Notes under the pieces: generated by a model | What the model saw: only the letters and a program-made list of their open reading frames with translations | Told to the model about the DNA's origin: nothing | The model's database searches: none | From: Acidobacteriota bacterium | GTDB taxonomy: Bacteria; Acidobacteriota; Terriglobia; Terriglobales; Acidobacteriaceae | NCBI GenBank assembly: GCA_013289685.1 | Contig: JABCZL010000002.1 | Span: 372,001 to 436,000 of the forward strand | Direction of reading: 5' to 3' | Length of the DNA: 64,000 nucleotides | Program-made: the position numbers and the translations under genes | Shown here: one piece after another, positions 1 to 64,000 of the stretch | Position numbering within the stretch: the stretch's first letter is position 1 | Layout of the letters: each line of letters opens with the position of its first letter

Positions 1-68
1 GGAATTTCGACCGAGATCTCGCGTTTGACGCCGTCTTTTTTCGCGTCGGCTGTTTCTGTGGGACTCAC
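1..68 (-). CDS. tig: Trigger factor N-terminus, partial (cut by window start)
   Basis: Reading leftward from a GTG at 68, the frame gives about 22 residues, MSPTETADAKKDGVKREISV followed by EIP, and runs off the window edge. A lysine/arginine-rich start followed by a REISVEIP-type beta strand resembles the opening of trigger factor, the ribosome-bound peptidyl-prolyl isomerase chaperone, in acidobacteria. An AAAGGG ribosome-binding sequence lies about 6 nt upstream of the GTG. The frame stays open for some 34 more codons upstream, so an earlier start is possible. The identification rests on a very short stretch and is inference; sequence left of position 1 would settle it. Confidence 0.45.
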   Translation of the reverse strand, partial: MSPTETADAKKDGVKREISVEI

Positions 69-306
69 GATTGCCCTTTCGGCTTGCCTACGAACGTCTT
101 CTTCCAAATCTTCCGGGAACGCATTCCGGAGGTCCTCGCGCCGAGGAACCGATCCTGTTCACATGCCGTTAATCTTGAGTGTAAAGACTAGGGAGAGCAG
201 CGTCAAACGCGAATCCCTCACCGCCCTTGTCGGGGCCTCGATGGGATATTCTAGGTTCCAATCTGGGACTAAATTACAGCGTTACACCACAACGCGGAGG
301 AGTTCC

Positions 307-624
307 ATGGGTGACTTCGAGAAGCTGATTGAGGCCGCGAAGCATGGCAACGTGCGCGTGCGTTGCGGCTCTTGCGCTGCTGGGAGTCGCCGTCTTCGTG
401 GTTTTCGTAATTCATCCGCGAGGATTTGAAGGACAAATCGGCTGGTTTCTCGATCTGCTGCCAGGACCGAATCGTCGGCGAAATCCTTGCGGACACGGCT
501 TCCAAGATCGTTCCTCGGGGGGAAAGAATTGTTTACTGGTGCTCAATTCTAAGTATCAGTTTCCTTTAATACTTTGCGCTAAGCTACGCTGCGATTAAGG
601 CCTATCGCCTGGTCATTCGCTCGT
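307..624 (+). pseudogene. Decayed small membrane protein gene (two frameshifts and a stop)
   Basis: A GGAGG ribosome-binding site precedes an ATG at 307 that opens MGDFEKLIEAAKHG. The plausible continuation is one frame over: a hydrophobic helix (ALALLGVAVFVVFVIHPRGF, then EGQIGWFLDLLPG) read from about 344. After a second shift near 473 the third piece reads DRIVGEILADTASKIVPRGE and continues through a TAA at about 568 to YFALSYAAIKAYRLVIRS, with a TGA at 622-624. The pieces together look like one small two-helix membrane protein of about 100 residues. No function is known to me. The three lesions suggest a dead gene, although sequencing error in one of them cannot be excluded. The segment from 344 alone could still be translated as a short peptide. 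Confidence 0.5.
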
Positions 625-679
625 GAAACGACGGTGCCCGGGGGCGGGGCCTCGAGCACCGCGACAGGTGGAGCAAGCG

Positions 680-1639
680 TTAGCAGATCCCCGCGGCGTG
701 GAAATCCTGGTTGGTCAGACCGCCGCCGAAGAAGAGCAGCTGCCGGACCTGGATTCCGCTGGTGTTGCTTGCCGGGCCGGGCGTGATCTCGACCGTGGCC
801 GGGGTGAAGGGAACGCTCTTGTTGGACGACCCGCGAGTGCCGATCATCGTGCAGCCGGTCAGGTTCAGGTCCGTGACGAAGAGGTAGTTGCCGGTCGAGC
901 TGTCGTACGAGCTGGTCAAATAGGCGCCGCGCTTGGCAAAGCCGTTGGCCATGCCGACCAGGATCTTGGTGCTGGCGGCATTGGGGCAGACGACCGCCAG
1001 GTGGAACGGGATCCCATCCGAAAGGCCGCCGCCCGGGTTCTTGGTCTCGATGTAGACGGAGTCGGCGGAGCCGCTGCCCGTGTAGACGCCGTTCGGGTTG
1101 AAGACGAGGGCGTTCCCGGGGTCACCGACGGTGGCGAGGTAAGCGCACCCCGCGACTGCGGAGGTGAAGGTGACATCGTATCGGCCGGTGCTCAGGTGGG
1201 TCAGCGCCGCGCCGGGCGATGAGCGGACCAGGTTGGCGGTGTAGCCAACGACGGCGAATTCCCAACCTGTCAGGCCGCACGCGACGGCGAGGTCGAAGGG
1301 CCCGTTGGTGAGGCCGCCACCCTGGTTCTTGGTCTCCAGGTACACGCCGTCGCTGCTCAGGTGGCCGCCGGCGGTGAAGCTCTGGAGGGCCTGCGAGTAG
1401 GCGTTTTGCGTGGTCGAGACGTAGGCGCAGCTGCTCACGTCTGAGGTGAAGGTCACCTCGTACTGCCCTGTGCCGATGTGGGTTACAGAGGAGACGCCGT
1501 TGCCGTTCACCAACGTGCCGTCTGCCGCCACTGAGGCGAACAAGTTCGGGGAGGCTGCCCAGGCGGTCGGCGGCACCAGCGCCGCGGACAGCATGAGCGC
1601 TATCCCGAACAAAATGGTCGGAATCGTAAGAGTCTTCAT
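680..1639 (-). CDS. Secreted protein of three internal repeats with paired cysteines
   Basis: This is a 319-residue protein with a clear signal peptide (hydrophobic stretch about 8-25, ending ...PTAWAAS). The mature part consists of three similar units of about 90-100 residues. The first two carry a G-x-Y-x-V-T-F-T-S core, a cysteine, then Y-(L/I)-E-T-K-N-x-G-G-G-L and a second cysteine near the end of the unit. The third is more divergent but keeps the two cysteines and the GGGL. The pattern predicts a periplasmic or extracellular beta-rich repeat protein with one disulfide per unit. Translation starts at an ATG 6 nt after a strong AAGGAGG. I do not recognise a named family. A duplicated sequence block lies just upstream (see 1658-1885). 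Confidence 0.85.
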   Translation of the reverse strand: MKTLTIPTILFGIALMLSAALVPPTAWAASPNLFASVAADGTLVNGNGVSSVTHIGTGQYEVTFTSDVSSCAYVSTTQNAYSQALQSFTAGGHLSSDGVYLETKNQGGGLTNGPFDLAVACGLTGWEFAVVGYTANLVRSSPGAALTHLSTGRYDVTFTSAVAGCAYLATVGDPGNALVFNPNGVYTGSGSADSVYIETKNPGGGLSDGIPFHLAVVCPNAASTKILVGMANGFAKRGAYLTSSYDSSTGNYLFVTDLNLTGCTMIGTRGSSNKSVPFTPATVEITPGPASNTSGIQVRQLLFFGGGLTNQDFHAAGIC

Positions 1640-2228
1640 AGTGATCCTCCTTCAAAGGAATCGGGATTTACCTTTCGTTGGTCCCTTGGTGGTTACCAAC
1701 AGGTCCCACCCGCGTCGTCCGAGCCGCCTCACCGTTTCATTACTGAACTCCCCAAAAAGGCGGTTCTACTCTCATATTCGGAAAAATTCGGCAAAGTGGC
1801 TCACGGCTGCTGCACGAATCTTCGGAATTGAATTCTTGGTGTTTCCCCGAATCGGGATTTACTTTCGTTGGTCGCTTGGTGGTTAGCGTTCGGCGAAAAC
1901 AACAAGCATTTGTTTACCAATTCAGAGCGTGGGCTCGGCTTCTACATGGAAGCGGCAGTGGCAAAAGAGTTTGTCACTACCTATGCCAAAAACTATGGCC
2001 TCGACGTACCGGGTTTTGTGCTCGGCGGGGCTAACCGTTTGGATAGCAGGGAAAAAACGGATAGCCTCTCACTCGTGAACGGGCCTGCATAAGGCCTCGA
2101 TGGAAGTTGCACTCGATCAACTTGAAGTCGCACGCTAGTTGGCGACAAATTGCCTTAGGCCCCGATTTCGTCAAATGACAAGTAGTCGTCGCGTAGAATG
2201 TTTGAGGTTCCGGCATTAGCGAGGAGAC
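1640..2228. other. Intergenic region between divergent genes
   Basis: This 589-nt gap holds the leader of the secreted repeat protein (reading left) and that of the VOC protein (reading right). It contains the two copies of a 37/38-nt direct repeat listed separately. An open frame of 74 codons from a TTG at 1868 to 2092 on the plus strand reads plausibly (for example FGENNKHLFTNSERGLGFYM) but has no ribosome-binding site, begins inside the second repeat and matches nothing I know. It may be a gene remnant, and I do not call it a gene. Confidence 0.5.
1658..1885. repeat. Direct repeat pair of 37-38 nt (1658-1695 and 1849-1885)
   Basis: Both copies begin GAATCGGGATTTAC and end TTGGTGGTTA. They differ by one inserted C and one substitution and lie 191 nt apart in the same orientation. 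The left copy sits in the leader of the minus-strand gene starting at 1639, immediately before its ribosome-binding site; the right copy has no gene attached. This fits a partial duplication of that gene's 5' region, or two copies of a small cis-acting element. Confidence 0.75.
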
Positions 2229-2690
2229 ATGCATCGAGAGGACCAGTTCATTCCCGAATTGATCGTGCGCAACGCGCCTGCCGCGCTAGATTTTTACAAA
2301 ACGGTCTTTGGCGCCGAAGAAGTACACCGAATGCTTAAGCCGGGCACCGAAAAAATCATGCACGGCGAATTGATTTTGGAGGGACACAAGTTCTTCGTGT
2401 GCGATGAGTTCCCTGCGAGCGAAGGTGGAACTTGCAAGTCGCCAGAAACCCTTGGGGGCACAGGTGTGCGCATCACTTTGCTTGTGGACGACGCGGATCG
2501 GATTGTGGAGCGTGCAGTCACTGCGGGGGCCCGTGTGAGCATGCCTGTGCAGGACATGTTCTGGGGAGGACGTTATGGAAAGATCGTCGATCCTTTCGGC
2601 CACGAGTGGGGAATCAACCAACAGGTCAAAGAGCAGAGTCCCGAAGAGACTCAGGTCGCGGCCGACGAATTCTTAGCGAAACGAAAATGA
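2229..2690 (+). CDS. VOC family (glyoxalase/PhnB-like) protein
   Basis: This 153-residue protein belongs to the vicinal-oxygen-chelate fold, PhnB/YdeN-like branch. It opens with the typical FIPELIVRNAPAALDFYKTVFGAEE and closes with DMFWGGRYGKIVDPFGHEWG, where the glutamate and histidines of such proteins usually sit. These are cytosolic, often metal-binding proteins whose substrates vary (glyoxalase, dioxygenase or resistance roles), so no substrate can be assigned. A GAGGAG ribosome-binding site lies just before the ATG. It stands alone, convergent with the PLP enzyme downstream. Confidence 0.85.
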   Translation: MHREDQFIPELIVRNAPAALDFYKTVFGAEEVHRMLKPGTEKIMHGELILEGHKFFVCDEFPASEGGTCKSPETLGGTGVRITLLVDDADRIVERAVTAGARVSMPVQDMFWGGRYGKIVDPFGHEWGINQQVKEQSPEETQVAADEFLAKRK

Positions 2691-2774
2691 CGCGCTCTGC
2701 CCGGCGTTGGCTGCGTGACGGTGTCGTAACTGTTACAAAATTGCCATTTCGCTCGTTGACCGGAGTTTTGAGTG

Positions 2775-4088
2775 TCAGGACTTTTTCGTGAGGGCCGCGC
2801 GAATGCGCTGGCCCACGATCGCATCTTCGCCGGGCTGGAGCATCCACACCCCAACCACGAGCGTGTTGGCATCCGCCGGGATGCCCTGGTTGGGTTTTTG
2901 GCCGGTGTTCGGGTTTAGTTCAATCGAAGGCGTTGCCTTGCGCAGGGCGTCGACGATCTGGCCAGTGGTGACGCCAGTGACCGCCGGGTCGAAGCGTACT
3001 AGAAGATGTGGAACATGGTTGGCGATCCTCGGGACTACCGTCTCCGTCCTGACCGAAGGGATGCCCTTCACGGCACTGGCGATGAGATCGACCCGCTTCT
3101 GGTAGTCGCCTTGCATCGACTCTTCCGTGTGCGTCAGAACCCAGTCAACCGCCGCAACCATCCCAACGATCTGTTCCTTCGCCACCTTCATGCCGCGGCC
3201 GATTCCGTCTCCCGGATTGTTGTTCGCATGGGCCAGGTCCGTCAGGATCTTCCGGCCCAGCAGCAGGCCCGCGTTTTGTGGACCGCGCATTCCCTTGCCC
3301 CCGGAAAACGCTACAAGGTCGAAGCCCATGCCGGTGTACTTCCATAAATTCGAGATCGGAGGCATGTCGGCGGCGGCGTCCAGATGGCACGGAATCTTGT
3401 ACTCGTGCGCCACCCGCAGCCACTCTTCCCGGCCGATCTGCGCGCTGCCGGCGATCCCATCCTCATCTTCCGCAGCGTTGAAAAAATTCGTCATCGCCGC
3501 GTTGCCTGCGGCGCACGCGCGTTTATAGTCGTCGAGCGTGACCACTTCGGTGACCCGCGCCCCGCAGAGATACATGGCACGGTCATACTCATAGCGGTGC
3601 GCCTGCTGCACGATGACCTGATTCTTCATGCCGTCAATCGCCTGCGGCATGTCCACAATATTCAGGTTGTTGGCATACTGCAGGCAGGCGGCGGTCGCGA
3701 GGCTGATGGCTCCCGAGGCTCCCGAAGTAACGACCGCCCCCTCGCACTTGAGGCGACGCGCGATGTACTCCCCTGCCTTCTGCTGCAGATCGTGCAGACG
3801 CACCGGATGAAGCGCGGCCTTCTGCACCGCCGCTAGAACCTCCGGGGGCATGCAGGCAGCGGTTAGCGTGGTGTAGGTGCCGGCAGCGTTGACAATCGTC
3901 GGGACACCAAGCTTCGCATAATAATCCTCACCATCGAACGAGGCCGACGGCGATGCCATCGACGAGGAAAGAGTCTTGGCGGAGGAGACCAGAGGCGCCG
4001 CGCCCAGCGCCGCGGCCAGCGAGCTGGCCCAGCGAAAGAAGCGGCGGCGGGAGAGAGAGCCTGCTTGAGATTCAGTCGATACTGACAT
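2775..4088 (-). CDS. Tat-exported SelA-fold PLP-dependent enzyme
   Basis: This 437-residue protein of the SelA-like branch of fold-type I PLP enzymes has the motif FSGGKGMRGPQNAG (Lys265 as the probable PLP lysine) and an HLDAAAD cofactor-binding aspartate near 238. Its N-terminus carries a twin-arginine signal (SRRRFFRW followed by a hydrophobic alanine-rich stretch to about 37), so a folded, cofactor-loaded enzyme would be exported. Soluble relatives include D-glucosaminate-6-phosphate ammonia-lyase-like proteins and SelA itself. It lacks the SelA N-terminal tRNA-binding region, so it is unlikely to make selenocysteinyl-tRNA. The start at 4088 is set by AAGGAG 8 nt upstream; the open frame extends further but without support. 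The substrate is unknown. Confidence 0.85.
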   Translation of the reverse strand: MSVSTESQAGSLSRRRFFRWASSLAAALGAAPLVSSAKTLSSSMASPSASFDGEDYYAKLGVPTIVNAAGTYTTLTAACMPPEVLAAVQKAALHPVRLHDLQQKAGEYIARRLKCEGAVVTSGASGAISLATAACLQYANNLNIVDMPQAIDGMKNQVIVQQAHRYEYDRAMYLCGARVTEVVTLDDYKRACAAGNAAMTNFFNAAEDEDGIAGSAQIGREEWLRVAHEYKIPCHLDAAADMPPISNLWKYTGMGFDLVAFSGGKGMRGPQNAGLLLGRKILTDLAHANNNPGDGIGRGMKVAKEQIVGMVAAVDWVLTHTEESMQGDYQKRVDLIASAVKGIPSVRTETVVPRIANHVPHLLVRFDPAVTGVTTGQIVDALRKATPSIELNPNTGQKPNQGIPADANTLVVGVWMLQPGEDAIVGQRIRAALTKKS

Positions 4089-4391
4089 GGTGGTCGCTCC
4101 TTGATGTCCCGAAACTAGCGGACAGAAACAATGTATATCGCGCCGCCGCCCTCCGGCCAAGCGAAAGGGCGGAAGTCCATGGGGAGAGAAATTTTTCCGT
4201 CGCTGCACGCGTACCCCGAAAACGCGAACTGGCATTATAATTTCCGGCGCGCATCACGTTCCTGCGATAGCAGGCGTCAGGTGTCTCAAAGATCGTCTCA
4301 ATTATTTAGATCAGCCTCGTTACGATCATCCGGGACGTTCCCGGGGATTGGGGCGGGCGGGCAGCCGCCGGGCGGGAAAGGAAATCTGGCC

Positions 4392-4604
4392 GTGTTAGCG
4401 ACGAGGAAATTTGGCATCACCTGCCCGGTTTGCAAACGTTTCTGCAGCCTCGGCTACATTGAAATTGAGGAGAAGGCCTCGGTCGGAGAGCTGCGCGCCA
4501 AACTGCTGCATGAAGGATGGAAGGGGGAATGGGCCCGCTGTGATGACATGAAGTGTGAGGGCCAAATATTTTGTCCCTGGAACTTGGCGGTCTTTCCCCG
4601 TTAA
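4392..4604 (+). CDS. Small cysteine-rich protein (hypothetical)
   Basis: A 70-residue protein starts at a GTG preceded by GGAAAGGAAAT. It contains a CPVCKRFC motif near residues 11-18 and a CDDMKC motif near 51-56, four to five cysteines that could bind one zinc or form disulfides. A helix-like segment (EEKASVGELRAKLLHEGWKG) lies between them. There is no signal peptide. I do not recognise the family. The spacing of cysteines and the ribosome-binding site make it more likely real than chance, but nothing shows its role. Confidence 0.5.
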   Translation: MLATRKFGITCPVCKRFCSLGYIEIEEKASVGELRAKLLHEGWKGEWARCDDMKCEGQIFCPWNLAVFPR

Positions 4605-4705
4605 GCCGCTGCCAGGTCAAGGTTAGGCTAGAATCCGGCGCGGCCTTTCCGCGGATTCTTCAAACCTGCGTTTATGGCCGGCCGCTCTCATGACTGGCTG
4701 CTTTC

Positions 4706-5395
4706 ATGACTAGGACCTGGCTTACCGTTCTCAACCGCGAGGTCGTCGCCTGCACCCGCTGCCCGCGCCTGGTCGCGTATCGCGAGGAAGTCGCGCGGCT
4801 GAAACGTCGCGCCTATCTGAGCTGGGATTACTGGGGCAAGCCTGTGCCCGGCTTCGGCGATCCTGACGCGCGCGTCCTCATTATGGGCTTGGCTCCCGGG
4901 GCCCACGGCTCGAACCGCACGGGACGGCCCTTCACGGGCGACGCCTCGGGCAACTTCATGTATCCCATCTTGTATGACACAGGATTTGCCAGCCAGCCCA
5001 CGGCGATTGACCGCAACGACGGGATGAAACTAAAGGATCTCTACATTACGGCCGCCGTTCGGTGTGCTCCGCCCGACAACAAGCCGCTGCCGCAGGAACT
5101 CGCCGCGTGCTCGACTTTTCTGGATCGCGAGCTGGCAGGATTAAAGAATGTGAAGGTCGTGGTCGCCCTGGGGAAGATCGGGTTCGAGGCTTACCTGAAT
5201 TACTTGAAGCGACGCGGCCTGATCACCAGCAAGAAAGCCTATGTCTTCAAACATGGCGCCAGTTACCAGATGCCCGACGGTAATGTGTTACTCGGGTCGT
5301 ACCATCCCTCGAACCAGAACACCCAGACGGGGAAGCTGACGCGAAAAATGTTTATGGAAATCTTTCAAGAGGCGGCAAGAATTGCCGATAGATAG
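4706..5395 (+). CDS. Type 5 uracil-DNA glycosylase (UdgB family)
   Basis: This 229-residue protein belongs to the iron-sulfur UDG superfamily. Cys16 and Cys19 (CTRCP), Cys120 and Cys135 are placed as the 4Fe-4S ligands. Motif 1 is GLAPGAHGSNRTGRPF (residues 61-76), where the alanine/glycine in place of a catalytic Asp or Asn is typical of family 5. Motif 2 is HPSNQNTQTGK (from His200). Family members excise uracil, hypoxanthine and related deaminated bases from DNA in base-excision repair. Length is normal for the family. It is transcribed alone and followed by two large palindromes. Confidence 0.92.
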   Translation: MTRTWLTVLNREVVACTRCPRLVAYREEVARLKRRAYLSWDYWGKPVPGFGDPDARVLIMGLAPGAHGSNRTGRPFTGDASGNFMYPILYDTGFASQPTAIDRNDGMKLKDLYITAAVRCAPPDNKPLPQELAACSTFLDRELAGLKNVKVVVALGKIGFEAYLNYLKRRGLITSKKAYVFKHGASYQMPDGNVLLGSYHPSNQNTQTGKLTRKMFMEIFQEAARIADR

Positions 5396-5400
5396 TTTGA

Positions 5401-5482
5401 GGCGCCGCTCGTGCCGGATCGCTCACCCTTCCCCGCTCGGGGTATAGCCCAAAAGGCTGGGTTTACGATCCGGAGCGGCGCC
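5401..5482. repeat. 82-nt imperfect palindrome
   Basis: The outer arms GGCGCCGCT and AGCGGCGCC pair exactly, and the inner arms CCGGATCG and CGATCCGG also pair. The centre is a GC-rich stretch with its own short complementary pieces (AGCCC / GGGCT-like). It lies 5 nt after the uracil-DNA glycosylase stop and could act as a transcription barrier or a dispersed REP-like element. There is no T-tract. Confidence 0.7.
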
Positions 5483-5493
5483 ACTCTGACTTA

Positions 5494-5604
5494 TGTGGGG
5501 CGGACACTCCTGTCCGCCGCTTTTGAAGTTGGTTTTGTTCTTGCATTTGGGGCACAAATTCAAAACCAAAGTCGAAAGCGGCGGACAGGAGTGTCCGCCC
5601 CACA
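5494..5604. repeat. Dispersed palindromic element, copy 1 (TGTGGGGCGGACACTCC family)
   Basis: This 111-nt hairpin has about 29-nt near-perfect arms, TGTGGGGCGGACACTCCTGT and onward, against their reverse complement at 5575-5604. An AT-richer centre also pairs partly (GGTTTTG / CAAAACC). A second copy lies at 7552-7663. It sits between convergent genes just after the stop of the 5609-6175 gene. Confidence 0.85.
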
Positions 5605-5608
5605 ACAC

Positions 5609-6175
5609 CTAGCGCAGTTTGGTCACCGTCACTTCGAGTTGGAACTGACGCTTGGAGCTGGGATCATCCGCGCTGCCGATCACGATCGGTTTCCCGACCA
5701 CCAGCAAGGTGTCGCCGCTGAGCTTGATTTGCCGGACCACCGGTGCCGATATTCCGGCGTGTTCGCCGGCGTCCACATCCAGGTTGCTGACATCGCCCTT
5801 GACCACCAGCATCAAATCGTCCCCGTGCTCTCGCAGTTGAGCCCAGATATTGGTTCCGACATCCAGGTATTGAAAAGCGGGCACAGGGTCGCCGTGGCTG
5901 GCCGGCGTAACGCTGACAGCCACCGGAACTCGCGTCCCGATCTTGATCTCGTCCGAGTTACTGGCCGTCAGGCTCATGGAGTAACGCCGGGTATTCACGA
6001 TCTTTCCGTCCAGGATCTCGTTGAAGGAGAAATCCAGACGATAGGGCTCGATGGGTTTCACTTTGGCCGGCGCGGAGTTGCTTTCTTTGGACGCCTCCTG
6101 GGCTTGTGCGGACTTCGGCGCGAGCCAAAGCCCTACTGACATTACCGTGATCAGAACTGCAATTGTTTTTCGCAT
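5609..6175 (-). CDS. Secreted protein, third gene of a sigma/anti-sigma operon
   Basis: This protein of about 188 residues has a signal peptide (MRKTIAVLITVMSVGLWLAP...AQA). The mature part is predicted mostly beta (RLDFSFNEILDGKIVNTRRY, a repeated V-x-V pattern, ending QFQLEVTVTKLR). I do not recognise a named family. An in-frame ATG five codons earlier (6190) overlaps the end of the preceding gene; the ATG at 6175 is preferred because it begins a normal signal peptide and follows GGTGAGG. It lies immediately downstream of the anti-sigma gene, so it is likely co-transcribed and may be the product under control of, or sensed by, the sigma system. Confidence 0.8.
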   Translation of the reverse strand: MRKTIAVLITVMSVGLWLAPKSAQAQEASKESNSAPAKVKPIEPYRLDFSFNEILDGKIVNTRRYSMSLTASNSDEIKIGTRVPVAVSVTPASHGDPVPAFQYLDVGTNIWAQLREHGDDLMLVVKGDVSNLDVDAGEHAGISAPVVRQIKLSGDTLLVVGKPIVIGSADDPSSKRQFQLEVTVTKLR

Positions 6176-6186
6176 GAATAGGTGCC

Positions 6187-6825
6187 TCACCTTTCTGGTT
6201 GGTCGGAATCGTAACCCTCGATTTCAGAGCCTGCGTCTTTCATCTGCTGCCGAACCTCTTTCTGGTACTGCTCTTGCGCTTGCGCGATCAGCGTCGCCTC
6301 CTGCGGGAAGTCGCTGACGTACCTTCTGATAGCCAGATCCTGCTCGCTGGGCGGCTGGGGCGAGGGAAACTGATCAAGCTTGGGAGCCGCCGAAGCCACG
6401 ACAGCGGGATTCGTCCGTGGCGCGGTGATTTTTCGGGGCGCGTTTGGCGCCGGAGGCCGAACTTGGTTGCTTCCGCCATTGGACTCAGCCTGCGTTGCCT
6501 GCTCTTTAGTTCCTTGTGTCGCAGTCGACGGATGACTCGCGATTACCGGGTGCGAGGGCTTGCCTGATCTCCAGGCCAGGGCCAACGTTACAACGACCAC
6601 GGCCGCCACCGCGGCGATCACACTCCAGCGCCACCAGGCGCGATCTGGAACGCGGGTCCCCTCGGCTCGGAGGTTGGCGAGGATCCGTTCTTCCAGGCCT
6701 GCCCGCGGTTCGACCGCCGCATACTTCGCTAGCGCGGCATCCAAATCGCGATCGAAATCCCGACCTATCGCGTCGTTCTCCTGCTGACTAGCCGCGTCAA
6801 CCCGATTTTGATCCTTGTCTGCCAT
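6187..6825 (-). CDS. Single-pass membrane anti-sigma-factor-like protein
   Basis: This 212-residue protein has an acidic N-terminal cytoplasmic part (residues 1-65, ...DFDRDLDAALAKYAAVEPRAGLEERILANLRAE), one membrane helix (about 72-90, WSVIAAVAAVVVVTLALAW), a proline/alanine/threonine-rich linker and a C-terminal helical part (QEATLIAQAQEQYQKEVRQQMKDAG). The layout, and its start 8 nt after the stop of an ECF sigma gene, indicate an anti-sigma factor that holds the sigma factor at the inner membrane. A classical HxxxCxxC zinc motif is absent, so it belongs to a non-ZAS type. The role rests on context and topology. Confidence 0.75.
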   Translation of the reverse strand: MADKDQNRVDAASQQENDAIGRDFDRDLDAALAKYAAVEPRAGLEERILANLRAEGTRVPDRAWWRWSVIAAVAAVVVVTLALAWRSGKPSHPVIASHPSTATQGTKEQATQAESNGGSNQVRPPAPNAPRKITAPRTNPAVVASAAPKLDQFPSPQPPSEQDLAIRRYVSDFPQEATLIAQAQEQYQKEVRQQMKDAGSEIEGYDSDQPER

Positions 6826-6833
6826 GGTCCCCT

Positions 6834-7463
6834 CTACTTCGTTCCCAATAGTCCGGCCAGCTTCTCGCGCAGAATCTGCCGCGCCCGGAAAATTCGCGAC
6901 CGCACCGCCGCTTCGTTGATCCCCAGAGTCGCGCCGACCTCTCGGGGCGACATCTCTTCGATCGTCGACAGGATCAGTGGCTGGCGCAGCTTTTCTGGGA
7001 GGGCAGCAATCATCCGCTCCAGGGCCGCGCTGACCTGAGTGCTGTGTAGGGTCTGATCCGCGGGTATGTCGGAAGAAGCCACCTCCGCAATCGGCTTCTC
7101 GGGATCTTCCAGGGCAAGCTCGTGCGTGCGTCCCCGCTGCCGGACGCGGTCGACGGCTACGCGCCATGCGATCCTGGCCAGCCACGTCTTCGGATCTTCC
7201 ACCGCCCCGAGCTTCGAGCTGTAGCGCAGCACCCGCATAAAGGTTTCCTGCGTGGCATCTTCGGCGTCGTGGTGGCGGCGGAGCACCGCGTAGGCGATGC
7301 GGTAGACCAGTCGGGAATGTTGGTGGACAAGCGCTTCGAGCACCTCGTTGGTCCGCTCAACACGACTGCGCTCGTCTTCAATGCGCTCGCCTCCACTGGG
7401 CTCAATCGTTGCCACGCCGCTCAGGATCGCCTCTCCCGCCACCACTCGTTTGCCCTCAGTCAT
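6834..7463 (-). CDS. RNA polymerase ECF-type sigma-70 factor
   Basis: This 209-residue protein shows region 2 (LVHQHSRLVYRIAYAVLRRH, then DAEDATQETFMRVLRY), where the DAEDATQ core binds polymerase and the -10 element. Region 4 follows (LPEKLRQPLILSTIEEMSPR and EVGATLGINEAAVRSRIFRA), a helix-turn-helix for the -35 element. About 45 extra residues precede region 2. It is the first gene of a three-gene minus-strand operon with its probable anti-sigma factor. The stimulus is unknown. Confidence 0.92.
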   Translation of the reverse strand: MTEGKRVVAGEAILSGVATIEPSGGERIEDERSRVERTNEVLEALVHQHSRLVYRIAYAVLRRHHDAEDATQETFMRVLRYSSKLGAVEDPKTWLARIAWRVAVDRVRQRGRTHELALEDPEKPIAEVASSDIPADQTLHSTQVSAALERMIAALPEKLRQPLILSTIEEMSPREVGATLGINEAAVRSRIFRARQILREKLAGLLGTK

Positions 7464-7551
7464 GAAGACCGCCCAGAAGCCGGTTTTGTTCAGGATTTCT
7501 TCGGCAGAACGTGAGGGAGAGGCTTACTTGCGAAGGGTTATGCGGGACGCC

Positions 7552-7663
7552 TGTGGGGCGGACACTCCTGTCCGCCGCTCTTGAAGTTGGGGCGTTTTTG
7601 CAGCTCAGCAGCAATAAATCAAAATCAAAGTCAAAAGCGGCGGACAGGAGTGTCCGCCCCACA
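7552..7663. repeat. Dispersed palindromic element, copy 2 (TGTGGGGCGGACACTCC family)
   Basis: The arms are the same as in the copy at 5494-5604 (TGTGGGGCGGACACTCCTGT and its complement GACAGGAGTGTCCGCCCCAC), with a different central spacer. It lies between the start of the sigma gene and the stop of murB, 6 nt from the latter. Conserved arms with a divergent centre suggest selection for the hairpin or spread as a non-autonomous element. Confidence 0.85.
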
Positions 7664-7669
7664 TTGACC

Positions 7670-8725
7670 CTAGAAGCCGACCATGACCGGCTCGGGCTCC
7701 AGGCGCACGCCCCAGATTTCTTCGACGCGGTGCTGGATCTGATCTCTCAAGGCCAGCACCTCGGCAGCCGTGGCTCCTCCGCGGTTGACGATGGCCAGCG
7801 CGTGCTTGCTGGAAATGCCGACGTGGCCAAAGCCGTAGCCGCGGGCGAATCCGGATTTCTCGACCAGCCACGCCGCCGAAACTTTCCGGCTCTTTTCCAG
7901 CGCGGGATAACTGGGCAGAGTCAATTTCTTTGCTGCCGCCCGGTTCTCCAGATCTTTATGTTGCGCTTCCGAGAGCACAGGGTTCTTAAAGAACGAGCCC
8001 GCGCTTTGGCAGTCGGGATCGCCGGGAACGATCAGCATGCCTTTGCGGGCGCGAATGTGGCGCACCGCCTCGCGCGTCTCGGCGAGATTGGGGCGAGTTT
8101 CGCGGCCTTCGAAATGACGTTTCAGGTCGGCATATTCGAGGCAGGCCTCGCCACCGGGCGTGAGCGCGTAGGTGACGCGAAGAATGATGAACCGCCCACG
8201 CTCGGTCGTGTTGAAAATGCTGGAGCGGTAGGTGAAGCCGCAGGCCTCGCGGCAGAGCTCGCGCACCTGCCCGTCGTTCCGATCGAAGACCTCGACTGAC
8301 TCGATCGTCTCAGAGACTTCCTGTCCGTAGGCGCCTACGTTCTGCACCGGCGTGCCGCCCACGCTGCCCGGGATGCCGCTCAGGCACTCGACGCCCGCGC
8401 ACTGCGCCACCACGGCGTGCGAGACGAAACGGTCCCAGGATTCTCCCGCACCCGCGTCGAACGAAACTTTACCTGCGTCGTCGTTTCCGGGACGGCGCTC
8501 GATGCCGGGGATTGCGACCTTCAGCACCAGTCCGGGCCAGCCCGTATCGGCCACCACCAGATTGCTGCCGCCACCCAAAATAAATAGAGCCAAATCTTTC
8601 GACTGCGCGAATGCTACCGCCTCCTGCACTTCGCCGGGCGACTTCGCGTCCACGAAGAAACGGGCGGGACCGCCCAGGTGGAAGGTGGTCAGCGGAGCGA
8701 GTGAAACATTTTCCTGAAGCAGCAT
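7670..8725 (-). CDS. murB: UDP-N-acetylenolpyruvoylglucosamine reductase
   Basis: This FAD enzyme of about 351 residues reduces the enolpyruvyl group of UDP-GlcNAc-enolpyruvate to make UDP-MurNAc, the second committed step of peptidoglycan synthesis in the cytosol. The FAD-binding region shows TTFHLGGPARFF and LGGGSNLVVAD. The substrate domain shows GIPGSVGGTPVQNVGAYGQE and the catalytic AGSFFKNP serine. The C-terminal extension (LRDQIQHRVEEIWGVRLEPE) marks the longer type I (E. coli-like) form. An alternative TTG start lies five codons earlier (8740). It is not next to other mur genes here. Confidence 0.95.
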   Translation of the reverse strand: MLLQENVSLAPLTTFHLGGPARFFVDAKSPGEVQEAVAFAQSKDLALFILGGGSNLVVADTGWPGLVLKVAIPGIERRPGNDDAGKVSFDAGAGESWDRFVSHAVVAQCAGVECLSGIPGSVGGTPVQNVGAYGQEVSETIESVEVFDRNDGQVRELCREACGFTYRSSIFNTTERGRFIILRVTYALTPGGEACLEYADLKRHFEGRETRPNLAETREAVRHIRARKGMLIVPGDPDCQSAGSFFKNPVLSEAQHKDLENRAAAKKLTLPSYPALEKSRKVSAAWLVEKSGFARGYGFGHVGISSKHALAIVNRGGATAAEVLALRDQIQHRVEEIWGVRLEPEPVMVGF

Positions 8726-8740
8726 GGGACTGGCTCTCAA

Positions 8741-9066
8741 TATACATCGCCAGAGTTTTCGCCGATTGCAGGTGTGTCCCCATCTATGCTTCTTCCGTTC
8801 TGTCCTCCTGAGCGCAGAGTCGAAGGATCTCTACTCGCGTGCACAACGATGAGAACATGCGAGGAATTCTCAAGGTTCTGCTGCCCGCGCACCGATCTTG
8901 GGGAGGGCGGGCCGAAAGAGAACTCCCCGCGGCATTCGGAATTCGGTCCAATCGATAGGGATCTTTCGACTGCGTTGCCGTTTCGCTTCGCGAACGGCAA
9001 CTTCGCTCAAGATGACAGGGGAGGTGATGGCGGGGAGTTACAATGTATCCAGAGGAATAAACCGAC
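8741..9066. other. Intergenic region largely filled by a dispersed repeat
   Basis: This 326-nt gap between divergent murB and the bacilliredoxin gene is mostly occupied by a repeat element (8801-9017, listed separately). The last 45 nt before 9067 must carry the bacilliredoxin leader; I see no clear promoter there. Confidence 0.6.
8801..9017. repeat. Dispersed element with TGTCATCCTGAGC-type inverted ends, copy 1
   Basis: The left end TGTCCTCCTGAGCGCAGAGT with CGAAGGATCT is mirrored at the right end by AGGGATCTTTCGACTGCG and CTTCGCTCAAGATGACA. An inner palindrome GCCGTTTCGC / GCGAACGGC lies near the right end. Three more members are at 19288-19522, 42115-42214 and 49991-50075. Ends are conserved while interiors differ in length and sequence. 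Confidence 0.8.
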
Positions 9067-9504
9067 ATGCCGATGTATCCAGAAATTATGGTCATCCCGA
9101 TGCGCGAGGAACTGACGCGCCTGGGAATCGAAGAACTTCGCACACCTGAGCAGGTTGATCAAGCTCTGAACAATCGTCCCGGCACGACCATGGTCGTCGT
9201 GAACTCGATTTGCGGATGTGCCGCGGGACGGATGCGGCCCGCGGTGCGCCTGGCTATGCAGAATTCCATTCGGCCGGACCATGCGTACTCCGTCTTCGCG
9301 GGACAGGAAAAAGAAGCGACCGACCGCGCGCGCGGTTACTTTACGGGATATCCGCCGTCGTCGCCGTCGATCGGCATTCTGCGCGATGGCCAACTCGTCT
9401 ACCTGATGCCGCGCCGCGACATCGAGTCGCGCGAAGCCCCGGCCATTGCGGCCGATTTGAAGGCGGCATTTGATAAGTTGTGTGGCAAGCCGGCGGAAGT
9501 TTAG
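9067..9504 (+). CDS. Bacilliredoxin (BrxA/BrxB family)
   Basis: This 145-residue protein of the YphP/YqiW family has the diagnostic CGC motif (Cys49-Gly-Cys51, in NSICGCAAGRMRPAV) and the conserved GQEKEATDRARGYF and PPSSPSIG segments. In Bacillus these proteins remove bacillithiol from S-bacillithiolated proteins; in organisms without bacillithiol the partner thiol is uncertain. Cytosolic. Together with the exported peroxiredoxin at 49404 it points to active thiol redox maintenance. Confidence 0.9.
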   Translation: MPMYPEIMVIPMREELTRLGIEELRTPEQVDQALNNRPGTTMVVVNSICGCAAGRMRPAVRLAMQNSIRPDHAYSVFAGQEKEATDRARGYFTGYPPSSPSIGILRDGQLVYLMPRRDIESREAPAIAADLKAAFDKLCGKPAEV

Positions 9505-9556
9505 CTGCGGGCGCAAGTAGTCTTACAGCGAGGGACTGTCGGCCGTCGAATGAGGC

Positions 9557-9919
9557 CTACGGTTCCTCCGACACCTCGATCACATTTCCCTCCAAATCCC
9601 GCATCTCGAAATATTGCGTGCCCTGGCGATCTTTTTCTATGGCTCCGACATTTACACCGCGGGAACTCAAGCACTCTCGTGCTTTCTCGATGGCGCCTGT
9701 GTAGAGCGTCCGGGTAGTTCGATCTGTGGTCGCACTCGACGGGCCGAGCACAATCGCAGCGGGAAGTTCTTTCGGGAAAATCAGTCCGACACAACCTTCT
9801 CCGTCATCGAGCTCAACGTCGGCCCTTTTTAGACCGAGCTTCTCGATGTACCAGGCCGAGGCTGCCGCAATGTCATGCACTCCAACATAGAATGAATCGG
9901 CGACCCAGAGCAGAGACAT
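9557..9919 (-). CDS. VOC family protein (glyoxalase-like)
   Basis: This 120-residue single-domain vicinal-oxygen-chelate protein has an N-terminal strand-helix (ADSFYVGVHDIAAASAWYIE, KLGLKR) and a C-terminal YFEMRDLEGNVIEVSEEP, where the final E-V glutamate is the usual metal ligand. It is shorter than the VOC protein at 2229 and of a different branch. Substrate unknown. It is the last gene of a minus-strand stretch, convergent with the bacilliredoxin. Confidence 0.85.
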   Translation of the reverse strand: MSLLWVADSFYVGVHDIAAASAWYIEKLGLKRADVELDDGEGCVGLIFPKELPAAIVLGPSSATTDRTTRTLYTGAIEKARECLSSRGVNVGAIEKDRQGTQYFEMRDLEGNVIEVSEEP

Positions 9920-9967
9920 GGCTGCTTTTAAACTTCACAGGGGGCCCGTGTCAACACTGGCAGAGTT

Positions 9968-11146
9968 CTATTTCTTCGCCGGCTTGCTCATCTGGAAGGA
10001 CTTCACCACAATCGCGTTCGGCTGCATGCCCACGGGGATCAGCGTCAGCAGCGAGTACTCCGACGTTTCCAGCGTGCGCCTGGGCCTGCGCTTCTGGATC
10101 ACGGTCACATCCCCCGACTGCGTGTCGAGAACCAGGATGTAGTTCTGGTCGGGGGTCAGCACCAGAGCATCCGGACGGCTGCCCACCGTCAGCGTGGCGA
10201 TGCGGCGGCCCATGTCGATGTCATAAACCGCGACGCTGTTCGAGCCAAAATTCGTCACGTATAGCCGTGAATTGTCGAGCGTGACCACGCCGCGGGACGG
10301 GCGCTGTCCGATCTCCTGGCTGCTGCCCACCTCGTCGTTTCCGGTCTCGATGATCGAGATGCTGTCGGAATCGAAGTTGCACACGATCAACTCGCCGCCG
10401 TCGGGTTTAACGGTGAGACTGACCGGGGTGTGGCCAACGTCGAGCAGCGCCATCAGACGATCGCTTTTCAGGGTGCCGTTCTGCAACGCAATCGAGGCCA
10501 CCTGTGAAGATCCGGAGCAGGCGACGAAGGCTTTGCTCGAGTCCGGCAGGATAGCGATGTCTTCGGGTTGTTGGCAGACGGGAAGCGTGGCGCGCACGCG
10601 GAGCCCCTTGGCGTCGATCAGCGACACGGTATTGTCGCCGCGATTGCTGACCACGACCGTGGAACCGTCGGGCGAAACCCGCGCCATCCCCGGCGCAGCG
10701 CCCGCGCGGATGTTGCCGATCACCATCCGCTTCTCGAGATCGATCACGCTGACGTTCGACGAGCCCGAGTTGGCGACGTAGGCGCGCTTGCCGTCCTCGG
10801 CCACGTCGATGAAGTAGGGACGCCCGTGCACGCCGATCGTTGCCGCAACGGTGTTCGATTCGGCGTCGATCACGCTGACATTGTTCGAACCGGTGTTGAC
10901 CACGTAGATTTCATTCTTCTTGCTGTTAGCCGCGATGCCGGTGGGCTCGCTGCTTACGGGGATGGTCTTCGCGAGCGCAAAAGTGCGCAGGTCGATCACG
11001 CTGACCGTGTTGCTCTTGCCATTCGTGACGTAGGCGTATTCGCGGTAGAGTGGCCCGTAGTCGGGCAGAGCCTCCTCGCGGAAGTACCACCATCCGAGCC
11101 CGGCCAGGATGGGAATTAGAACAGCGATGAAGAGGAGTTTTCTCAA
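9968..11146 (-). CDS. YVTN beta-propeller repeat protein, membrane-anchored or secreted
   Basis: This 392-residue protein has an N-terminal hydrophobic segment (residues 4-20, LLFIAVLIPILAGLGWW) followed by about seven blades with the signature Y-V-(T/V)-N-x-x-x-(N/D)-(T/N)-V-S-V-I-D, for example YVTNGKSNTVSVIDLRT, YVVNTGSNNVSVIDAES and YVANSGSSNVSVIDLEK. Such seven-bladed propellers act in the periplasm or on the surface in binding or recognition. The start codon is TTG with no strong ribosome-binding site; no better start precedes the hydrophobic segment. Ligand unknown. Confidence 0.88.
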   Translation of the reverse strand: MRKLLFIAVLIPILAGLGWWYFREEALPDYGPLYREYAYVTNGKSNTVSVIDLRTFALAKTIPVSSEPTGIAANSKKNEIYVVNTGSNNVSVIDAESNTVAATIGVHGRPYFIDVAEDGKRAYVANSGSSNVSVIDLEKRMVIGNIRAGAAPGMARVSPDGSTVVVSNRGDNTVSLIDAKGLRVRATLPVCQQPEDIAILPDSSKAFVACSGSSQVASIALQNGTLKSDRLMALLDVGHTPVSLTVKPDGGELIVCNFDSDSISIIETGNDEVGSSQEIGQRPSRGVVTLDNSRLYVTNFGSNSVAVYDIDMGRRIATLTVGSRPDALVLTPDQNYILVLDTQSGDVTVIQKRRPRRTLETSEYSLLTLIPVGMQPNAIVVKSFQMSKPAKK

Positions 11147-11196
11147 AGTGGATTGAGTCTTAAGAGAAGAAAGCTTAGCAGAATTTGAACCGCAAT

Positions 11197-11598
11197 CTAT
11201 GCCGGCTCAATTACCTTCAATTCGCGGACTTGAGAAAAGTGGCGCTTGTTGAAAGTCGCGACCGCACTGTCACGCTCCAGGGCCGTGGCGGCCACGATGA
11301 GATCGTAGGCGCCAATCATCTTGCCGGAGGACTCGAGGCGGGCCCAGAGGCGGGCATGCTCCATCGCGGTCGCTTCCGTGTAAGGAAAAATTCGAACTGA
11401 ATTCAAAATCCTGCGAAGGTACGCTTCTCGCTCAGCCCTGAATGCGCCTGTCGCCCGTTCCGCGCCGTGCCACAACTCGGCCACCGTAATCGCGGCCACC
11501 GCGAACTGCTCGCTCGACCGTGAGGCGGTCCATCGCTTCAGGTCGAAGGATTTTCTTTCGTCCCGAATGATGACGTCGGTATCGAGGATTATCGCCAC
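11197..11598 (-). CDS. PIN-domain toxin (VapC-like) of a Phd/PIN module
   Basis: This 133-residue PIN nuclease has acidic residues expected to bind Mg: Asp in ILDTDVIIRDE near the start, Glu in ITVAELWHGAE, and Asp in GAYDLIVAATALE. VapC-type toxins cleave RNA, often initiator tRNA or rRNA. A GTG start is taken at 11598; it overlaps the antitoxin stop by 10 nt, which supports translational coupling. This is the first of three PIN modules in the window. Confidence 0.88.
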   Translation of the reverse strand: MAIILDTDVIIRDERKSFDLKRWTASRSSEQFAVAAITVAELWHGAERATGAFRAEREAYLRRILNSVRIFPYTEATAMEHARLWARLESSGKMIGAYDLIVAATALERDSAVATFNKRHFSQVRELKVIEPA

Positions 11599-11861
11599 CG
11601 GTCCACCGGAGGTTTCAGCATTTTGCGGGCGCGCTGCAGATCCTTTCGCCACGCCTTTGCGTTTTCCGGCGATAACTCCAGACCGGCCAGCGCCTCCGCC
11701 AAGTCGCGCCCGGTACAGGTTTTCTCGCCATCCGGCACAAGGCGGGCCACCGGCGTGCCATTCTTGAGCAGGACGAACGTCATGTTTTGATAACGGACGC
11801 GGTTCACGCAATCGGCAAAATTGCGGGCGGCCTCGGTGACCGAGATGGGCGTAGTTTTCAT
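11589..11861 (-). CDS. Phd/YefM-type antitoxin
   Basis: This 90-residue antitoxin has a Phd/YefM N-terminal DNA-binding fold (TPISVTEAARNFADCVNRVR, then MTFVLLKNGTPVARLVPDGE). Its charged C-terminal tail (AWRKDLQRARKMLKPPVDRW) is the part that would wrap the PIN toxin. It overlaps the toxin start. An 8-bp direct repeat CAGATTAT-CAGATTAT lies 6 nt upstream of the start and is a likely autoregulatory operator. Confidence 0.88.
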   Translation of the reverse strand: MKTTPISVTEAARNFADCVNRVRYQNMTFVLLKNGTPVARLVPDGEKTCTGRDLAEALAGLELSPENAKAWRKDLQRARKMLKPPVDRWR

Positions 11862-11866
11862 AAAAT

Positions 11867-11882
11867 CAGATTATCAGATTAT
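11867..11882 (-). promoter_or_regulatory. Putative operator of the Phd/PIN module (two 8-bp direct repeats)
   Basis: CAGATTAT occurs twice in direct succession immediately before the antitoxin ATG, within an AT-rich stretch that contrasts with the GC-rich surroundings. Phd/YefM antitoxins bind repeats at their own promoter, so this is a reasonable operator. The assignment is inference from position. Confidence 0.5.
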
Positions 11883-11918
11883 CCACGCAAATAACAATAT
11901 TCCTCGGTGGGCCTTGAT

Positions 11919-12371
11919 TCAAGGATGCTGGTACAAGCCAAAGTCGACCTCAACGGCGATCTCGGCGGAAACAGGCTTTCCATCTTTGGTCGCTGGCTGA
12001 AACTTCCATTTGCTTACCGCTTCGACGGCCTTTTCGTCGATGCCATGCCCAAGGCCCTGCAAGACTCGTACCAGAGTCGTCTTGCCGACTGACGTGACCA
12101 CGACGCTGAGCGTCACCACTCCTCGAACTTTTCTTTTTCTCGCTTCTTCGCTGAAGTCCGGCTCTGGCGAATAGACGAGCCGCGGCGGCTTCACGCCGTC
12201 GCGCACCTTGTAGACAGGCTCGGTTACGCCATTGACCAGGACAGTCGATGCCGGTGACGTCGGAGGCGTTTTCGCTGGCTCCTCCTGAGCAACGAGAACG
12301 GTGGCGCAGAATAGAAGAAGGACGGCACTAAGACCGGAAAGATTCCAGGCGACGTTTTCCCATGCATTCAT
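11919..12371 (-). CDS. TonB C-terminal domain protein
   Basis: This 150-residue protein has a membrane or signal segment (residues 9-25, LSGLSAVLLLFCATVLVAQ), a short proline-containing linker and a C-terminal TonB domain: PDFSEEARKRKVRGVVTLSV, then VVTSVGKTTLVRVLQGLGHG and AVSKWKFQPATKDGKPV. Acidobacteria carry many such short TonB-like proteins; whether this one energises an outer-membrane receptor is unknown, as the ExbB/D-binding helix is not typical. The start at 12371 follows GGAGGCC. Confidence 0.85.
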   Translation of the reverse strand: MNAWENVAWNLSGLSAVLLLFCATVLVAQEEPAKTPPTSPASTVLVNGVTEPVYKVRDGVKPPRLVYSPEPDFSEEARKRKVRGVVTLSVVVTSVGKTTLVRVLQGLGHGIDEKAVEAVSKWKFQPATKDGKPVSAEIAVEVDFGLYQHP

Positions 12372-12395
12372 TTTGGCCTCCAGAACGAACACGGC

Positions 12396-13469
12396 CTACT
12401 TGCTCACTGCGACCGGCACGCCGACTCGAATCGACGGCACCGTCCGCCCTACGACCGCCGCGATCTGCCGCACCTGCACCATCAGCTCGTCGAACTGATC
12501 GGGGAACAGCGACTGCGGGCCGTCGGAGAGCGCTTCGTCCGGTTTGTGATGCACTTCCACCATCAAACCATCGGCGCCCACGGCGACTGCTGCGCGCGAC
12601 AGCGGAGTCACTTTGTTGCGCTTGCCGGTGCCGTGGCTGGGATCGACCAGGATCGGCAGGTGGCTGAGCCGCTGCACTGCCGGGACGACGCTCAGGTCGA
12701 GCGTGTTGCGGGTGTGGTCGGCGAAGGTGCGCACGCCGCGCTCGCACAGAGCCACGTTGTAGTTGCCCTCGCTCATGATGTATTCGGCGGCCATCAGGAA
12801 TTCTTCGAGCGTCGCCGCCATGCCGCGCTTCAGCAGGACCGGCTTGCGGGATCGTCCTGCACGCTTCAACAAAGAAAAATTCTGCATGTTGCGGGCGCCG
12901 ATCTGGATCATGTCGGCATACTCTTCGACCAGGTCGAGCGACTCGTGGTCGATGGCTTCAGTGATGATCTTCATGCCAAACTGCTGGCGGATTTCCGCCA
13001 TGATGCGCAGGCCTTCCTCGCCGAGTCCTTGAAAGGAGTAGGGAGAGGTACGCGGTTTGTAGGCGCCGCCGCGAAAGAATTGCGCTCCGGCGCGATGTAC
13101 GCGCTCGGCCACGGTAAAGGCCTGCTCGCGATTCTCAATGGCACACGGCCCGGCGACAATGGCAAGGCCGGTTCCACCGATCGTTGGTCCGTCGATGCCG
13201 GCCGCTGTCCCGGGAAAAGTGATGACGGTGTTTTCTTCTTTAAGATCGCGGCTGACAAGTTTGTAGGGCTTGGAAACCTGGATGACTTCCTGCACTCCGG
13301 GCATCTCTTCCAGGGTGCCCTGTTCGACTTCTCCCTTGTTGCCGGTGATGCCGATTGCGGTGCGGGTTGCACCCGGCATGGAATGTGCGCGATAGCCCAG
13401 ATTCTCGATTTTCTGACAAACGGCGCGCACCTGGTCTTCGGTAGCCTGCGCCTTCATTACGACTAGCAT
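12396..13469 (-). CDS. aroF: 3-deoxy-7-phosphoheptulonate (DAHP) synthase, regulated form
   Basis: This 357-residue protein condenses phosphoenolpyruvate with erythrose-4-phosphate, the first step of the shikimate pathway. The N-terminal 70 residues ([20 protein letters not shown]...) form the ferredoxin-like regulatory domain seen in Thermotoga-type enzymes, where it closes the active site when Tyr or Phe binds. The barrel shows [33 protein letters not shown] and [10 protein letters not shown]. The start at 13469 follows AGGGTGAAATT. Its gene ends 24 nt before the TonB-domain gene start. Confidence 0.94.
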
Positions 13470-13778
13470 AATTTCACCCTGGATGAGCCTTTTTCTGCGG
13501 CCGCCAAAGAACAAAGAATAAAGAACAACGAACAAAGAACAAAGAACAAAGAAGTCAAGCTGCGCTCGACGGACGGGCGAGGGCGCGCGTCCCTACACAA
13601 GCACATTGTCGGCCGCCCCAAGTCTACCGTTGCCCGCACCTGCACCGCAAATGCAGCATTCCCCAGGGTTTTCCACAGCTATTGTGAGATTCAGCACTGC
13701 TTATTGTGATCCTGATCACCGACCCCGGGGTCAGTTGCGGGATAAAGTGCTTGAAATTCACTTTCGGAGGACGCATTC
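13470..13778. other. Intergenic region with A-rich repeats and the adh regulatory region
   Basis: This is a 309-nt gap between divergent aroF and an alcohol dehydrogenase. From 13506 to 13554 the AAAGAAC heptamer recurs six to seven times with variations, ahead of aroF. From 13700 to 13732 two exact palindromes precede the dehydrogenase (listed separately). The middle part contains nothing I can assign. Confidence 0.6.
13706..13732 (+). promoter_or_regulatory. Two adjacent palindromes upstream of the alcohol dehydrogenase
   Basis: GTGATCCTGATCAC (13706-13719) is a palindrome of two 6-bp arms around CT and resembles a Crp/Fnr-type half-site pair (TGTGATC...GATCAC). It is followed at 13721-13732 by the exact 12-bp palindrome GACCCCGGGGTC. 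They lie 47-73 nt before the ATG, where a regulator or promoter would be expected. The regulator is unknown; oxygen or carbon control is a guess from the resemblance. Confidence 0.45.
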
Positions 13779-14858
13779 ATGACCTATCCCAGAACGATGC
13801 AAGCAGCAGTGGTAGAAGAGTTCGGCAAGCCCCTCGTTATTCGCGAAGTTCCAGTACCCACCCCGGGCCCAGGACAAGCTCTTGTAGAAATCATCGCCAG
13901 CGGCGTGTGTCACACCGACCTGCACGCGGCGGAAGGAGACTGGCCCATCAAGCCGACTCCGCCCTTTATTCCGGGACACGAAGGCGCCGGCATTGTGGCC
14001 GCGCTCGGCTCCGGAGTTACCCATCTGAAGGTGGGTGACCGCGTCGGCATCGCCTGGCTGCACAGCGCCTGCGGACATTGCGAGTTCTGTCTGTCGGGAT
14101 GGGAGACGCTTTGCCTCGAGCAGAAGAACTCGGGATACTCGGTGAACGGTACGTTCGCGCAGTATGCCCTGGGGCAAGCCGACTATCTGGGGCGAATCCC
14201 CAAGAATCTGTCTTTCGTGGACGCGGCGCCGATTCTTTGCGCCGGAGTCACAACCTACAAAGGATTGAAGCAGACCAACGCGCGTCCCGGAGAGTGGGTC
14301 GTGATCTCAGGCGCGGGCGGGTTGGGCCACGTTGCCATTCAGTACGCCAAAGCCATGGGACTGCACGTCGCGGCCGTGGACCTGGGTCCGGAGAAGATGG
14401 CTCTGGCACGCAAGCTGGGTGCTGAAATCACTATCGATGCCCGGACGCAAGACCCGGCCACCGAAATCCAGAAGCAGATTGGCGGTGCTCACGGAGTGCT
14501 GGTGACGGCGGTTTCCACGATCGCGTTCAAGCAGGCGATCGGCATGTTGCGGCGCGGCGGCACTTGCGTGCTCAACGGCTTGCCGCCGGGAGAGTTTCCG
14601 GTCTCTATCTTCGAGTTGGTTTTGAACGGGCAGACGGTGCGCGGGTCGATTGTCGGGACGCGCCTCGATCTGGAAGAATCTCTCGCGTTTGCCGCCGAGG
14701 GCAAAGTGAAGGCGACGATTGAGACGCTTCCGCTGGGCTCGATCAACGATGTTTTCGACCGGCTGAAGACGGGTAAAGTCAACGGACGTGTGGTCCTCGG
14801 AATCGCCAAGCAGGGCGCTGGCCGCGAGACCTCCACGCAGGTCACCGTGGCCGCCTGA
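13779..14858 (+). CDS. Zinc-dependent alcohol dehydrogenase (AdhP-like)
   Basis: This 359-residue medium-chain dehydrogenase oxidises primary alcohols with NAD. Catalytic zinc ligands are visible in [10 protein letters not shown] (Cys, His) with GHEGAG and the later CAGV cysteine. The structural zinc loop is [15 protein letters not shown], with four cysteines. The NAD fold has [17 protein letters not shown]. The closest type is the bacterial AdhP group. GGAGGA lies 8 nt before the ATG, and a strong hairpin terminator follows. Confidence 0.92.
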
Positions 14859-14878
14859 GAACGGGTAAAACGCAGGAA

Positions 14879-14914
14879 GGCCGCGGCCAGCCATGACCGC
14901 GGCCCGTTTTCTTT
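14879..14914 (+). terminator. Rho-independent terminator after the alcohol dehydrogenase
   Basis: GGCCGCGG (14879-14886) pairs with CCGCGGCC (14897-14904) around a 10-nt loop and is followed by CGTTTTCTTT. It lies 20 nt after the dehydrogenase stop. Confidence 0.8.
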
Positions 14915-15027
14915 GCAGGCTCCAGGTGTCGGCAGAGCCACCACGGACCGCGGTTGAAGCGGACTCCATGATTGACGCAGGGTTTGACGCAAGCCGGCAA
15001 GAAGCCGGATATTCTAGTCGACCCCTT

Positions 15028-15447
15028 ATGCCGAGTGCCGATCCGAAAACAAAACTGGCAGAACTCGCCAAGCCCGCGAAGTCCAGCCTTGATGATCTGC
15101 TCCGATTTGAGAAATTGAAAACTGAGCAGTGGTTTATGCGGCTGTCCGTGGGCGGGCAGGCCCGCAACTGGGAGTTTCTGACCGCGGATTCCGCAACCAA
15201 CGATACGATGATCAAAGAGAAGATCGCGCAGAGTGAAAAGCCAATCACCGAACTGGTGCTGGCGTTCGTGGGAATGGTCGACTGGCGACGGAGCAAGCAG
15301 TTTATGGCCTACCTGCAGTACTTCCGGGCAGACTATGAGCAGGGTGCGTTGTGCCTGCGCCATTTGAAGGACGCGCCCCAGCCGGGGAAGTTCGAAGGGT
15401 TCGGAGGGTTCATGGTCATCGGTGGTTGTAAGAATATTTGGATTTGA
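15028..15447 (+). CDS. Hypothetical protein between two alcohol dehydrogenases
   Basis: This 139-residue soluble protein has no signal peptide or membrane helix. A basic N-terminus (KTKLAELAKPAKSSLDDLLR) precedes a mixed alpha/beta body (FMRLSVGGQARNWEFLTADS, then ITELVLAFVGMVDWRRSKQF) and a glycine-rich end (FEGFGGFMVIGGCKNIWI). I do not recognise the family. An upstream in-frame ATG at 14968 is possible; 15028 is chosen because the segment before it looks non-conserved and overlaps a spacer. Coding character is good. Confidence 0.65.
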   Translation: MPSADPKTKLAELAKPAKSSLDDLLRFEKLKTEQWFMRLSVGGQARNWEFLTADSATNDTMIKEKIAQSEKPITELVLAFVGMVDWRRSKQFMAYLQYFRADYEQGALCLRHLKDAPQPGKFEGFGGFMVIGGCKNIWI

Positions 15448-15519
15448 GCGCACCCCGCATCCGCGGCACGAGTACTGCATCCACATAGGGTCGCATTCAG
15501 ATCCGCAGGAGCATTCTTC

Positions 15520-16506
15520 ATGAAAGCAGCAGTGGTTCCCTCCGTTAACGGCAAGTGGGAGGTGAAAGAGTGGCAGACGCCCAAGGCCGGTCCCAATCAA
15601 GTCGTCATTAAGATTCATGCCAGCGGCCTCTGCTATACCGATGTGCATTTGACGCACGGGTTGTTCCCGCTGCAGTTTCCGCGAGTCCTGGGCCACGAGC
15701 CGGTGGGAGAAATCGTGGAGGTCGGTCCCGGAGTTACGTCACGCAAGGTTGGGGATCGCGTGGGCGTGGGCTGGGTGCAGAAGGGCTGTGGACGCTGCGA
15801 GTGGTGCCTGCGCGGCAAGAAAGAGTTGTGCCAGAACGCGATTTCGACCGGCATAGGACTGCAGGGCAGCCATGCCGAGTACATGCTGGCCTACGCGGAC
15901 GCGACGATGCTGATTCCCGACGCGCTGGGCTACGAGCAGGCTGCGCCCATCTTCTGCGCGGGATACACGGTGTGGAGCGGGCTGCGACTTGCCGATCCCA
16001 AGCCGCACGAGCGCGTCGCGGTGGTCGGCATTGGAGGGCTCGGCCACCTGGCGCTGCAATATTCCAAAGCATCGGGATTTGAAACTATCGCCGTGACCAA
16101 GTCGAAAGACAAATGGAAAATGATTCGCGACCTAGGGGCCGACGAAGTGGTCGAGAGCGGCGAGAACCTGCTGGCCGCGGGCGGAGCCGACGTTCTGCTG
16201 GCGACGTCGAATTCGTGGGCCGCGACGGGGGACGCGGCGAAGGGGATGCGTCCTTACGGCCGCATCATTCTCATGGGCGTGGGCGCCGAGCCGCTGAACT
16301 ACAATCCCGAACTCTTGTTCAAACGCGTCCGGCTGATCGGCTCGAGCCAGAACGGTCCCGAATATCTTTACGAAGCGCTGGATTACGCTGCGAAGGGCAA
16401 GGTAAAGGTGGTTGCCGAGACATACACGCTTGACGACATCGGCAAAGCCTACGACCGTGTGGCCGATGGGAAAGTGCGGTTCCGGGCAGTGATCACGATG
16501 AACTGA
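15520..16506 (+). CDS. Zinc-dependent alcohol dehydrogenase, second copy
   Basis: This 328-residue medium-chain dehydrogenase is of a different subgroup from the one at 13779. Catalytic zinc region: SGLCYTDVHLTHG and GHEPVGEIVE; structural zinc: CGRCEWCLRGKKELC; nucleotide fold: GIGGLGHLALQYSKASG. It is nearer to the YahK/cinnamyl-alcohol-type enzymes in its loop after the cofactor domain (TKSKDKWKMIRDLGAD). The substrate is not predictable. It is shorter than typical ADH by about 20 residues, without loss of a catalytic motif. Confidence 0.9.
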   Translation: MKAAVVPSVNGKWEVKEWQTPKAGPNQVVIKIHASGLCYTDVHLTHGLFPLQFPRVLGHEPVGEIVEVGPGVTSRKVGDRVGVGWVQKGCGRCEWCLRGKKELCQNAISTGIGLQGSHAEYMLAYADATMLIPDALGYEQAAPIFCAGYTVWSGLRLADPKPHERVAVVGIGGLGHLALQYSKASGFETIAVTKSKDKWKMIRDLGADEVVESGENLLAAGGADVLLATSNSWAATGDAAKGMRPYGRIILMGVGAEPLNYNPELLFKRVRLIGSSQNGPEYLYEALDYAAKGKVKVVAETYTLDDIGKAYDRVADGKVRFRAVITMN

Positions 16507-16518
16507 ACTTTTGATTGT

Positions 16519-16546
16519 GTGGCGCGGGCGCCCACGCCCGCGTGCG
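16519..16546. repeat. GC-rich short palindrome (GGCGCGGGCG family)
   Basis: GTGGCGCGGGCGCCCACGCCCGCG contains two interleaved inverted GGCGCGGGCG / CGCCCGCG pieces. A relative is at 26217-26242. It lies between the second alcohol dehydrogenase and leuS. Confidence 0.5.
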
Positions 16547-16660
16547 ATCGTCGCGTGCATGCGAAATGGCCGGGTGGTGGAGATCGCCCGCGCCATATCC
16601 GCGCTATATTTTCACCTTGCGTTGTAGAATCTAGGTTTCGGCTTTCGACTGCCCTCACTT

Positions 16661-19276
16661 ATGCCACATGAAGAAAAGATAGCTACACCCTCGGCCGAAC
16701 GTCCCAGCACGGAGCGCGACGCCGCCCGTCCCGGCGACGAGCGCTATGACGCGCAGCGCGTCGAGACCAAGTGGGCGGAGCGCTGGCAGCGGGATGCTTC
16801 GCTCTACGCCGCCGAGGCCACGTCAGACCACACCAAGGCCGCGAAGAAAAAGTATTACGTGCTCGAAATGCTGCCCTATCCCTCAGGCGCGCTGCACATG
16901 GGACACGTGCGAAACTACTCGATCGGCGACGCGCTGGCCCGCTACATGTGGATGAACGGTTACAACGTGCTTCATCCCATGGGCTGGGATTCGTTCGGCT
17001 TGCCGGCGGAAAATGCGGCCATCCAGAACAACACGCCGCCGCGCGAATGGACCTTGCGCAACATCGCCAACATGAAGGCGCAGATGAAGCGCCTCGGCTT
17101 TGCTTACGACTGGTCGCGGGAGGTCACCACCTGCCTGCCGGAATATTACCGGTGGAACCAGTGGTTCTTCCTCAAGCTCTTCGAGCGAGGGCTCGCCTAT
17201 CGCAAGAAGAGCAAGGTGAACTGGTGTCCGAAGTGCGCGACCGTTCTTGCCAACGAACAGGTCGTCAACGGCTGCTGCTGGCGGCACGAGGATACTCTGG
17301 TCGAGCAGCGCGAGTTGGAGCAGTGGTTCGTGCGCACGACGAAGTATGCCGACGAATTGTTGAGCGGGCTCGACAAGCTGGACGGCTGGCCGGAAAAAGT
17401 GCGCACCATGCAGCGCAACTGGATCGGCCGCAGCGAAGGTACGCTGGTCGATTTCAAGCTCGATTACGCGGAAAACCACAAAGGCTTCGGGCCGGCGGGA
17501 TCGACGATTCCGGTCTTCACCACGCGCGTGGATACGATTTTCGGCGCGACGTCGGTGCAGCTTGCGCCGGAGCATCCCATCGTCAAGGACTTGGCGGCGG
17601 AGAATCCCGGCTTGCGCGCCCAAGTCGACCAACTCATTGCCGAGCAGCGCAAGGCCAAAGAAGCGGGCGACATCGGCGAGATCGAGAAGCACGGCGTGTT
17701 CACCGGGCGCTATGCCATCAATCCGTTCAACAGCGAGCGCGTTCCGGTGTGGGTTGCGAACTATATCCTGATGGACTACGGCACGGGCGCCATCATGAGC
17801 GTGCCTGCGCACGACGAGCGCGACTACGAGTTCGCCAAGAAGTACGGCCTCGAAATCCGCCTGGTCATCTTGCCAATGTCTGGCGATCCTGATGAGACCG
17901 TGGCGGAACCTGCGCTTCCGTTCGTCGGGCACGACGGCATGCTGGTCAACTCCGGGCGCTACAACCGTTTGGCCTGTGACGAAGCGATCCGGGTGATGTC
18001 GGCGTATGCCGAGGAAAATAAATTCGGCAAAGCCACGGTTACTTATCGCCTGAAAGACTGGGGAATCTCGCGCCAACGCTACTGGGGCACGCCGATCCCG
18101 ATGCTGTATTGCGAGAAGGACGGCATCGTCGCAGTGCCCGAAAAAGATTTGCCGGTGATCCTGCCAGAGAAGGTGAGAGTTACGCTGGCTGGGGGATCTC
18201 CACTTGAGAGCGTTCCCGAGTTTGTGAATGCTACGTGCCCGAAGTGCGGAGGCCCGGCGCGGCGCGAGACCGACACCATGGACACGTTCGTCGACTCGTC
18301 GTGGTATTTCTATCGCTACACCGACGCGCGCAACGACCGCGCGCCCTTCGACGCCAAGACTGCCCAGTACTGGTTCCCGATCGATCAGTACATCGGCGGC
18401 GTCGAACACGCCATCCTGCACCTGATCTACTCGCGCTTCTGGACAAAGTTCATGCGCGACCTGGGCATGATCACGAACGATGAACCTGTCGAACGTCTGT
18501 TCACTCAGGGCATGGTGATCAAAGATGGACGGAAGATGTCGAAGAACCTGGGCAACGTGGTCTCGCCCGACGAGATGGTGGCGCGATACGGAGCCGACGC
18601 GGCGCGGCTTTACAGTTTGTTCGCGGCGCCGCCGGATCGCGATCTCGACTGGCAGGATTCCGGGATTGAAGGGATTCAACGGTTCCTGGGGCGCGTGTAT
18701 CGATTTGTGGTGCGCAACGCACGGCCCGATCATCCGGAATGGGGCAAACCGTCGCCGTCTGATCTGGCGCCGGCGGCGCGTGCCATCCAGCGCAAGCTGC
18801 ACCAGACGATCAAGCGCGTCAGTGACGACTTTCAGGGACGCTGGCATTTCAATACGTGCATCTCGGCGATCATGGAACTGGTGAACGTTCTCTACGGCGC
18901 AGAGGAGGCGATCGCACGGAATGAAGTTCCGGCTCCTTTCCTGGCAGACGTCCAGCGCAACCTCGTCTTGTTGCTCGCGCCTTTCGCGCCCTATCTCGCG
19001 CACGAATTGTGGGAGATGCTCGGCGAAAAGGGGAACTTGCTCAAAGCGCCGTGGCCCAAGTTCGACGCCGAGTTAGCCAAGGAAGAAGAGCTTGAGATTC
19101 CCGTGCAGGTGAACGGCAAGCTGCGCAGCCGCGTGGTTGTGCCGGCGGACGCCACCGAGGAGACGGTTCTGGAACGCGCCCTTGCCGACGAGAAAGTGCG
19201 GGCATTCATCGCTGGCAAGCAGATCGTGAAGAAGATCTACGTGCCGGGCAAGCTGGTCAACATCGTGGTGAAGTAG
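16661..19276 (+). CDS. leuS: Leucyl-tRNA synthetase
   Basis: This 871-residue class Ia synthetase charges tRNA-Leu. The HIGH motif appears as [15 protein letters not shown] near residues 72-86. The editing (CP1) domain follows, with a T-rich [20 protein letters not shown]. The second signature is [13 protein letters not shown] near 622-634, with KMSKN instead of KMSKS, a variation tolerated in this family. The C-terminal anticodon and leucine-specific domains are complete (ending [14 protein letters not shown]). Length is normal for bacteria. The first 30 residues are an unusual charged extension ([20 protein letters not shown]) before the usual [10 protein letters not shown] start. Confidence 0.97.
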
Positions 19277-19287
19277 TTTCCATTTTG

Positions 19288-19522
19288 TTGTCATCCTGAG
19301 CGAAGTGGTTGCTTCGCGAAGGCGAAGCGACCACGCAGTCGAAGGATCCCCAGCAGAGTGTGGCAACGTGCGGCAACGCGGAGCATTTCAGATGAAGCCT
19401 CCGATTTTCTACTTTACGGGAAGAATTCCCTAGGCTTGGCAGGTGCTGCAATCCGGGTAGGGATCCTTCGGCTCCGCAGCGACCCCACTTCGTGGAGTCG
19501 CTGCTAAGCTCAGGATGACAAC
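19288..19522. repeat. Dispersed element with TGTCATCCTGAGC-type inverted ends, copy 2
   Basis: The left end GTTGTCATCCTGAGCGAAGT ... GTCGAAGGATCC is mirrored by GGATCCTTCGGC ... AGCTCAGGATGACAAC at the right. Additional nested hairpins occur at each end (GCTTCGCGAAGGCGAAGC; GCGACCCCACTTCGTGGAGTCGC). It fills most of the gap between leuS and the next gene; 235 nt long, same family as 8801-9017. Confidence 0.85.
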
Positions 19523-19567
19523 GCTGTATTGAAATAATCACGCTCCAATTGAGTTATCCTGAGTTTC

Positions 19568-20644
19568 ATGGCCATCTCTCCCACGGCTGAAGGATTCCGC
19601 GCTGCGTTCCGGCGGCCGTCGCTGACACTGGCGGAAATGATGTGGCGCTGGACTGCGGGCGCAACCGCCGCTGCTTTGCTCGTTTTCGGGCTCTTCCAAT
19701 ATCTCGACACGCTGCCCGTCACCAACGGCGAGCTGCTTTTCTTACGCACGCGCCATCCTTACTTGGTTGCGGAAGCGATCGCCCACATTCTCCGCGGCAG
19801 TCTGAACCGGGCTGTATTGGCGGGAGTGTTCGGCGCACTGATGCTGATGGTGCTTTGGATCGTCGCCGCCTCCGTGGGGCGGATCGCCACGGTGCGCGTT
19901 CTGCTGGATCACTTTCGTAGGGACGTTGCGAGCATCGGCTCTGCTGAAGGCGTTGCGAACGATGGCGAGAGAGACGTTGCCAGAAACGTCTCTACGAGTG
20001 CGGCGTTGCTGCGGCTCAACTTCCTGCGCGCGGTCGTCGCGCTGGCGGCGGCGGTTGGGTTCGTAGGCGCGTCGATTCTGGCTGGGTTCGCCTCACCGGA
20101 CGCCAATCCTCGGCCCGGCCTGGCTTTCTTGCTGTTCTTGCCGCTCGCGGGGCTGATCTGCCTGGTGTGGTGTGGGCTGAACTGGCTGTTGTCGCTGGCG
20201 GGCATGTTTGCTGTCCGCGATAGTGAGGACGCAGTGGGCGCGATTTCCGCCGCCGCAACTTTCTGCCGCGAACGCACGGGCGCCGTCTTTGCGGTCAGCA
20301 CCTGGACCGGCCTGGCTCATCTGGTCGCATTCGTGGGAGCTACCACGATCGCGTCTCTGCCGCTGGGCCTGGCGGGTGCCCTGCCATGGCGGTTGGTGGT
20401 TGTGGCGGTATTTCTTGTGACCCTGGCTTATTTCGCGGTGGCCGACTGGCTGTATATGGCGCGGCTCGCGGGATATGTCTGCATCGCGGAAATGCCGGAG
20501 GCAGTGCGGGCGCCGCTCGCGCCCCGGCCGGTGCCACCGCCTGTTTCTGCCCCGCCGCTGCCGACCACGCTCGTTCAGACCGAGATCGACCGCGACGAGC
20601 CGATCCTGAGCGACGTACCCAATCTGTTGGCCGGGGATGTCTAA
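19568..20644 (+). CDS. Integral membrane protein with an embedded palindromic repeat
   Basis: This 358-residue protein has about six membrane helices (near 29-45, 78-105, 158-180, 187-215, 240-270, 272-305) and a proline-rich cytosolic tail (APLAPRPVPPPVSAPPLPTT). No family is recognised; the layout suggests a structural or regulatory envelope protein. Residues about 117-143 (RRDVASIGSAEGVANDGERD, then VARNVSTSA) are encoded by a dispersed palindromic repeat (19917-19995) lying in the loop between helices two and three. The frame remains open through it. The ATG has no strong ribosome-binding site. It is separated by 99 nt from guaA. Confidence 0.8.
   Translation: MAISPTAEGFRAAFRRPSLTLAEMMWRWTAGATAAALLVFGLFQYLDTLPVTNGELLFLRTRHPYLVAEAIAHILRGSLNRAVLAGVFGALMLMVLWIVAASVGRIATVRVLLDHFRRDVASIGSAEGVANDGERDVARNVSTSAALLRLNFLRAVVALAAAVGFVGASILAGFASPDANPRPGLAFLLFLPLAGLICLVWCGLNWLLSLAGMFAVRDSEDAVGAISAAATFCRERTGAVFAVSTWTGLAHLVAFVGATTIASLPLGLAGALPWRLVVVAVFLVTLAYFAVADWLYMARLAGYVCIAEMPEAVRAPLAPRPVPPPVSAPPLPTTLVQTEIDRDEPILSDVPNLLAGDV
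19917..19995. repeat. GTAGAGACGTTGC-family palindromic repeat inside a coding sequence
   Basis: The left end GTAGGGACGTTGCGAGC is mirrored by the right end GAGACGTTGCCAGAAACGTC and TCTAC. The same arms occur at 24615-24708 and in shorter form at 62386-62411, both at the edges of genes. Here the repeat lies wholly inside the gene 19568-20644 without breaking the frame. Confidence 0.8.
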
Positions 20645-20743
20645 CTGATCATGCGTGCCCTGTATTGTTGAGATGCGCTCGCCTTCCGCTGCGTGTTACT
20701 ACCGTCTCTTTACACTGGCTCCCCGAATTTGAGAAACTCATTT

Positions 20744-22360
20744 GTGGAAACCAAATCCCCTCACAATCAATTTTCAGTGGGCCAGAGCATCGTCATCCTT
20801 GACTTTGGCGCGCAGTATACCCAACTCATCGCGCGGCGCATTCGCGAACAAAACGTTTTCTCTGTCGTGCTGCCGTGCACGGCGAAACTCGAAGAGGTGA
20901 AGAGCTACGCGCCGGTTGGGATCGTGCTCTCGGGAGCGCCCTGGTCGGTCTACGACAAAGACGCGCCGCCGGCCGACGCACGCATCTTTGAACTGGGCGT
21001 GCCCGTGCTCGGCATCTGCTATGGATTGCAATTCATGGTGCACACGCTCGGCGGCAAGGTGCGTCCTGCCGACAAGCGCGAGTACGGCGCCGCGGAAGTC
21101 GATATCGTCTCGGATTCCGTGTTGTTTCAGGGGCTGGCCAAGAAGCTGGCGGTGTGGATGTCGCACGGCGACGAAGCGCTCGAACTGCCTCCCGGTTTCG
21201 AGTTGATGGCCAAGACTCATTACGCGGTGGCCGGCATTCAGAACACGGCGAAGAGATGGTACGCGGTGCAGTTCCATCCTGAAGTGCACCACACGCCGCA
21301 AGGCACACAGATCCTGAGGAATTTTATTTTTCAGATCTGCGGCGCGAAGCCCACGTGGACTGCGCAGCGTTTCATTGATTCGACGGTCGAGCAAGTGAAA
21401 CAGCAAGTCGGCAGCGGACGGGCAATTTGTGCGCTGTCGGGTGGCGTGGATTCGGCGGTCGCAGCCGTGCTGGTCGACCGCGCCCTGCGAGACGCCAAGG
21501 GCAAGCCTGCCCTGCGCGGAGGCGAAGGGTCGCGCCTGACCTGCGTGTTCGTGAACAACGGCGTGCTGCGCAAGAATGAATTTGAAAAAGTGCAGAAGGT
21601 GCTGCGCGACAAACTGAACCTGCGTGTGGACGCGGTTGACGCGACCGCGCGTTTTCTTGGGAAGCTGAAGGGCGTCAGCGATCCTGAGAAAAAACGCAAG
21701 ATCATCGGCAACGAGTTCATCAAAGTATTCGAAAAGGAAGCCCGCCGCATCGAGAAGAGCGAAGGCAGGGTCAAGTGGCTGGTGCAGGGCACGCTGTATC
21801 CCGATGTGATCGAGTCGCGCTCGGTGCGCGGGCCGTCGCAGGTCATCAAATCGCATCACAACGTTGGCGGCCTGCCGGAGAAGATGAAGCTCAAGCTGAT
21901 CGAGCCGCTGAAAGATTTGTTCAAGGACGAAGTCCGCAAGATCGGCCGCGATCTCGGCATGCCGGAAGAAATCCTGCAGCGGCAGCCGTTTCCCGGTCCC
22001 GGGCTTGCCGTGCGGGTGCTGGGAGAAGTCACGCCCGAGCGCCTGGCGCTGCTGCGCGAGTGCGACGACATTGTGGTCAGCGAGATCAAAGAAGCTGGGC
22101 TTTACACGAAAGTCTGGCAGTCGTTTGCCGTGCTCCTGCCGGTGATGTCGGTGGGCGTGATGGGCGATGCGCGAACCTATGCGTACACCTGCGCGGTCCG
22201 CGCGGTGACCTCTGAAGACGGCATGACCGCCGACTGGGTCCCGCTGCCGCACGAAGTGCTGAAGACCATCTCCACGCGGATTGTGAATGAGGTGAAGGGC
22301 GTGAACCGCGTGGTGTACGACGTGACGTCGAAGCCGCCGGGGACGATTGAGTGGGAGTGA
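20744..22360 (+). CDS. guaA: GMP synthase (glutamine-hydrolysing)
   Basis: This protein of about 538 residues converts XMP to GMP with glutamine and ATP. The N-terminal class I amidotransferase has the nucleophile in VLGICYGLQFM and the HPEVHHT histidine/glutamate pair. The ATP-pyrophosphatase PP-loop is ALSGGVDSAVAA. The C-terminal dimerisation domain ends PPGTIEWE, the family's standard finish. An insertion of about 10 residues (DAKGKPALRGGEGSR) follows the PP-loop. A GTG at 20744 is the most likely start; the frame stays open for 17 codons upstream. The spacing to the preceding membrane protein does not force co-transcription. Confidence 0.96.
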   Translation: METKSPHNQFSVGQSIVILDFGAQYTQLIARRIREQNVFSVVLPCTAKLEEVKSYAPVGIVLSGAPWSVYDKDAPPADARIFELGVPVLGICYGLQFMVHTLGGKVRPADKREYGAAEVDIVSDSVLFQGLAKKLAVWMSHGDEALELPPGFELMAKTHYAVAGIQNTAKRWYAVQFHPEVHHTPQGTQILRNFIFQICGAKPTWTAQRFIDSTVEQVKQQVGSGRAICALSGGVDSAVAAVLVDRALRDAKGKPALRGGEGSRLTCVFVNNGVLRKNEFEKVQKVLRDKLNLRVDAVDATARFLGKLKGVSDPEKKRKIIGNEFIKVFEKEARRIEKSEGRVKWLVQGTLYPDVIESRSVRGPSQVIKSHHNVGGLPEKMKLKLIEPLKDLFKDEVRKIGRDLGMPEEILQRQPFPGPGLAVRVLGEVTPERLALLRECDDIVVSEIKEAGLYTKVWQSFAVLLPVMSVGVMGDARTYAYTCAVRAVTSEDGMTADWVPLPHEVLKTISTRIVNEVKGVNRVVYDVTSKPPGTIEWE

Positions 22361-22767
22361 GGGCCGCTCTTGGCTTTTGGCTCTTGGCTTTTAGCTAAAC
22401 CAAGAATCATGTGGGCACAGCCGCCCCCGGCTGTCCGCTGAGCGGAGCTCGGCAAGGTTGTGGCGCGAACGCTCCTGTCCGCGAATTGCTGGAGTCGGAG
22501 AGTCGGGAAGGGCACGAGTTCCACTCGTGCCGCAAAGGGTTCCGAGAAGGAACCGGCTTCAGCCGCTGAGGTTGCCTATGCCGCTAACCTCAGCGGCTAA
22601 AGCCGAATTCTCCTAACGGCTTATTTCGGCACGACTGGAAGTCGTGCCTTTCCCGGTTGAAAACCGCATCGGAGAACTTTGAGCCGCTGACCGGGCGCCG
22701 GCGAGAAGCGGGTTCCTCGGCGCTTTCGCACCTCGGAATGACAAAGCGGATTGGACGGCGCGAGGCC
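22361..22767. other. Intergenic region with three exact palindromes
   Basis: A 407-nt gap between convergent guaA and the cupin gene. It holds three hairpins listed together at 22511-22648. The stretch just after guaA contains a repeated GGCTTTTGGCTCTTGGC sequence that could terminate transcription weakly. A piece at 22456-22485 (TGTGGCGCGAACGCTCCTGT) resembles half of the 5494-type element. Confidence 0.6.
22511..22648. repeat. Cluster of three palindromes (22511-22531, 22554-22605, 22628-22648)
   Basis: GGCACGAGT/ACTCGTGCC has a 3-nt loop. CGGCTTCAGCCGCTGAGGTT pairs with AACCTCAGCGGCTAAAGCCG around a 12-nt loop with one mismatch. GGCACGAC/GTCGTGCC has a 5-nt loop. The first and third begin with the same GGCACGA, so the cluster is itself roughly symmetric. 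It resembles REP/BIME-type intergenic clusters. Confidence 0.8.
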
Positions 22768-23145
22768 TTATCTATCCCGGTTCACCGTCTCCATCGAGAA
22801 CGCAGGGAGGCAGACGGCTATGTATTCGGCGCCGCCTTCTTGTGGGGTGGAGTAGCGGATCCACTCGCCGGCGTGGGCGATTACGGCTTGTCCGGCGGCG
22901 ACGTCGAGCGAGCCGATCGTGCCATTCGCAGTTTTGTGCTCGACGCGCAGCAAGCCTTTCAGCACGATGGTGAACTCGTCGAATTCGGGAGTCTGGCCGG
23001 GTTCGAGCCATCCTTGCGGACTGCGCATGTGGGCGACGCTGGCGGCGGAGGTCCTGGAGTTGACGCGTCCGACGTACTCGTCGATGAGTTTGGGCTTGTT
23101 GCCGGCGGATTGAATGCGGGTGGGCTGCGGGATGAGTGTGGGCAT
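22768..23145 (-). CDS. Cupin-domain protein
   Basis: A 125-residue single cupin. The barrel shows a motif-1-like EPGQTPEFDEFTIVLKGLLR with one of the usual histidines replaced, and a second half with AAGQAVIAHAGEWIRYSTPQ and the strand AEYIAVCLPAF. Without the full H-H-E-H set, metal binding is uncertain. Small stand-alone cupins range from sugar isomerases to regulators; no assignment is possible. The ATG at 23145 is used; the open frame extends upstream but reads poorly. Confidence 0.8.
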   Translation of the reverse strand: MPTLIPQPTRIQSAGNKPKLIDEYVGRVNSRTSAASVAHMRSPQGWLEPGQTPEFDEFTIVLKGLLRVEHKTANGTIGSLDVAAGQAVIAHAGEWIRYSTPQEGGAEYIAVCLPAFSMETVNRDR

Positions 23146-23335
23146 AAGATTCGGCTTGCGTTTAAGGGTACAACAAACGACATCAACGCAGAGGGCGCCG
23201 AAGTGCTTGGGGGCGAGGGAAGGTCCAAGTCTCGACGAAGGGCCGTTACAGATTCGAAAAAAATGTGGAAAACCGGGGAGGCGGGTCCCCGGCTTTCCAC
23301 TGAGGCGCAGCGCCACCTCGGCGCTGCTGCAAGCA

Positions 23336-24352
23336 TTAAGGTGTGCCCGGAGGAGTTCCGGGAATGACGATCGGTGGTCCGGGGACACCGCCGGGCCCCG
23401 GCGCTCCGGGAAGGACCGTGGGCGGTGTACCGGGCGTGCTGGGCGGGAAGCCGGTGTCCGGTGGCGGAGGCGGCGGCACTGGGCGGCGAGCGACGGGCTG
23501 TAGCGGTACTGGCTGCTGCTCCGATTGTCGGACGGCATCACTGACCTGGACTTGATCGAGCGTCAGCGGCTGCCGCAGCACCATATCGACCGGCGAGCCC
23601 ACATCGAGGAAGAATTGGTGCGAGCTGAACATCACCGTCATAGAGACCACTGCCCCAACCGCGCCGCCGATGCCTGCGCCAATGATCGCGTCTCTGCCTT
23701 GGGTGCCGGCGACGGGCGTGCTGACCGAGCTGCAGAAAGGCGGTCCTCCGATGCACCCGGGAGGAAAGTTGGAGGTGACGTTGGAGGCCGGCTTGCCGGC
23801 AGAGTGGCCAATGAGTGCGCCCAGGCCGGCTCCCGCCGCGGGCAGCGCGAACATTGCGATGCCCCGTTTCGAGCCGGGATCGGTCAAAGCATAGCCTTCG
23901 ACGCTTTCCATCACGGCCGGTCCGGGCACAGAAGCCACGTATCCGTCGGGGAACGTGATGGACATGGACCGCAGACGCAGCTCCGCACGGCCACCTCGGC
24001 GTTCGAGTTTGTCCACGATTCCATCGACCAACGAGCCGGGCGGGATTACGACTGCATTGCCCATGATGATGGGCGCAGTGATTTGGGCGTAGATGTCGTC
24101 GCCGCGGTGAATGTACCGGCTTTGGATGGGATGGGTGAGCACGAGGACGATTCTGGTGCCCGCGGGAATGGTCTCGCTGACGGGTGGGGGAGTGGCCGCG
24201 GCTTGCAGACTGGTCTGCGAGTCTGGCGGTACGGGCGGTTCAGTTTGAGGGTTGTCCTGCGCGATGCAGGTGTGGGCAAGAAGGAAAGTTGTCCCGGCCA
24301 GAGTCAGAAAGGCAATCATGGTCGAAACGAGGGAACTGCGAGTGTTCGCCAT
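23336..24352 (-). CDS. Secreted glycine-zipper/TrbI-like protein with proline-rich tail
   Basis: This 338-residue protein has a signal peptide (residues 1-31, ...TTFLLAHTCIAQD). Residues 60-150 (IPAGTRIVLVLTHPIQSRYI, IPPGSLVDGIVDK, ELRLRSMSITFPDG) resemble the beta-barrel of TrbI/VirB10-type proteins, which is also found in free periplasmic proteins of acidobacteria. Two glycine-rich membrane-like segments follow (ALPAAGAGLGALIGHSAG; IIGAGIGGAVGAVVSMTV), then a long proline tail (PPPPPPDTGFPPSTPGTPPT...). No type IV secretion genes are nearby, so the role is open. AGGAGG lies 6 nt before the ATG; a tandem repeat array lies upstream. Confidence 0.82.
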   Translation of the reverse strand: MANTRSSLVSTMIAFLTLAGTTFLLAHTCIAQDNPQTEPPVPPDSQTSLQAAATPPPVSETIPAGTRIVLVLTHPIQSRYIHRGDDIYAQITAPIIMGNAVVIPPGSLVDGIVDKLERRGGRAELRLRSMSITFPDGYVASVPGPAVMESVEGYALTDPGSKRGIAMFALPAAGAGLGALIGHSAGKPASNVTSNFPPGCIGGPPFCSSVSTPVAGTQGRDAIIGAGIGGAVGAVVSMTVMFSSHQFFLDVGSPVDMVLRQPLTLDQVQVSDAVRQSEQQPVPLQPVARRPVPPPPPPDTGFPPSTPGTPPTVLPGAPGPGGVPGPPIVIPGTPPGTP

Positions 24353-24704
24353 TTGCTACCTCCTGTCGAAAGTTCCCGTTTCGCGGAATCCTTCGATTTC
24401 GTGCGGACGTCTTCATGTTGAACTTTTCATGTGGACTTGTTCGAGTGGAGCTGTTCGAGTGAACTTGAGAGCTCCTGCGCTCTCATGGGCTTAGACCCTC
24501 GGGCTGTGAAAAAGTAGCAGGTCCGTTGGTAAAGGTTTGCAAAGAGACGGTCGGGATTTGTAAAAGGCGTGCGGGATGCGGGGTTTGATGTGATACGGAT
24601 CACTGCTGTCCGTCGTAGAGACGTAGCTCGCTACGTCTCTGCCGACATCGCCTCGAAACAATGCCTCGCCGATGGCGCCGGAAGAGACGTTGCGAGCAAC
24701 GTCT
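24353..24704. other. Intergenic region with a tandem array and a palindromic repeat
   Basis: This 352-nt gap, between the start of the TrbI-like gene and the stop of the SDR gene, contains a four-unit tandem array (24412-24467) and a member of the GTAGAGACG repeat family (24615-24708, overlapping the SDR stop codon). The rest (about 24470-24610) shows nothing I can assign. Confidence 0.6.
24412..24467 (-). promoter_or_regulatory. Four 14-bp tandem repeats upstream of the TrbI-like gene
   Basis: Four consecutive units read TTCATGTTGAACTT, TTCATGTGGACTTG, TTCGAGTGGAGCTG and TTCGAGTGAACTTG, with no spacer. They lie 60-115 nt upstream of the ATG at 24352. A helical-phase direct repeat ahead of an envelope gene fits cooperative binding of a response regulator or repressor. 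Function inferred from layout. Confidence 0.5.
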
Positions 24705-24708
24705 CTAC
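24615..24708. repeat. GTAGAGACGTTGC-family palindromic repeat at the end of the SDR gene
   Basis: Two hairpins, GTAGAGACGTAGC/GCTACGTCTCT and GAAGAGACGTTGC/GCAACGTCTCTAC, are separated by about 40 nt. The outer edge at 24705-24708 contains the SDR stop codon. Related to 19917-19995 and 62386-62411. Confidence 0.85.
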
Positions 24709-25484
24709 GAAGCTTTTTCGGCGATCCATCGCGAGACGGCGGTGACCATCCTGCGCGGGGCGAAGCGGGTGGACTGCGCGACCAGCCAGTTGTGTGCGCC
24801 GCTGATGGCAAGTGTGCGGCCCTCCATGACGGCACGATAGCCGTCGAGCGCAACCTTGTCGGCCGACATTGCGCTGACCTTGAAGAGGCGGGAAGTCTCC
24901 ATCCCCGCGCGCTGGGCGAAGCCGGTGAATGTCGCTCCCGGACAGAAACAGGTCACGGTGACGCCGGCATGGCGCACCTCGTTGGCGATCGCCTCGGAGA
25001 AAGAAAGCACGTAAGCCTTGGTGGCGTAGTAGACCGCCAACAGCGGCCCAGGCTGAAAAGCGGCGGTGGAGGAAACGTTCATGACGCGGCCGCTGCGGCG
25101 GGCGATCATGGCGGGAAGGAACAGGCGCGTCAGTGCGGTGAGCGCGGTAATGTTGAGATCAATCTGGCCCAGAATCTCTGCTTCGGGAATTTGCGCGAAC
25201 TCGCCGTAGGCGCCGAAGCCGGCGTTGTTGATGAGGATGTCGACGGTGATGCCTTCACGCTGGAGTTGGTCGAAGAGAAACTTGGGCGCGGGCGGTGCGG
25301 CGAGATCGAGGGCGACGGTCTTTACGGTGACGCCGTGCGCTTGCAGTTCGGTGGCGACTTGCGCGAGTTTGTCGGCGCTGCGGGCGACCAGCACCAGGTT
25401 GTGGTGATCGCGGGCGAAGAGTTTGGCGAGTTCGTATCCGATGCCGCCGGATGCGCCTGTGATGAGAACGGTAGTTGCAGACAT
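24705..25484 (-). CDS. Short-chain dehydrogenase/reductase
   Basis: This 259-residue classical SDR has the Rossmann TGASGGIG (residues 9-16), NNAG near 90, the catalytic serine in NVSSTAA and YYATK (Tyr/Lys). It is of the DltE/YqjQ-like branch, in which substrates are often unknown acyl or keto compounds. It follows the Dph6-like gene by 17 nt and is probably co-transcribed. Its TAG stop codon is formed by the terminal GTAGAGACG of a dispersed repeat, so the C-terminus (...WIAEKAS) may have been trimmed or shifted when the repeat arrived. Confidence 0.92.
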   Translation of the reverse strand: MSATTVLITGASGGIGYELAKLFARDHHNLVLVARSADKLAQVATELQAHGVTVKTVALDLAAPPAPKFLFDQLQREGITVDILINNAGFGAYGEFAQIPEAEILGQIDLNITALTALTRLFLPAMIARRSGRVMNVSSTAAFQPGPLLAVYYATKAYVLSFSEAIANEVRHAGVTVTCFCPGATFTGFAQRAGMETSRLFKVSAMSADKVALDGYRAVMEGRTLAISGAHNWLVAQSTRFAPRRMVTAVSRWIAEKAS

Positions 25485-25501
25485 AGTAGCTTCTTTCGGC
25501 G

Positions 25502-26173
25502 TCAGTTTAATTCGGGCAGGATGTCCGCATAAATGAATCCGTCACGCGCTACGATTTCGCCATCCTTGATGGGAATGGGTTGCAAGAACATAGGCCCGGC
25601 GTGGGTGAAGGTGTGAAACTCGCCATTCTCGCCGCAGGGATCAACTCCGGCAGGCAGGCGACTCAATATGTCGTAGTCGAGATCGCAGCCGATGAAATCG
25701 CCGGCCAGCTTTGAAGGATCGGCACAAACGATTCGGGCACGCACACCCGCATCCAGCATTTCTAACATCACCTGTCGTGTATCTCGTCCCCAGAGAGGGA
25801 ACATGGGTTCGAGCCCGGTACCGTGGAGATGGTCTTCACGATAGCGACGGACGTCTTCGAGAAAGAGATCGCCGAAAGCGACGGCCGAGATCCCTTGCTG
25901 AACGGCCGAGGTACACGCCGCCGACATCGCTGCTTCATAGATATCGTTGCTACAGGGCCAGGGCAAGGGAACTTCCCAAAGCGGCACGCGGGCTGCGTCA
26001 GCCTGTGCCTTCAGGAGCGCGTGGCGCGTGCCATGCATGGCGACGCGCTGGAAATGCGTGTTGATCGTGGTGAGCAGTCCGACTACTTCTACTTCGCCGC
26101 GCTGACGGAGCAGGTGGAGGGTCCACGCACTATCTTTGCCGCTGCTCCACGAGAGAAGGATCTTTCTTTTCAA
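25502..26173 (-). CDS. Dph6-like adenine nucleotide alpha hydrolase (ATP-pyrophosphatase)
   Basis: This protein of about 223 residues has the PP-loop SWSSGKDSAWTLHLL near its N-terminus and the family segments GLEPMFPLWGRDTRQVMLEM and NGEFHTFTHAGPMF. The eukaryotic and archaeal relative Dph6 amidates diphthine; bacteria lack diphthamide, so here it probably ligates ammonia to another substrate. The start is uncertain: a TTG at 26173 just before LKRKILLSWSSGKDS is chosen because the alternative GTG at 26242 lies inside a GC palindrome. Confidence 0.8.
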   Translation of the reverse strand: MKRKILLSWSSGKDSAWTLHLLRQRGEVEVVGLLTTINTHFQRVAMHGTRHALLKAQADAARVPLWEVPLPWPCSNDIYEAAMSAACTSAVQQGISAVAFGDLFLEDVRRYREDHLHGTGLEPMFPLWGRDTRQVMLEMLDAGVRARIVCADPSKLAGDFIGCDLDYDILSRLPAGVDPCGENGEFHTFTHAGPMFLQPIPIKDGEIVARDGFIYADILPELN

Positions 26174-26216
26174 AGTGACCTGAACTCGCCGACGGGTGAG
26201 AGAAGTAAAAAGGAAT

Positions 26217-26242
26217 GGCGCGGGCGAGGGCGCCCGCGCCAC
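26217..26242. repeat. GC-rich palindrome (GGCGCGGGCG family)
   Basis: TGGCGCGGGCG and CGCCCGCGCCA pair around AGGG, an almost perfect 11-bp stem. It lies between the aldolase stop and the Dph6-like gene and may attenuate read-through. Confidence 0.65.
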
Positions 26243-26257
26243 CTAACCACTTCAATT

Positions 26258-27259
26258 TTACGCGTGGACCAGTTCTACGCCGTAGATCGAGTGCCAACTG
26301 GTGGCGGCTTTCAGTTTGCCGTTCACGTTGTTGATGTTCTTTACGCCTTCGGTTTCGAGCCACTTGCGGAATGCGGCTGCGCCCTGCTTGGCGTAGATGG
26401 GAATGCCGTCTTTCCAGGTGGCGCGTCCGCACAGGACGCCATTGAATTTCACTCCGGATTCTCCGGCAAGTTCGAGCGTCTCGCTGAATTCCGCGTTCCT
26501 GACGCCGGCCGACAAATAAATAAACGGCTTGGTCGCGACGTTGGCGGCTTGGTGGAACAGGTCGATGGCTTCTTTCTTGGTGTAGGCCTTCTGTCCGCCA
26601 AAGCACTTCACGCCTTCGACAAATTTCATGTTCACCGGCACTTCGACCTTGAGCACGTCGACGCCGTAGCGGTCTTTGCTGAACTCGCGCATGCTTTCGG
26701 TGACGATGTGCGGTTTCTTCTTGGCGTAATCCAGACCCTTCTCGTCTGCGCCTTCTTCGTAGCCGACGAACTCCAGGAAGTAGGGGATGTCGTTGGCGCG
26801 GCATTCGTCGCCGATGCGCTCCACCCACGCGTGCTTCTTGTCGTTGACGTCCTTGGGATCGTAGGGCGTGTAGTAGAGCAGAATTTTGACGCAGTCGGCA
26901 CCGGCTTCTTTCAGGCGGCGCGCGGACCAGTGGTCGAGCAGATCGCCGAGGCGGCCGGGGCCAGTTTTATCATAACCAGTCTTTTCATAGGCGAGCAGCA
27001 GGCCGGCATTCTTGGCGCGGCGCTTGGAGGCGGGCAGCCCCCACTCGGGGTCGAGCAGGATGGCGGAGGCGTGCGGCGTGAGAACTTCGGTGACCAGGGT
27101 TTTGAATTCTTCCATCATGGCGTCGGTGACTTCGCCGCCTTTTTCTTTGGCCAGCGATTTTTGCAGGGAGCCGCGCTGGTCCATGGCAGCAGCGGCGATG
27201 ATGCCGCGTTCGTTGGAGACTTTTTTGAGACCGGCAAGTTTGCCCGGGGTGAGTGACAT
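26258..27259 (-). CDS. lacD: LacD-type tagatose 1,6-diphosphate aldolase
   Basis: This 333-residue class I aldolase of the LacD/DeoC-like family cleaves tagatose- or sulfofructose-type phosphates through a Schiff-base lysine. Markers are GIIAAAAMDQRGSLQKSL, DPEWGLPASKRR, ADCVKILLYYTPYD (probable Schiff-base lysine in VKILLYY), DVLKVEVPVNMKFVEG and PFIYLSAGV. AGGAGG precedes the ATG by 7 nt. No lac or tagatose genes are nearby, so the physiological substrate is open; it may serve a sulfo-sugar or general ketose phosphate route. Confidence 0.88.
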   Translation of the reverse strand: MSLTPGKLAGLKKVSNERGIIAAAAMDQRGSLQKSLAKEKGGEVTDAMMEEFKTLVTEVLTPHASAILLDPEWGLPASKRRAKNAGLLLAYEKTGYDKTGPGRLGDLLDHWSARRLKEAGADCVKILLYYTPYDPKDVNDKKHAWVERIGDECRANDIPYFLEFVGYEEGADEKGLDYAKKKPHIVTESMREFSKDRYGVDVLKVEVPVNMKFVEGVKCFGGQKAYTKKEAIDLFHQAANVATKPFIYLSAGVRNAEFSETLELAGESGVKFNGVLCGRATWKDGIPIYAKQGAAAFRKWLETEGVKNINNVNGKLKAATSWHSIYGVELVHA

Positions 27260-27390
27260 GAGAATCCTCCTGTAGAGCGGATGGGATGAATGCAGTGGAA
27301 CCTATAATTGTAAACCAATGACGGTGAAAAGCGGCTTCCGGTGTTCGGCTCCGGGCTTCCGGGTATCCGGTTTTTCGGATGGGCGAAGAT

Positions 27391-27969
27391 CTACTGATTC
27401 TGCGCAACTGCTGCGATTGTGACCATCACGGGCTTAGACGTTGCGGCGATTTGGGGAGGAGTGCAGCCCAGCGCGTCGACAATGAGTTTCGCCCTGCCGC
27501 GAAGATCCGGGGGAATGTATCTGGACTGGACCCTCCAATCTCCTGCAGCGAGGCTGCCCACGGGGCGTGCCGCCTCAGTGATGTAGGACAAACCCGGCGC
27601 GAGCTTAATCCATCTCTCGTTCGCTTCATTGAGTAACTGCTGATCGGTGGTCCCTATCGGATAGAAACCCTCGAGAAACATTTCCGTTTCTCCGCCGATA
27701 CCTGTTGCCCATGTGCGAATATAGCCATCGGTCTCGTCTTCACTTTTGATATCGGGGCGCGGAAGGCAAAGCGTCTTGTCGGATAGGTTTGTGAACTTGT
27801 ATTTCACGACCACAGGCTCACCCACCAGATACGTCTTATTGACCGGAACGATTTCCAGTTTGAGTGTGGGCGGATGTTTCGGAAGAACCGGCGGTGTGTT
27901 CTGCGTCCACAACAACGGCGTTGCTACGAGAACTCCCGCCGGAATCAAGAGTAGTCTGCCGAGCGTCAT
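27391..27969 (-). CDS. Secreted hypothetical protein
   Basis: This protein of about 192 residues has a signal peptide (MTLGRLLLIPAGVLVATPLL). The mature part looks like an immunoglobulin-type fold: LKLEIVPVNKTYLVGEPVVV, then KYKFTNLSDKTLCLPRP, ending in a KPVMVTIAAVA strand. It carries two cysteines. A GTG start seven codons upstream (27990) is possible. No named family is recognised. It is divergent from the Phd/PIN module next door. Confidence 0.7.
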   Translation of the reverse strand: MTLGRLLLIPAGVLVATPLLWTQNTPPVLPKHPPTLKLEIVPVNKTYLVGEPVVVKYKFTNLSDKTLCLPRPDIKSEDETDGYIRTWATGIGGETEMFLEGFYPIGTTDQQLLNEANERWIKLAPGLSYITEAARPVGSLAAGDWRVQSRYIPPDLRGRAKLIVDALGCTPPQIAATSKPVMVTIAAVAQNQ

Positions 27970-28002
27970 GAGTTTGGACAAGGATAGCACTCGATGCGCA
28001 TC

Positions 28003-28031
28003 TTGACGGAGTTAGAAAAAGTAGGTAATAT
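28003..28031 (+). promoter_or_regulatory. Sigma-70 promoter of the Phd/PIN module
   Basis: TTGACG (28003-28008) and TAATAT (28026-28031) are separated by exactly 17 nt. Predicted transcription begins about 28038, only a few bases before the ATG at 28044, so the message is nearly leaderless. The -10 box lies inside the operator palindrome. Confidence 0.75.
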
Positions 28032-28039
28032 AACTACTT
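28019..28039 (+). promoter_or_regulatory. Palindromic operator over the -10 box
   Basis: AAGTAGGTAATATAACTACTT is a 21-bp palindrome with exact 6-bp outer arms (AAGTAG/CTACTT) and an imperfect centre. Its position over the -10 element and immediately before the antitoxin gene fits autorepression by the Phd-type antitoxin. Confidence 0.7.
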
Positions 28040-28043
28040 AAGA

Positions 28044-28283
28044 ATGGCCATGGAAAAAACCATCTCAGCAGCCGAGGCGAACCGGAAGTTCTCGCAGGTA
28101 TTGCGCGAGGTGAAGGAAGGCCGAAGCTACGTTGTGACCAGCCATGGACGGCCCGTGGCGCGCATCGAGCCGGTGAAGGAAAAGCGCAATGGCCGGGCCA
28201 AGGCCGCGTTGCTGGCGCATCTTAAAGCACAGCCGGTTCAGGATATTGGTCGCTGGACTCGGGACGAGTTGTACGACGACTAG
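28044..28283 (+). CDS. Phd/YefM-type antitoxin
   Basis: This 79-residue antitoxin has ISAAEANRKFSQVLREVKEG and YVVTSHGRPVARIEPVKEKR, the usual Phd/YefM DNA-binding fold, then a basic/acidic tail (DIGRWTRDELYDD) that would bind the toxin. A second ATG two codons in (28050) is possible. The predicted transcript starts within about 6 nt of the ATG, so initiation is probably without a ribosome-binding site. It is followed by the PIN toxin 11 nt downstream. Confidence 0.9.
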   Translation: MAMEKTISAAEANRKFSQVLREVKEGRSYVVTSHGRPVARIEPVKEKRNGRAKAALLAHLKAQPVQDIGRWTRDELYDD

Positions 28284-28294
28284 AGCGGCGTCCC

Positions 28295-28741
28295 ATGCGA
28301 ATCGCGCTCGATACGAATGTGTTGGCGTATGCTGCCGGGGTGAACGGGTCCGAGCGGCAACGGGCTGCGCTAGAACTCCTCGGCAAGCTGCCTGAATCAG
28401 AAACTTTTTTGCCGGTTCAGGCGCTCGGAGAACTTTTCCGCGTGCTGGTGCGGAAAGCGAAAGTTGCGCCGCGGTCGGCGCGTACTACGATTCTTCGCTA
28501 TCGGGATACGTACCCCCTGATCGAGACTTCTTCTTCAGTCTTGATGTCAGCGACGGACCTCGCCGTCGATCACCAGATCGGTATTTGGGATGCCGTGATG
28601 TTCGCCGCAGCCGCCGAAACCGGTTGCCGTCTCTTGCTGTCCGAAGACTTGCAGGCAGGATTCACCTGGGGCGGGGTGACGGTGGTGAATCCGTTTGCGG
28701 CGATCGTCCATCCGCTGCTGGCTGAAATGCTTGAGCCTTGA
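28295..28741 (+). CDS. PIN-domain toxin (VapC-like)
   Basis: A 148-residue PIN nuclease: MRIALDTNVLAYAAG (first Asp), PVQALGELFRVLVRKAK (Glu), IWDAVMFAAAAETG (Asp) and LLLSEDLQAGF (Asp), the full acidic set for Mg-dependent RNA cleavage. Preceded by its Phd-type antitoxin. It converges with the next PIN module, whose gene ends 4 nt after this one's stop. Confidence 0.9.
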   Translation: MRIALDTNVLAYAAGVNGSERQRAALELLGKLPESETFLPVQALGELFRVLVRKAKVAPRSARTTILRYRDTYPLIETSSSVLMSATDLAVDHQIGIWDAVMFAAAAETGCRLLLSEDLQAGFTWGGVTVVNPFAAIVHPLLAEMLEP

Positions 28742-28745
28742 GACG

Positions 28746-29162
28746 TTATACCGCCCAGTTCTGTATCTTCAGCCCGCGCACGCGGCGGAGTTCTCTTTCG
28801 TCATTGGTTACCAGCGTTAGTCCGGAAGCTAAGGCGTGGGCCGCGATCCATAGATCATTGGGCCCGACCATCTCGCCTCGGCTTTCGAGTTCCGCGCGGA
28901 TAAATCCGTACGCCTCGGCTGCATTCTCGGGCAAGGGCAATGCAGGCACCATACGGACGAACTCTTGTACAGTTGCCAGCGATCGGGCACGCTGCCCGCT
29001 CTTATTGGCGCCGTAGAGCAATTCTCCATAAGTAATCACCGAAATAGCAACTTCTCCGGAACCTACTTTGTGAAAACGCTCCGAGACTCGTTCTGGCTTC
29101 TTCTTGCGAATGTAAATGCAGATGTTGGTGTCGAGCAGGTAGCGGAAATCCACGGCCATCAC
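28746..29162 (-). CDS. vapC: PIN-domain toxin (VapC) of an AbrB/PIN module
   Basis: A 138-residue VapC: YLLDTNICIYIRKKKPERVS, SVITYGELLYGANKS, VGPNDLWIAAHALASG and LVTNDERELRRV, the acidic residues in the typical order and the classical VapC spacing. Two ATGs at the start (29162 and 29159); the first overlaps the antitoxin stop as ATGA, so translation is coupled. Confidence 0.93.
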   Translation of the reverse strand: MMAVDFRYLLDTNICIYIRKKKPERVSERFHKVGSGEVAISVITYGELLYGANKSGQRARSLATVQEFVRMVPALPLPENAAEAYGFIRAELESRGEMVGPNDLWIAAHALASGLTLVTNDERELRRVRGLKIQNWAV

Positions 29163-29389
29163 AGCCCTTTGCGCTTCTGGGGCTTTTCGTTCTCGCGGTC
29201 AGGTAGATCAAAGTCGTCGGGCAATGACGCGAGCAGTTCGAAGGCGTGTGCCAGATTGGCGGGCTTTTCCCGCAGGACCACTTCATCGCCACGGCGGAAC
29301 ACTTCGACTTCCTTTGCCTTGAAGCGGAACTCTTTGGGTAGCCGGACTGCCTGGCTGTTGCCGGAGCGGAATACTTTGGCAGTGGTCAT
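29159..29389 (-). CDS. vapB: AbrB/MazE-type antitoxin (VapB)
   Basis: This 76-residue antitoxin has a swapped-hairpin AbrB N-terminus (TTAKVFRSGNSQAVRLPKEF) followed by EVEVFRRGDEVVLREKP and a C-terminal toxin-binding helix with acidic residues (FELLASLPDDFDLPDRE). The start at 29389 follows GAGGTG. It is autoregulated in all likelihood through the tandem operator upstream. Confidence 0.92.
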   Translation of the reverse strand: MTTAKVFRSGNSQAVRLPKEFRFKAKEVEVFRRGDEVVLREKPANLAHAFELLASLPDDFDLPDRENEKPQKRKGL

Positions 29390-29400
29390 CGGGACACCTC

Positions 29401-29439
29401 GTATATACATGTAGTATATACATGTAGTATATACATGGA
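29401..29439 (-). promoter_or_regulatory. Three 13-bp operator repeats of vapBC
   Basis: GTATATACATGTA occurs at 29401-29413 and 29414-29426, with a third copy (GTATATACATGGA) at 29427-29439. Each unit contains the palindrome TACATGTA or its near relative. The array covers the -10 box, which fits cooperative repression by the VapBC complex. Confidence 0.8.
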
Positions 29440-29454
29440 TCGGGCTTTCGACAA
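29426..29454 (-). promoter_or_regulatory. Sigma-70 promoter of vapBC
   Basis: On the minus strand TTGTCG (29454-29449) and TATACT (29431-29426) are 17 nt apart. The -10 overlaps the junction of the second and third operator repeats. The predicted leader is about 30 nt. Confidence 0.7.
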
Positions 29455-29545
29455 CATGAGATTTTGCATGGCAGCCTCCTCGACAGCGACGGATGGCAGG
29501 CCGTTCTTGCTATATTGGGCTTGCTTACTTGGGGAGACTGTCATC

Positions 29546-30910
29546 ATGGCCATTGCAACGATTAATCCCGCCACGGGAGAAGTCATCAAGACATTTCAGC
29601 CGCTTTCGGAAGCTGAGATCGAGAAGAAGCTGCAGCTTGCGGTCAGCGCGTTTAAGGCCGAGCGCACGACGCCGTTTCCTGTGCGTGCCAAGCGCATGCT
29701 GAAGGCGGCGGAGATCCTGGAGCGCGACAAGGAGAAGTTCGCCCACATGATGACGCTCGAGATGGGCAAGCCCTACAAGGCTGCGGTGGCTGAGGCGGTG
29801 AAGTGCACGACCGCCTGCCGCTACTACGCCGAGAACACGGCGCGGTTTATGGCCGACGAACCGGTCGAGACCGGGGCGAGGAACAGCTTCATCCGGTATC
29901 TGCCGATCGGGCCGATTCTGGCGGTGATGCCGTGGAATTTTCCATTCTGGCAGGTGATCCGGTTCGCAGCGCCGGCGCTGATGGCGGGCAACGTTGGGCT
30001 GCTGAAGCATGCGTCCAATGTTCCGCAGTGTGCCCTCGCCATCGAGGAGATTTTTCTGGAGGCGGGGTTCCCGGCGGGCGTTTTTCAGACTTTGCTGATT
30101 GGCTCGGGGCAGGTGGATGCCCTGTTGAACGATCCGCGCGTAGTGGCGGCGACGCTGACGGGCAGCGAGCAGGCGGGAATTCAAGTTGGCATTGGAGCGG
30201 CCAAGCGGATCAAGAAAGTTGTGCTGGAGCTGGGAGGCAGCGATCCGTTTATCGTGATGCCTTCGGCCGATCTCGATACGGCGGTGAAGACCGCGGTGGA
30301 GGCGCGCATTCTCAACAACGGGCAGTCGTGCATTGCGGCCAAGAGATTCATTGTGGCTGAGCCGATCGCGGCCGAGTTTGAGAAGAAGTTTGTGGCGCGC
30401 ATGGCGAGTCTGCGGGTGGGCGATCCGTTTGACGAGAAGACTGAGCTTGGTCCGCTGGCCACGGCCGATGCGGTGACCACTCTCGACGCCGACGTCCAGA
30501 AAACGGTGAAGGCGGGAGCGAAGCTGCTGACCGGCGGGCATCCGCTGAAACAGAAGGGGAATTACTACGCGCCGACGGTGTTGACCAACATTCCGAAGGA
30601 CTCGCCGGCGTATGGCGAGGAGTTCTTTGGTCCGGTGGCGTCGATCTTTCGGGTGAAGGATCAGGATGAGGCGATCCGCATCGCCAACGACGTGCGGTTT
30701 GGGCTGGGTGCGAGCGCGTGGACCAACGATGACCAGGAGCGCGAGCGCTTCATCAACGAACTGGAAGCGGGGATGGTGTTCATCAACAAGATGGTCGCGT
30801 CGGACCCGCGGATTCCGTTCGGTGGGGTGAAGCAGTCGGGGCACGGGCGGGAGTTGGGAGCGGTGGGGATTCGAGAGTTTCTGAACGCTAAGACGGTTTG
30901 GGTGGCGTAG
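29546..30910 (+). CDS. NAD(P)-dependent aldehyde (succinate-semialdehyde-type) dehydrogenase
   Basis: This 454-residue aldehyde dehydrogenase oxidises an aldehyde to the acid. Catalytic residues in place: Asn131 (PWNFPFWQ), Glu228 (LELGGSDP) and Cys262 (NNGQSCIAAKRF). The sequence pattern (ATINPATGEVIKTF; GQSCIAAKRFIV; FGGVKQSGHGRELG) is that of the shorter succinate-semialdehyde dehydrogenase class (GabD-like, about 455 residues). The ATG at 29546 is chosen because it begins the family-typical MAIATINPATGE; the frame is open upstream across a region without a ribosome-binding site. No GABA genes are adjacent. Confidence 0.93.
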   Translation: MAIATINPATGEVIKTFQPLSEAEIEKKLQLAVSAFKAERTTPFPVRAKRMLKAAEILERDKEKFAHMMTLEMGKPYKAAVAEAVKCTTACRYYAENTARFMADEPVETGARNSFIRYLPIGPILAVMPWNFPFWQVIRFAAPALMAGNVGLLKHASNVPQCALAIEEIFLEAGFPAGVFQTLLIGSGQVDALLNDPRVVAATLTGSEQAGIQVGIGAAKRIKKVVLELGGSDPFIVMPSADLDTAVKTAVEARILNNGQSCIAAKRFIVAEPIAAEFEKKFVARMASLRVGDPFDEKTELGPLATADAVTTLDADVQKTVKAGAKLLTGGHPLKQKGNYYAPTVLTNIPKDSPAYGEEFFGPVASIFRVKDQDEAIRIANDVRFGLGASAWTNDDQERERFINELEAGMVFINKMVASDPRIPFGGVKQSGHGRELGAVGIREFLNAKTVWVA

Positions 30911-31070
30911 AACCAGGAAAATCGATCGCGGGCCTGATTCCATCGATGCGTTCCGCCGAGATTCGACGGCGAAGCCGAACCCCTATGTAGACTTGGGCGG
31001 GGCGCCTGCGATAAGCGCCGTAACAAGGCATTTGAAAGTGTTCCCACGACGCGACCTGGGAGGTCGAACA

Positions 31071-31589
31071 ATGAAGACAAGTCTTGCAATCCTGGCTTTG
31101 CTTTTCATGACTTCATTTTCAGCTTTAGCACAGGAGCCAACAACTAAAGATCCCTTACTTGATCGCCTGGCCGGCAGTTGGATCCTTCATGGCACGATTG
31201 CTGGACGCGAGACCACGCACGACATCGAGTCGGAATGGGTGCTGAGCCACGAATACCTGCGACTCCACGAAACATCGCGCGAGAAGAACACCCAAGGCCA
31301 GCCCGCGTATGAAGCGATCGTCTTTATTGAATGGGACGAACCGTCGAAGGAATACAGATGCCTGTGGCTCGACTCGACCGGTGGCGGTGGTCTCTCGGCC
31401 CCTACTGCCCAAGGCAAACGGGGCAATGACGAAATCGCGTTCTTGTTCAGGGACAAAGATGATAAGGACAGCGGCGTCCACACAACGTTCGTCTACAACA
31501 AAGGCGTCGACACTTGGAGCTGGCTTATCGATAACGAGGACGGCGGCAAGCTAACGCCTTTTGCGCGAGTTAAGCTCACCCGGAAATAG
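31071..31589 (+). CDS. Secreted DUF1579-like protein
   Basis: This 172-residue protein has a signal peptide (MKTSLAILALLFMTSFSALA). The mature part is a lipocalin-like beta-barrel pattern: DRLAGSWILHGTIAGRETTH, SEWVLSHEYLRLHETSREKN, FIEWDEPSKEYRCLW, WSWLIDNEDGGKL. The DRLAGSW opening is characteristic of DUF1579-type proteins, whose function is not known. GGGAGG lies 8 nt before the ATG. Confidence 0.82.
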   Translation: MKTSLAILALLFMTSFSALAQEPTTKDPLLDRLAGSWILHGTIAGRETTHDIESEWVLSHEYLRLHETSREKNTQGQPAYEAIVFIEWDEPSKEYRCLWLDSTGGGGLSAPTAQGKRGNDEIAFLFRDKDDKDSGVHTTFVYNKGVDTWSWLIDNEDGGKLTPFARVKLTRK

Positions 31590-31664
31590 AAACTACATCA
31601 TGCGAACCGCGCTTATGGCGAACCCTACCAGTCAAGCCAACTCCCGACTTGAGTGGGCCACCCG

Positions 31665-32402
31665 CTATTGCCTTAGCGTCAGCGTTCTCAGTACGGACTG
31701 CTGCTTGGCGATTAGGGACTGCACGCCTTGCTTCGCGAAGGCAATCATCTTTGCCAGTTGAGCGTCGTCGAAGACCTGGTGCTCGGCGGTGGCCTGGACT
31801 TCCACTAGCTTGTGGCCGGCGGTCATGACGAAGTTCATGTCGACGTCGGCGCGGGAGTCTTCTTCGTAGGAGAGATCGAGCAAGACTTCTCCGTCGACAA
31901 TTCCCACACTGACGGCGCCGACAAAATCCTTGAGCGGAACGGAAGTTAGCGTCCCCGCATCCACTAGCTTTTCCAGAGCCAGGCCCAAAGCGACGAATGC
32001 GCCGGTGATCGAGGCGGTGCGCGTGCCTCCGTCGGCCTGGATTACGTCGCAGTCGATCCAGATTGTGCGTTCGCCGAGGCGGGTGAGATCGGTGACTGCT
32101 CGGAGGCTGCGGCCGATTAGGCGCTGGATTTCGTGGGTGCGTCCGCTTTGGCGGCCTTTCGACACTTCGCGCGGAGTGCGGGTCAGGGTGGAGCGGGGAA
32201 GCATGCTGTATTCGCTGGAGATCCAGCCTTTGCCGCTGTTGCGCATGAACGATGGCACGGTTTCTTCGATTGATGCGGTGCAAATGACGCGGGTGTTGCC
32301 TACTTCAATCAGAACGGAACCTTCGGCAGTGGTGATGAAATCCGGCGTAAGGACGACCGGGCGAAGCTGCTCGGGAGAACGGTTATCAGAGCGATAGAAC
32401 AT
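31665..32402 (-). CDS. rph: Ribonuclease PH
   Basis: This 245-residue phosphorolytic exoribonuclease trims the 3' ends of tRNA precursors. Diagnostic stretches: GNTRVICTASIEETVPSFMR, YSMLPRSTLTR, RTHEIQRLIGRSLRAVTDL (phosphate-binding arginines), DCDVIQADGGTRTASITGA and LLDLSYEEDSRADVDMN. Length is standard and all motifs are present, so the enzyme should be active. It is the last gene of the DUF1015-amidase-GerMN-rph run. Confidence 0.97.
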   Translation of the reverse strand: MFYRSDNRSPEQLRPVVLTPDFITTAEGSVLIEVGNTRVICTASIEETVPSFMRNSGKGWISSEYSMLPRSTLTRTPREVSKGRQSGRTHEIQRLIGRSLRAVTDLTRLGERTIWIDCDVIQADGGTRTASITGAFVALGLALEKLVDAGTLTSVPLKDFVGAVSVGIVDGEVLLDLSYEEDSRADVDMNFVMTAGHKLVEVQATAEHQVFDDAQLAKMIAFAKQGVQSLIAKQQSVLRTLTLRQ

Positions 32403-32436
32403 GATGGGGGGATTGTAAATGAGGAATCGGGCGTTG

Positions 32437-32488
32437 GACCTCAGACCTCGGACCTCGGACCTCGGACCTCGGACGTCAGACCTCGGAC
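32437..32488. repeat. Short tandem repeat (CCTCGGA units)
   Basis: The 7- to 8-nt unit ACCTCGG is repeated about six times, with variants ACCTCAG and CGTCAG. It lies between rph and the GerMN gene; probably slippage-prone spacer. Confidence 0.6.
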
Positions 32489-32538
32489 TTTCATTCCGAC
32501 GGGCCGAGGGCTGCGGTCCGACGGCTGAGTCGCTTTCT

Positions 32539-33159
32539 TTACTGTACGGGTTGCAGCTGCGTGGCCAGTTGGTTCACTGCGGTGACGTCGTAGAACGAGG
32601 ACAGGTCGGCGTGACCGGCCAGGGTGTCGCGCTCTTTGCCATCCACCAGAATCTTCACTTTCAAAATGCCAGGCGTGTTGGTCGAGATGGTGTGGATCAA
32701 CGAGGCGACCGTCAAGTCTTCGACCAGGACGCCGGAGCGGTGGGTGTCGGCAAAGGCGGAGTTCAGGTCGATGACGGCGACTCCTGGGTCGACCAGAAAG
32801 ACGCTGCGGATATCGGCGCCAGGGCCGAGAACGTGGGGAGAGGATTTGTCGAGGTAGAGCGAGAGCAGGGCGCGCAGGAGTTCTTCGGCACGCTGCTGGC
32901 GTCCTGAGGGCAGCGGAATCAGGGCAGACTCGGCGCGCAAGGTGCCATCGTCGTCGTGAGCGACATAGAGGGTGACGCGCTCGGTCGGTCCGGCAATCGG
33001 AGGGCCCAGCGGACGGGTATCGGTGGATGCGACTGGCGTGGCGGCGACGGTCCGGCGCACATGCAAGGCGTAGATACTCAGGCCCAACACTGCGACCAGC
33101 AGAACTGCCATGGCGATCACGAGATGACGAGGGATCATGCTTCGCACCTCATTCTTCAC
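32539..33159 (-). CDS. GerMN-domain membrane or periplasmic protein
   Basis: This 206-residue protein has one N-terminal membrane helix (residues 12-33, HLVIAMAVLLVAVLGLSIYA), then a GerMN domain: ERVTLYVAHDDDGTLRAESA, RAEELLRALLSLYLD, VFLVDPGVAVIDLNSAF, LTVASLIHTISTNTPGILKV. The domain is also found in non-sporulating bacteria, often beside amidases, and is thought to bind cell-wall material. Its start lies 3 nt after the amidase stop, so the two are coupled. Confidence 0.9.
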   Translation of the reverse strand: MKNEVRSMIPRHLVIAMAVLLVAVLGLSIYALHVRRTVAATPVASTDTRPLGPPIAGPTERVTLYVAHDDDGTLRAESALIPLPSGRQQRAEELLRALLSLYLDKSSPHVLGPGADIRSVFLVDPGVAVIDLNSAFADTHRSGVLVEDLTVASLIHTISTNTPGILKVKILVDGKERDTLAGHADLSSFYDVTAVNQLATQLQPVQ

Positions 33160-33162
33160 ACC

Positions 33163-34605
33163 TCATTGCGCGGCTCCCAGTTGATCACGAGTGGCGGCGA
33201 TCGCGGTGGCTACGGCGCTGGTGACGAGTTGCTGGTAGTCGGGGGCGGTGAGCTGGGACGAGTCCGATCCCTGAGGTGCGACTTCAACGGCGATGGCGGC
33301 TCCGGTCACGTTGTTGAGCGGGCGGAGCGGTGCGGTTAGAGTGCGAACCGGGATTTGCCGTCGCTGGAACTCGGCGGTGACTGCGCTGGCGGCGCTCTGG
33401 CTCAGGGACAACGAGGTGTGCTGGGCGGTGGTCCAGGCGCGGAAGGCTCCGCGATCGTCGCCATCGTAGGGAAGCATGGCGGTGTAGACGCGCACGCCGT
33501 GGCCATTAGAGGCCGCGTGGAGCGCGATGTAGATGGCGGCGTGATCGGCGTTGGCAAAGATGGCGCGCTGGTCGAGGGAGAGGTTCGCGTCAGAATCGCG
33601 CAGCACCAGGGTTGGGATGCCTCGGCTTACGAGTTCCTGGCGCAGGCTACGGGCCAGCGCGACAGTGAGGTCTTTTTCGAGCAGCGTGTTGCTGAGAGTC
33701 TCGCCGTGATCGTCGCCTCCGTGGCTGGCGTCGACGACGGCAAAATAGCGGCGGCCGGCGGGCGCTGCGGGCGGCGGGTTGATCGGGCCTGCGGGCGTTG
33801 GCTGGCCAGGAACCGTCGTCGTTCCTGGCTCGGATGGATTTATATTTTGCGCGGCTGCGGCCGTGGGCGTGGATGTGGAAGAAATCGCAATCGTGCGCCC
33901 GTCGCTGCTGAAAGTTGCCATCACGGGGATGGAGGCATTCACCGTGACTACGGCCGCGCCGTTGCTCTCGCTGTAAATGGCCGACGGGATAACCCTGCTG
34001 CCGAAGGTGAGAGTGGGCGAGGCGGGCGCGACCAGAGGTTCGCGGGAGAAAGTCATGCGCAGCGCACCCGGCTCGGTGGCAACCGTCGGGTTCACGGGAG
34101 CGGTGAAATGAAAGACCAGCCGCGGAGGATTTTCGGCGGAGAGAGACGCGGTGAAGTGCGTTGCGGTGCTGCCGATAAAGAGACGTCCAGACTCCTCATG
34201 TACGGTGACCGGGCCACCCAGAAAACGCGGCAGCAGGGAAGCGAGCGCGGCGACGGGGACCAGACCACGACTATTTTCCAGCAGAAATCGTCCCACGAGA
34301 TCGGCATCGCGGCCCTGCACGCGGGCGCGAGTCTTGCCGAGAAGGAAATCGCCTTCCACGTTGTTGTAATGCAGGCGCCAGCGCACGCCCTCTGCCTTGG
34401 CGCTCACCTTGCCCAGGGGTTCGAGGAGTTCGAGCAGACCTACGTAGGAGCGGCCTTCGCGCTGCACCAGAGGCAGTGAATAGTTGGCGGCTACGGAGTA
34501 GACGGTGAGATGTTTTTCCGGCGGGGCGCCGGAGAGCAGGATCGCGCACAGAAGGATCAGGGCGCAGGTCGCGAGAACCGGAGTGCCTTGTCCAGGCCGA
34601 GTCAA
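33163..34605 (-). CDS. N-acetylmuramoyl-L-alanine amidase (AmiC-like) with AMIN-like domain
   Basis: This 480-residue secreted amidase has a signal segment (residues 9-26), an N-terminal part, an AMIN-like domain (about 155-260; HFTASLSAENPPRLVFHFTA) that would bind peptidoglycan or pole structures, a proline-rich linker, and a C-terminal Amidase_3 domain from about 290 (YFAVVDASHGGDDHGETLSN, EKDLTVALARSL, IYIALHAASNG). The zinc ligands (H in DASHGG, E in LLEKDL, H in ALHAAS) are present. It cleaves the lactyl-peptide bond of the wall during cell separation. A TTG at 34605 overlaps the preceding stop (TTGA), with GAGAGG upstream. Confidence 0.9.
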   Translation of the reverse strand: MTRPGQGTPVLATCALILLCAILLSGAPPEKHLTVYSVAANYSLPLVQREGRSYVGLLELLEPLGKVSAKAEGVRWRLHYNNVEGDFLLGKTRARVQGRDADLVGRFLLENSRGLVPVAALASLLPRFLGGPVTVHEESGRLFIGSTATHFTASLSAENPPRLVFHFTAPVNPTVATEPGALRMTFSREPLVAPASPTLTFGSRVIPSAIYSESNGAAVVTVNASIPVMATFSSDGRTIAISSTSTPTAAAAQNINPSEPGTTTVPGQPTPAGPINPPPAAPAGRRYFAVVDASHGGDDHGETLSNTLLEKDLTVALARSLRQELVSRGIPTLVLRDSDANLSLDQRAIFANADHAAIYIALHAASNGHGVRVYTAMLPYDGDDRGAFRAWTTAQHTSLSLSQSAASAVTAEFQRRQIPVRTLTAPLRPLNNVTGAAIAVEVAPQGSDSSQLTAPDYQQLVTSAVATAIAATRDQLGAAQ

Positions 34606-34925
34606 AACTGCCTCTCGATCATTGGTGGTAGTACAACCAATCCGATTGGGGTCGCGATTGATGCCACTATCAGGGCTGCAGCTGCCCCGACAAGGATTAG
34701 AGGCATGCCTCGGAAACCGATCAAGTAAGTCACCGCAAAAGCGAGAATGGCTGTGAGCAGCCGAAGCTTAGTCAAGTACCGAGCGGCCACGCAGAGCTTC
34801 TTATTACAACCAGGACAGGCGAAAGACGGATATCGAGTATGGCGCACTTCTATCCTCGTGCCGCACTCTGGGCATCGCATGGGGTCCAATTGTTCGTTCG
34901 TTCCTGAGGGAATCTTCTGTTCCAT
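34602..34925 (-). CDS. Small zinc-ribbon membrane protein
   Basis: A 107-residue protein: a zinc ribbon near the N-terminus (RCPECGTRIEVRHTRYPSFA then CPGCNKK, C-x2-C and C-x2-C) followed by two hydrophobic helices (about 54-70, 73-95). The frame continues upstream without a good start; the ATG at 34925 follows AAGG. It is translationally coupled to the amidase (overlap of 4 nt). Function unknown; zinc ribbons tethered to the membrane often regulate or sense. Confidence 0.72.
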   Translation of the reverse strand: MEQKIPSGTNEQLDPMRCPECGTRIEVRHTRYPSFACPGCNKKLCVAARYLTKLRLLTAILAFAVTYLIGFRGMPLILVGAAAALIVASIATPIGLVVLPPMIERQF

Positions 34926-35028
34926 GCGACCTTGACGGACATTGTCGGGCTGCAAGTCCGTTGTTTCTCCTAAACTAACACTCGAGGCTCGTGTCGTCAT
35001 CGCCGGCGGGACGACCGCGCTACGATTG

Positions 35029-36327
35029 CTAGTCCAGCGCATAGGCAGTCAATCCACTGAGCAGCTTGGGATAGAAATCGGTGGATTTCTGGGGCATGAC
35101 TTCTCCGGCGAAGGCCACGTCGCGCACCTGCTCGACCGGGCATGGGTTCATCAGGAACGCCATGTTGGCGGCGCCGCTCCGGACCTGTGTTAGCGCCTCG
35201 GAAGCTTCGCGCAGGTAAGAGAGATTCTGCTGGTTGCGAATGGACTCCTCGGAAAGCTTCAGCACACCCTCGAGCAAGCATTTGTGCAGTTGAACGACGT
35301 CGAGCGCTTGCTGGCGAGGCGAGAGGCCGGCCAAGAATTGCGCGGCGGCGGGCTTGGGCGAGTGCAGGACGAAGGCGCGGTTGGCGGTGACGGCCAGCAG
35401 GGCGGTTCCGACGCGGCCTCGCTCGAGTAAGACAGCAGCGGCGCGGGCGGCGTCGAGGGCGGGGTCGATTTCTTCCACTGCAAAGAAAGCGCGGCTGGAG
35501 TTTTGAAAATCGTCTGCCGAAAAGGACTCGAGGGAATGCACCACGCGATGCGTAGGCAGCACCAGTAACCCCGGGTCGTTCATGTTGACGAACGTCATCA
35601 TGACGAATTCGTGCGGAGCCTGAGGATTTGAACTGGCACCGGCTGCCTCACGGCATTCATTGCGGAAGTTGAGCGCAGTTTCGTAGCGGTGATGTCCGTC
35701 GGCGATGACCAGCTTCTTGTCGCGCATCTCGCTCTGAACCGACGCAATTACTTCGGGATCGCAGATCTGCCAGACCCGGTGCGCGACTCCATACTCGTCG
35801 GCAACATCGATCGTTGGCGGCTGCACAGTCGCCAGCAGGGAATCAATCTTCCCAGAGTCTTCGTAAAGCAGGAAAAGCTGTTCATAATGCGCGCGGGTGG
35901 TGCGAAGCAGGTCGAGGCGGTCGGCCTTGGGCTTGGAAAGAGTCTGCTCATGCCGGAAGACGACCTTGGCGGAATAGTCCTCGACACGGCCGAGAGCAAT
36001 AAATCCCCGGCGTTCGAAACTGGTTCCGGACGCAGCGGTGAAGGTCTGGGAATAGGTATAGATGGAGGGTGAGGCATCCTGCCGGAGGATGCCCGCGTTT
36101 CGCCAGTCGCGGGCATGGGCGGCGGCGCGGGTGTAGACGTTGCTGGTGGCATTGTCGCCTGGGTCGCGGCGGCCGAGGATGATGCGCACCAGGTTGTAGG
36201 GGCTGGCGGTGTAGTAGCGATCCTGCATTGCGGGAGTGATCTTGTCGTACGGTTGGGTCACCACCTGCGAAGCTGGGACTCGCTGCAGGTCGTAGCGGAG
36301 GGCACGAAAGGGGTGGATGTCAGCCAT
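35029..36327 (-). CDS. DUF1015 family protein
   Basis: This 432-residue cytosolic protein of the DUF1015 family (previously likened to HTH/SpoOJ-type proteins) has IHPFRALRYDLQRVPASQVV, PYDKITPAMQDRYY, SPYNLVRIILGRRDPGDNAT, VIADGHHRYETALNFRNE (the most conserved motif) and FVMMTFVNMNDPGLLVLPTH. Its enzymatic role is not established. The ATG at 36327 starts the conserved MADIHPFRALRYD; the upstream open frame is not used. It leads the minus-strand run towards rph. Confidence 0.9.
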   Translation of the reverse strand: MADIHPFRALRYDLQRVPASQVVTQPYDKITPAMQDRYYTASPYNLVRIILGRRDPGDNATSNVYTRAAAHARDWRNAGILRQDASPSIYTYSQTFTAASGTSFERRGFIALGRVEDYSAKVVFRHEQTLSKPKADRLDLLRTTRAHYEQLFLLYEDSGKIDSLLATVQPPTIDVADEYGVAHRVWQICDPEVIASVQSEMRDKKLVIADGHHRYETALNFRNECREAAGASSNPQAPHEFVMMTFVNMNDPGLLVLPTHRVVHSLESFSADDFQNSSRAFFAVEEIDPALDAARAAAVLLERGRVGTALLAVTANRAFVLHSPKPAAAQFLAGLSPRQQALDVVQLHKCLLEGVLKLSEESIRNQQNLSYLREASEALTQVRSGAANMAFLMNPCPVEQVRDVAFAGEVMPQKSTDFYPKLLSGLTAYALD

Positions 36328-36613
36328 GGAAACTTTTGATTGTAACAAGATACGAAGGGCGCGAGGGAACGGCCAGGGCAGACTATATTTCCGGTTTCCC
36401 GCCATTCGTAAAGGAAGAGAAGTGATGGGGCCCACTGTGGGGTGTTGATGCCGAACTGGAAAGCATGAGCCATCCGCCCCGTCAACTGTCAGAACAACCC
36501 GTCACCCAAAACAACACTCAAAGTGCAGTTCTGGGATGGTGCGTGAAAATTGACAAAAATCCCTGCGCCGCGGGGCGAAAGCTGTGCTAACATCCGCGTC
36601 AGTAGAGGTACTT

Positions 36614-37753
36614 ATGGCCCGCCTACCTGATGGGCGCTGGTCATCGAGCCCGATGGCCGTGGTTGGAAGTGGGGTTCGAAGTGGCTGTCCGGTTCTCCCC
36701 TGGGACCCGACGCAAGCCCGGCTGCGCAAAAATCCCTTCATCGCTAATATCGTAAGACTGTGGCTTTTTCCCGCGCTCTTTGCACTCGCGTGGCTGTGTG
36801 TTCCTGCGTTCGGGCAAACCGACGTCAATGACGTGCACATTCTGCCTCGAGAAGTGGCAAAGCCACCTGAGCCTCCCAAGGCGGATTTGGTCGCCTCGAC
36901 GGGGATGAACGCGCACGTGCGTCCCTTGAAGGTCGATGTGGACTTGGTGCTGGTGCCGGTCACGATTACCGATCCCATGAACCGGCTGGTGACTGGCCTG
37001 GACAAGGAAAATTTCCAGCTTTATGAAGGCAACGCTTCGCAGCAAATCCGGACATTCTCCAGCGAGGATGCTCCGGTATCGCTGGGCGTGATCTTCGATT
37101 CCAGCGGGAGCATGGCCAGCAAGATGGACCGCGCCAAAGACGCGGTGATCGAGTTCTTCAAGACGGCGAATCCTCAGGATGAGTTTTTCATGATCACCTT
37201 CTCCGACGAGCCGGAGGCGGTGAGCGACTTCACCAATTCGGTGGACGAGATCCAGAACAAGCTGGTGTATGCGGTGCCCCGGCGCCGCACGGCCCTGCTC
37301 GATGCCATCTACATGGGCGTCAGCAAGATGCGGCAGGCCAAATACCCGAAGAAGGCGCTGCTGATCATTTCCGACGGCGGCGATAATCACAGCCGTTACA
37401 CCGAAGGCGAGATCAAGTCGCTGGTGAAGGAAGCGGATGTGATGATCTACGCTATCGGCATCTATGACCGCTTCGCTTCCGCCATGGAAGAACGTCTGGG
37501 CCCGCAGCTGCTGAGCGACATCACCGAGCTGACCGGGGGGCGGGCGTTTACCATCGATAACCCCAACGACCTGGGGGATGTGGCGACCAAGATCGGGGTC
37601 GAGCTGCGCAATCAATATGTTCTGGGATACCGTCCGACCAAAGTCGTGCGCGACGGCAAATGGCGTAAGATAAAAGTGAAGCTGCTCCCACCGAAAGGAT
37701 TGCCGCCTCTACGGGTGTATGCCAGGACGGGATATTACGCGCCTGCGGAATAG
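36614..37753 (+). CDS. Secreted VWFA-domain protein, first of a tandem pair
   Basis: This protein of about 379 residues has a membrane/signal stretch (about residues 45-65, LWLFPALFALAWLCVPAF) and a C-terminal von Willebrand A domain. The metal site is complete: DSSGSM (DxSxS), Thr in RRRTALLDAIYMG and Asp in ISDGGDNHS. A beta region before it (VDLVLVPVTITDPMNRLVTG, LDKENFQLYEG) matches the acidobacterial VWFA-related family. The start is uncertain: an ATG at 36614 follows GAGGT, another lies at 36653. Such proteins are thought to work in surface adhesion or envelope assembly. It overlaps the next VWFA gene by 35 nt. Confidence 0.88.
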   Translation: MARLPDGRWSSSPMAVVGSGVRSGCPVLPWDPTQARLRKNPFIANIVRLWLFPALFALAWLCVPAFGQTDVNDVHILPREVAKPPEPPKADLVASTGMNAHVRPLKVDVDLVLVPVTITDPMNRLVTGLDKENFQLYEGNASQQIRTFSSEDAPVSLGVIFDSSGSMASKMDRAKDAVIEFFKTANPQDEFFMITFSDEPEAVSDFTNSVDEIQNKLVYAVPRRRTALLDAIYMGVSKMRQAKYPKKALLIISDGGDNHSRYTEGEIKSLVKEADVMIYAIGIYDRFASAMEERLGPQLLSDITELTGGRAFTIDNPNDLGDVATKIGVELRNQYVLGYRPTKVVRDGKWRKIKVKLLPPKGLPPLRVYARTGYYAPAE

Positions 37754-38831
37754 GGCCGCGAGGGTTCTGTTTCTCATCACGTTCGCGATTTGGGTCTGTG
37801 TGCAGCTGGCGACCCCCGCCTGGTCGCAGGCTGCTCCGGCGCAGAGCGACGCCAACCCCGCCAGTCCCGTCAATCCGGCAACTGCGACTCCTCCGGCCGC
37901 CGCACCGGCGCCTGCGCCTGCAGTACCGCAAGCCCAGGACAAGCAAGACGACCAAAACAGGGATCTGAATGACCAGGGAGTCTTCGTCTTCCGCAAAGAC
38001 GTGGACGAAGTACTGCTGCATGCCTCGGTGATCGATGACAAGCAACACATCATCACTACGCTCGACCGCGGCGCTTTTACCGTGTTTGAAGACGGCAAGC
38101 CGCAGAACATCATCTCGTTTCATCAGGTGGACATTCCGGTGTCGATGGGCATCATCATCGACAATTCCGGGTCGATGCGCGAGAAGCGGAACAAGGTGAA
38201 CCAGGCCGCGCTGAATCTGGTGCGGTCGAGTAATCCGAAGGACGAAGTCTTCGTGGTGAACTTCAACGACGAATACTATCTTGACCAGGACTTCACCAAC
38301 GACCTGCTGAAGCTGAAGGAAGCGCTGGACAAGATTGACGCCCGCGGGGGCACTGCGCTTTACGATGCCATCGTGGCGTCGGCCGAGCATCTGAAGCGCT
38401 TTTCCCACCTCGAGAAAAAAGTGCTCTTCGTAGTCACCGATGGCGAGGATAACGCCAGCAACGAGACTCTGGAACAAGCGGTGAAGCACCTGCAGGAAGA
38501 AAATGGGCCGTCGGTGTATGCCATCGGAATCCTCGGCGATGAAGAACATCCCAAGCGGGCCAGGAAGGCGCTGGAGATCCTCGCGCAGCACACGGGCGGG
38601 ATTGCGTTCTTTCCCAAAACGCTGGATGAAGTGGACGCGATCAGCAAGACAGTCGCGCACGACATCCGCAATCAGTACGCCATCGGATACAAGCCGACCA
38701 ATCCCAGGGGGAACGGGGGATTCCGGCAGATTCGCGTCGAGGCCAAGGCCAAAGGACACGGCAAGATGATGGTGCGCACCAAGAGCGGGTATTACGCGGG
38801 GGCGCAGCCCGCGGCCTCGGCAAGCAAGTGA
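37719..38831 (+). CDS. Secreted VWFA-domain protein, second of a tandem pair
   Basis: This 370-residue protein has a signal segment (about 15-35), an alanine/proline-rich linker (ATATPPAAAPAPAPAVPQ) and the same architecture as its upstream neighbour: VLLHASVIDDKQHIITTLDR, then FTVFEDGKPQNI, IDNSGSM (DxSxS), GGTALYDAIVAS and TDGEDNAS. The pair probably arose by duplication. The start at 37719 lies inside the preceding gene, giving translational coupling. Confidence 0.9.
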   Translation: MPGRDITRLRNRAARVLFLITFAIWVCVQLATPAWSQAAPAQSDANPASPVNPATATPPAAAPAPAPAVPQAQDKQDDQNRDLNDQGVFVFRKDVDEVLLHASVIDDKQHIITTLDRGAFTVFEDGKPQNIISFHQVDIPVSMGIIIDNSGSMREKRNKVNQAALNLVRSSNPKDEVFVVNFNDEYYLDQDFTNDLLKLKEALDKIDARGGTALYDAIVASAEHLKRFSHLEKKVLFVVTDGEDNASNETLEQAVKHLQEENGPSVYAIGILGDEEHPKRARKALEILAQHTGGIAFFPKTLDEVDAISKTVAHDIRNQYAIGYKPTNPRGNGGFRQIRVEAKAKGHGKMMVRTKSGYYAGAQPAASASK

Positions 38832-38898
38832 GCTTTTCAGTTTGCTGCAAAGTGAACTGGTTCGCGTTGCGCTCGCCCCTACACGTTTAGTTCCAAAT

Positions 38899-38942
38899 CC
38901 CCACTTCTCGCGCCAAGAACGCGCGAGAAATGGGGCACCCGG
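38899..38942. repeat. 44-nt palindromic repeat, copy 1
   Basis: CCCCACTTCTCGCGCC...GCGCGAGAAATGGGGCACCCGG, with CCCCA-TTCTCGCGC pairing to GCGCGAGAA-TGGGG. It is identical over all 44 nt to the copy at 47364-47407. It lies between the convergent VWFA and PstS/TonB genes. Confidence 0.9.
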
Positions 38943-38958
38943 ACGCTTCGTCGCGATT

Positions 38959-39645
38959 TCAGCGCTTGTTGCCGAAGGGAATGCAAACCTCAGCGGTTGC
39001 GCGCGAAGGGCCGGGGGCATAGATCCATTGCTTCACCGCCCGTATCGCGGATTCAGCGAGAATGGGGTTCCCGCCAAGCAGGCTCACGCCATCGACGCTT
39101 CCTTTCGGGGAAATCGTAAGCATCAGGCACACCGTTCCACCAATCTGCAGTCGTTGCAAAGTCTCCGGATATTCCGGATCGACGTGGGTGACGAGTTTAC
39201 GTTCGGCGTTGGGTCGAGCCTGCACGATCATGAGGATCTTGACGCCTTCGAGGGGAGCATCAATGCTGACGTATCCGATCGCGCCCCTGGTTTTGGCTAC
39301 GTAGTGGATGACGTCGACATCGGAGCCGAGAACCTTCGGCATGGCGCCGGTGCCCGTGAAGACCAGAGTGCGGTAGAAGTTTTGCAAGCCGTCGTCGTTT
39401 TTCCCAAGGTATTGCTTGAGGAAGGCCTGGTGAGCGACGCCGCTTTTCGAGAGGACCGGTTCGACGTGGGATCCGTCACTGAGCGATCGTGTTTCCTCCA
39501 GGAAAACGCTTCTGAGCTCGGAGGCGGAAATCGCATCGGCCTTTACGCTGGGGTTGGCAATTACTTTGAGGTCGCTGGCGAGGGTGTGAATCGAGCCAAA
39601 AATCGCGAAGGCGGCTACGAGGGGAAGTATTCTCAGCTTCTTCAT
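38959..39645 (-). CDS. PstS-like periplasmic domain fused to a TonB C-terminal domain
   Basis: This 228-residue secreted protein (signal peptide 1-24). Residues about 25-130 match the small phosphate-binding-protein-like domain (LKVIANPSVKADAISASELR, LVFTGTGAMPKVLGSDVDVI, AKTRGAIGYVS). Residues about 145-225 form a TonB C-terminal domain (HVDPEYPETLQRLQIGGTVC, SVDGVSLLGGNPILAESAIR, AVKQWIYAP). The combination suggests an exported adaptor coupling solute sensing or delivery to an outer-membrane partner. It lies 30 nt after a porin gene in the same operon. The PstS-like part lacks the full length of a true transporter binding protein. Confidence 0.82.
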   Translation of the reverse strand: MKKLRILPLVAAFAIFGSIHTLASDLKVIANPSVKADAISASELRSVFLEETRSLSDGSHVEPVLSKSGVAHQAFLKQYLGKNDDGLQNFYRTLVFTGTGAMPKVLGSDVDVIHYVAKTRGAIGYVSIDAPLEGVKILMIVQARPNAERKLVTHVDPEYPETLQRLQIGGTVCLMLTISPKGSVDGVSLLGGNPILAESAIRAVKQWIYAPGPSRATAEVCIPFGNKR

Positions 39646-39675
39646 GGCGTTCTCCTGGTATGTGCCTCCATCGGC

Positions 39676-40908
39676 TTAGAAATTCACGCTGGTCTTGAGG
39701 ACCAGAGCATTGGTGTGGGGCTTCAGGCCCTGGGGGTTGACTTGCGGATAGAAGCCATCTGGGTAGGCGTTGTCGGCGTAGCCATCCATGAAATGACCTT
39801 CGATCTTGACGTTCCAGAATCGGTTCAGATCGAAACGCCCGGTGATGGCTTTGTCGTAGATATGATTCCCGGGAAGGCTGGTGTCGGTTTGGTTCGGACT
39901 GAATGCCGCGAAAGCCCCTCCAAACGCGGTGGTAAGGGAGTAGTGGGAGTAATAGGTGCCGATTTCGAGGCGCTTCGTCAACCGGTATGCCGCGGAAAAG
40001 TACCATCCGCGTACATCGCCCTCGGCCTCGGAAGTGCCGTTCCATATGATTTGGTCACGCAGATAGCGGCGGTACTCGGCGTCGAGGCGCCACTTGCCCC
40101 TCGCGTACTCACCGTAAAACTGGTTGGTCCAGTCGGCTTTCGAAGATTCGTAGTACGGAGCCACGCCGGCATTGGGATTGAACGGGCTTACGGCGGACCC
40201 CTTGCCAGTGATGTCTTCATTCATTCGTGATGCCCCGATCAGCAAGCCGCGTAGTGGCGTGTTCCACCGGAGATCGCCGCCATATTGCAGCCCGCCATAG
40301 CTTGAGATTTGGACCGCATACTGGGACAAGAGGTACGGATAGCCGCTGTAGATGCTGTCACTGCGATGTCCAGCGTAAGCCGTATAAGAGACGTCCCCCA
40401 GGTGATGGGGAAGAGCGACTTTGCCGTAAATATCGCCGCCCATGTGAGCGATCGTGGTCTCTCGCAGATCCGTCGGATACACGCTCTGCGGCAACAGCGC
40501 GAAGGTGTGAAGAAAATCCAAGTCCTGGGTGTCGTTGTAGAGTCCGAGCACGGTCTTCACTTTGCCGCCGCGAATGCCGAACCAGGGCTTGAACTTGTAG
40601 TCGGCGATCGCCCAGTCTACGGAGGGGTGCCATTCTCCCAGGTTTCCGAGATTGCGATCGTAAACCTGAGTGCCGATGCGAAACTTGTCGGTGACCTGCA
40701 TCGAGACGTTGGCTCCGAAGTCCGTGAACGCGCCGCTACCCTGGCTGGTGTGCATGGTCAGCCAGTTGTTCTGGTTGGTATAGATGAATCCCTGCGAGGC
40801 GAATCCGTGGACTTGTACCGCGCGATCAAAAAGCTTGAATTCCTGGGCGTGAGCGGTCAGTCCTGCACAGAAACAGAAAACGGCCAGGTGGACGATTCGT
40901 CGGCGCAT
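39676..40908 (-). CDS. Outer-membrane porin-like beta-barrel protein
   Basis: This 410-residue protein has a signal peptide (MRRRIVHLAVFCFCAGLTAHA). The rest is rich in aromatic residues and alternating polar/nonpolar strands (VHGFASQGFIYTNQNNWLTM, WSVDWAIADYKFKPWFGIRG-like, GWYFSAAYRLTKRLEIGTYY), and ends in ...LVLKTSVNF with a terminal phenylalanine typical of outer-membrane barrels. Substrate unknown; its partner in the operon has a phosphate-binding-like domain, so anion uptake is a guess. GAGGAG precedes the ATG. A four-unit tandem repeat lies 83-134 nt upstream. Confidence 0.88.
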   Translation of the reverse strand: MRRRIVHLAVFCFCAGLTAHAQEFKLFDRAVQVHGFASQGFIYTNQNNWLTMHTSQGSGAFTDFGANVSMQVTDKFRIGTQVYDRNLGNLGEWHPSVDWAIADYKFKPWFGIRGGKVKTVLGLYNDTQDLDFLHTFALLPQSVYPTDLRETTIAHMGGDIYGKVALPHHLGDVSYTAYAGHRSDSIYSGYPYLLSQYAVQISSYGGLQYGGDLRWNTPLRGLLIGASRMNEDITGKGSAVSPFNPNAGVAPYYESSKADWTNQFYGEYARGKWRLDAEYRRYLRDQIIWNGTSEAEGDVRGWYFSAAYRLTKRLEIGTYYSHYSLTTAFGGAFAAFSPNQTDTSLPGNHIYDKAITGRFDLNRFWNVKIEGHFMDGYADNAYPDGFYPQVNPQGLKPHTNALVLKTSVNF

Positions 40909-40990
40909 GCGAACTCCTCGGTGATCGGGCTTCACTCTAGGGATCGGTAATTGGTGCAGGAAACTTGAATGGCGGTGAGCGTAAGAATGA

Positions 40991-41042
40991 AGCCGAAACT
41001 TGTATCCGAAACGTGTATCCGAAATATGGAGCCGAAACATGA
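40991..41042 (-). promoter_or_regulatory. Four 13-bp tandem repeats upstream of the porin operon
   Basis: Consecutive units AGCCGAAACTTGT, ATCCGAAACGTGT, ATCCGAAATATGG and AGCCGAAACATGA (plus-strand reading) share CCGAAA at a constant position. The array ends 83 nt before the porin ATG and could bind a regulator cooperatively. It has the same design as the 14-bp array at 24412-24467 but a different sequence. Confidence 0.55.
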
Positions 41043-41150
41043 AGCGGGCGTGACGTTAGTACCTGTTCATTTCCGGCACCGAAGGCTGGTTCCATTGACG
41101 ATTCCCGACGCTCCCCCGTACCCTGTAAGGTGACTTCGAAAACTTCTGAA

Positions 41151-42083
41151 ATGTCCCGCCTGCGCGTTGCCGACGACATCACCCAACTGGTCGGTGAAAC
41201 TCCCATGCTGCAGTTGAAGCGGCTGGTTCCGGTCGGGTCGGCCGACGTATTCGCCAAGCTGGAGTACCTGAATCCGGGCGGCAGCGTGAAAGACCGGGCG
41301 GCCATCGGGATCATCCGGCGCGCCGAGCGAGACGGGAAACTGGTGCCGGGCGGAACCATCGTCGAGGCGACAGCGGGGAACACCGGCATCGGCCTGGCGC
41401 TGATCGGCGTGAACAGCGGCTACAAGGTGCGGCTATTTGTGCCCGAGAATTTTTCTCAGGAAAAAGTAATCATCATGCGGGCCCTGGGCGCCGAGGTGGT
41501 GCGCACTCCTGACGCCGAGGGCATGCAAGGCGCCATCCGCCGGGCGAAGGAACTGGTCGCCGGCGATCCCACTGCATTTATGGCGGGACAGTTCGAGAAC
41601 CTCGCCAATCCCGACTACCACTACGAGACCACGGCGCACGAAGTTTTCGAACAGATGAATGGCAAGGTGGACGCCGTAGTGCTCGGTTGCGGCACCTGCG
41701 GAACCTTCTCTGGAATCGCGCGCTACCTGAAGGAGAAGTCGCCCGCCGTGCTGGCCTACGCGGTCGAAACGCAGGGTTCGACGCTGGGAGGAGGGCAGGC
41801 CGGGCCGCACAAGGTGGAAGGGATCGGGACCAGCTTCATCCCGAAAACCTTTGAAAGATCGGTGTGCGATGAAGTGATGATGGTGACGGATGACGAAGCC
41901 TTCGACACGGTGAAGGCGCTGGCGGCGAGGGAAGGCGTGCTGGCAGGATCGAGCGGGGGCGCGGCTGTATTCGCGTCGCTCAAAGTTGCGAAAAAGTTGG
42001 GGGCGGGGAGGCGTGTGGTGACCATCATTCCAGATTCGGCCGAGCGGTATTTGTCGAAGAAGATTTTTGAGGGTGGAGTCTAG
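41151..42083 (+). CDS. Cysteine synthase / cystathionine beta-synthase
   Basis: This 310-residue fold-type II PLP enzyme has the PLP lysine Lys47 in NPGGSVKDRA, the substrate loop EATAGNTGIGLA and the phosphate-binding GCGTCGTFSGIARYLKEK. The variant sequence GETPML and the ETQGST segment are closer to the cystathionine beta-synthase/O-acetylserine lyase border than to plain CysK. With the following cystathionine gamma-type enzyme it may run reverse transsulfuration (homocysteine to cysteine). A GTG at 41130 is an alternative start. Confidence 0.9.
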   Translation: MSRLRVADDITQLVGETPMLQLKRLVPVGSADVFAKLEYLNPGGSVKDRAAIGIIRRAERDGKLVPGGTIVEATAGNTGIGLALIGVNSGYKVRLFVPENFSQEKVIIMRALGAEVVRTPDAEGMQGAIRRAKELVAGDPTAFMAGQFENLANPDYHYETTAHEVFEQMNGKVDAVVLGCGTCGTFSGIARYLKEKSPAVLAYAVETQGSTLGGGQAGPHKVEGIGTSFIPKTFERSVCDEVMMVTDDEAFDTVKALAAREGVLAGSSGGAAVFASLKVAKKLGAGRRVVTIIPDSAERYLSKKIFEGGV

Positions 42084-42114
42084 CGTCCTGGAAATGCGGG
42101 ATCTAAGCACGGAC

Positions 42115-42214
42115 TGTCATCCTGAGCAACGCGAAGGACCTGCCCTGAGCCTGTCGAATGGACCTATGCACTCGCAGCAAAACTGCATAGATCCTTCGCT
42201 TCGCTCAGGATGAC
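42115..42214. repeat. Dispersed element with TGTCATCCTGAGC-type inverted ends, copy 3
   Basis: TGTCATCCTGAGCAACGCGAAGGA at the left is mirrored by GATCCTTCGC...TCAGGATGACGG at the right, 100 nt long with the inner pair CTATGCA / TGCATAG. It lies between the two sulfur-amino-acid genes and ends 11 nt before the start of the second, so it lies in its leader. Confidence 0.88.
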
Positions 42215-42225
42215 GGGGTGGATTT

Positions 42226-43401
42226 ATGTTGATGAAGAGCACCATGAAAAAAAACAAAGAGCCAGGTTTTGCGACGCGCGCCATTCACTGTGGGCAGGAG
42301 CCCGATCCTTTGACCGGCGCCGTCACCGTGCCCATCTATCCGACCTCAACCTACGTGCAGCAGGGAATCGGCGAGCACAAGGGATATGAATATTCCCGCG
42401 TATCGAATCCCACGCGCACGCGGTTGGAAGAAAATCTTGCCGCGCTCGAAGGCGGGGTGGCGGCGCGCGTGTTCGCCAGTGGCATGGCGGCAATCAACGC
42501 GATCGTCAGTATGCTGAAATCCGGCGACCACGTGGTGTGCGGTAACGATCTCTACGGGGGAACGCCGCGCCTGTTTAACAACGTGATGTCCGGATTTGGC
42601 CTGGAGTTTTCGTACGTCGATACTTGCGACCCGCAGAACGTCGAACGCGCCATCCGCAAGAACACGCGCATGGTGTACGTGGAGACGCCGACGAATCCGA
42701 TGATGCGCCTGACGGATCTTGCGGCCGTGAGCCAGATCTGCCGCCAGAAGAAACTTTCGCTCGTGGTCGACAACACTTTCATGTCTTCGTATTTTCAGCA
42801 ACCACTGGCGCTGGGCGCGGACATGGTGGTGCACTCCACTACCAAGTTCTTAAACGGACACAGCGACGGCCTGGGCGGCGTGGTGATGTGCGCCAGGCAG
42901 GAGCACGCCGACCAACTGGCGTTCCTGCAGAAGGCCGCTGGCGCAATTCTTTCTCCCTTCGAATGCTGGCTGGTGCTGCGGGGTGTGAAGACGCTGGCGG
43001 CGCGCATGGAGATTCACGACCGCAGCGGCCGCATCGTGGCCGATTTTCTCGCGAAACACAAAAAGGTGAAGGCCGTGTTTTATCCCGGTCTGCCGGATCA
43101 TCCGCAGCATGCGCTGGCGCGGCGGCAGATGAGCGGCTTTGGTGCGATGATCAGCTTTGAGACGGGATCCCAGAAGAACGCAAACAAGATGCTCAAGAAA
43201 GTTCGCGTGTGCTCGCTGGGCGAATCCCTGGGCGGCGTCGAGACGCTGATCTCGCATCCCGCGACCATGACCCACGCGGGGCTGGGAGCGAAAGGCCGCA
43301 AGGCCATCGGCATCACTGACGGACTCGTACGAATTTCCGTGGGGATCGAGGACGTCGATGACATTCTCGATGACCTGGACCAGGCGCTGAAAGCGATGTA
43401 A
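42226..43401 (+). CDS. Cystathionine gamma-synthase/gamma-lyase family PLP enzyme
   Basis: This 391-residue enzyme of the Cys/Met metabolism family has YPTSTYVQQGIGEHKGYEYS, SRVSNPTRTRLE, ASGMAAINA and the PLP lysine Lys207 in HSTTKFLNGHSD. It catalyses a gamma-replacement or elimination on cystathionine or O-acyl-homoserine; sequence alone does not separate synthase from lyase. With the upstream synthase the pair can interconvert homocysteine and cysteine. An ATG at 42226 follows GGGGTGG; an internal ATG at 42244 is also possible. Confidence 0.92.
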   Translation: MLMKSTMKKNKEPGFATRAIHCGQEPDPLTGAVTVPIYPTSTYVQQGIGEHKGYEYSRVSNPTRTRLEENLAALEGGVAARVFASGMAAINAIVSMLKSGDHVVCGNDLYGGTPRLFNNVMSGFGLEFSYVDTCDPQNVERAIRKNTRMVYVETPTNPMMRLTDLAAVSQICRQKKLSLVVDNTFMSSYFQQPLALGADMVVHSTTKFLNGHSDGLGGVVMCARQEHADQLAFLQKAAGAILSPFECWLVLRGVKTLAARMEIHDRSGRIVADFLAKHKKVKAVFYPGLPDHPQHALARRQMSGFGAMISFETGSQKNANKMLKKVRVCSLGESLGGVETLISHPATMTHAGLGAKGRKAIGITDGLVRISVGIEDVDDILDDLDQALKAM

Positions 43402-43468
43402 AAACTTTCGCCGCGGATTTGCGCGGATCTACGCGGATAAATCATAAGCAGGCAACACCGCTGGTGCT

Positions 43469-43789
43469 TTATGTTTGCACCGAATCTGCCAGCCACTGCA
43501 GGTACTCTGGGCTTCCGTCTTCAATGCTGACCGCAACGCACTCCGGTAGTTCGTAGGAGTGCAAGTCGCGAATGGCATCGCACACGGCGGGAAATCTCTC
43601 TGCCGTCGTCTTGATCAGCAATAGCCATTCCCGGCTCGTCTCCACTTTCCCCTGCCAGCGGTAGATCGATTCGATCCGCGGAAGGATGTTTACGCAGGCG
43701 GCGAGCTGTTGCTCGACCAGATGACGGGCGATCTTGTGGGCCTCCTCTTCAGACCCTGCGGTGGACAGGACGATTCGTTTGTCGGTCAT
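43469..43789 (-). CDS. cutA: Divalent-cation tolerance protein CutA
   Basis: This 106-residue CutA1 protein is a PII-like trimer, with VLSTAGSEEEAHKIARHLVE, LAACVNILPRIESIYRWQGK, EWLLLIKTTAERFPAVCDAI and SYELPECVAVSI. The cysteine and aromatic residues typical of the family are in place. It is associated with copper or other metal tolerance, though the mechanism is disputed. Divergent from the phosphohexomutase. Confidence 0.93.
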   Translation of the reverse strand: MTDKRIVLSTAGSEEEAHKIARHLVEQQLAACVNILPRIESIYRWQGKVETSREWLLLIKTTAERFPAVCDAIRDLHSYELPECVAVSIEDGSPEYLQWLADSVQT

Positions 43790-43901
43790 ATATGTCAGTC
43801 ATATAAAATCAGCCGTCAGCTCTTGCAATCAGTTCCCAGCCATCAGCTTTCAGCTTCTCGAGGGAGAGATTAGCACTCATTGCCGTGGAGTGAGGTCGAA
43901 T

Positions 43902-45338
43902 ATGCTAACGCAAATCAAGTTTGGCACATCGGGATGGCGGGCGGTCATGGCCGAGGAATTTACCTTTGCCAATGTGCGGCGCGCCGTGGGCGGAATCGCC
44001 CGCTATGTGGCTTCCCAGAAGCCGAAGGGAGCGCGAGTGATCGTGGGACGCGATCCGCGGTTTCTGGGCGAGACCTTTTGTTCTATGGCAGCGGAGATTC
44101 TGGCGGCGCAGGGAATCACGCCGCTGGTGGTTGCCGAGCCCGCCCCCACTCCGGCTTTTGCCCACGCCGTGATTCAGAATCAGGCCGACGGCGTCATTAA
44201 TTTCACGGCCTCGCACAATCCGCCGGAATATAACGGAATCAAGTTCTCGACGCCCGACGGGTGCCCCGCACTACCCGAAGTCACGAAGAAGATCGAGGCC
44301 GAAATTGTTGCGGGGGATGCCGCGTCTGACAAAATTCCAGGCGTTGCTGCTGCGGAGCCCGCTTCGGCAGAGCACGCTTCTGCAGAGTACGGAACTCTCG
44401 ATCCGAAGTCCGCATACCTGAAACGCCTGGGTGAGATCGTCGATCTGGAAGTGATTCGCAAGTCGAACCTGCGCGTAGCCTTCGATCCCATGTGGGGTTC
44501 GGCGCGGGGATATTCTGACGATTTGCTGCGCAGCGCGGGGCTGGCGGTGGCCACGGTTCACGACTGCCGCGACGTGCTGTTCGGGGGGCATGCTCCGGAA
44601 CCCGACGATCACCTGCTCGAAGATCTGCGAAAAAAGATGCGCGAGACCGGAGCGCAGATCGGCATCGCTACTGACGGCGACGCCGACCGCTTCGGCATCG
44701 TCGACGCCGAGGGAACGTTTCTGCAGCCGAACTACGTAATTGCTCTGCTCTTCGACTATCTAGTCGAGAGCCGTGGCTGGAAGAACGGGGTGGCCAAGTC
44801 GGTCGCGACCACCAATCTGATCAATGCACTGGCTGAGAAACACGGCGTGGAGTTGCACGAGACTCCGGTGGGCTTCAAATATATCGGCGAACTGATCATG
44901 CGGGACAAGATCGCCATTGGCGGGGAGGAAAGTGCCGGTCTGTCGATCCGGCATCACGTTCCGGAGAAAGACGGCGTGCTGGCTGGACTGCTGTGCTGTG
45001 AAGCGGTGGCGCGCCGTGGCAAGTCTCTGGGCGAACAGTTGAAGGAGCTGTGTAACCATGTTGGTTCCTATTATCCGGAACGGCAGAACTTTCGCTTGAC
45101 GCCCGAGGTCAAGGCCAAGTTCACTGAGAAGTTGTGGCAAGATCCGCGGGATTTCTGCGGCCACCCGGTGAGCCGGGTCGTCCGCACCGACGGATTGAAA
45201 CTGGTCTTTAGCGACGGGTCGTGGGTCTGCTACCGGTTATCCGGGACGGAGCCCGTGGTGCGCGTCTACACCGAAGCGCGCAGCCAGAAGGGTCTGGAGA
45301 AGCTGAGCACGGCCGCGAAGCACTGGATTTTCGAGTGA
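43902..45338 (+). CDS. Phosphoglucomutase/phosphomannomutase
   Basis: This 478-residue alpha-D-phosphohexomutase has Ser104 in TASHNPPEYNGIKFS (phosphoserine site), the metal-binding DGDADRFGIVD near 250, the sugar-binding GEESAGLSIRHH near 348 and a phosphate-binding domain 4 (RLSGTEPVVRVYTEA). Substrate may be glucose, mannose or both. A short low-complexity insert (AAEPASAEHASAEYG) lies at about 145-160, between domains one and two. It precedes the FtsB-like gene by 18 nt. Confidence 0.92.
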   Translation: MLTQIKFGTSGWRAVMAEEFTFANVRRAVGGIARYVASQKPKGARVIVGRDPRFLGETFCSMAAEILAAQGITPLVVAEPAPTPAFAHAVIQNQADGVINFTASHNPPEYNGIKFSTPDGCPALPEVTKKIEAEIVAGDAASDKIPGVAAAEPASAEHASAEYGTLDPKSAYLKRLGEIVDLEVIRKSNLRVAFDPMWGSARGYSDDLLRSAGLAVATVHDCRDVLFGGHAPEPDDHLLEDLRKKMRETGAQIGIATDGDADRFGIVDAEGTFLQPNYVIALLFDYLVESRGWKNGVAKSVATTNLINALAEKHGVELHETPVGFKYIGELIMRDKIAIGGEESAGLSIRHHVPEKDGVLAGLLCCEAVARRGKSLGEQLKELCNHVGSYYPERQNFRLTPEVKAKFTEKLWQDPRDFCGHPVSRVVRTDGLKLVFSDGSWVCYRLSGTEPVVRVYTEARSQKGLEKLSTAAKHWIFE

Positions 45339-45356
45339 GACGGTTTTCGCATTTCT

Positions 45357-45818
45357 ATGTTGAAGTCCTTTTCCAAGATCGCGAGATTCCCGCGTCCGGA
45401 AGCTGGCCTGCGCGCCATGGTCGATCGTGCGCCGCAGGCGGAGGCGTTCGCGGCGTCGTGGATCGAGCGGGTTCGGCCGACGGCGGTCCTCGTCTACTCC
45501 CTGCGGCGCCGCATCGCAACCGTCGCGGTTGCTGTGCTGGCCGCGTCGCTGTTTGTGCATGTCATGTTTGGCGCGAACGGAATGGTCGTCTACAAGCAAA
45601 AGCGCGCCGAATATGAAGCTCTGCGAAAACAGATTGTGCAGGTACAACTGGAGAACGACCGCTACGCCCAGCAGGTTCAGGGCCTGAAGAGCGATCAGAA
45701 GGCCATTGAAAAAGAGGCGCGCGAACAACTGGGCTACGCCAAGCCGGGAGAGTATGTGTACGTCCCGCCGACTCCGCCGAAGCCTGCGCCGCCGGTCAAT
45801 CACTCCGCGAAAAAATAG
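45357..45818 (+). CDS. FtsB/DivIC-type septum formation initiator
   Basis: This 153-residue bitopic membrane protein has an N-terminal cytosolic part of about 50 residues, a membrane helix (about 54-73, IATVAVAVLAASLFVHVMFG), a coiled coil (KQKRAEYEALRKQIVQVQLE, then NDRYAQQVQGLKSD), and the conserved EAREQLGYAKPGEYVYVPP, the DivIC/FtsB signature. It links FtsL and FtsQ in the divisome. The cytosolic extension is longer than usual. It is in one unit with the phosphohexomutase. Confidence 0.9.
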   Translation: MLKSFSKIARFPRPEAGLRAMVDRAPQAEAFAASWIERVRPTAVLVYSLRRRIATVAVAVLAASLFVHVMFGANGMVVYKQKRAEYEALRKQIVQVQLENDRYAQQVQGLKSDQKAIEKEAREQLGYAKPGEYVYVPPTPPKPAPPVNHSAKK

Positions 45819-46047
45819 GCTGCTGTCTTTTTGCTGATCTTCAAATCTGACGTGCAACTTCTGAGTAATGGATTTTCAAGCGCGCTGACAATCCCTCGTC
45901 CCCTCTGTGGTATATTTCCGGTGCCTCAATTTCACAATCGAGCGGAGATTGCCAGTTCCCGATGGGGACGGCCACGATCTTCGACGCACCGTGGGTGGTT
46001 GCGGTTTGGGGCCGCAACCCGAACTTCAAAAAGGAGAAAAACCGGCC

Positions 46048-46380
46048 ATGAGAAAAGTTCTGCTGATTTGTCTTGCGGTAAGTTTCGTGTTTGCCTTGTC
46101 GGCGCTGGCGTTCGATGACATGGGCAAGAGCACTTCCGTCAACGGTTGGATCACCGACGCTAAATGCGGCGCCAAGGGCGCCAATGCGGCCGGCGAGGCC
46201 TGCACCAAGAAATGCGTGGCTGGCGGTGAGAAGATGGTCATCGTCACCGATGGCGATTCGAAAGTGCTGGCCGTCGACAACCAGGACGCTCTGAAGGGAC
46301 ATGAGGGCCATCACGTCACCGTGACCGGCACCGTGTCGAAGGATTCCATGCACGTGGCCAGCGTCAAGATGATGATGTAA
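46048..46380 (+). CDS. Small secreted protein (DUF5818-like)
   Basis: This 110-residue protein has a signal peptide (MRKVLLICLAVSFVFALSALA). The mature part reads VNGWITDAKCGAKGANAAGE, ACTKKCVAGGEKMVIVTDGD and VLAVDNQDALKGHEGHHVTV, then TGTVSKDSMHVASVKMM, a small OB-like pattern with cysteines near residues 40, 52 and 56. Many acidobacterial genomes carry this type. Function unknown. AAGGAG lies about 12 nt before the ATG; a strong terminator follows. Confidence 0.82.
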   Translation: MRKVLLICLAVSFVFALSALAFDDMGKSTSVNGWITDAKCGAKGANAAGEACTKKCVAGGEKMVIVTDGDSKVLAVDNQDALKGHEGHHVTVTGTVSKDSMHVASVKMMM

Positions 46381-46403
46381 TTGGTCCCTGGATTGAATCG
46401 GTT

Positions 46404-46435
46404 AGAGGGCGGCGGAAGCTGCCCTCTTCGTTTTT
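46404..46435 (+). terminator. Rho-independent terminator
   Basis: AGAGGGCGGC and GCTGCCCTCT pair around GGAA and are followed by TCGTTTTT. It lies 24 nt after the stop of the small secreted protein. Confidence 0.88.
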
Positions 46436-46451
46436 GGGAAGAATTGCGGGG

Positions 46452-46545
46452 ATTGAGTAATTGGGAAATTTAGCAATTGTGTAATTGAAAGACGAGGCAA
46501 AACGGTTTTCAATTACACAATTGCTAAATTTCCCAATTACTCAAT
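46452..46545. repeat. Perfect 39-bp AT-rich inverted repeat next to thiG
   Basis: ATTGAGTAATTGGGAAATTT (and onward to 46490) is exactly complementary to 46507-46545, with a 16-nt spacer (GACGAGGCAAAACGGT). The arms are AT-rich in a GC-rich genome. The right arm ends directly at the thiG stop codon (46546-46548). It could form a 39-bp hairpin in RNA from either strand. Confidence 0.95.
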
Positions 46546-47319
46546 TTATCTCACGACCCCTTCGAGCGGCGAACTTGCGGTAGCGTACAACTTCCTTGGC
46601 ATGCGGCCCGAAAGATACGCCTGCCTCCCCGCGATCACCGCGTGGTGCATGGCTTCAGCCATGAGCACGGGATCCTGCGCGGCAGCGATCCCGGTGTTCA
46701 TCAGGACTGCGTCGGCGCCAAGTTCCATCGCGATCGCGGCGTCCGAGGCTGTTCCGACTCCCGCATCCACAATCAGGGGCACGCCCGTGATCATTTCACG
46801 GAGAATGCGAATGTGGGCCTGATTCTGAATTCCCATGCCGCTGCCGATGGGCGCGCCCAGCGGCATGATCGTGGCCGCTCCCGCGTCGATCAGACGCTTC
46901 GCGAAAACAATGTCGTCGGACGTGTAGGGAAGCACGGTGAAGCCCTCTTTCACGAGCACGCGCGTGGCTTCGAGCGTGGCCTGCACGTCGGGATACAGCG
47001 TGGCTTGGTCGCCGATCACTTCGAGCTTGACCCAGTCGGAGAGCCCGACCTCGCGCCCCAGGCGCGCCGCGCGGATGGCCTCGTCGGCGGTGTAGCAGCC
47101 GGCAGTGTTGGGAAGGAGAAAATATTTCTTGGCGTCGATGTAGTCAAGCAGCGATTCCTTACTACGATCGAGATTGACGCGGCGCACAGCGACTGTGACC
47201 ATCTCCGCGCCGCTGGCTTCGAGCGCGCGCGCCGTTTCCTGGAAGGATTTATATTTTCCCGTGCCCACGATCAGGCGCGAGCGGAAGGAGCGGCCGGCGA
47301 TAATTAATGAGTCCGACAT
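46546..47319 (-). CDS. thiG: Thiazole synthase
   Basis: This 257-residue ThiG forms the thiazole ring of thiamine from deoxyxylulose phosphate, ThiS thiocarboxylate and dehydroglycine. The Schiff-base lysine is Lys98 in [10 protein letters not shown]. Other markers: [72 protein letters not shown] and LMNTGIA. The rest of the thi genes are not in the window. It lies downstream of the acyl-CoA ligase in the same direction, with a repeat in between. Confidence 0.96.
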
Positions 47320-47363
47320 GGAATCATTGTAAGTTCTTTGAGTGCAATGGTGCCAGTAAAAGT

Positions 47364-47407
47364 CCCCACTTCTCGCGCCAAGAACGCGCGAGAAATGGGG
47401 CACCCGG
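47364..47407. repeat. 44-nt palindromic repeat, copy 2
   Basis: Identical to 38899-38942 in sequence and orientation, 8.4 kb away. It lies in the 114-nt gap between the acyl-CoA ligase and thiG. The hairpin CCCCA-TTCTCGCGC/GCGCGAGAA-TGGGG could end or slow transcription. Confidence 0.9.
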
Positions 47408-47433
47408 CCTCGGAATGACAAGTTGCGACCGGT

Positions 47434-49326
47434 TTACGGCACGGCCGCGGCGTCTGCCTGCGCATACAGTTCGTCGATCTGCTTTTTGTAGCGATCTTCG
47501 ATCACGCGGCGGCGCAGTTTCATCGTTGGCGTCAGGGCGCCGTTGTCGGCGGTAAATTCGTCCGGTACCAGCAATACCCGCTTCAGCTTTTCGAAGCGTG
47601 CCAGGTTCTGGTTGATGCCTTCGACAATTCCTTCGTAGAGTGCCTGTACTTTCGGATTGGCAATCAGGTCCGCACGTGACACAAACGAGACTTCGTTCTC
47701 CCGCGCCCACTCTTCCAGCGCCGCGAAGTTGGGAGACACAAGTACTGACGCGAACTTGCGCTTGTCTCCCACAATCGCGGCCACCCCTACCAGAGGATTC
47801 AGTTTGAGCGAATTCTCGATGGGCTGCGGTGCAATAAACTTTCCGCCAGAAGTCTTGATCAGGTCTTTCTTGCGGTCGGTGACGGAAAGATATCCATCGG
47901 CGTCGATGTTGCCGATGTCCCCGGTCTTGAACCAGCCATCGACCAGGGCCGCCCTCGTCTCTTCCGGCCGGTTCCAGTAGCCTTTGAACACCGAAGGGCC
48001 CTTCACCAGAATCTCGCCGTCTTCGGCGATGCGAACTTCGAGATTCGGCAGAATCTTGCCCACCGTTCCGATGCGGTGATTGATCGGCGTATTCACGGCG
48101 ATCACGGGCGAAGTTTCGGTGAGCCCGTAGCCTTCGTGAATGCGAATGCCCATCTTGGCGTACCACTCGGCGAGCTCGCGACCCAGCGGCGCGCCTCCTG
48201 AGATGAAAGTCTCGATGTGCCCGCCCATACCCTCGCGAATCTTCGAAAAGACAAGTCGGTTGGCCAGCTTCCAACTGCGCGAAGTGGGAGTTTTTCCGGC
48301 AAGAATCTCCGGCTTGTGGTCTTGTCCCACGGAAACGGCCCAATCGTAAATCGCGCGCTTGGGCAGGCCCTTGGCTTTCTGCTCGGCCTGCGCGTAGATT
48401 TTTTCGTACACCCGCGGTACGGCTACAAAAATGGATGGCTGCACCTCCAGAAGGCTCGCCGCGAGCCGGTCCAGAAACGGGCAATAGGCCAGCGTTACGC
48501 CGTGATAGATCAGGGAGAAATCGACGTGGCGCGCGGTGATGTGGCAGAGCGGCAGAAACGAGATGCTGACCAGGCCGGGCCGCATGTTGAACCCGAGCAG
48601 CGAGCAGGAAATATTCGAGGCAATGTTGCCGTGGGTCAGCATCGCGCCTTTGGAGGTGCCGGTCGTTCCGGAAGTGTAGACGATGGTGGCCAGATCGTCG
48701 GGAGCGATGGCGCGGGCTTTCGCTTCGATCTCGGCGTCAAGCATCTCCGGGCCCTGCAACGTGATGCTGTTCATGGAGACGCATTTGCCCGCGAACGGAG
48801 CGAGGTCGCCGTTGAACTCCACCGGGTCCATGACGATGATTTTTTCAATCTGCGTCTGGTGCAGGACCGACAGAATCTTGTGCAGTAGTTGGTCCGACGA
48901 CAAAAAGATGACGCGGCAGCCAGCGTCATTCAGGACGAATGCAGTCTGCTCTGCGGTGAGCGTGGTGTAGAGCGGAACGGTTACGGCGCCGAGCAGCAGG
49001 CTGGCCAGATCGGCCGTGGGCCACTCGGGACGATTTTCGCTGAGGATAGCGACGCGATCGCCCGCCCGAATGCCCCAGGCATGCAGCGTGCGCGCGGTTC
49101 TGGCAACTCCGATGCCGAACTCGCGGGATGAGATGGGCAGCCACTGCCCGGCATCGTGGTACAGCATGATGCGGTCCAGATTGCGCTCGACCGCGGCGAA
49201 AAAAATGTCGTTCAGAGTGGCGATGCTCATTGCGTCTTTCGGGGCCTGTGTTTTGCCGCCGCAACCGGCTCCCGAACAAGACTGTACTGTTTTGCCGGTG
49301 GTTTGGGCAATGCGTACGGTCACCAT
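47434..49326 (-). CDS. Long-chain acyl-CoA ligase (AMP-forming)
   Basis: This 630-residue ANL-superfamily enzyme activates fatty acids to acyl-CoA through an acyl-AMP. The P-loop is TIVYTSGTTGTSKGAMLTHG; YGLTETSPVIAVN is the adenine-binding motif; DGWFKTGDIGNID and DRKKDLIKTSGGKFIAPQPI form the hinge; the C-terminal lysine lies in PTMKLRRRVIE. It belongs to the FACS/Fad15-like group rather than E. coli FadD. The start is uncertain: an ATG at 49326 follows GGGAAG, an internal ATG at 49230 gives the family-typical start. Confidence 0.93.
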   Translation of the reverse strand: MVTVRIAQTTGKTVQSCSGAGCGGKTQAPKDAMSIATLNDIFFAAVERNLDRIMLYHDAGQWLPISSREFGIGVARTARTLHAWGIRAGDRVAILSENRPEWPTADLASLLLGAVTVPLYTTLTAEQTAFVLNDAGCRVIFLSSDQLLHKILSVLHQTQIEKIIVMDPVEFNGDLAPFAGKCVSMNSITLQGPEMLDAEIEAKARAIAPDDLATIVYTSGTTGTSKGAMLTHGNIASNISCSLLGFNMRPGLVSISFLPLCHITARHVDFSLIYHGVTLAYCPFLDRLAASLLEVQPSIFVAVPRVYEKIYAQAEQKAKGLPKRAIYDWAVSVGQDHKPEILAGKTPTSRSWKLANRLVFSKIREGMGGHIETFISGGAPLGRELAEWYAKMGIRIHEGYGLTETSPVIAVNTPINHRIGTVGKILPNLEVRIAEDGEILVKGPSVFKGYWNRPEETRAALVDGWFKTGDIGNIDADGYLSVTDRKKDLIKTSGGKFIAPQPIENSLKLNPLVGVAAIVGDKRKFASVLVSPNFAALEEWARENEVSFVSRADLIANPKVQALYEGIVEGINQNLARFEKLKRVLLVPDEFTADNGALTPTMKLRRRVIEDRYKKQIDELYAQADAAAVP

Positions 49327-49403
49327 TAGGTACTTCCCGGTTTACCGCGCTGGCCCGGCAGGGTATGCTAGGCCATCACTCCTGAGGGAGGAGGGAGGAG
49401 TTC

Positions 49404-49979
49404 ATGCAAAAGAGACGCTTCGGAGTTCTGGCGCTGGGGTGGCTTCTGGCGGGTACGCTGACGGTGACCGCCGCATCCCCAACGTTCGCACAAAGCAAGA
49501 AGGAGGATTCTGGCATGCCGAAAGTCGGTGACATGGCGCCCGATTTCACGCTGAAGTATTCAGACGGCAGAGACTTGAAAGAGGTGAAGCTGAGCGACTA
49601 CCGCGGTAAAAAGAACGTCGTGCTGGCGTTCTATATCTTCGCCTTCACGGGTGGTTGAACGCTGCAAATGAAAAACTTCCAGCAGAATCTGAAAGCGCTG
49701 GAAGCAGCCGACACCCAGGTCCTGGGTGTGAGCATGGATAGTTGGTTCTCGAATAAAGCCTTCGCCGACCAAATTGGAGTCACGTTCCCCCTGCTCAGCG
49801 ATTGGGGCGGAAAAGTGACTCGCGAGTACGGCATCTATAAAGACGAATACCAGGCCCCGCGCCGCGTGAACTTCCTGATCGGCAAAGATGGAAAGATCAT
49901 GGAAGAGCAGGTGGACAAAGACGCCATCGATCCCACCAAGATCGTGGATGCCTGCCAGCGCCCGAAGCTGAAGAACTGA
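49404..49979 (+). CDS. Exported peroxiredoxin with probable selenocysteine (in-frame TGA at 49656-49658)
   Basis: Read through the TGA, this is one 191-residue thioredoxin-fold peroxiredoxin of the AhpC/TSA type with a signal peptide (about 1-30, ending ...PTFAQS). Domain start: [20 protein letters not shown]; then [25 protein letters not shown]. In relatives the peroxidatic cysteine follows FTG(G/V), so the TGA sits at residue 85 exactly in its place (T-x-x-U). The frame remains intact for another 106 codons ([40 protein letters not shown]) with normal composition; Cys184 could be the resolving thiol. A hairpin with bacterial SECIS features follows the TGA. It would reduce peroxides in the periplasm. 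The alternatives are a stop mutation or a sequencing error. A GAGGGAGGAG ribosome-binding site precedes the ATG. Confidence 0.82.
49659..49704 (+). promoter_or_regulatory. Candidate bacterial SECIS element
   Basis: The stem CTTCCAGC (49676-49683) pairs perfectly with GCTGGAAG (49697-49704) around a 13-nt loop AGAATCTGAAAGC. The stem begins 17 nt and the loop 25 nt after the TGA. From what is known of bacterial SECIS elements, the loop should lie roughly 16-37 nt downstream and have a G among its first two bases; both hold (A, G). The hairpin is inside the coding sequence, as bacterial SECIS must be. Confidence 0.7.
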
Positions 49980-49990
49980 ACCGATCAACT

Positions 49991-50075
49991 TGTCATCCTG
50001 AGCGGCGTTCTTTGCCGCGAAGGATCTGTGCATCTGGCTGAGAGTGCAGAGATCCTCGCGTTGCTCAGGATGACA
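49991..50075. repeat. Dispersed element with TGTCATCCTGAGC-type inverted ends, copy 4
   Basis: TGTCATCCTGAGCGGCGTTC...GCGAAGGATC is mirrored by GATCCTCGCG...GCTCAGGATGACA, 85 nt long, 12 nt after the peroxiredoxin stop. Inner pair TGCATCT/AGTGCAGA is imperfect. Confidence 0.88.
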
Positions 50076-50212
50076 AAGCGGGCTTTTTTTCTCGCAAGTT
50101 CCACCCCGCCAGGCACTTCTCACTCCCGGGAAACTAAACCGTCTCTATTGGGTTTACACGGATGTCGTTAAAATCGGAGTCGTACCGATTTCTATTTCGT
50201 CGGGGCGAAGAT

Positions 50213-52213
50213 ATGAATACACGCAAGTTGTGGATCGGAATGCTTCTACTGGCGAGCTTTGCATTTGTTCTGCAAATTTCGACCATCGCGAAGGCGCAGG
50301 ATGATGCGCAAGTTCAGGATCAAACTCAGGATCAGGATCAGAGTCAGGATCAGAGTCAGGATCCTCCGGGCCGGGTCGCGCGACTGAATTTCTCGCAAGG
50401 GTCGGTGTCATTTCGTCCGGCTGGCGAGGATGACTGGGTCACCGCAGTTCCCAACCGCCCCATGGTCACAGGCGATGACCTGTGGGCTGACGAAGATTCG
50501 CGCGCCGAAGTGCATGTTGGCTCGGCGGCCATCCGCCTGGGCGCGAAGACCGGGATCACCTTCCTCGAACTCGACGACCACACCACGCAGATCCGCCTGG
50601 CGCAGGGCTCCATCATTCTGCGCGTTCGCCACGTCGACGACGACGACAACTATGAGATCGACACACCGAACATCGCGCTCACCCTCCAGCAGCCCGGTGA
50701 GTACCGCTTGGACGTGAGTGAGGATGGGCGTCAGACCGTCGCCGAGGTCTGGCACGGCCGCGGCCGGGTTACCGGCGGAGGTTTCTCCTACAACGTGGTG
50801 GCCGGGCAGTCCGCTACATTTACCGGTGACGATCAGCACGTAGACTACGATCTCGGCCAGATCCCCGATCGCGACGATTTCGATAGCTGGGCCTTTGACC
50901 GCGACAGTCGGGAAGATAACGCCGACTCCGCGAATTACGTTTCGCGCGAAATGACCGGCTACGAAGATCTCGACCAGAACGGCGACTGGAGTTATGTGGC
51001 CGGCTACGGTCCCTGCTGGCGGCCGCGCGGCCTGGTCGTGGGATGGGCTCCCTACCGCTTCGGCCACTGGGTCTTTGTCGGCCCCTGGGGCTGGACCTGG
51101 GTTGAAGACGAGCCCTGGGGATTCGCTCCCTTCCACTACGGTCGCTGGGCGTTCGTGAATAGCGGCTGGTTCTGGGTTCCGGGACCGGTGGTGGTCCGGC
51201 CCATCTGGGCGCCGGCGCTGGTGGCGTTCGTGGGCGGCGGCGCGGGGTTCCGCTTCTCGGCAGGCGTTGGCGTGGGATGGTTCCCGCTGGCCCCGGGAGA
51301 AGTCTACTTGCCCGGATACCACGTGAGCCGCGCTTACGTGAACAACGTAAACATCACCAATACTTCGGTGAATATCACGAAGGTCACGAACGTTTACAAC
51401 ACGGTAATCATGAACAAGTCCACGACCATCAATAACGTCACCTACGTGAACCAGCATGTGAACAACGGCGTGACCGTCGTGTCGCACGACGCGTTTGTGA
51501 ACGCGCGGCCGGTGGCACAGAACGTGATGAGAGTGGACCCCAAGGAAATCGCCGCTGCGCCGGTAAGCCATGTGGTGGCGGCCGAACCGATCCGCACCAG
51601 TGTGATCGGCGCTGGACGGCCCGCAGCGGTCAAACCGCCGGCAACCGTCATCAGCCGTCCAGTGGTAGCGGTGAGGACGCCGCCTCCCCTGCCGCGCCCC
51701 ATCGAACAGCGCCAGGCGCAGGCGGGTGGACATCTGAACCAGCAGGCGTTGGTTCGTCCGATGGCCGTGGCACAGCCCGCCCAAATGAATCAGAGTGGTC
51801 GTCCGCAGCCGAAGCCAGCGCCAACGCAGGACGGGTTCAAGCCGTTTACGCAGAAACCGAACAACAATCAGGTGAAGCAACTGCCGAAGACGCAACCACG
51901 CGTCTACGAGCAGCAGGGAACTTCGCAACCGGAGAACCGGCAGCCTGAAAACCGCAACGTCCAGCCGCAGGAGAATCGCAATGCGCAGCCTGCCCAGACC
52001 TTCCGTCCACCCCAACCGGAGCAAGTAAGGCCGGCTCCGCAAGAGACGCATCCCCTGGTCCGGCCCGCGCCGCCGGTGCAGGAGCGCAGCCCGCAACAGG
52101 AGCAGCAGCAGGAGCAGAAGTTCAATCAGTGGCACCAGGAGCGGCCTGCGCCTCCGCCGCCTGCGCCGAAGCCTGCTCCGCGGGCTCCGGAGCCGAAGCC
52201 TGCAAAGAAGTGA
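50213..52213 (+). CDS. FecR/DUF6600 Trp-rich envelope protein 1
   Basis: This 666-residue protein has a signal peptide (about 1-28, ...TIAKAQDD), then a glutamine/aspartate repeat (QDQTQDQDQSQDQSQD) encoded by CAGGAT hexamers. A FecR-like beta domain follows (about 52-200, VARLNFSQGSVSFRPAGEDD, VTGDDLWADEDSRAEVHVGS). Next comes a Trp-rich DUF6600-type region (about 265-365; GPWGWTWVEDEPWGFAPFHY, GRWAFVNSGWFWVPGPVVVR). An Asn/Thr-rich block (NNVNITNTSVNITKVTNVYN) and a long Pro/Gln-rich tail complete it. Periplasmic or surface-bound; the role is unknown. A paralogue lies at 59978. Confidence 0.9.
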   Translation: MNTRKLWIGMLLLASFAFVLQISTIAKAQDDAQVQDQTQDQDQSQDQSQDPPGRVARLNFSQGSVSFRPAGEDDWVTAVPNRPMVTGDDLWADEDSRAEVHVGSAAIRLGAKTGITFLELDDHTTQIRLAQGSIILRVRHVDDDDNYEIDTPNIALTLQQPGEYRLDVSEDGRQTVAEVWHGRGRVTGGGFSYNVVAGQSATFTGDDQHVDYDLGQIPDRDDFDSWAFDRDSREDNADSANYVSREMTGYEDLDQNGDWSYVAGYGPCWRPRGLVVGWAPYRFGHWVFVGPWGWTWVEDEPWGFAPFHYGRWAFVNSGWFWVPGPVVVRPIWAPALVAFVGGGAGFRFSAGVGVGWFPLAPGEVYLPGYHVSRAYVNNVNITNTSVNITKVTNVYNTVIMNKSTTINNVTYVNQHVNNGVTVVSHDAFVNARPVAQNVMRVDPKEIAAAPVSHVVAAEPIRTSVIGAGRPAAVKPPATVISRPVVAVRTPPPLPRPIEQRQAQAGGHLNQQALVRPMAVAQPAQMNQSGRPQPKPAPTQDGFKPFTQKPNNNQVKQLPKTQPRVYEQQGTSQPENRQPENRNVQPQENRNAQPAQTFRPPQPEQVRPAPQETHPLVRPAPPVQERSPQQEQQQEQKFNQWHQERPAPPPPAPKPAPRAPEPKPAKK

Positions 52214-52292
52214 CGTTGACGCTGACCGCTCGCTTGCGGTGTGATAGGGTTCGCATGAGATGCGCTTGCGAATCCGACAATCAATGAAGGAA

Positions 52293-52323
52293 ACGCCGGG
52301 AGAAGCACGATCTCTCCCGGCGT
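52293..52323 (+). terminator. Strong hairpin after FecR/DUF6600 protein 1
   Basis: ACGCCGGGAGA (52293-52303) pairs fully with TCTCCCGGCGT (52313-52323) around a 9-nt loop. There is no run of T behind it, so it may attenuate rather than terminate. Confidence 0.55.
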
Positions 52324-52401
52324 AGTCTCTTGTGGCAGAGTGGCTTTCCCGGCAGAGCATTTGTCGGGATAGCCTGATCGAAGCATCGAGACGGAAGAGA
52401 G

Positions 52402-53742
52402 ATGACCGAAGCCAAGCGTCCCACGATTAACTGGATGGATGTCCTGTGGCTGGTGTTTCTCGCGGGGCTGGCCCTTCTGCCGCCCGTGCGGGAAATCCAC
52501 AAGCAGCTTATCCTGCTGGGCTTCGGCGTGATCCAGTTGGGCGAGGGCCGGCTGATTGCGCGCGTGCCGAGGCGCGGCCCAGCCTATATTGTTTTGTTGA
52601 AGATTGCTCTAGCGACACTGCTCATCGATCACACCGGCGAGCTGAGCATCAACAGCAGTTATTATCCGATTTACTATCTGCCGGTCGTTACGGCCGCGGA
52701 GTATTTCGGGCCCTGGTCCACCTTGGTATGGACGTCTCTTGCATCGGCTGCCTATTGCTCGTATCTAAGTCCAACCCTGAATCCCGCGATCGCAGAGTAC
52801 GAGATCACGCAGGAAAGCTACTTCGTGCTGGCCATCCGAGTTCTCTTCTTCTTTCTGGCTGCGATGATCGTGAATCGCCACGTGGTCGAGAACCGCCGCA
52901 CGACCCAGCGCTACCAGGAACTGGCGGAGACTCTCGCCGAGACCAATCGCCGCTTGGAACTCGCGCAGGCGGAAGCGCGGCGCTCCGAGCGTCTCGCTGC
53001 GCTGGGACAGCTTTCGGCGGGGCTGGCTCACGAGATCCGCAATCCCCTGGGTGTGATTAAAGGGTCGGCGGAAATGCTGACCCAGAAGCTTGGGGCGGCC
53101 GATCCGCTGGTCACGGAACTGGCAGGATACATTTCGACCGAAACCAACCGGCTCAGTGCCCTGGTCACGCGCTTCCTGGATTTCGCACGGCCATTGCACG
53201 CCGACCTGACGCCGCAAGACATCACCGCAGTTCTCGATCGCGCCTTGAATGACGTGGCGCAGTTCTGGAAGGGCGCGCCCGTTCAGGTGGAAAAAGAATA
53301 TGAGGCCGCGTTGCCGTTGGTGCCGCTGGATGAGAGCCTGAGCGAGCAGGCCTTCGTTAACATTGTGCAGAATGCATACGACGCCATGGGAACCGGCGGT
53401 GGCAAGCTGCGCGTGCGGGCGCGGAAATCGCGTGCCAGCAGCCGCGACGGTGGCAGCCTTGACGGAGTCGAAGTGCGCATCGAAGATACCGGACCGGGCA
53501 TTCCGCCGGAGTTGCGGGAACAAATCTTTAATCCCTTCGTGACCACGAAGAAAACCGGAGTCGGATTGGGACTCTCCATCGTCTCGAAGATTATTGATGG
53601 GCATCGCGGTACGATCCGAGTGGAAGGCGCCGAGCATCCCGCTGTGGCCGCACCAGGTCAGGGCGCCAGCTTCGTAATATTTTTCCCAGCCGCCAACGAG
53701 CAGACGGCGGTGGGAGAGACGGCTCATCTGGTGATCTCGTGA
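52402..53742 (+). CDS. Membrane sensor histidine kinase (NtrB/AtoS-like)
   Basis: A 446-residue kinase with an N-terminal membrane part of four to five helices (about 12-30, 62-77, 88-120, 138-158) and no large extracellular loop. A coiled linker (YQELAETLAETNRRLELAQA) leads to the phosphoacceptor His210 in LSAGLAHEIRNPLGVIKGSA, then HATPase_c with N-box VNIVQNAYDAM, G1 IEDTGPGIPPE and G2 GVGLGLSIVSKII. The helical sensor resembles multi-helix MASE-type input domains. It is followed 28 nt later by a sigma-54 activator, its likely partner. Confidence 0.93.
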   Translation: MTEAKRPTINWMDVLWLVFLAGLALLPPVREIHKQLILLGFGVIQLGEGRLIARVPRRGPAYIVLLKIALATLLIDHTGELSINSSYYPIYYLPVVTAAEYFGPWSTLVWTSLASAAYCSYLSPTLNPAIAEYEITQESYFVLAIRVLFFFLAAMIVNRHVVENRRTTQRYQELAETLAETNRRLELAQAEARRSERLAALGQLSAGLAHEIRNPLGVIKGSAEMLTQKLGAADPLVTELAGYISTETNRLSALVTRFLDFARPLHADLTPQDITAVLDRALNDVAQFWKGAPVQVEKEYEAALPLVPLDESLSEQAFVNIVQNAYDAMGTGGGKLRVRARKSRASSRDGGSLDGVEVRIEDTGPGIPPELREQIFNPFVTTKKTGVGLGLSIVSKIIDGHRGTIRVEGAEHPAVAAPGQGASFVIFFPAANEQTAVGETAHLVIS

Positions 53743-53770
53743 GGTCTCGCGAATTAAGAAAGACGCGACC

Positions 53771-55141
53771 ATGCCGGCAATTCTGATCGTCGAGGACGAG
53801 GCCAAGATGCGCCGCCTGCTGGAGTTGAATCTCGGCGACGACGGATTCAGCACGTTCTCTGCCGGCGACGCCGAGACCGGCCTCAAGCTGCTCCGCGAGA
53901 ATTCCATCGATCTGGTTCTGACCGACCTGAAACTTCCCGGCATGAACGGCTTGGAATTTCTGCAAACCATCAAGCGGCAGAACGCGGCTCTTCCCGTCGT
54001 GGTGATGACTGCGTTCGGCAGCGTGGAGACCGCCGTCGAGGCCATGAAGGCAGGGGCCAGCGACTACGTTCTGAAACCGTTTTCGCTGACCGAGATGCGG
54101 ATGGTCATCCACAAAGAGCTGGACGTCCACAATCTGCGCGAAGAGAACCGGTCTCTACGGGAGGCGTTGGGCAAGCGTTATGCGCACCCCAACGTGGTTG
54201 CCCGCAGCCCGAAGATGCAGGAAGTGCTCGCGACCGTGGAGCGGGTCGCGCCGACGAACTCCACGGTGCTGCTGGGCGGCGAGAGTGGCGTCGGGAAGGA
54301 TTTGATCGCACGGGCTATTCACGAAAAATCGCGCCGAGCTTCGGGCCCGTTCCTCAAAATCAACAGCACGGCCATTCCTGAGAATCTTCTGGAGAGCGAA
54401 TTGTTCGGCTTCGAAAAAGGAGCCTTCACCGGAGCGGTCGCCAGCAAACCAGGCAAGTTCGAATTAGCCGACAAGGGAACGCTCTTCCTCGACGAGATCG
54501 GCGACGTGCCTCCGGTGACCCAGGTGAAATTGTTGCGCGTCCTGCAGGAGCGCGAGTTCGAGCGCCTGGGCGGCACGCGCACGGTGAAGGTCGATGTGCG
54601 CTTGATTGCTGCGACCAACAAGGATCTGCGAGAAGCGCTCGAGCAAGGCACATTCCGGGAAGATCTCTACTATCGTCTTAATGTCGTACCCATCGACATT
54701 GCGCCGCTGCGTGAACGGAAAGAGGACATTCCCGATCTCGCAAATCTTTTTATTTCGCGCTTCAGCGGAGAATCCGGCAAGCCCGTCGAGGGGATCACAC
54801 CCGAGGCGATGCAGATTCTGGTGAATTATCACTGGCCGGGCAATGTCCGCGAACTGCAGAACATTGTGGAGCGCGCGTGTGCACTGGCTAAAAGCAATGT
54901 GCTTGCGCCATCCGATATCCATCTGGATGTGCGTCCAACGAAAGCGGCGAACGGGCCCGGCGGATTTTTGCCCGAAGGCATGACGCTGGAGCAGTGGGAA
55001 GATGAAATGGTGCAGGAAGCGCTGCGCCGCGCCAACGGCAACAAGAGCCAGGCCGCGCGGCTGCTGGGCTTGTCGCGCAACGCCTTGCGTTACCGCCTCT
55101 CGAAGATCGGCATCGCCGACGAGCCCGAGAAGACCGAATAG
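53771..55141 (+). CDS. NtrC-family sigma-54-dependent response regulator
   Basis: A 456-residue regulator: receiver domain with Asp52 (VLTDLKLPGMNG) as the phosphorylation site; AAA+ domain with Walker A GGESGVGKDLIARAIH near 169-184, the sigma-54 contact loop GAFTGA at 217-222 and Walker B GTLFLDEIGDVP; Fis-type helix-turn-helix at the end (EALRRANGNKSQAARLLGLS, RNALRYRLSKIG). All parts needed to activate sigma-54 promoters are present. Coupled to the kinase upstream. A sigma-54 promoter lies at 59891 in this window. Confidence 0.95.
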   Translation: MPAILIVEDEAKMRRLLELNLGDDGFSTFSAGDAETGLKLLRENSIDLVLTDLKLPGMNGLEFLQTIKRQNAALPVVVMTAFGSVETAVEAMKAGASDYVLKPFSLTEMRMVIHKELDVHNLREENRSLREALGKRYAHPNVVARSPKMQEVLATVERVAPTNSTVLLGGESGVGKDLIARAIHEKSRRASGPFLKINSTAIPENLLESELFGFEKGAFTGAVASKPGKFELADKGTLFLDEIGDVPPVTQVKLLRVLQEREFERLGGTRTVKVDVRLIAATNKDLREALEQGTFREDLYYRLNVVPIDIAPLRERKEDIPDLANLFISRFSGESGKPVEGITPEAMQILVNYHWPGNVRELQNIVERACALAKSNVLAPSDIHLDVRPTKAANGPGGFLPEGMTLEQWEDEMVQEALRRANGNKSQAARLLGLSRNALRYRLSKIGIADEPEKTE

Positions 55142-55200
55142 CGAATTCCATGCCGATCGTCTCTAGGTGAGTGCGTAAAGGTGTGGTCTACTAGTCGGCG

Positions 55201-56145
55201 ATGAGGACCCGATTCATTCTGCGAATGCTGCTCGTCGGCTTCCTGTTGTGTGCGGTTGCGGTCTCGGCGCAGACTCTGGCCGAGCGCTTGGGATACCCTC
55301 CCGGCACGAAGCTCATCATTGTCCACGCCGATGATTTGGGCGAAACCCACGCGGTGAATGCCGCCGCCATCAAAGCGCTGCAGGGCGGAACGATCAATTC
55401 TGCCAGCCTCATGGTGCCTTGCCCATGGTTCCCGGAGATGGCGGACTACGCCAAGTTCCACCCCGACACCGATTTTGGACTGCATCTTACGTTGACCAGC
55501 GAGCGAGTGTATTACCGCTGGGGACCGGTCGCGCCCATCGATAAGGTGCCGAGCCTGGTGGATGAAAACGGATACTTCCATCATGATTGGGAACACAAGC
55601 AGCACGTAAATGCGAACGAAGTCGAGGTCGAGTTGCGCGCCCAGATCGAGCGCGCGCTCGCCATGGGCGTTCGGCCCACGCATCTCGATTCGCATCAGTA
55701 CCGGCTGATCATGTACGGCAAGGAACTGTTCGATGTGTTCCTGCGCTTGGCGCACCAATACAAATTGCCGGTGTTTGTCACGCGAGATTGGTTCGCTGCC
55801 TACCCATACCTGCAGGCAAGTCTCGGGCCCGGTGATATTGTGCTCGACCACACGGTTACGATTGAACCGGAGGTTCCACCGGAAAAATGGGCGGAGTTCT
55901 ACCTTACGGCGCTCAAGAATCTGAAGCCCGGTGTAACTGAGTTCGTGATTCATCCCGGTTTCGACGATGAAGAACTGCGCGCGGCCACGCGGGAACGTTC
56001 CACGTGGGGCTCGGCTTGGAGACAGCGTGACTACGATTTCTTCACCAGTGATCAGTTCCGCGAAGTTCTGGCTCAGCAACACATTCAGCAGATCACATGG
56101 CGAGAGCTGGCCCGGGCTGCGGCTGCGGCCGCGGCTGCGAAATGA
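55201..56145 (+). CDS. Secreted ChbG/YdjC-family carbohydrate deacetylase
   Basis: This 314-residue protein has a signal peptide (MRTRFILRMLLVGFLLCAVAVSAQT). The YdjC/HpnK-type fold follows: IIVHADDLGETHAVNAAAIK (metal-binding aspartates), SASLMVPCPWFPEM, TDFGLHLTLTSE, GVRPTHLDSHQYRL and VTEFVIHPGFDD (histidines). It removes acetyl groups from chito-oligosaccharides or related N-acetylated compounds. An alanine run (ARAAAAAAAAK) ends the protein. It follows the regulator by 59 nt. Confidence 0.9.
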   Translation: MRTRFILRMLLVGFLLCAVAVSAQTLAERLGYPPGTKLIIVHADDLGETHAVNAAAIKALQGGTINSASLMVPCPWFPEMADYAKFHPDTDFGLHLTLTSERVYYRWGPVAPIDKVPSLVDENGYFHHDWEHKQHVNANEVEVELRAQIERALAMGVRPTHLDSHQYRLIMYGKELFDVFLRLAHQYKLPVFVTRDWFAAYPYLQASLGPGDIVLDHTVTIEPEVPPEKWAEFYLTALKNLKPGVTEFVIHPGFDDEELRAATRERSTWGSAWRQRDYDFFTSDQFREVLAQQHIQQITWRELARAAAAAAAAK

Positions 56146-56200
56146 TGTCTGGCTTGTGAAGCATCGAACTGAAACGAAGGCGAATCGGCAGGAGCGAATC

Positions 56201-57073
56201 ATGCTGCTACACAGTACGAGAAACAGACTAGCCGTCATCCTGATGTGCGTGTGGGCCCTGCCGTGCCTCGTGGCGCAGGCTCCGAAGAATGACTCTTTCA
56301 AAACATCCGACGGCGTCAGGATCCACTACATCGAAGCAGGCAGCGGCCGGGCCATCGTTTTCATTCCGGGATGGACGATGCCGGCATGGATCTGGCAGAA
56401 GCAAATCGATGAGTTTTCAAAGAAGTACCACGTCGTTGCGGTCGATCCGCGTTCCCAGGGCGAGAGCGACAAACCAACCGACGGTCATCTGCCCGAGACT
56501 CGCTCCCGCGACTACAAAGAACTTGTCGAGCATCTCGGCCTGAAGCGGCCCGTCCTGGTGGGCTGGTCGATGGCGTGCGGCGAGCTCGTGAAGTATGCCG
56601 AAGAGTTCGGCAGCGACAACGTCAGTGGGTTCGTCCTGGTGGACGGCTTTCTAGCCGAAAAAACCAGTCCCGAAATGTTCTTCGCCGTCTCCGGATGGAT
56701 GAACCAGCTGCAACAGGATCGCCAGAAACAGGCGGACGGTTTTGTGCGCAGCATGTTCAAGAAGCCGCAGACGGAGGACTACCTGCACCGCATCGTCGAC
56801 GCCTCCGTGCAGGTCCCGGCCGATACCGCGGCCGTTCTCGTTTACAACATGATTGCGGTCAAGGATTTCTCACCCGGATTGGCCAAAATGAATCGCCCGG
56901 TGCTCTTCGCCTACCAGCCGGAATCGCAGCCGACCGCCGATTTCCTGAAATCGAAGCTCGGCGAGCGACTTCGGCTGGAGCGATTCGACGGCGACGGACA
57001 CGCCCTGTTCGTCGATGAACCGGAAAAATTTAACCGCGTACTCGAGGAGTTTGTAAAAAGCCTGCCTAAGTAA
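56201..57073 (+). CDS. Secreted alpha/beta hydrolase
   Basis: This 290-residue hydrolase has a signal peptide (residues 8-26). Fold markers: IVFIPGWTMPAWIWQKQIDE, VVAVDPRSQGESDKP, the nucleophile Ser123 in VLVGWSMACGEL, and GDGHALFVDEPEKFN (His). The nucleophile elbow is G-x-S-x-A instead of G-x-S-x-G. The catalytic aspartate or glutamate is likely in VLFAYQPESQPT. Substrate unknown. GGAG lies 6 nt before the ATG. Confidence 0.9.
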   Translation: MLLHSTRNRLAVILMCVWALPCLVAQAPKNDSFKTSDGVRIHYIEAGSGRAIVFIPGWTMPAWIWQKQIDEFSKKYHVVAVDPRSQGESDKPTDGHLPETRSRDYKELVEHLGLKRPVLVGWSMACGELVKYAEEFGSDNVSGFVLVDGFLAEKTSPEMFFAVSGWMNQLQQDRQKQADGFVRSMFKKPQTEDYLHRIVDASVQVPADTAAVLVYNMIAVKDFSPGLAKMNRPVLFAYQPESQPTADFLKSKLGERLRLERFDGDGHALFVDEPEKFNRVLEEFVKSLPK

Positions 57074-57110
57074 TCAAGAGCAGGATCAATCTTTTCTTGT
57101 ACTCGACGGC

Positions 57111-59564
57111 TTATTCCATTCTTAGCGTGACTGCCGGATCGATGCGAGTGATGCGCAACGCCGGCAGGAAGCTCGCCAGCGCTGCTACGACCGCGATGAA
57201 AATAAGGACCACGGTGAACGTCAGCAGGTCATAACCGCGGACTCCATAGATTTGACTGCGCAAAACACGCACGGCGAGAAACGATAGCCCCAAGCCCGAA
57301 ATCAGGCCAACGGCTGTGGCCCCGATCCCGGCGGAACCCACATCCACCATCGCCTGACGGATCGGAGAGCCGAGGGCCATCCGGATCCCGATTTCGCGAG
57401 TGCGCTGCACGATCAGGTTCGAAACCAGCCCGTAGATTCCGACGGCGGAAAGCAACAGAGCGAGCCCGGCCAGCGCCGAGAGCAAAGCTACTTCCGCTCT
57501 CTGGAACACAAGGTTTTCGGCGAGGATGTCTTCCATCGAATGGAATCCGGAGAAGGGCAAGCTGGGATCAACCTGGGCGAGGGCCTTTTGCATCACCGAG
57601 GTAAGACCTTGTACCGGCATGGTCGTACGTACAATCCAGCTCGGCTGGAACCAGATGTGCGCGATGTTGACGAGCGCCTGGTCCATCTGGGTGGCGGGAA
57701 GATAGAACACAGGCTCGGTCGCCATGGGTGCATCGCCACCCATGCCGGGACGCTTGGCGACGTTGGCGGCGAGGCCGACAATGGTATAGGTGTGATTCTC
57801 ATTCTGAAAGTGGCGGCCAATTGGATTCGGCTCCTGGAAGAACTCGCGGGCAAAGTCGCCATTGACCACGGCAACGAATTCCGAAGTTGGGGTATCACTT
57901 TCAGAGAGGGAGCGGCCGGTGAGAATCGGTATTCTCAGCGCGCGAAAGTATTCCGGACTCACGTAGGCCATGCTGGCGCCCCACTCCTTGCCGGCAAGTT
58001 TGCCGTCCACAATCTTGATCCCGTCGTTGAGGCCGCGTTCGTAAGGCAGGCTCAACCCGACGGCGGCGTTTTCCACGCCGGGGATCTGGCGCATCGCGGC
58101 CACGCTGCGATCGAGCAGGTTATGAAATGCAGCAGCGTCGCGGTAGCGGGCATCGTCGAGTGAGAGCTTGGCCGTCATCACGTTGGTGGCGTCGAAGCCG
58201 GGTGGCAGGGTCTCCAGATAGATGAGGCTGCGGATCAGCAGACCGGCCGCGGCAACCAGTACGACAGTAAGCGCGACTTCGCCACAGATCAGCAACTGGC
58301 GGAGTCGACTGGAGCCTTTGGCGACGGAGTGGCTGCTGGCGGCCATCGACGACCGCAGATCCACACGGCGAATCTGCAAAGCCGGCAGGGCACCAAAAAG
58401 CAGGCTGGTGAGCAACGAGGCGCCGAAGGTGAAGACAAGAACGCGAACATCGATCGATATGCCGCCGAGCGGCATCATCTGATCCGGCAGGAATCCGGGC
58501 AACGATGCAAGAATGCCGCGTGCCAGAGCCAGGCCGATGCCAGCGCCAACCAAAGCCAGGACAAAGTTTTCCACCCAGAGTTGACGCAGGACCATCCAGC
58601 GGCTGGCGCCGAGAGCAAGGCGAGTGGCAATCTCCGGGGCTCGACGCGCGATCCGGACTAATGTGAGCCCGGCAAGATTGGCGCAGGCAATGAGCAGGAT
58701 GAATCCCACCGCCGACATGAGGCCGAGAACCGGTGCGCGCATTCCGTTATCGACATTGCGGTCGAGAGGCGAAGCGTAGAACCAGGCGCGGCCGTTGTTC
58801 TTCGCCGTCTGGTCAAAGGAAGGCTTGCGCAGGTGCGCGAGTTGCGCGGAGACCTGCTGCCAGGTCGCTCCGGGCGCAAGGCGAAGAAGGATTTCGCAAT
58901 TGTCCCCGCCACATTCGCCACCCTGGTGGGGCTGCAGGGGCGTGAAAACGTCGGCGGTGCCGGTGGGTTGCGCGCGCTGCGACAAGATCCCGACCACCGT
59001 GTAGGGCTCGCCTTTCAGAATGACTGGCTTTCCCAAGACTTGCGGGTCGCTGTGGAAAACGGACTGCCAGATGGCATAACTCAGGACCACGGCATTGGGA
59101 CCGCTGGGACGATCTTCCTGCTCGCTGAAGCCACGGCCGAGGGAAGGCTGGATCCCGAGCACGTCGAAGTAGTGCGCGGAAACGTGCATGTCCTGGACAT
59201 AACGAACGCTATTACCAGAATCTGAGCCGGCTTGCAGATTGACGCCGCTCGTCATGCCAAAGGAGGCAGCCTGGACTGACGGCACGTTGTCTCGAATCAA
59301 CTCCCAGGTTTCGCCGTCCTGGCTGTTGTTGTCGTCCTGCACGAACTGACCGGACTTGGGCGACACGCCTTCCTGATGGAGGATCAGGACAGCAAGGCGG
59401 TCAGGCTCAGGGTACGGCAGCGGGCGCAATAAGAAGCCATTGAGCAAGCTGAAGACAGCAGTATTGACCCCAACTCCGAGCGCGAGCGTTAGAGTCACCG
59501 CCAGGCTGAAGCCGGGGTTTTTGTACAACTGTTTCCATGCCAAGCGAAGTTCCTGAAGGAGCAT
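57111..59564 (-). CDS. FtsX/MacB-type ABC permease (acidobacterial orphan permease)
   Basis: This 817-residue membrane protein has two FtsX/MacB-like halves. Each has a large periplasmic domain and membrane helices: first helix at about 21-45 (PGFSLAVTLTLALGVGVNTA), three near 280-430, a second periplasmic domain, and three C-terminal helices (about 690-810, ending ALRITRIDPAVTLRME). No ATP-binding gene is adjacent, matching the orphan permease family (ADOP) common in acidobacteria. It probably moves or handles lipoprotein or peptide substrates with an ATPase encoded elsewhere. The ATG at 59564 follows AGAGG. Confidence 0.92.
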   Translation of the reverse strand: MLLQELRLAWKQLYKNPGFSLAVTLTLALGVGVNTAVFSLLNGFLLRPLPYPEPDRLAVLILHQEGVSPKSGQFVQDDNNSQDGETWELIRDNVPSVQAASFGMTSGVNLQAGSDSGNSVRYVQDMHVSAHYFDVLGIQPSLGRGFSEQEDRPSGPNAVVLSYAIWQSVFHSDPQVLGKPVILKGEPYTVVGILSQRAQPTGTADVFTPLQPHQGGECGGDNCEILLRLAPGATWQQVSAQLAHLRKPSFDQTAKNNGRAWFYASPLDRNVDNGMRAPVLGLMSAVGFILLIACANLAGLTLVRIARRAPEIATRLALGASRWMVLRQLWVENFVLALVGAGIGLALARGILASLPGFLPDQMMPLGGISIDVRVLVFTFGASLLTSLLFGALPALQIRRVDLRSSMAASSHSVAKGSSRLRQLLICGEVALTVVLVAAAGLLIRSLIYLETLPPGFDATNVMTAKLSLDDARYRDAAAFHNLLDRSVAAMRQIPGVENAAVGLSLPYERGLNDGIKIVDGKLAGKEWGASMAYVSPEYFRALRIPILTGRSLSESDTPTSEFVAVVNGDFAREFFQEPNPIGRHFQNENHTYTIVGLAANVAKRPGMGGDAPMATEPVFYLPATQMDQALVNIAHIWFQPSWIVRTTMPVQGLTSVMQKALAQVDPSLPFSGFHSMEDILAENLVFQRAEVALLSALAGLALLLSAVGIYGLVSNLIVQRTREIGIRMALGSPIRQAMVDVGSAGIGATAVGLISGLGLSFLAVRVLRSQIYGVRGYDLLTFTVVLIFIAVVAALASFLPALRITRIDPAVTLRME

Positions 59565-59977
59565 GTGCGCACCTCTGCTGGATCGCGGAGGCACTTCCTT
59601 CGCCAAACGCAGCGGAGAGAATGTGCCTGAGAGGAAAGCAGTTAGGAATCAGGGTAAGGGATGCTGGGAGCATTCAACTGTTCAATATCAAAATCCATTG
59701 TTCGGGATCGGACAGGATGGCGTCTCGGTCACTGATCGCCGGGACGCAACTCTGCGAGCTGCAAGTGGCCAAAAACCACCACCCATGGCTGAGGTCGGCC
59801 AACTTCGTCGATTAGGGGAGCTCCCGTCGTTGCGGCCGTCCTGTTCTTAGCTGAAAACAAACGATTTGCAGACAGTTCCTCTTGCTCGCTTTGGCACGGC
59901 AGTTGCCCATCCTTTTGACAGAGAGATTCCTCAATATGCGGGTTTATAGAGTCAGGTCCGATTGCAAGAGGTGGTTT
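59565..59977. other. Intergenic region with a sigma-54 promoter
   Basis: This 413-nt gap lies between the divergent permease and FecR/DUF6600 protein 2. The right third holds a near-consensus sigma-54 promoter (listed separately). No clear enhancer palindrome was found, though AAACAAACGATTTGC at about 59855-59870 is loosely symmetric. The rest shows nothing I can assign. Confidence 0.6.
59891..59906 (+). promoter_or_regulatory. Sigma-54 promoter of FecR/DUF6600 protein 2
   Basis: TTGGCACGGCAGTTGC matches the sigma-54 consensus TGGCACG-N4-TTGC exactly. The GG (59893-59894) and GC (59905-59906) are 12 nt apart as required. Transcription would start about 59917, some 60 nt before the ATG at 59978. 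An NtrC-type activator is encoded 5 kb upstream (53771), though a link is only inferred. Confidence 0.8.
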
Positions 59978-62380
59978 ATGAAGAGCAGATTCATGGCAAG
60001 TTTGGCAGTCTTAACTTTGGCACTATCAAGCGCGTTGTCGATCAGCGCGCTGGCGCAAACCACCGAGGAAGGTCCGGCGCCCTCGGATCAGCCCAGCGCC
60101 CCGATGGAGATGGGGCAACCGGGGCCGGGTCAAACGGGGCAGGGTCAAACGAATCAAGACCAAACGGCGCAAGATCAGGCTGGCCCGCAGGCACAGCCCA
60201 CCGAAGCGCAGCCTGGTGGACCATCGGGCGAGGCTCCGGCAAAGACGGACCAGGGCGTGGCGCGCATCAGCCTGATTCACGGCGACGTCTCCACGCAGCG
60301 CGGTGATTCCGGCGACTGGTCGGCAGTCGTATTGAATCAGCCGGTCATGACCGGCGACAAAGTTTCGACCGGCGACAGCGCGCGGGCGGAATTGCAGCTC
60401 GACTTCGCCAATATTCTTCGCCTGGGCCCAAACTCCAAGGTCAACATCGCGAACCTGACGCAGAAAGACATTCAGATTCAGTTGGGCCAGGGCATCCTGA
60501 ACTTCACGGTTTCGAAAGACAGCGAAGCCGAGCCTGAGATCGATACTCCGAACGTGTCCGTCCATCCCGCGCATCATGATGGCGTGTTCCGCGTCGAAGT
60601 GCGGCCGGATGGCGACACGATCGTGATCGTGCGCCAGGGCGAAGCGCAGATTGCCACGCCGCAGGGCAGCGCTGAAGTCCGCAGCGGAGAAATGGCTACC
60701 GTGCGCGGCAACGCCGATTCCGCGCAGTACAAGGTTTCGCAGGCTCCCGATCGTGACGATTGGGATCGCTGGAACAGCGACCGCGATCACATGATCCGCA
60801 ACGCCAGCTCGTGGCATCACACCAACAAGTACTACACCGGATCGCAGGATCTGGACGCGTATGGCCGGTGGCAGAACGTTCCTGACTACGGCGATGTGTG
60901 GGTCCCCAACGAGTCGGATGACTGGGCTCCGTATCGCAACGGCAACTGGACCTATGAACCCACCTACGGCTGGACTTGGGTTGGCGCCGAGCCCTGGGGC
61001 TGGGCGCCGTATCACTACGGTCGCTGGTTCTGGTACGGCAATTCGTGGGCGTGGTGGCCTGGTCCGGTATATGCGGGCTACAACCCCTTCTGGGCGCCGG
61101 CTTACGTGTCGTTCTGGGGATGGGGCGGAGGTTTTGGTTTCGGCTTTGGATATGGTGGGTGGGGTGGATTCGGCTGGCTTCCGATCGGACCGTGCGACTA
61201 CTTCCATCCGTGGTGGGGTGGATACCGCGGCCGGTTCGGATGGGCTGGGCGTGGCGGCTTTAACCGCTACGGCGGCTTCCGGCCGCTGCACAGCGGAAAC
61301 CGTTTTTCGAACATCGCGCACATGCATGACGCCCATATTGGCCGGGCTCTGTCGACGGTCAATGCAGGACATTTCGGCGCAGGCCGGGTGACGGCGGCTG
61401 CGGCAAGCCGTGAGCAGATTAATGGAGCTCGCATGATGGCGGGCAATCTGCCCGTGGTTCCAACGCGCGCGAGTTTGTCGGCGAGCGGGCGCGCGGCGGC
61501 GCCGTCCACGGTGCGCAACGGCGGTCCGCAGCGTTTCTACGGATCGGTACACAACACCGCTTCGCGGCCGCAGTCGTTTCAGCAGCAGACGGCTAATCTG
61601 CGGCAGACCATGCAGCAGAACCATGTGGGCGCGATTCCAGCTGGCGGCCGCGTGGGCGGCGAATCAATGGCCCGTGGTACGCCTGCTACAGGCACGATGC
61701 AACGACCCAGCGCCGGCACACTCTCGAACCGGGAGACGAACAACTCCGGAATGAGGAGTGCGGGAAATTCGCCATCGTCGGCACAGAACGAAAACCGTGG
61801 CGTAGCGCGTCCGTTTAATCCGCCGAGCAGCGGCACTCGTTCGCCGGCTTCGGTGGGATCGGAACGGACGAATGCAGGCTCCGGAATGGAACCGCAGCGC
61901 GGCACGATGCAATCTGCTCCCGCTGGCAACCGTGACGGATTCCGGCCGTTCACGCCGCCATCGGGTAATGTGTCGCGCGGCGAATCGAGCGCCCCGGCAG
62001 CCCGCGGCAGCAGCGGCACTTACTGGAATCGGACGGCCCCGAGTTCGATAGAGCGCGGCGGCAACGGTTCGTACTCGGGCGGCTACGGGCGCGCGCCCGG
62101 ATCATCATCCCGCCCGCAGTTGGATATGCGGCAGCCGATCGTGCGCTCTCCGTCGTATGGCGGCTATCCGCGCGGAGGCAGCGGTGGCTATCATGCTCCG
62201 GTCTATCGCGCTCCAACCTATCGCGCTCCGAGTTACGGAGGCTCGCATGGAGCACCCAGCTCCGGTGGTTCGCGCGGCGGCGGCCACGTGAGTGCGCCGA
62301 GCGGTGGTGGACACTCCTCCGGCGGCGGTGGCGGCCATTCCAGCGGGGGCGGTGGACACTCCAGTGGTGGGCATCGCTAG
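59978..62380 (+). CDS. FecR/DUF6600 Trp-rich envelope protein 2
   Basis: This 800-residue protein has a signal peptide (about 6-31, ...SALSISALAQ), then a low-complexity Gln/Gly/Pro segment (GQTGQGQTNQDQTAQDQAGP). A FecR-like domain follows (about 85-250, VARISLIHGDVSTQRGDSGD, VMTGDKVSTGDSARAEL). Next is a Trp-rich DUF6600 region (about 300-400; GWTWVGAEPWGWAPYHYGRW), and a long C-terminal Gly/Ser/Pro/Arg-rich tail ending in histidine-glycine-serine repeats (GGHSSGGGGGHSSGGGGHSS). Paralogue of 50213. The ATG at 59978 follows GAGGTGG. The tail could bind metal or polyanion; this is a guess. Confidence 0.9.
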   Translation: MKSRFMASLAVLTLALSSALSISALAQTTEEGPAPSDQPSAPMEMGQPGPGQTGQGQTNQDQTAQDQAGPQAQPTEAQPGGPSGEAPAKTDQGVARISLIHGDVSTQRGDSGDWSAVVLNQPVMTGDKVSTGDSARAELQLDFANILRLGPNSKVNIANLTQKDIQIQLGQGILNFTVSKDSEAEPEIDTPNVSVHPAHHDGVFRVEVRPDGDTIVIVRQGEAQIATPQGSAEVRSGEMATVRGNADSAQYKVSQAPDRDDWDRWNSDRDHMIRNASSWHHTNKYYTGSQDLDAYGRWQNVPDYGDVWVPNESDDWAPYRNGNWTYEPTYGWTWVGAEPWGWAPYHYGRWFWYGNSWAWWPGPVYAGYNPFWAPAYVSFWGWGGGFGFGFGYGGWGGFGWLPIGPCDYFHPWWGGYRGRFGWAGRGGFNRYGGFRPLHSGNRFSNIAHMHDAHIGRALSTVNAGHFGAGRVTAAAASREQINGARMMAGNLPVVPTRASLSASGRAAAPSTVRNGGPQRFYGSVHNTASRPQSFQQQTANLRQTMQQNHVGAIPAGGRVGGESMARGTPATGTMQRPSAGTLSNRETNNSGMRSAGNSPSSAQNENRGVARPFNPPSSGTRSPASVGSERTNAGSGMEPQRGTMQSAPAGNRDGFRPFTPPSGNVSRGESSAPAARGSSGTYWNRTAPSSIERGGNGSYSGGYGRAPGSSSRPQLDMRQPIVRSPSYGGYPRGGSGGYHAPVYRAPTYRAPSYGGSHGAPSSGGSRGGGHVSAPSGGGHSSGGGGGHSSGGGGHSSGGHR

Positions 62381-62385
62381 TCGCT

Positions 62386-62411
62386 GGAGACGTTGCCGGC
62401 ACCGTCTCTAC
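62386..62411. repeat. Short GTAGAGACGTTGC-family palindrome after FecR/DUF6600 protein 2
   Basis: GGAGACGTTGCCGGCACCGT then CTCTAC is a shortened relative of 24615-24708 and 19917-19995, 5 nt after the stop. Confidence 0.55.
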
Positions 62412-62462
62412 GGAAAAGTTGCTGTAAGAAGTGCTGTAAACGAAGTGAAGAACAGAGGCGAG

Positions 62463-62490
62463 AAGGGCGTGCTAAACGGCACGCCCTTTC
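62463..62490 (+). terminator. Hairpin terminator between convergent genes
   Basis: AAGGGCGTGC (62463-62472) pairs with GCACGCCCTT (62479-62488) around a 6-nt loop and is followed by TCTCATT. A weak T-tract on the plus strand and AAGG on the other suggest it serves mainly the plus-strand gene. Confidence 0.7.
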
Positions 62491-62503
62491 TCATTCCTGA
62501 GAA

Positions 62504-63223
62504 TTACGGTCTGGCATACGCGGGGCTGTCGGGGTCGGGACGGTCGTAATCGTGTCCATACTTGTTCTTGTGGGCGAGCGTGACATCGGTCTCCGTCAGG
62601 GTAAAGGTTCCGAGCGAAGTATCTGCTGGAGCGACCGTAATCTCGTGGTTCAGGGCGCGGAGCGCGTCGGACGCGACCGAAGTGTGAAAAACCTGTAACT
62701 GGTAGCGGCCCGGCGGAACGTTGGGAATCGTAAGGTCCCCGTGCGCATCGGAGACGGCGTAGTACGGCGTTGGCAGAGCGATAACCACTGCACTCATCTG
62801 TTCGTGAATGTTGCAGAAGATGAACGAAACGCCGGGCTTGTCGAACTGGACGAAGCGCGTGGTTCCGCTCTCATAGAGTCCAAGATCGAAGCGCTGGCCT
62901 TCGAACAGCGAAAAAACATTGTGGAAGAACGGATCGTGGTTGGGAAACTCCACTTTGCCGCCCACAGGAACTACCAGAAGCGACGGCTGGAAGCTCTTGT
63001 TCTTCTGCACCAGTTGCGGGATGTGGGAAGCGTCCTGTTGGGGTGGTGCAAGGCTCGAGCCGATAGGCGTCAGCCATACGACCGCCTGTGAAGCGTTCGC
63101 CAGGGGATGACCGTTCCGGGTCAGCTGCACATGCCCCTTCAGCGATTGCTGTGCCGCCGCGCGCCCAGCTACCGCCAGCATTACGAGGAGCGAAAGTCCA
63201 ACCTTGATCGTGCGAGTGCTCAA
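62504..63223 (-). CDS. Exported cupredoxin-like protein
   Basis: This 239-residue protein has a signal peptide (about 1-24). A plastocyanin-like domain at about 80-155 shows VVPVGGKVEFPNHDPFFHNV, FDLGLYESGTTRFVQFDKPG and VSFIFCNIHEQMSAVV. The ligand order His-Cys-His-Met of a type 1 copper site can be read as H (FFHNVF), C, H, M (FCNIHEQM). A carboxypeptidase-regulatory-like beta domain follows (ISDAHGDLTIPNVPPGRYQL). It starts on the last base of the barrel gene's stop (ATGA overlap), so the two are coupled. Confidence 0.88.
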   Translation of the reverse strand: MSTRTIKVGLSLLVMLAVAGRAAAQQSLKGHVQLTRNGHPLANASQAVVWLTPIGSSLAPPQQDASHIPQLVQKNKSFQPSLLVVPVGGKVEFPNHDPFFHNVFSLFEGQRFDLGLYESGTTRFVQFDKPGVSFIFCNIHEQMSAVVIALPTPYYAVSDAHGDLTIPNVPPGRYQLQVFHTSVASDALRALNHEITVAPADTSLGTFTLTETDVTLAHKNKYGHDYDRPDPDSPAYARP

Positions 63224-64000
63224 AACAAGATCCCCACCGCAAGGTTGACCTGGTTGGTCACGTTGCTGCTGCTATAGACGGGGAAGGTGCGCAATCGTTT
63301 GAACTCCGCGGCCAGCACCAGGTCGGATCGAGGACGAAACACAACATTGCCCAGCGCGCCGCGATTGCGTCCCAGAATCATCCCACCATTATTGGCATCG
63401 GTGGCGAAGCCGCGGACGTCGCTGGCAAAGGCATCGTCTTCCGCAATGGCGCCGTTGAACTCCAGCTTCGGAGTCACATAGAACTTAAGCTGGCTCCATC
63501 CGCCGGCGGTGTCGAGACCGCGGATCGGAGTGCCGCGGAACATGGGGTCGCCACCGTACAGAATAGAAGTTCCGATCGCGCCGCCGAGCCCGCCAATTCC
63601 GCGGCCGCGATAAAACTCACCCGACAGACTCAAGCGGGCGATAATGGGAACCTGCCAATCTGCCATACCCGACCAGGCGTCGACGTTACGCCCCCAAGGC
63701 CAAGCCTGGCGGCCATAGTAGCCGGCGACTCCCAGGCTAAGCGGATGTTCTTGCACGGAACGTGACCAGGCCGTGCGGAACGCATAAGCCGGCTGGCCGG
63801 ACATTTCTCCGGCTTGCGCGGAGCGGTTGAATGAAATGTAGGTCGGTTCCCAATCGAGGTTGTCGAGAACTCCCGCCTGCAGGGTCAAAGTCTGCTGGTC
63901 GGAGAGTGAGAAGCGGTGCTCGACTCGCAGTTGTGGCGTCCAGGCCCAAAGGTTGCCGGCAAAGGCAAACGCAGGAGTGGCCAGTGAGGCGTACGAAGTG
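63220..64000 (-). CDS. Outer-membrane beta-barrel protein, partial (cut by window end)
   Basis: The frame is open from the window edge to a stop at 63220, giving about 259 residues of the C-terminal part. Aromatic, alternating strands (LWAWTPQLRVEHRFSLSDQQ, YISFNRSAQAGEMSGQPAYA, LSLGVAGYYGRQAWPWGRNV) and the ending NLAVGILF with terminal phenylalanine indicate an outer-membrane barrel. It is coupled to the downstream cupredoxin-like gene, suggesting joint export or electron-transfer/copper work. The start lies beyond 64000. Confidence 0.82.
   Translation of the reverse strand, partial: TSYASLATPAFAFAGNLWAWTPQLRVEHRFSLSDQQTLTLQAGVLDNLDWEPTYISFNRSAQAGEMSGQPAYAFRTAWSRSVQEHPLSLGVAGYYGRQAWPWGRNVDAWSGMADWQVPIIARLSLSGEFYRGRGIGGLGGAIGTSILYGGDPMFRGTPIRGLDTAGGWSQLKFYVTPKLEFNGAIAEDDAFASDVRGFATDANNGGMILGRNRGALGNVVFRPRSDLVLAAEFKRLRTFPVYSSSNVTNQVNLAVGILF

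Follow-up and report, generated by a model that had tools for sequence, protein, structure and literature searches.

A gene for a peroxiredoxin-family protein lies on the forward strand of the 64-kb stretch of DNA analysed here (the window), with an acyl-CoA synthetase-like gene in head-to-head orientation to it (Table 1). The reading frame opens with ATG at 49404, ends with a TGA stop codon at 49977-49979 and contains a single further in-frame TGA. An earlier note on this DNA had described one TGA in an otherwise continuous frame, which is correct, and its 192 codons correspond to 191 residues plus the stop. The match to the Pfam AhpC-TSA model covers residues 41-166 (122 bits, cut-off 26) and runs through the TGA; the codon therefore splits one single domain. 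The TGA falls three residues past Thr82, giving the active site T82-G-G-U85, and the residue three after the Thr of the T-x-x-C motif is the peroxidatic Cys position of peroxiredoxins. The note had placed the TGA at this position, and the placement holds, with T82-G-G-U85 inside the AhpC/TSA domain. Downstream of the TGA, Met89 (ATG 49668) begins a frame of 103 residues.

The acyl-CoA synthetase-like gene is found upstream, on the opposite strand, in 28 of 31 loci of a contig scan (see below), and in the other 3 the contig starts no more than 500 bases from the TGA. No promoter was found in a scan around the gene, and all matches in a search of a plasmid collection were under 60% identity. A perfect 14-base inverted repeat was seen by eye on the 3′ side of the gene, with ttgtcatcctgagc at 49990-50003 and gctcaggatgacaa at 50063-50076, and may represent a terminator or an intergenic repeat element. 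In far relatives 10 neighbours were scanned, and no reductase partner was present among them. In 4 of these 10, a gene for a Bax1-I (BI-1/YccA-like) membrane protein precedes the peroxiredoxin gene (L074, 2057-2821; L075, 2042-2749; L078, 2104-2808; L080, 639-1346); we know of no link between the two proteins.

Table 1. Features of the peroxiredoxin locus, numbered by position in the window.
Feature	Position	Strand	Remarks
Acyl-CoA synthetase-like gene, head to head with the peroxiredoxin gene	47434..49326	-	Named by eye; context only
Ribosome-binding-site-like GGAGGGAGGAG ahead of ATG	49390..49400	+	Read in the sequence
Sec-peroxiredoxin gene (predicted)	49404..49979	+	191 residues with TGA read through; Pfam AhpC-TSA 122 bits
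Signal-peptide-like start, likely cleaved after Ala29	49404..49490	+	Home-made rule; 59/60 genes with a start
Thr82 of T-x-x-U motif	49647..49649	+	At least 90% of 50 aligned sequences
In-frame TGA, predicted Sec85, peroxidatic position	49656..49658	+	TGA in 61/61 genes
Candidate bacterial SECIS hairpin, 8 pairs, 13-base loop	49676..49704	+	96.2% paired, 39 distinct near sequences
Arg154, invariant	49863..49865	+	50/50 aligned sequences
Cys184, candidate resolving Cys	49953..49955	+	Invariant 50/50; one Cys after TGA in 60/61 genes

Residues were compared in an alignment of 44 Sec genes and 6 Cys proteins from the databases (n=50). The T-x-x-U/C motif, the AhpC/TSA domain and Arg154, which we take to be the catalytic Arg of peroxiredoxins, are all present in the window protein. 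Cys184 is the only Cys of this protein apart from residue 85, and probably resolves oxidised Sec85. The Sec genes with exactly one Cys after the TGA also have none in the 52 residues before it; the one exception, L038, predicts a protein that ends early and has no Cys after the TGA. An AlphaFold model (mean pLDDT 87.0, about 97 over the domain) confidently predicts an ordinary peroxiredoxin fold, in which residue 85 opens a helix and Cys184 is located in a C-terminal helix (block mean 78). The rule used for signal peptides is lenient, choosing for each gene the most hydrophobic start, and under it nearly all genes with a start, the window gene included, have the signal-peptide-like N-terminus that the note had reported. 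The peroxiredoxin is accordingly predicted to be exported from the cytoplasm.

A scan of genome contigs recovered 32 relatives, 31 of them labelled as Acidobacteria, Terriglobia or members of these and one, L038, labelled as an Alphaproteobacteria MAG. The gene order around L038 is that of the acidobacterial loci, and the bin is probably mislabelled. The site is occupied by TGA in 31 of the 32 loci, and the remaining locus, L040, starts downstream of the codon. A further 29 loci from other genomes of the phylum, 3 of them found through a looser pattern, all have TGA. With the homologues aligned at this column, the codon is TGA in every gene read at the DNA level, window included, and never TAA or TAG. 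The presence of the same TGA in 60 independent assemblies besides that of the window speaks against a sequencing error. A search of 396 genomes sampled from the phylum gave 57 matches at E <= 1e-30, spread over 56 genomes (the window's own included), and all 57 hold exactly one TGA, the position of which was read in 30, again including the window's own. One genome (G157, C10 and C8) has two copies of the gene with one TGA each, and another from the same genus as the window genome (G084) has selA and no peroxiredoxin match at E <= 1e-30. When the Cys relative P0042 was used as the query against the same 396 genomes, 54 places were found, 51 with one TGA and 3 without a stop, indicating that Cys forms can be found by such a search and are few.

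Database searches returned 4646 relatives at E <= 1e-10, and the figures given here are from the 120 listed. Position 85 is absent from 70 of these, 51 of which start at Met89, and is filled by W in 27, by Cys in 17, and by another residue or a gap in 6; hence 97 of the 120 either have no position 85 or have W there. The W is inferred to stand for TGA, and these entries probably come from gene calls made under code 4, several of them (P0002, P0003) reading beyond the usual end with a second W. These entries show a repeated annotation error, in which gene callers break the gene off at the TGA or, probably, take this codon for Trp. The prediction that the gene would be mis-annotated as two fragments stands in part, for the many listed entries that lack position 85. 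A tree of 81 rows, from which P0106 was left out as a long branch, gives at least 10 changes between Sec and Cys, with W rows assumed to be Sec and bootstrap not settled.

Values of dN/dS were calculated against 14 chosen near relatives over 45 codons before the TGA and 70 after it. The mean is 0.06 before the TGA (4 of the 14 dS values were saturated and omitted) and 0.10 after it, indicating purifying selection on both halves of the gene, and no decayed codons, which the note had listed as evidence that would count against it, were found downstream.

The hairpin just past the TGA is a good candidate for a bacterial SECIS element. Starting at the TGA, the first 63 bases form a gap-free alignment, and were compared within a near group (L009-L073) of 40 genes, 39 of them distinct, and a far group (L074-L094) of 21 genes. 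In the near group, pairing in the stem (Table 1) exceeds both that of slid arms, 20 to 54%, and that of 300 within-gene synonymous-codon shuffles, which average 84.0% and reach at most 88.1%. The far group has a different stem of 9 pairs, which is paired in 92.1% of cells (slid 12 to 59%; maximum of 300 shuffles 72.5%) and has a loop of GGC, GTC or GGA in 21 of 21 genes. Counted from the first base of the TGA, the loop starts about 26 bases away in the near group and about 28 in the far group. In the near group 2 pairs have changes on both sides (slid 0 to 2, with a slide of -1 giving 2), and in the far group 3 (slid 0 to 2). Such changes do not separate the near hairpin from the slid controls, and the SECIS claim therefore rests on the shuffles. 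Read from the alignment letters, one far pair is kept in L075 and L077 alongside a change from Asp to Gly. Folding energy relative to synonymous shuffles is lowest directly after the TGA, with a mean z of -1.9 in the near group and -1.1 in the far group, and in the near group is also low in windows out to +18 codons. Synonymous divergence from the 14 near relatives is 0.48 in the hairpin codons versus 0.77 after them. Two members of the far group are exceptions, L090 with 6 of 9 pairs and L094 with 3 of 9, and L094 gives no support to the hairpin. Between the two groups the candidate element has apparently been rebuilt while the protein stayed alike.

The note had proposed that the organism decodes Sec, and selA, selB, selC and selD are all present in the window genome (6.85 Mb, 98.9% complete). 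The selA match scores 548.9 bits when counted with a neighbouring piece, selB 348.8 bits and selD 363.4 bits, and the tRNA-Sec (selC), with anticodon TCA, scores 64.9 bits against a gathering score of 47. The tRNA-Sec model gave 16 hits in the genome, 3 of them above the gathering score, and 8 hits became loci that were checked with ARAGORN, the other 8 being weak. Seven of these, including the other two above the gathering score, were rejected as ordinary tRNAs, leaving one tRNA-Sec. It is located elsewhere in the genome, and Rfam and tRNA scans of the window itself gave no hit. In four further frames of this genome, a TGA occupies a likely Sec position. They are selD itself (AAGUASK; L053), a PrxQ (DTPGUT; L058, G000:C9:182310), a redoxin (GYWUPYC; L063, G000:C2:521132) and an FdnG-like formate dehydrogenase frame (ARVUHGPT; L125, G000:C5:300453), which falls below the Fdh-alpha cut-off and carries a leader of the twin-arginine type. 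The last of these makes an exported selenoprotein less unusual than the note had supposed. Across the phylum sample, selA was found in 252 of 396 genomes (E <= 1e-60), namely in 52 of the 56 with the peroxiredoxin gene versus 200 of the 340 without it (Fisher p 1.4e-7, with species not independent of one another). No selA match was obtained in four genomes that carry the gene (G140, G226, G266 and G314), which are assemblies of 260 to 650 contigs; selB is above the cut-off in three of them, and G266 has a selB piece that scores 145.8 bits and falls below it.

What is established is the conserved TGA, the presence of the sel genes and the conserved pairing of the hairpin. Together with selection on both halves of the gene, they support the Sec-containing T-x-x-U peroxiredoxin proposed in the note, and we consider it very likely that the gene encodes a peroxiredoxin-family protein, predicted to be exported, whose catalytic TGA is translated as Sec by the products of the organism's own selA, selB, selC and selD. 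SelB carrying Sec-tRNA would recognise the hairpin, and Sec would be inserted at residue 85. The protein would then leave the cytoplasm, with predicted cleavage after Ala29, and the Sec85 selenolate would attack H2O2 or an organic peroxide, forming a selenenic acid that Cys184 would resolve as a Se-S bond. The Cys forms (17 of the 120 listed relatives and, presumably, the 3 of 54 places without a stop) count against this reading and are a minority. Also on that side are the four genomes with the gene and no selA match, the incomplete stems of L090 and L094, and the absence of a peroxiredoxin match in G084.

A variant in which Sec is inserted, but the enzyme is an AhpE-like one-Sec peroxidase reduced directly by an outside partner, Cys184 having another role, appears unlikely, though it deserves some weight. 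Mycobacterium tuberculosis AhpE (5id2, 136.6 bits), a one-Cys type enzyme, is among the nearest solved relatives by sequence, with a match that stops at profile position 167, short of the stretch containing Cys184. However, Cys184 is invariant in all 50 aligned sequences, the six Cys forms included, and, residue 85 aside, is the sole Cys in the window protein. Termination at the TGA, leaving either a pseudogene or two small proteins, one of 84 residues and another of 103 residues that begins at Met89, is most improbable. Met89 does open a frame, and is the start used by gene callers in 51 of the 120 listed entries, but a single Pfam domain crosses the TGA, none of the 61 genes has TAA or TAG instead, purifying selection acts on both sides and the hairpin is conserved beyond the synonymous shuffles. 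Equally hard to credit is the reading of TGA as a different residue, whether as Trp under code 4 in all genes or as Cys that the Sec machinery inserts at UGA. W is found at the site in 27 of the 120 listed relatives, and Cys, found there in 17, would fit the site. Against this, the genome has the full selABCD set, including a tRNA-Sec with anticodon TCA. The gene itself also terminates in TGA, and the W entries are probably products of code 4 gene calls, several running past the normal end (P0002, P0003).

Beyond the window, the exported Sec peroxiredoxin may belong to a widespread, Sec-dominated family of the Acidobacteriota, in which Sec is long-standing, Cys was derived several times and a Sec85-Cys184 cycle operates outside the inner membrane, and which gene callers have largely missed by cutting at the TGA or reading it as Trp. 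This wider proposal is tentative, and we hold it at somewhat short of even. If the protein is indeed an exported Sec enzyme, much of the Acidobacteriota (56 of the 396 sampled genomes) would have a selenium-dependent defence against peroxide that acts outside the cytoplasm. Many Sec and some Cys members occur side by side, which opens the switch between Sec and Cys to direct study. A 2006 survey gave 3 selenoprotein families and 4 selenoproteins for Acidobacteria, and cites peroxiredoxin as a case in which selenoproteins become fewer, and Cys forms more numerous, with oxygen (PMC1794560). The deep-Sep source includes one acidobacterium with 3 known selenoproteins (PMC12013277). A literature search that covered mostly titles and the starts of abstracts, largely without subscription papers, found no description of the exported branch.

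The T/SxxU Sec-peroxiredoxins (PrxU) are a published family (PMC1794560, PMC9312934). This type and the window protein have the AhpC/TSA domain, the T-x-x-U motif, the in-frame TGA and the sel machinery in common. However, the window protein scores 85 bits against NCBIfam PrxU (NF040737), for which the cut-off is 270, and its branch differs in a signal-peptide-like start, the invariant C-terminal Cys184 and the lack of Cys in the 52 residues that precede the TGA. By sequence, the nearest solved relatives are 2ywn (a Bcp-like peroxiredoxin, presumably archaeal; 143.8 bits) and AhpE Rv2238c (136.6 bits), and by fold they are ordinary peroxiredoxins. The first two have the same fold, whereas the window protein has predicted Sec in place of Cys, predicted export and a C-terminal Cys beyond the matched stretch. 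The PrxQ/Bcp with a likely Sec in the same genome (C9:182310) shares the T-x-x-U motif and the AhpC/TSA domain with the window protein at 38% identity; against PRK09437 (thioredoxin-dependent thiol peroxidase; cut-off 140) it scores just over the cut-off at 142.3 bits, and the window protein under it at 75.6. Prx-like thiol:disulfide oxidoreductases (UxxC, UxxU) and WAxxUGC ResA-like selenoproteins share pfam00578 and an active-site Sec (PMC9312934). The window protein differs from these in having T-x-x-U with no second Cys nearby, and scores 20.5 bits against the WAxxUGC model versus a cut-off of 300. Sec-peroxiredoxins as such are therefore known, and what appears new is a branch far below the PrxU cut-off, marked by an invariant Cys near the C-terminus and by a predicted signal peptide.
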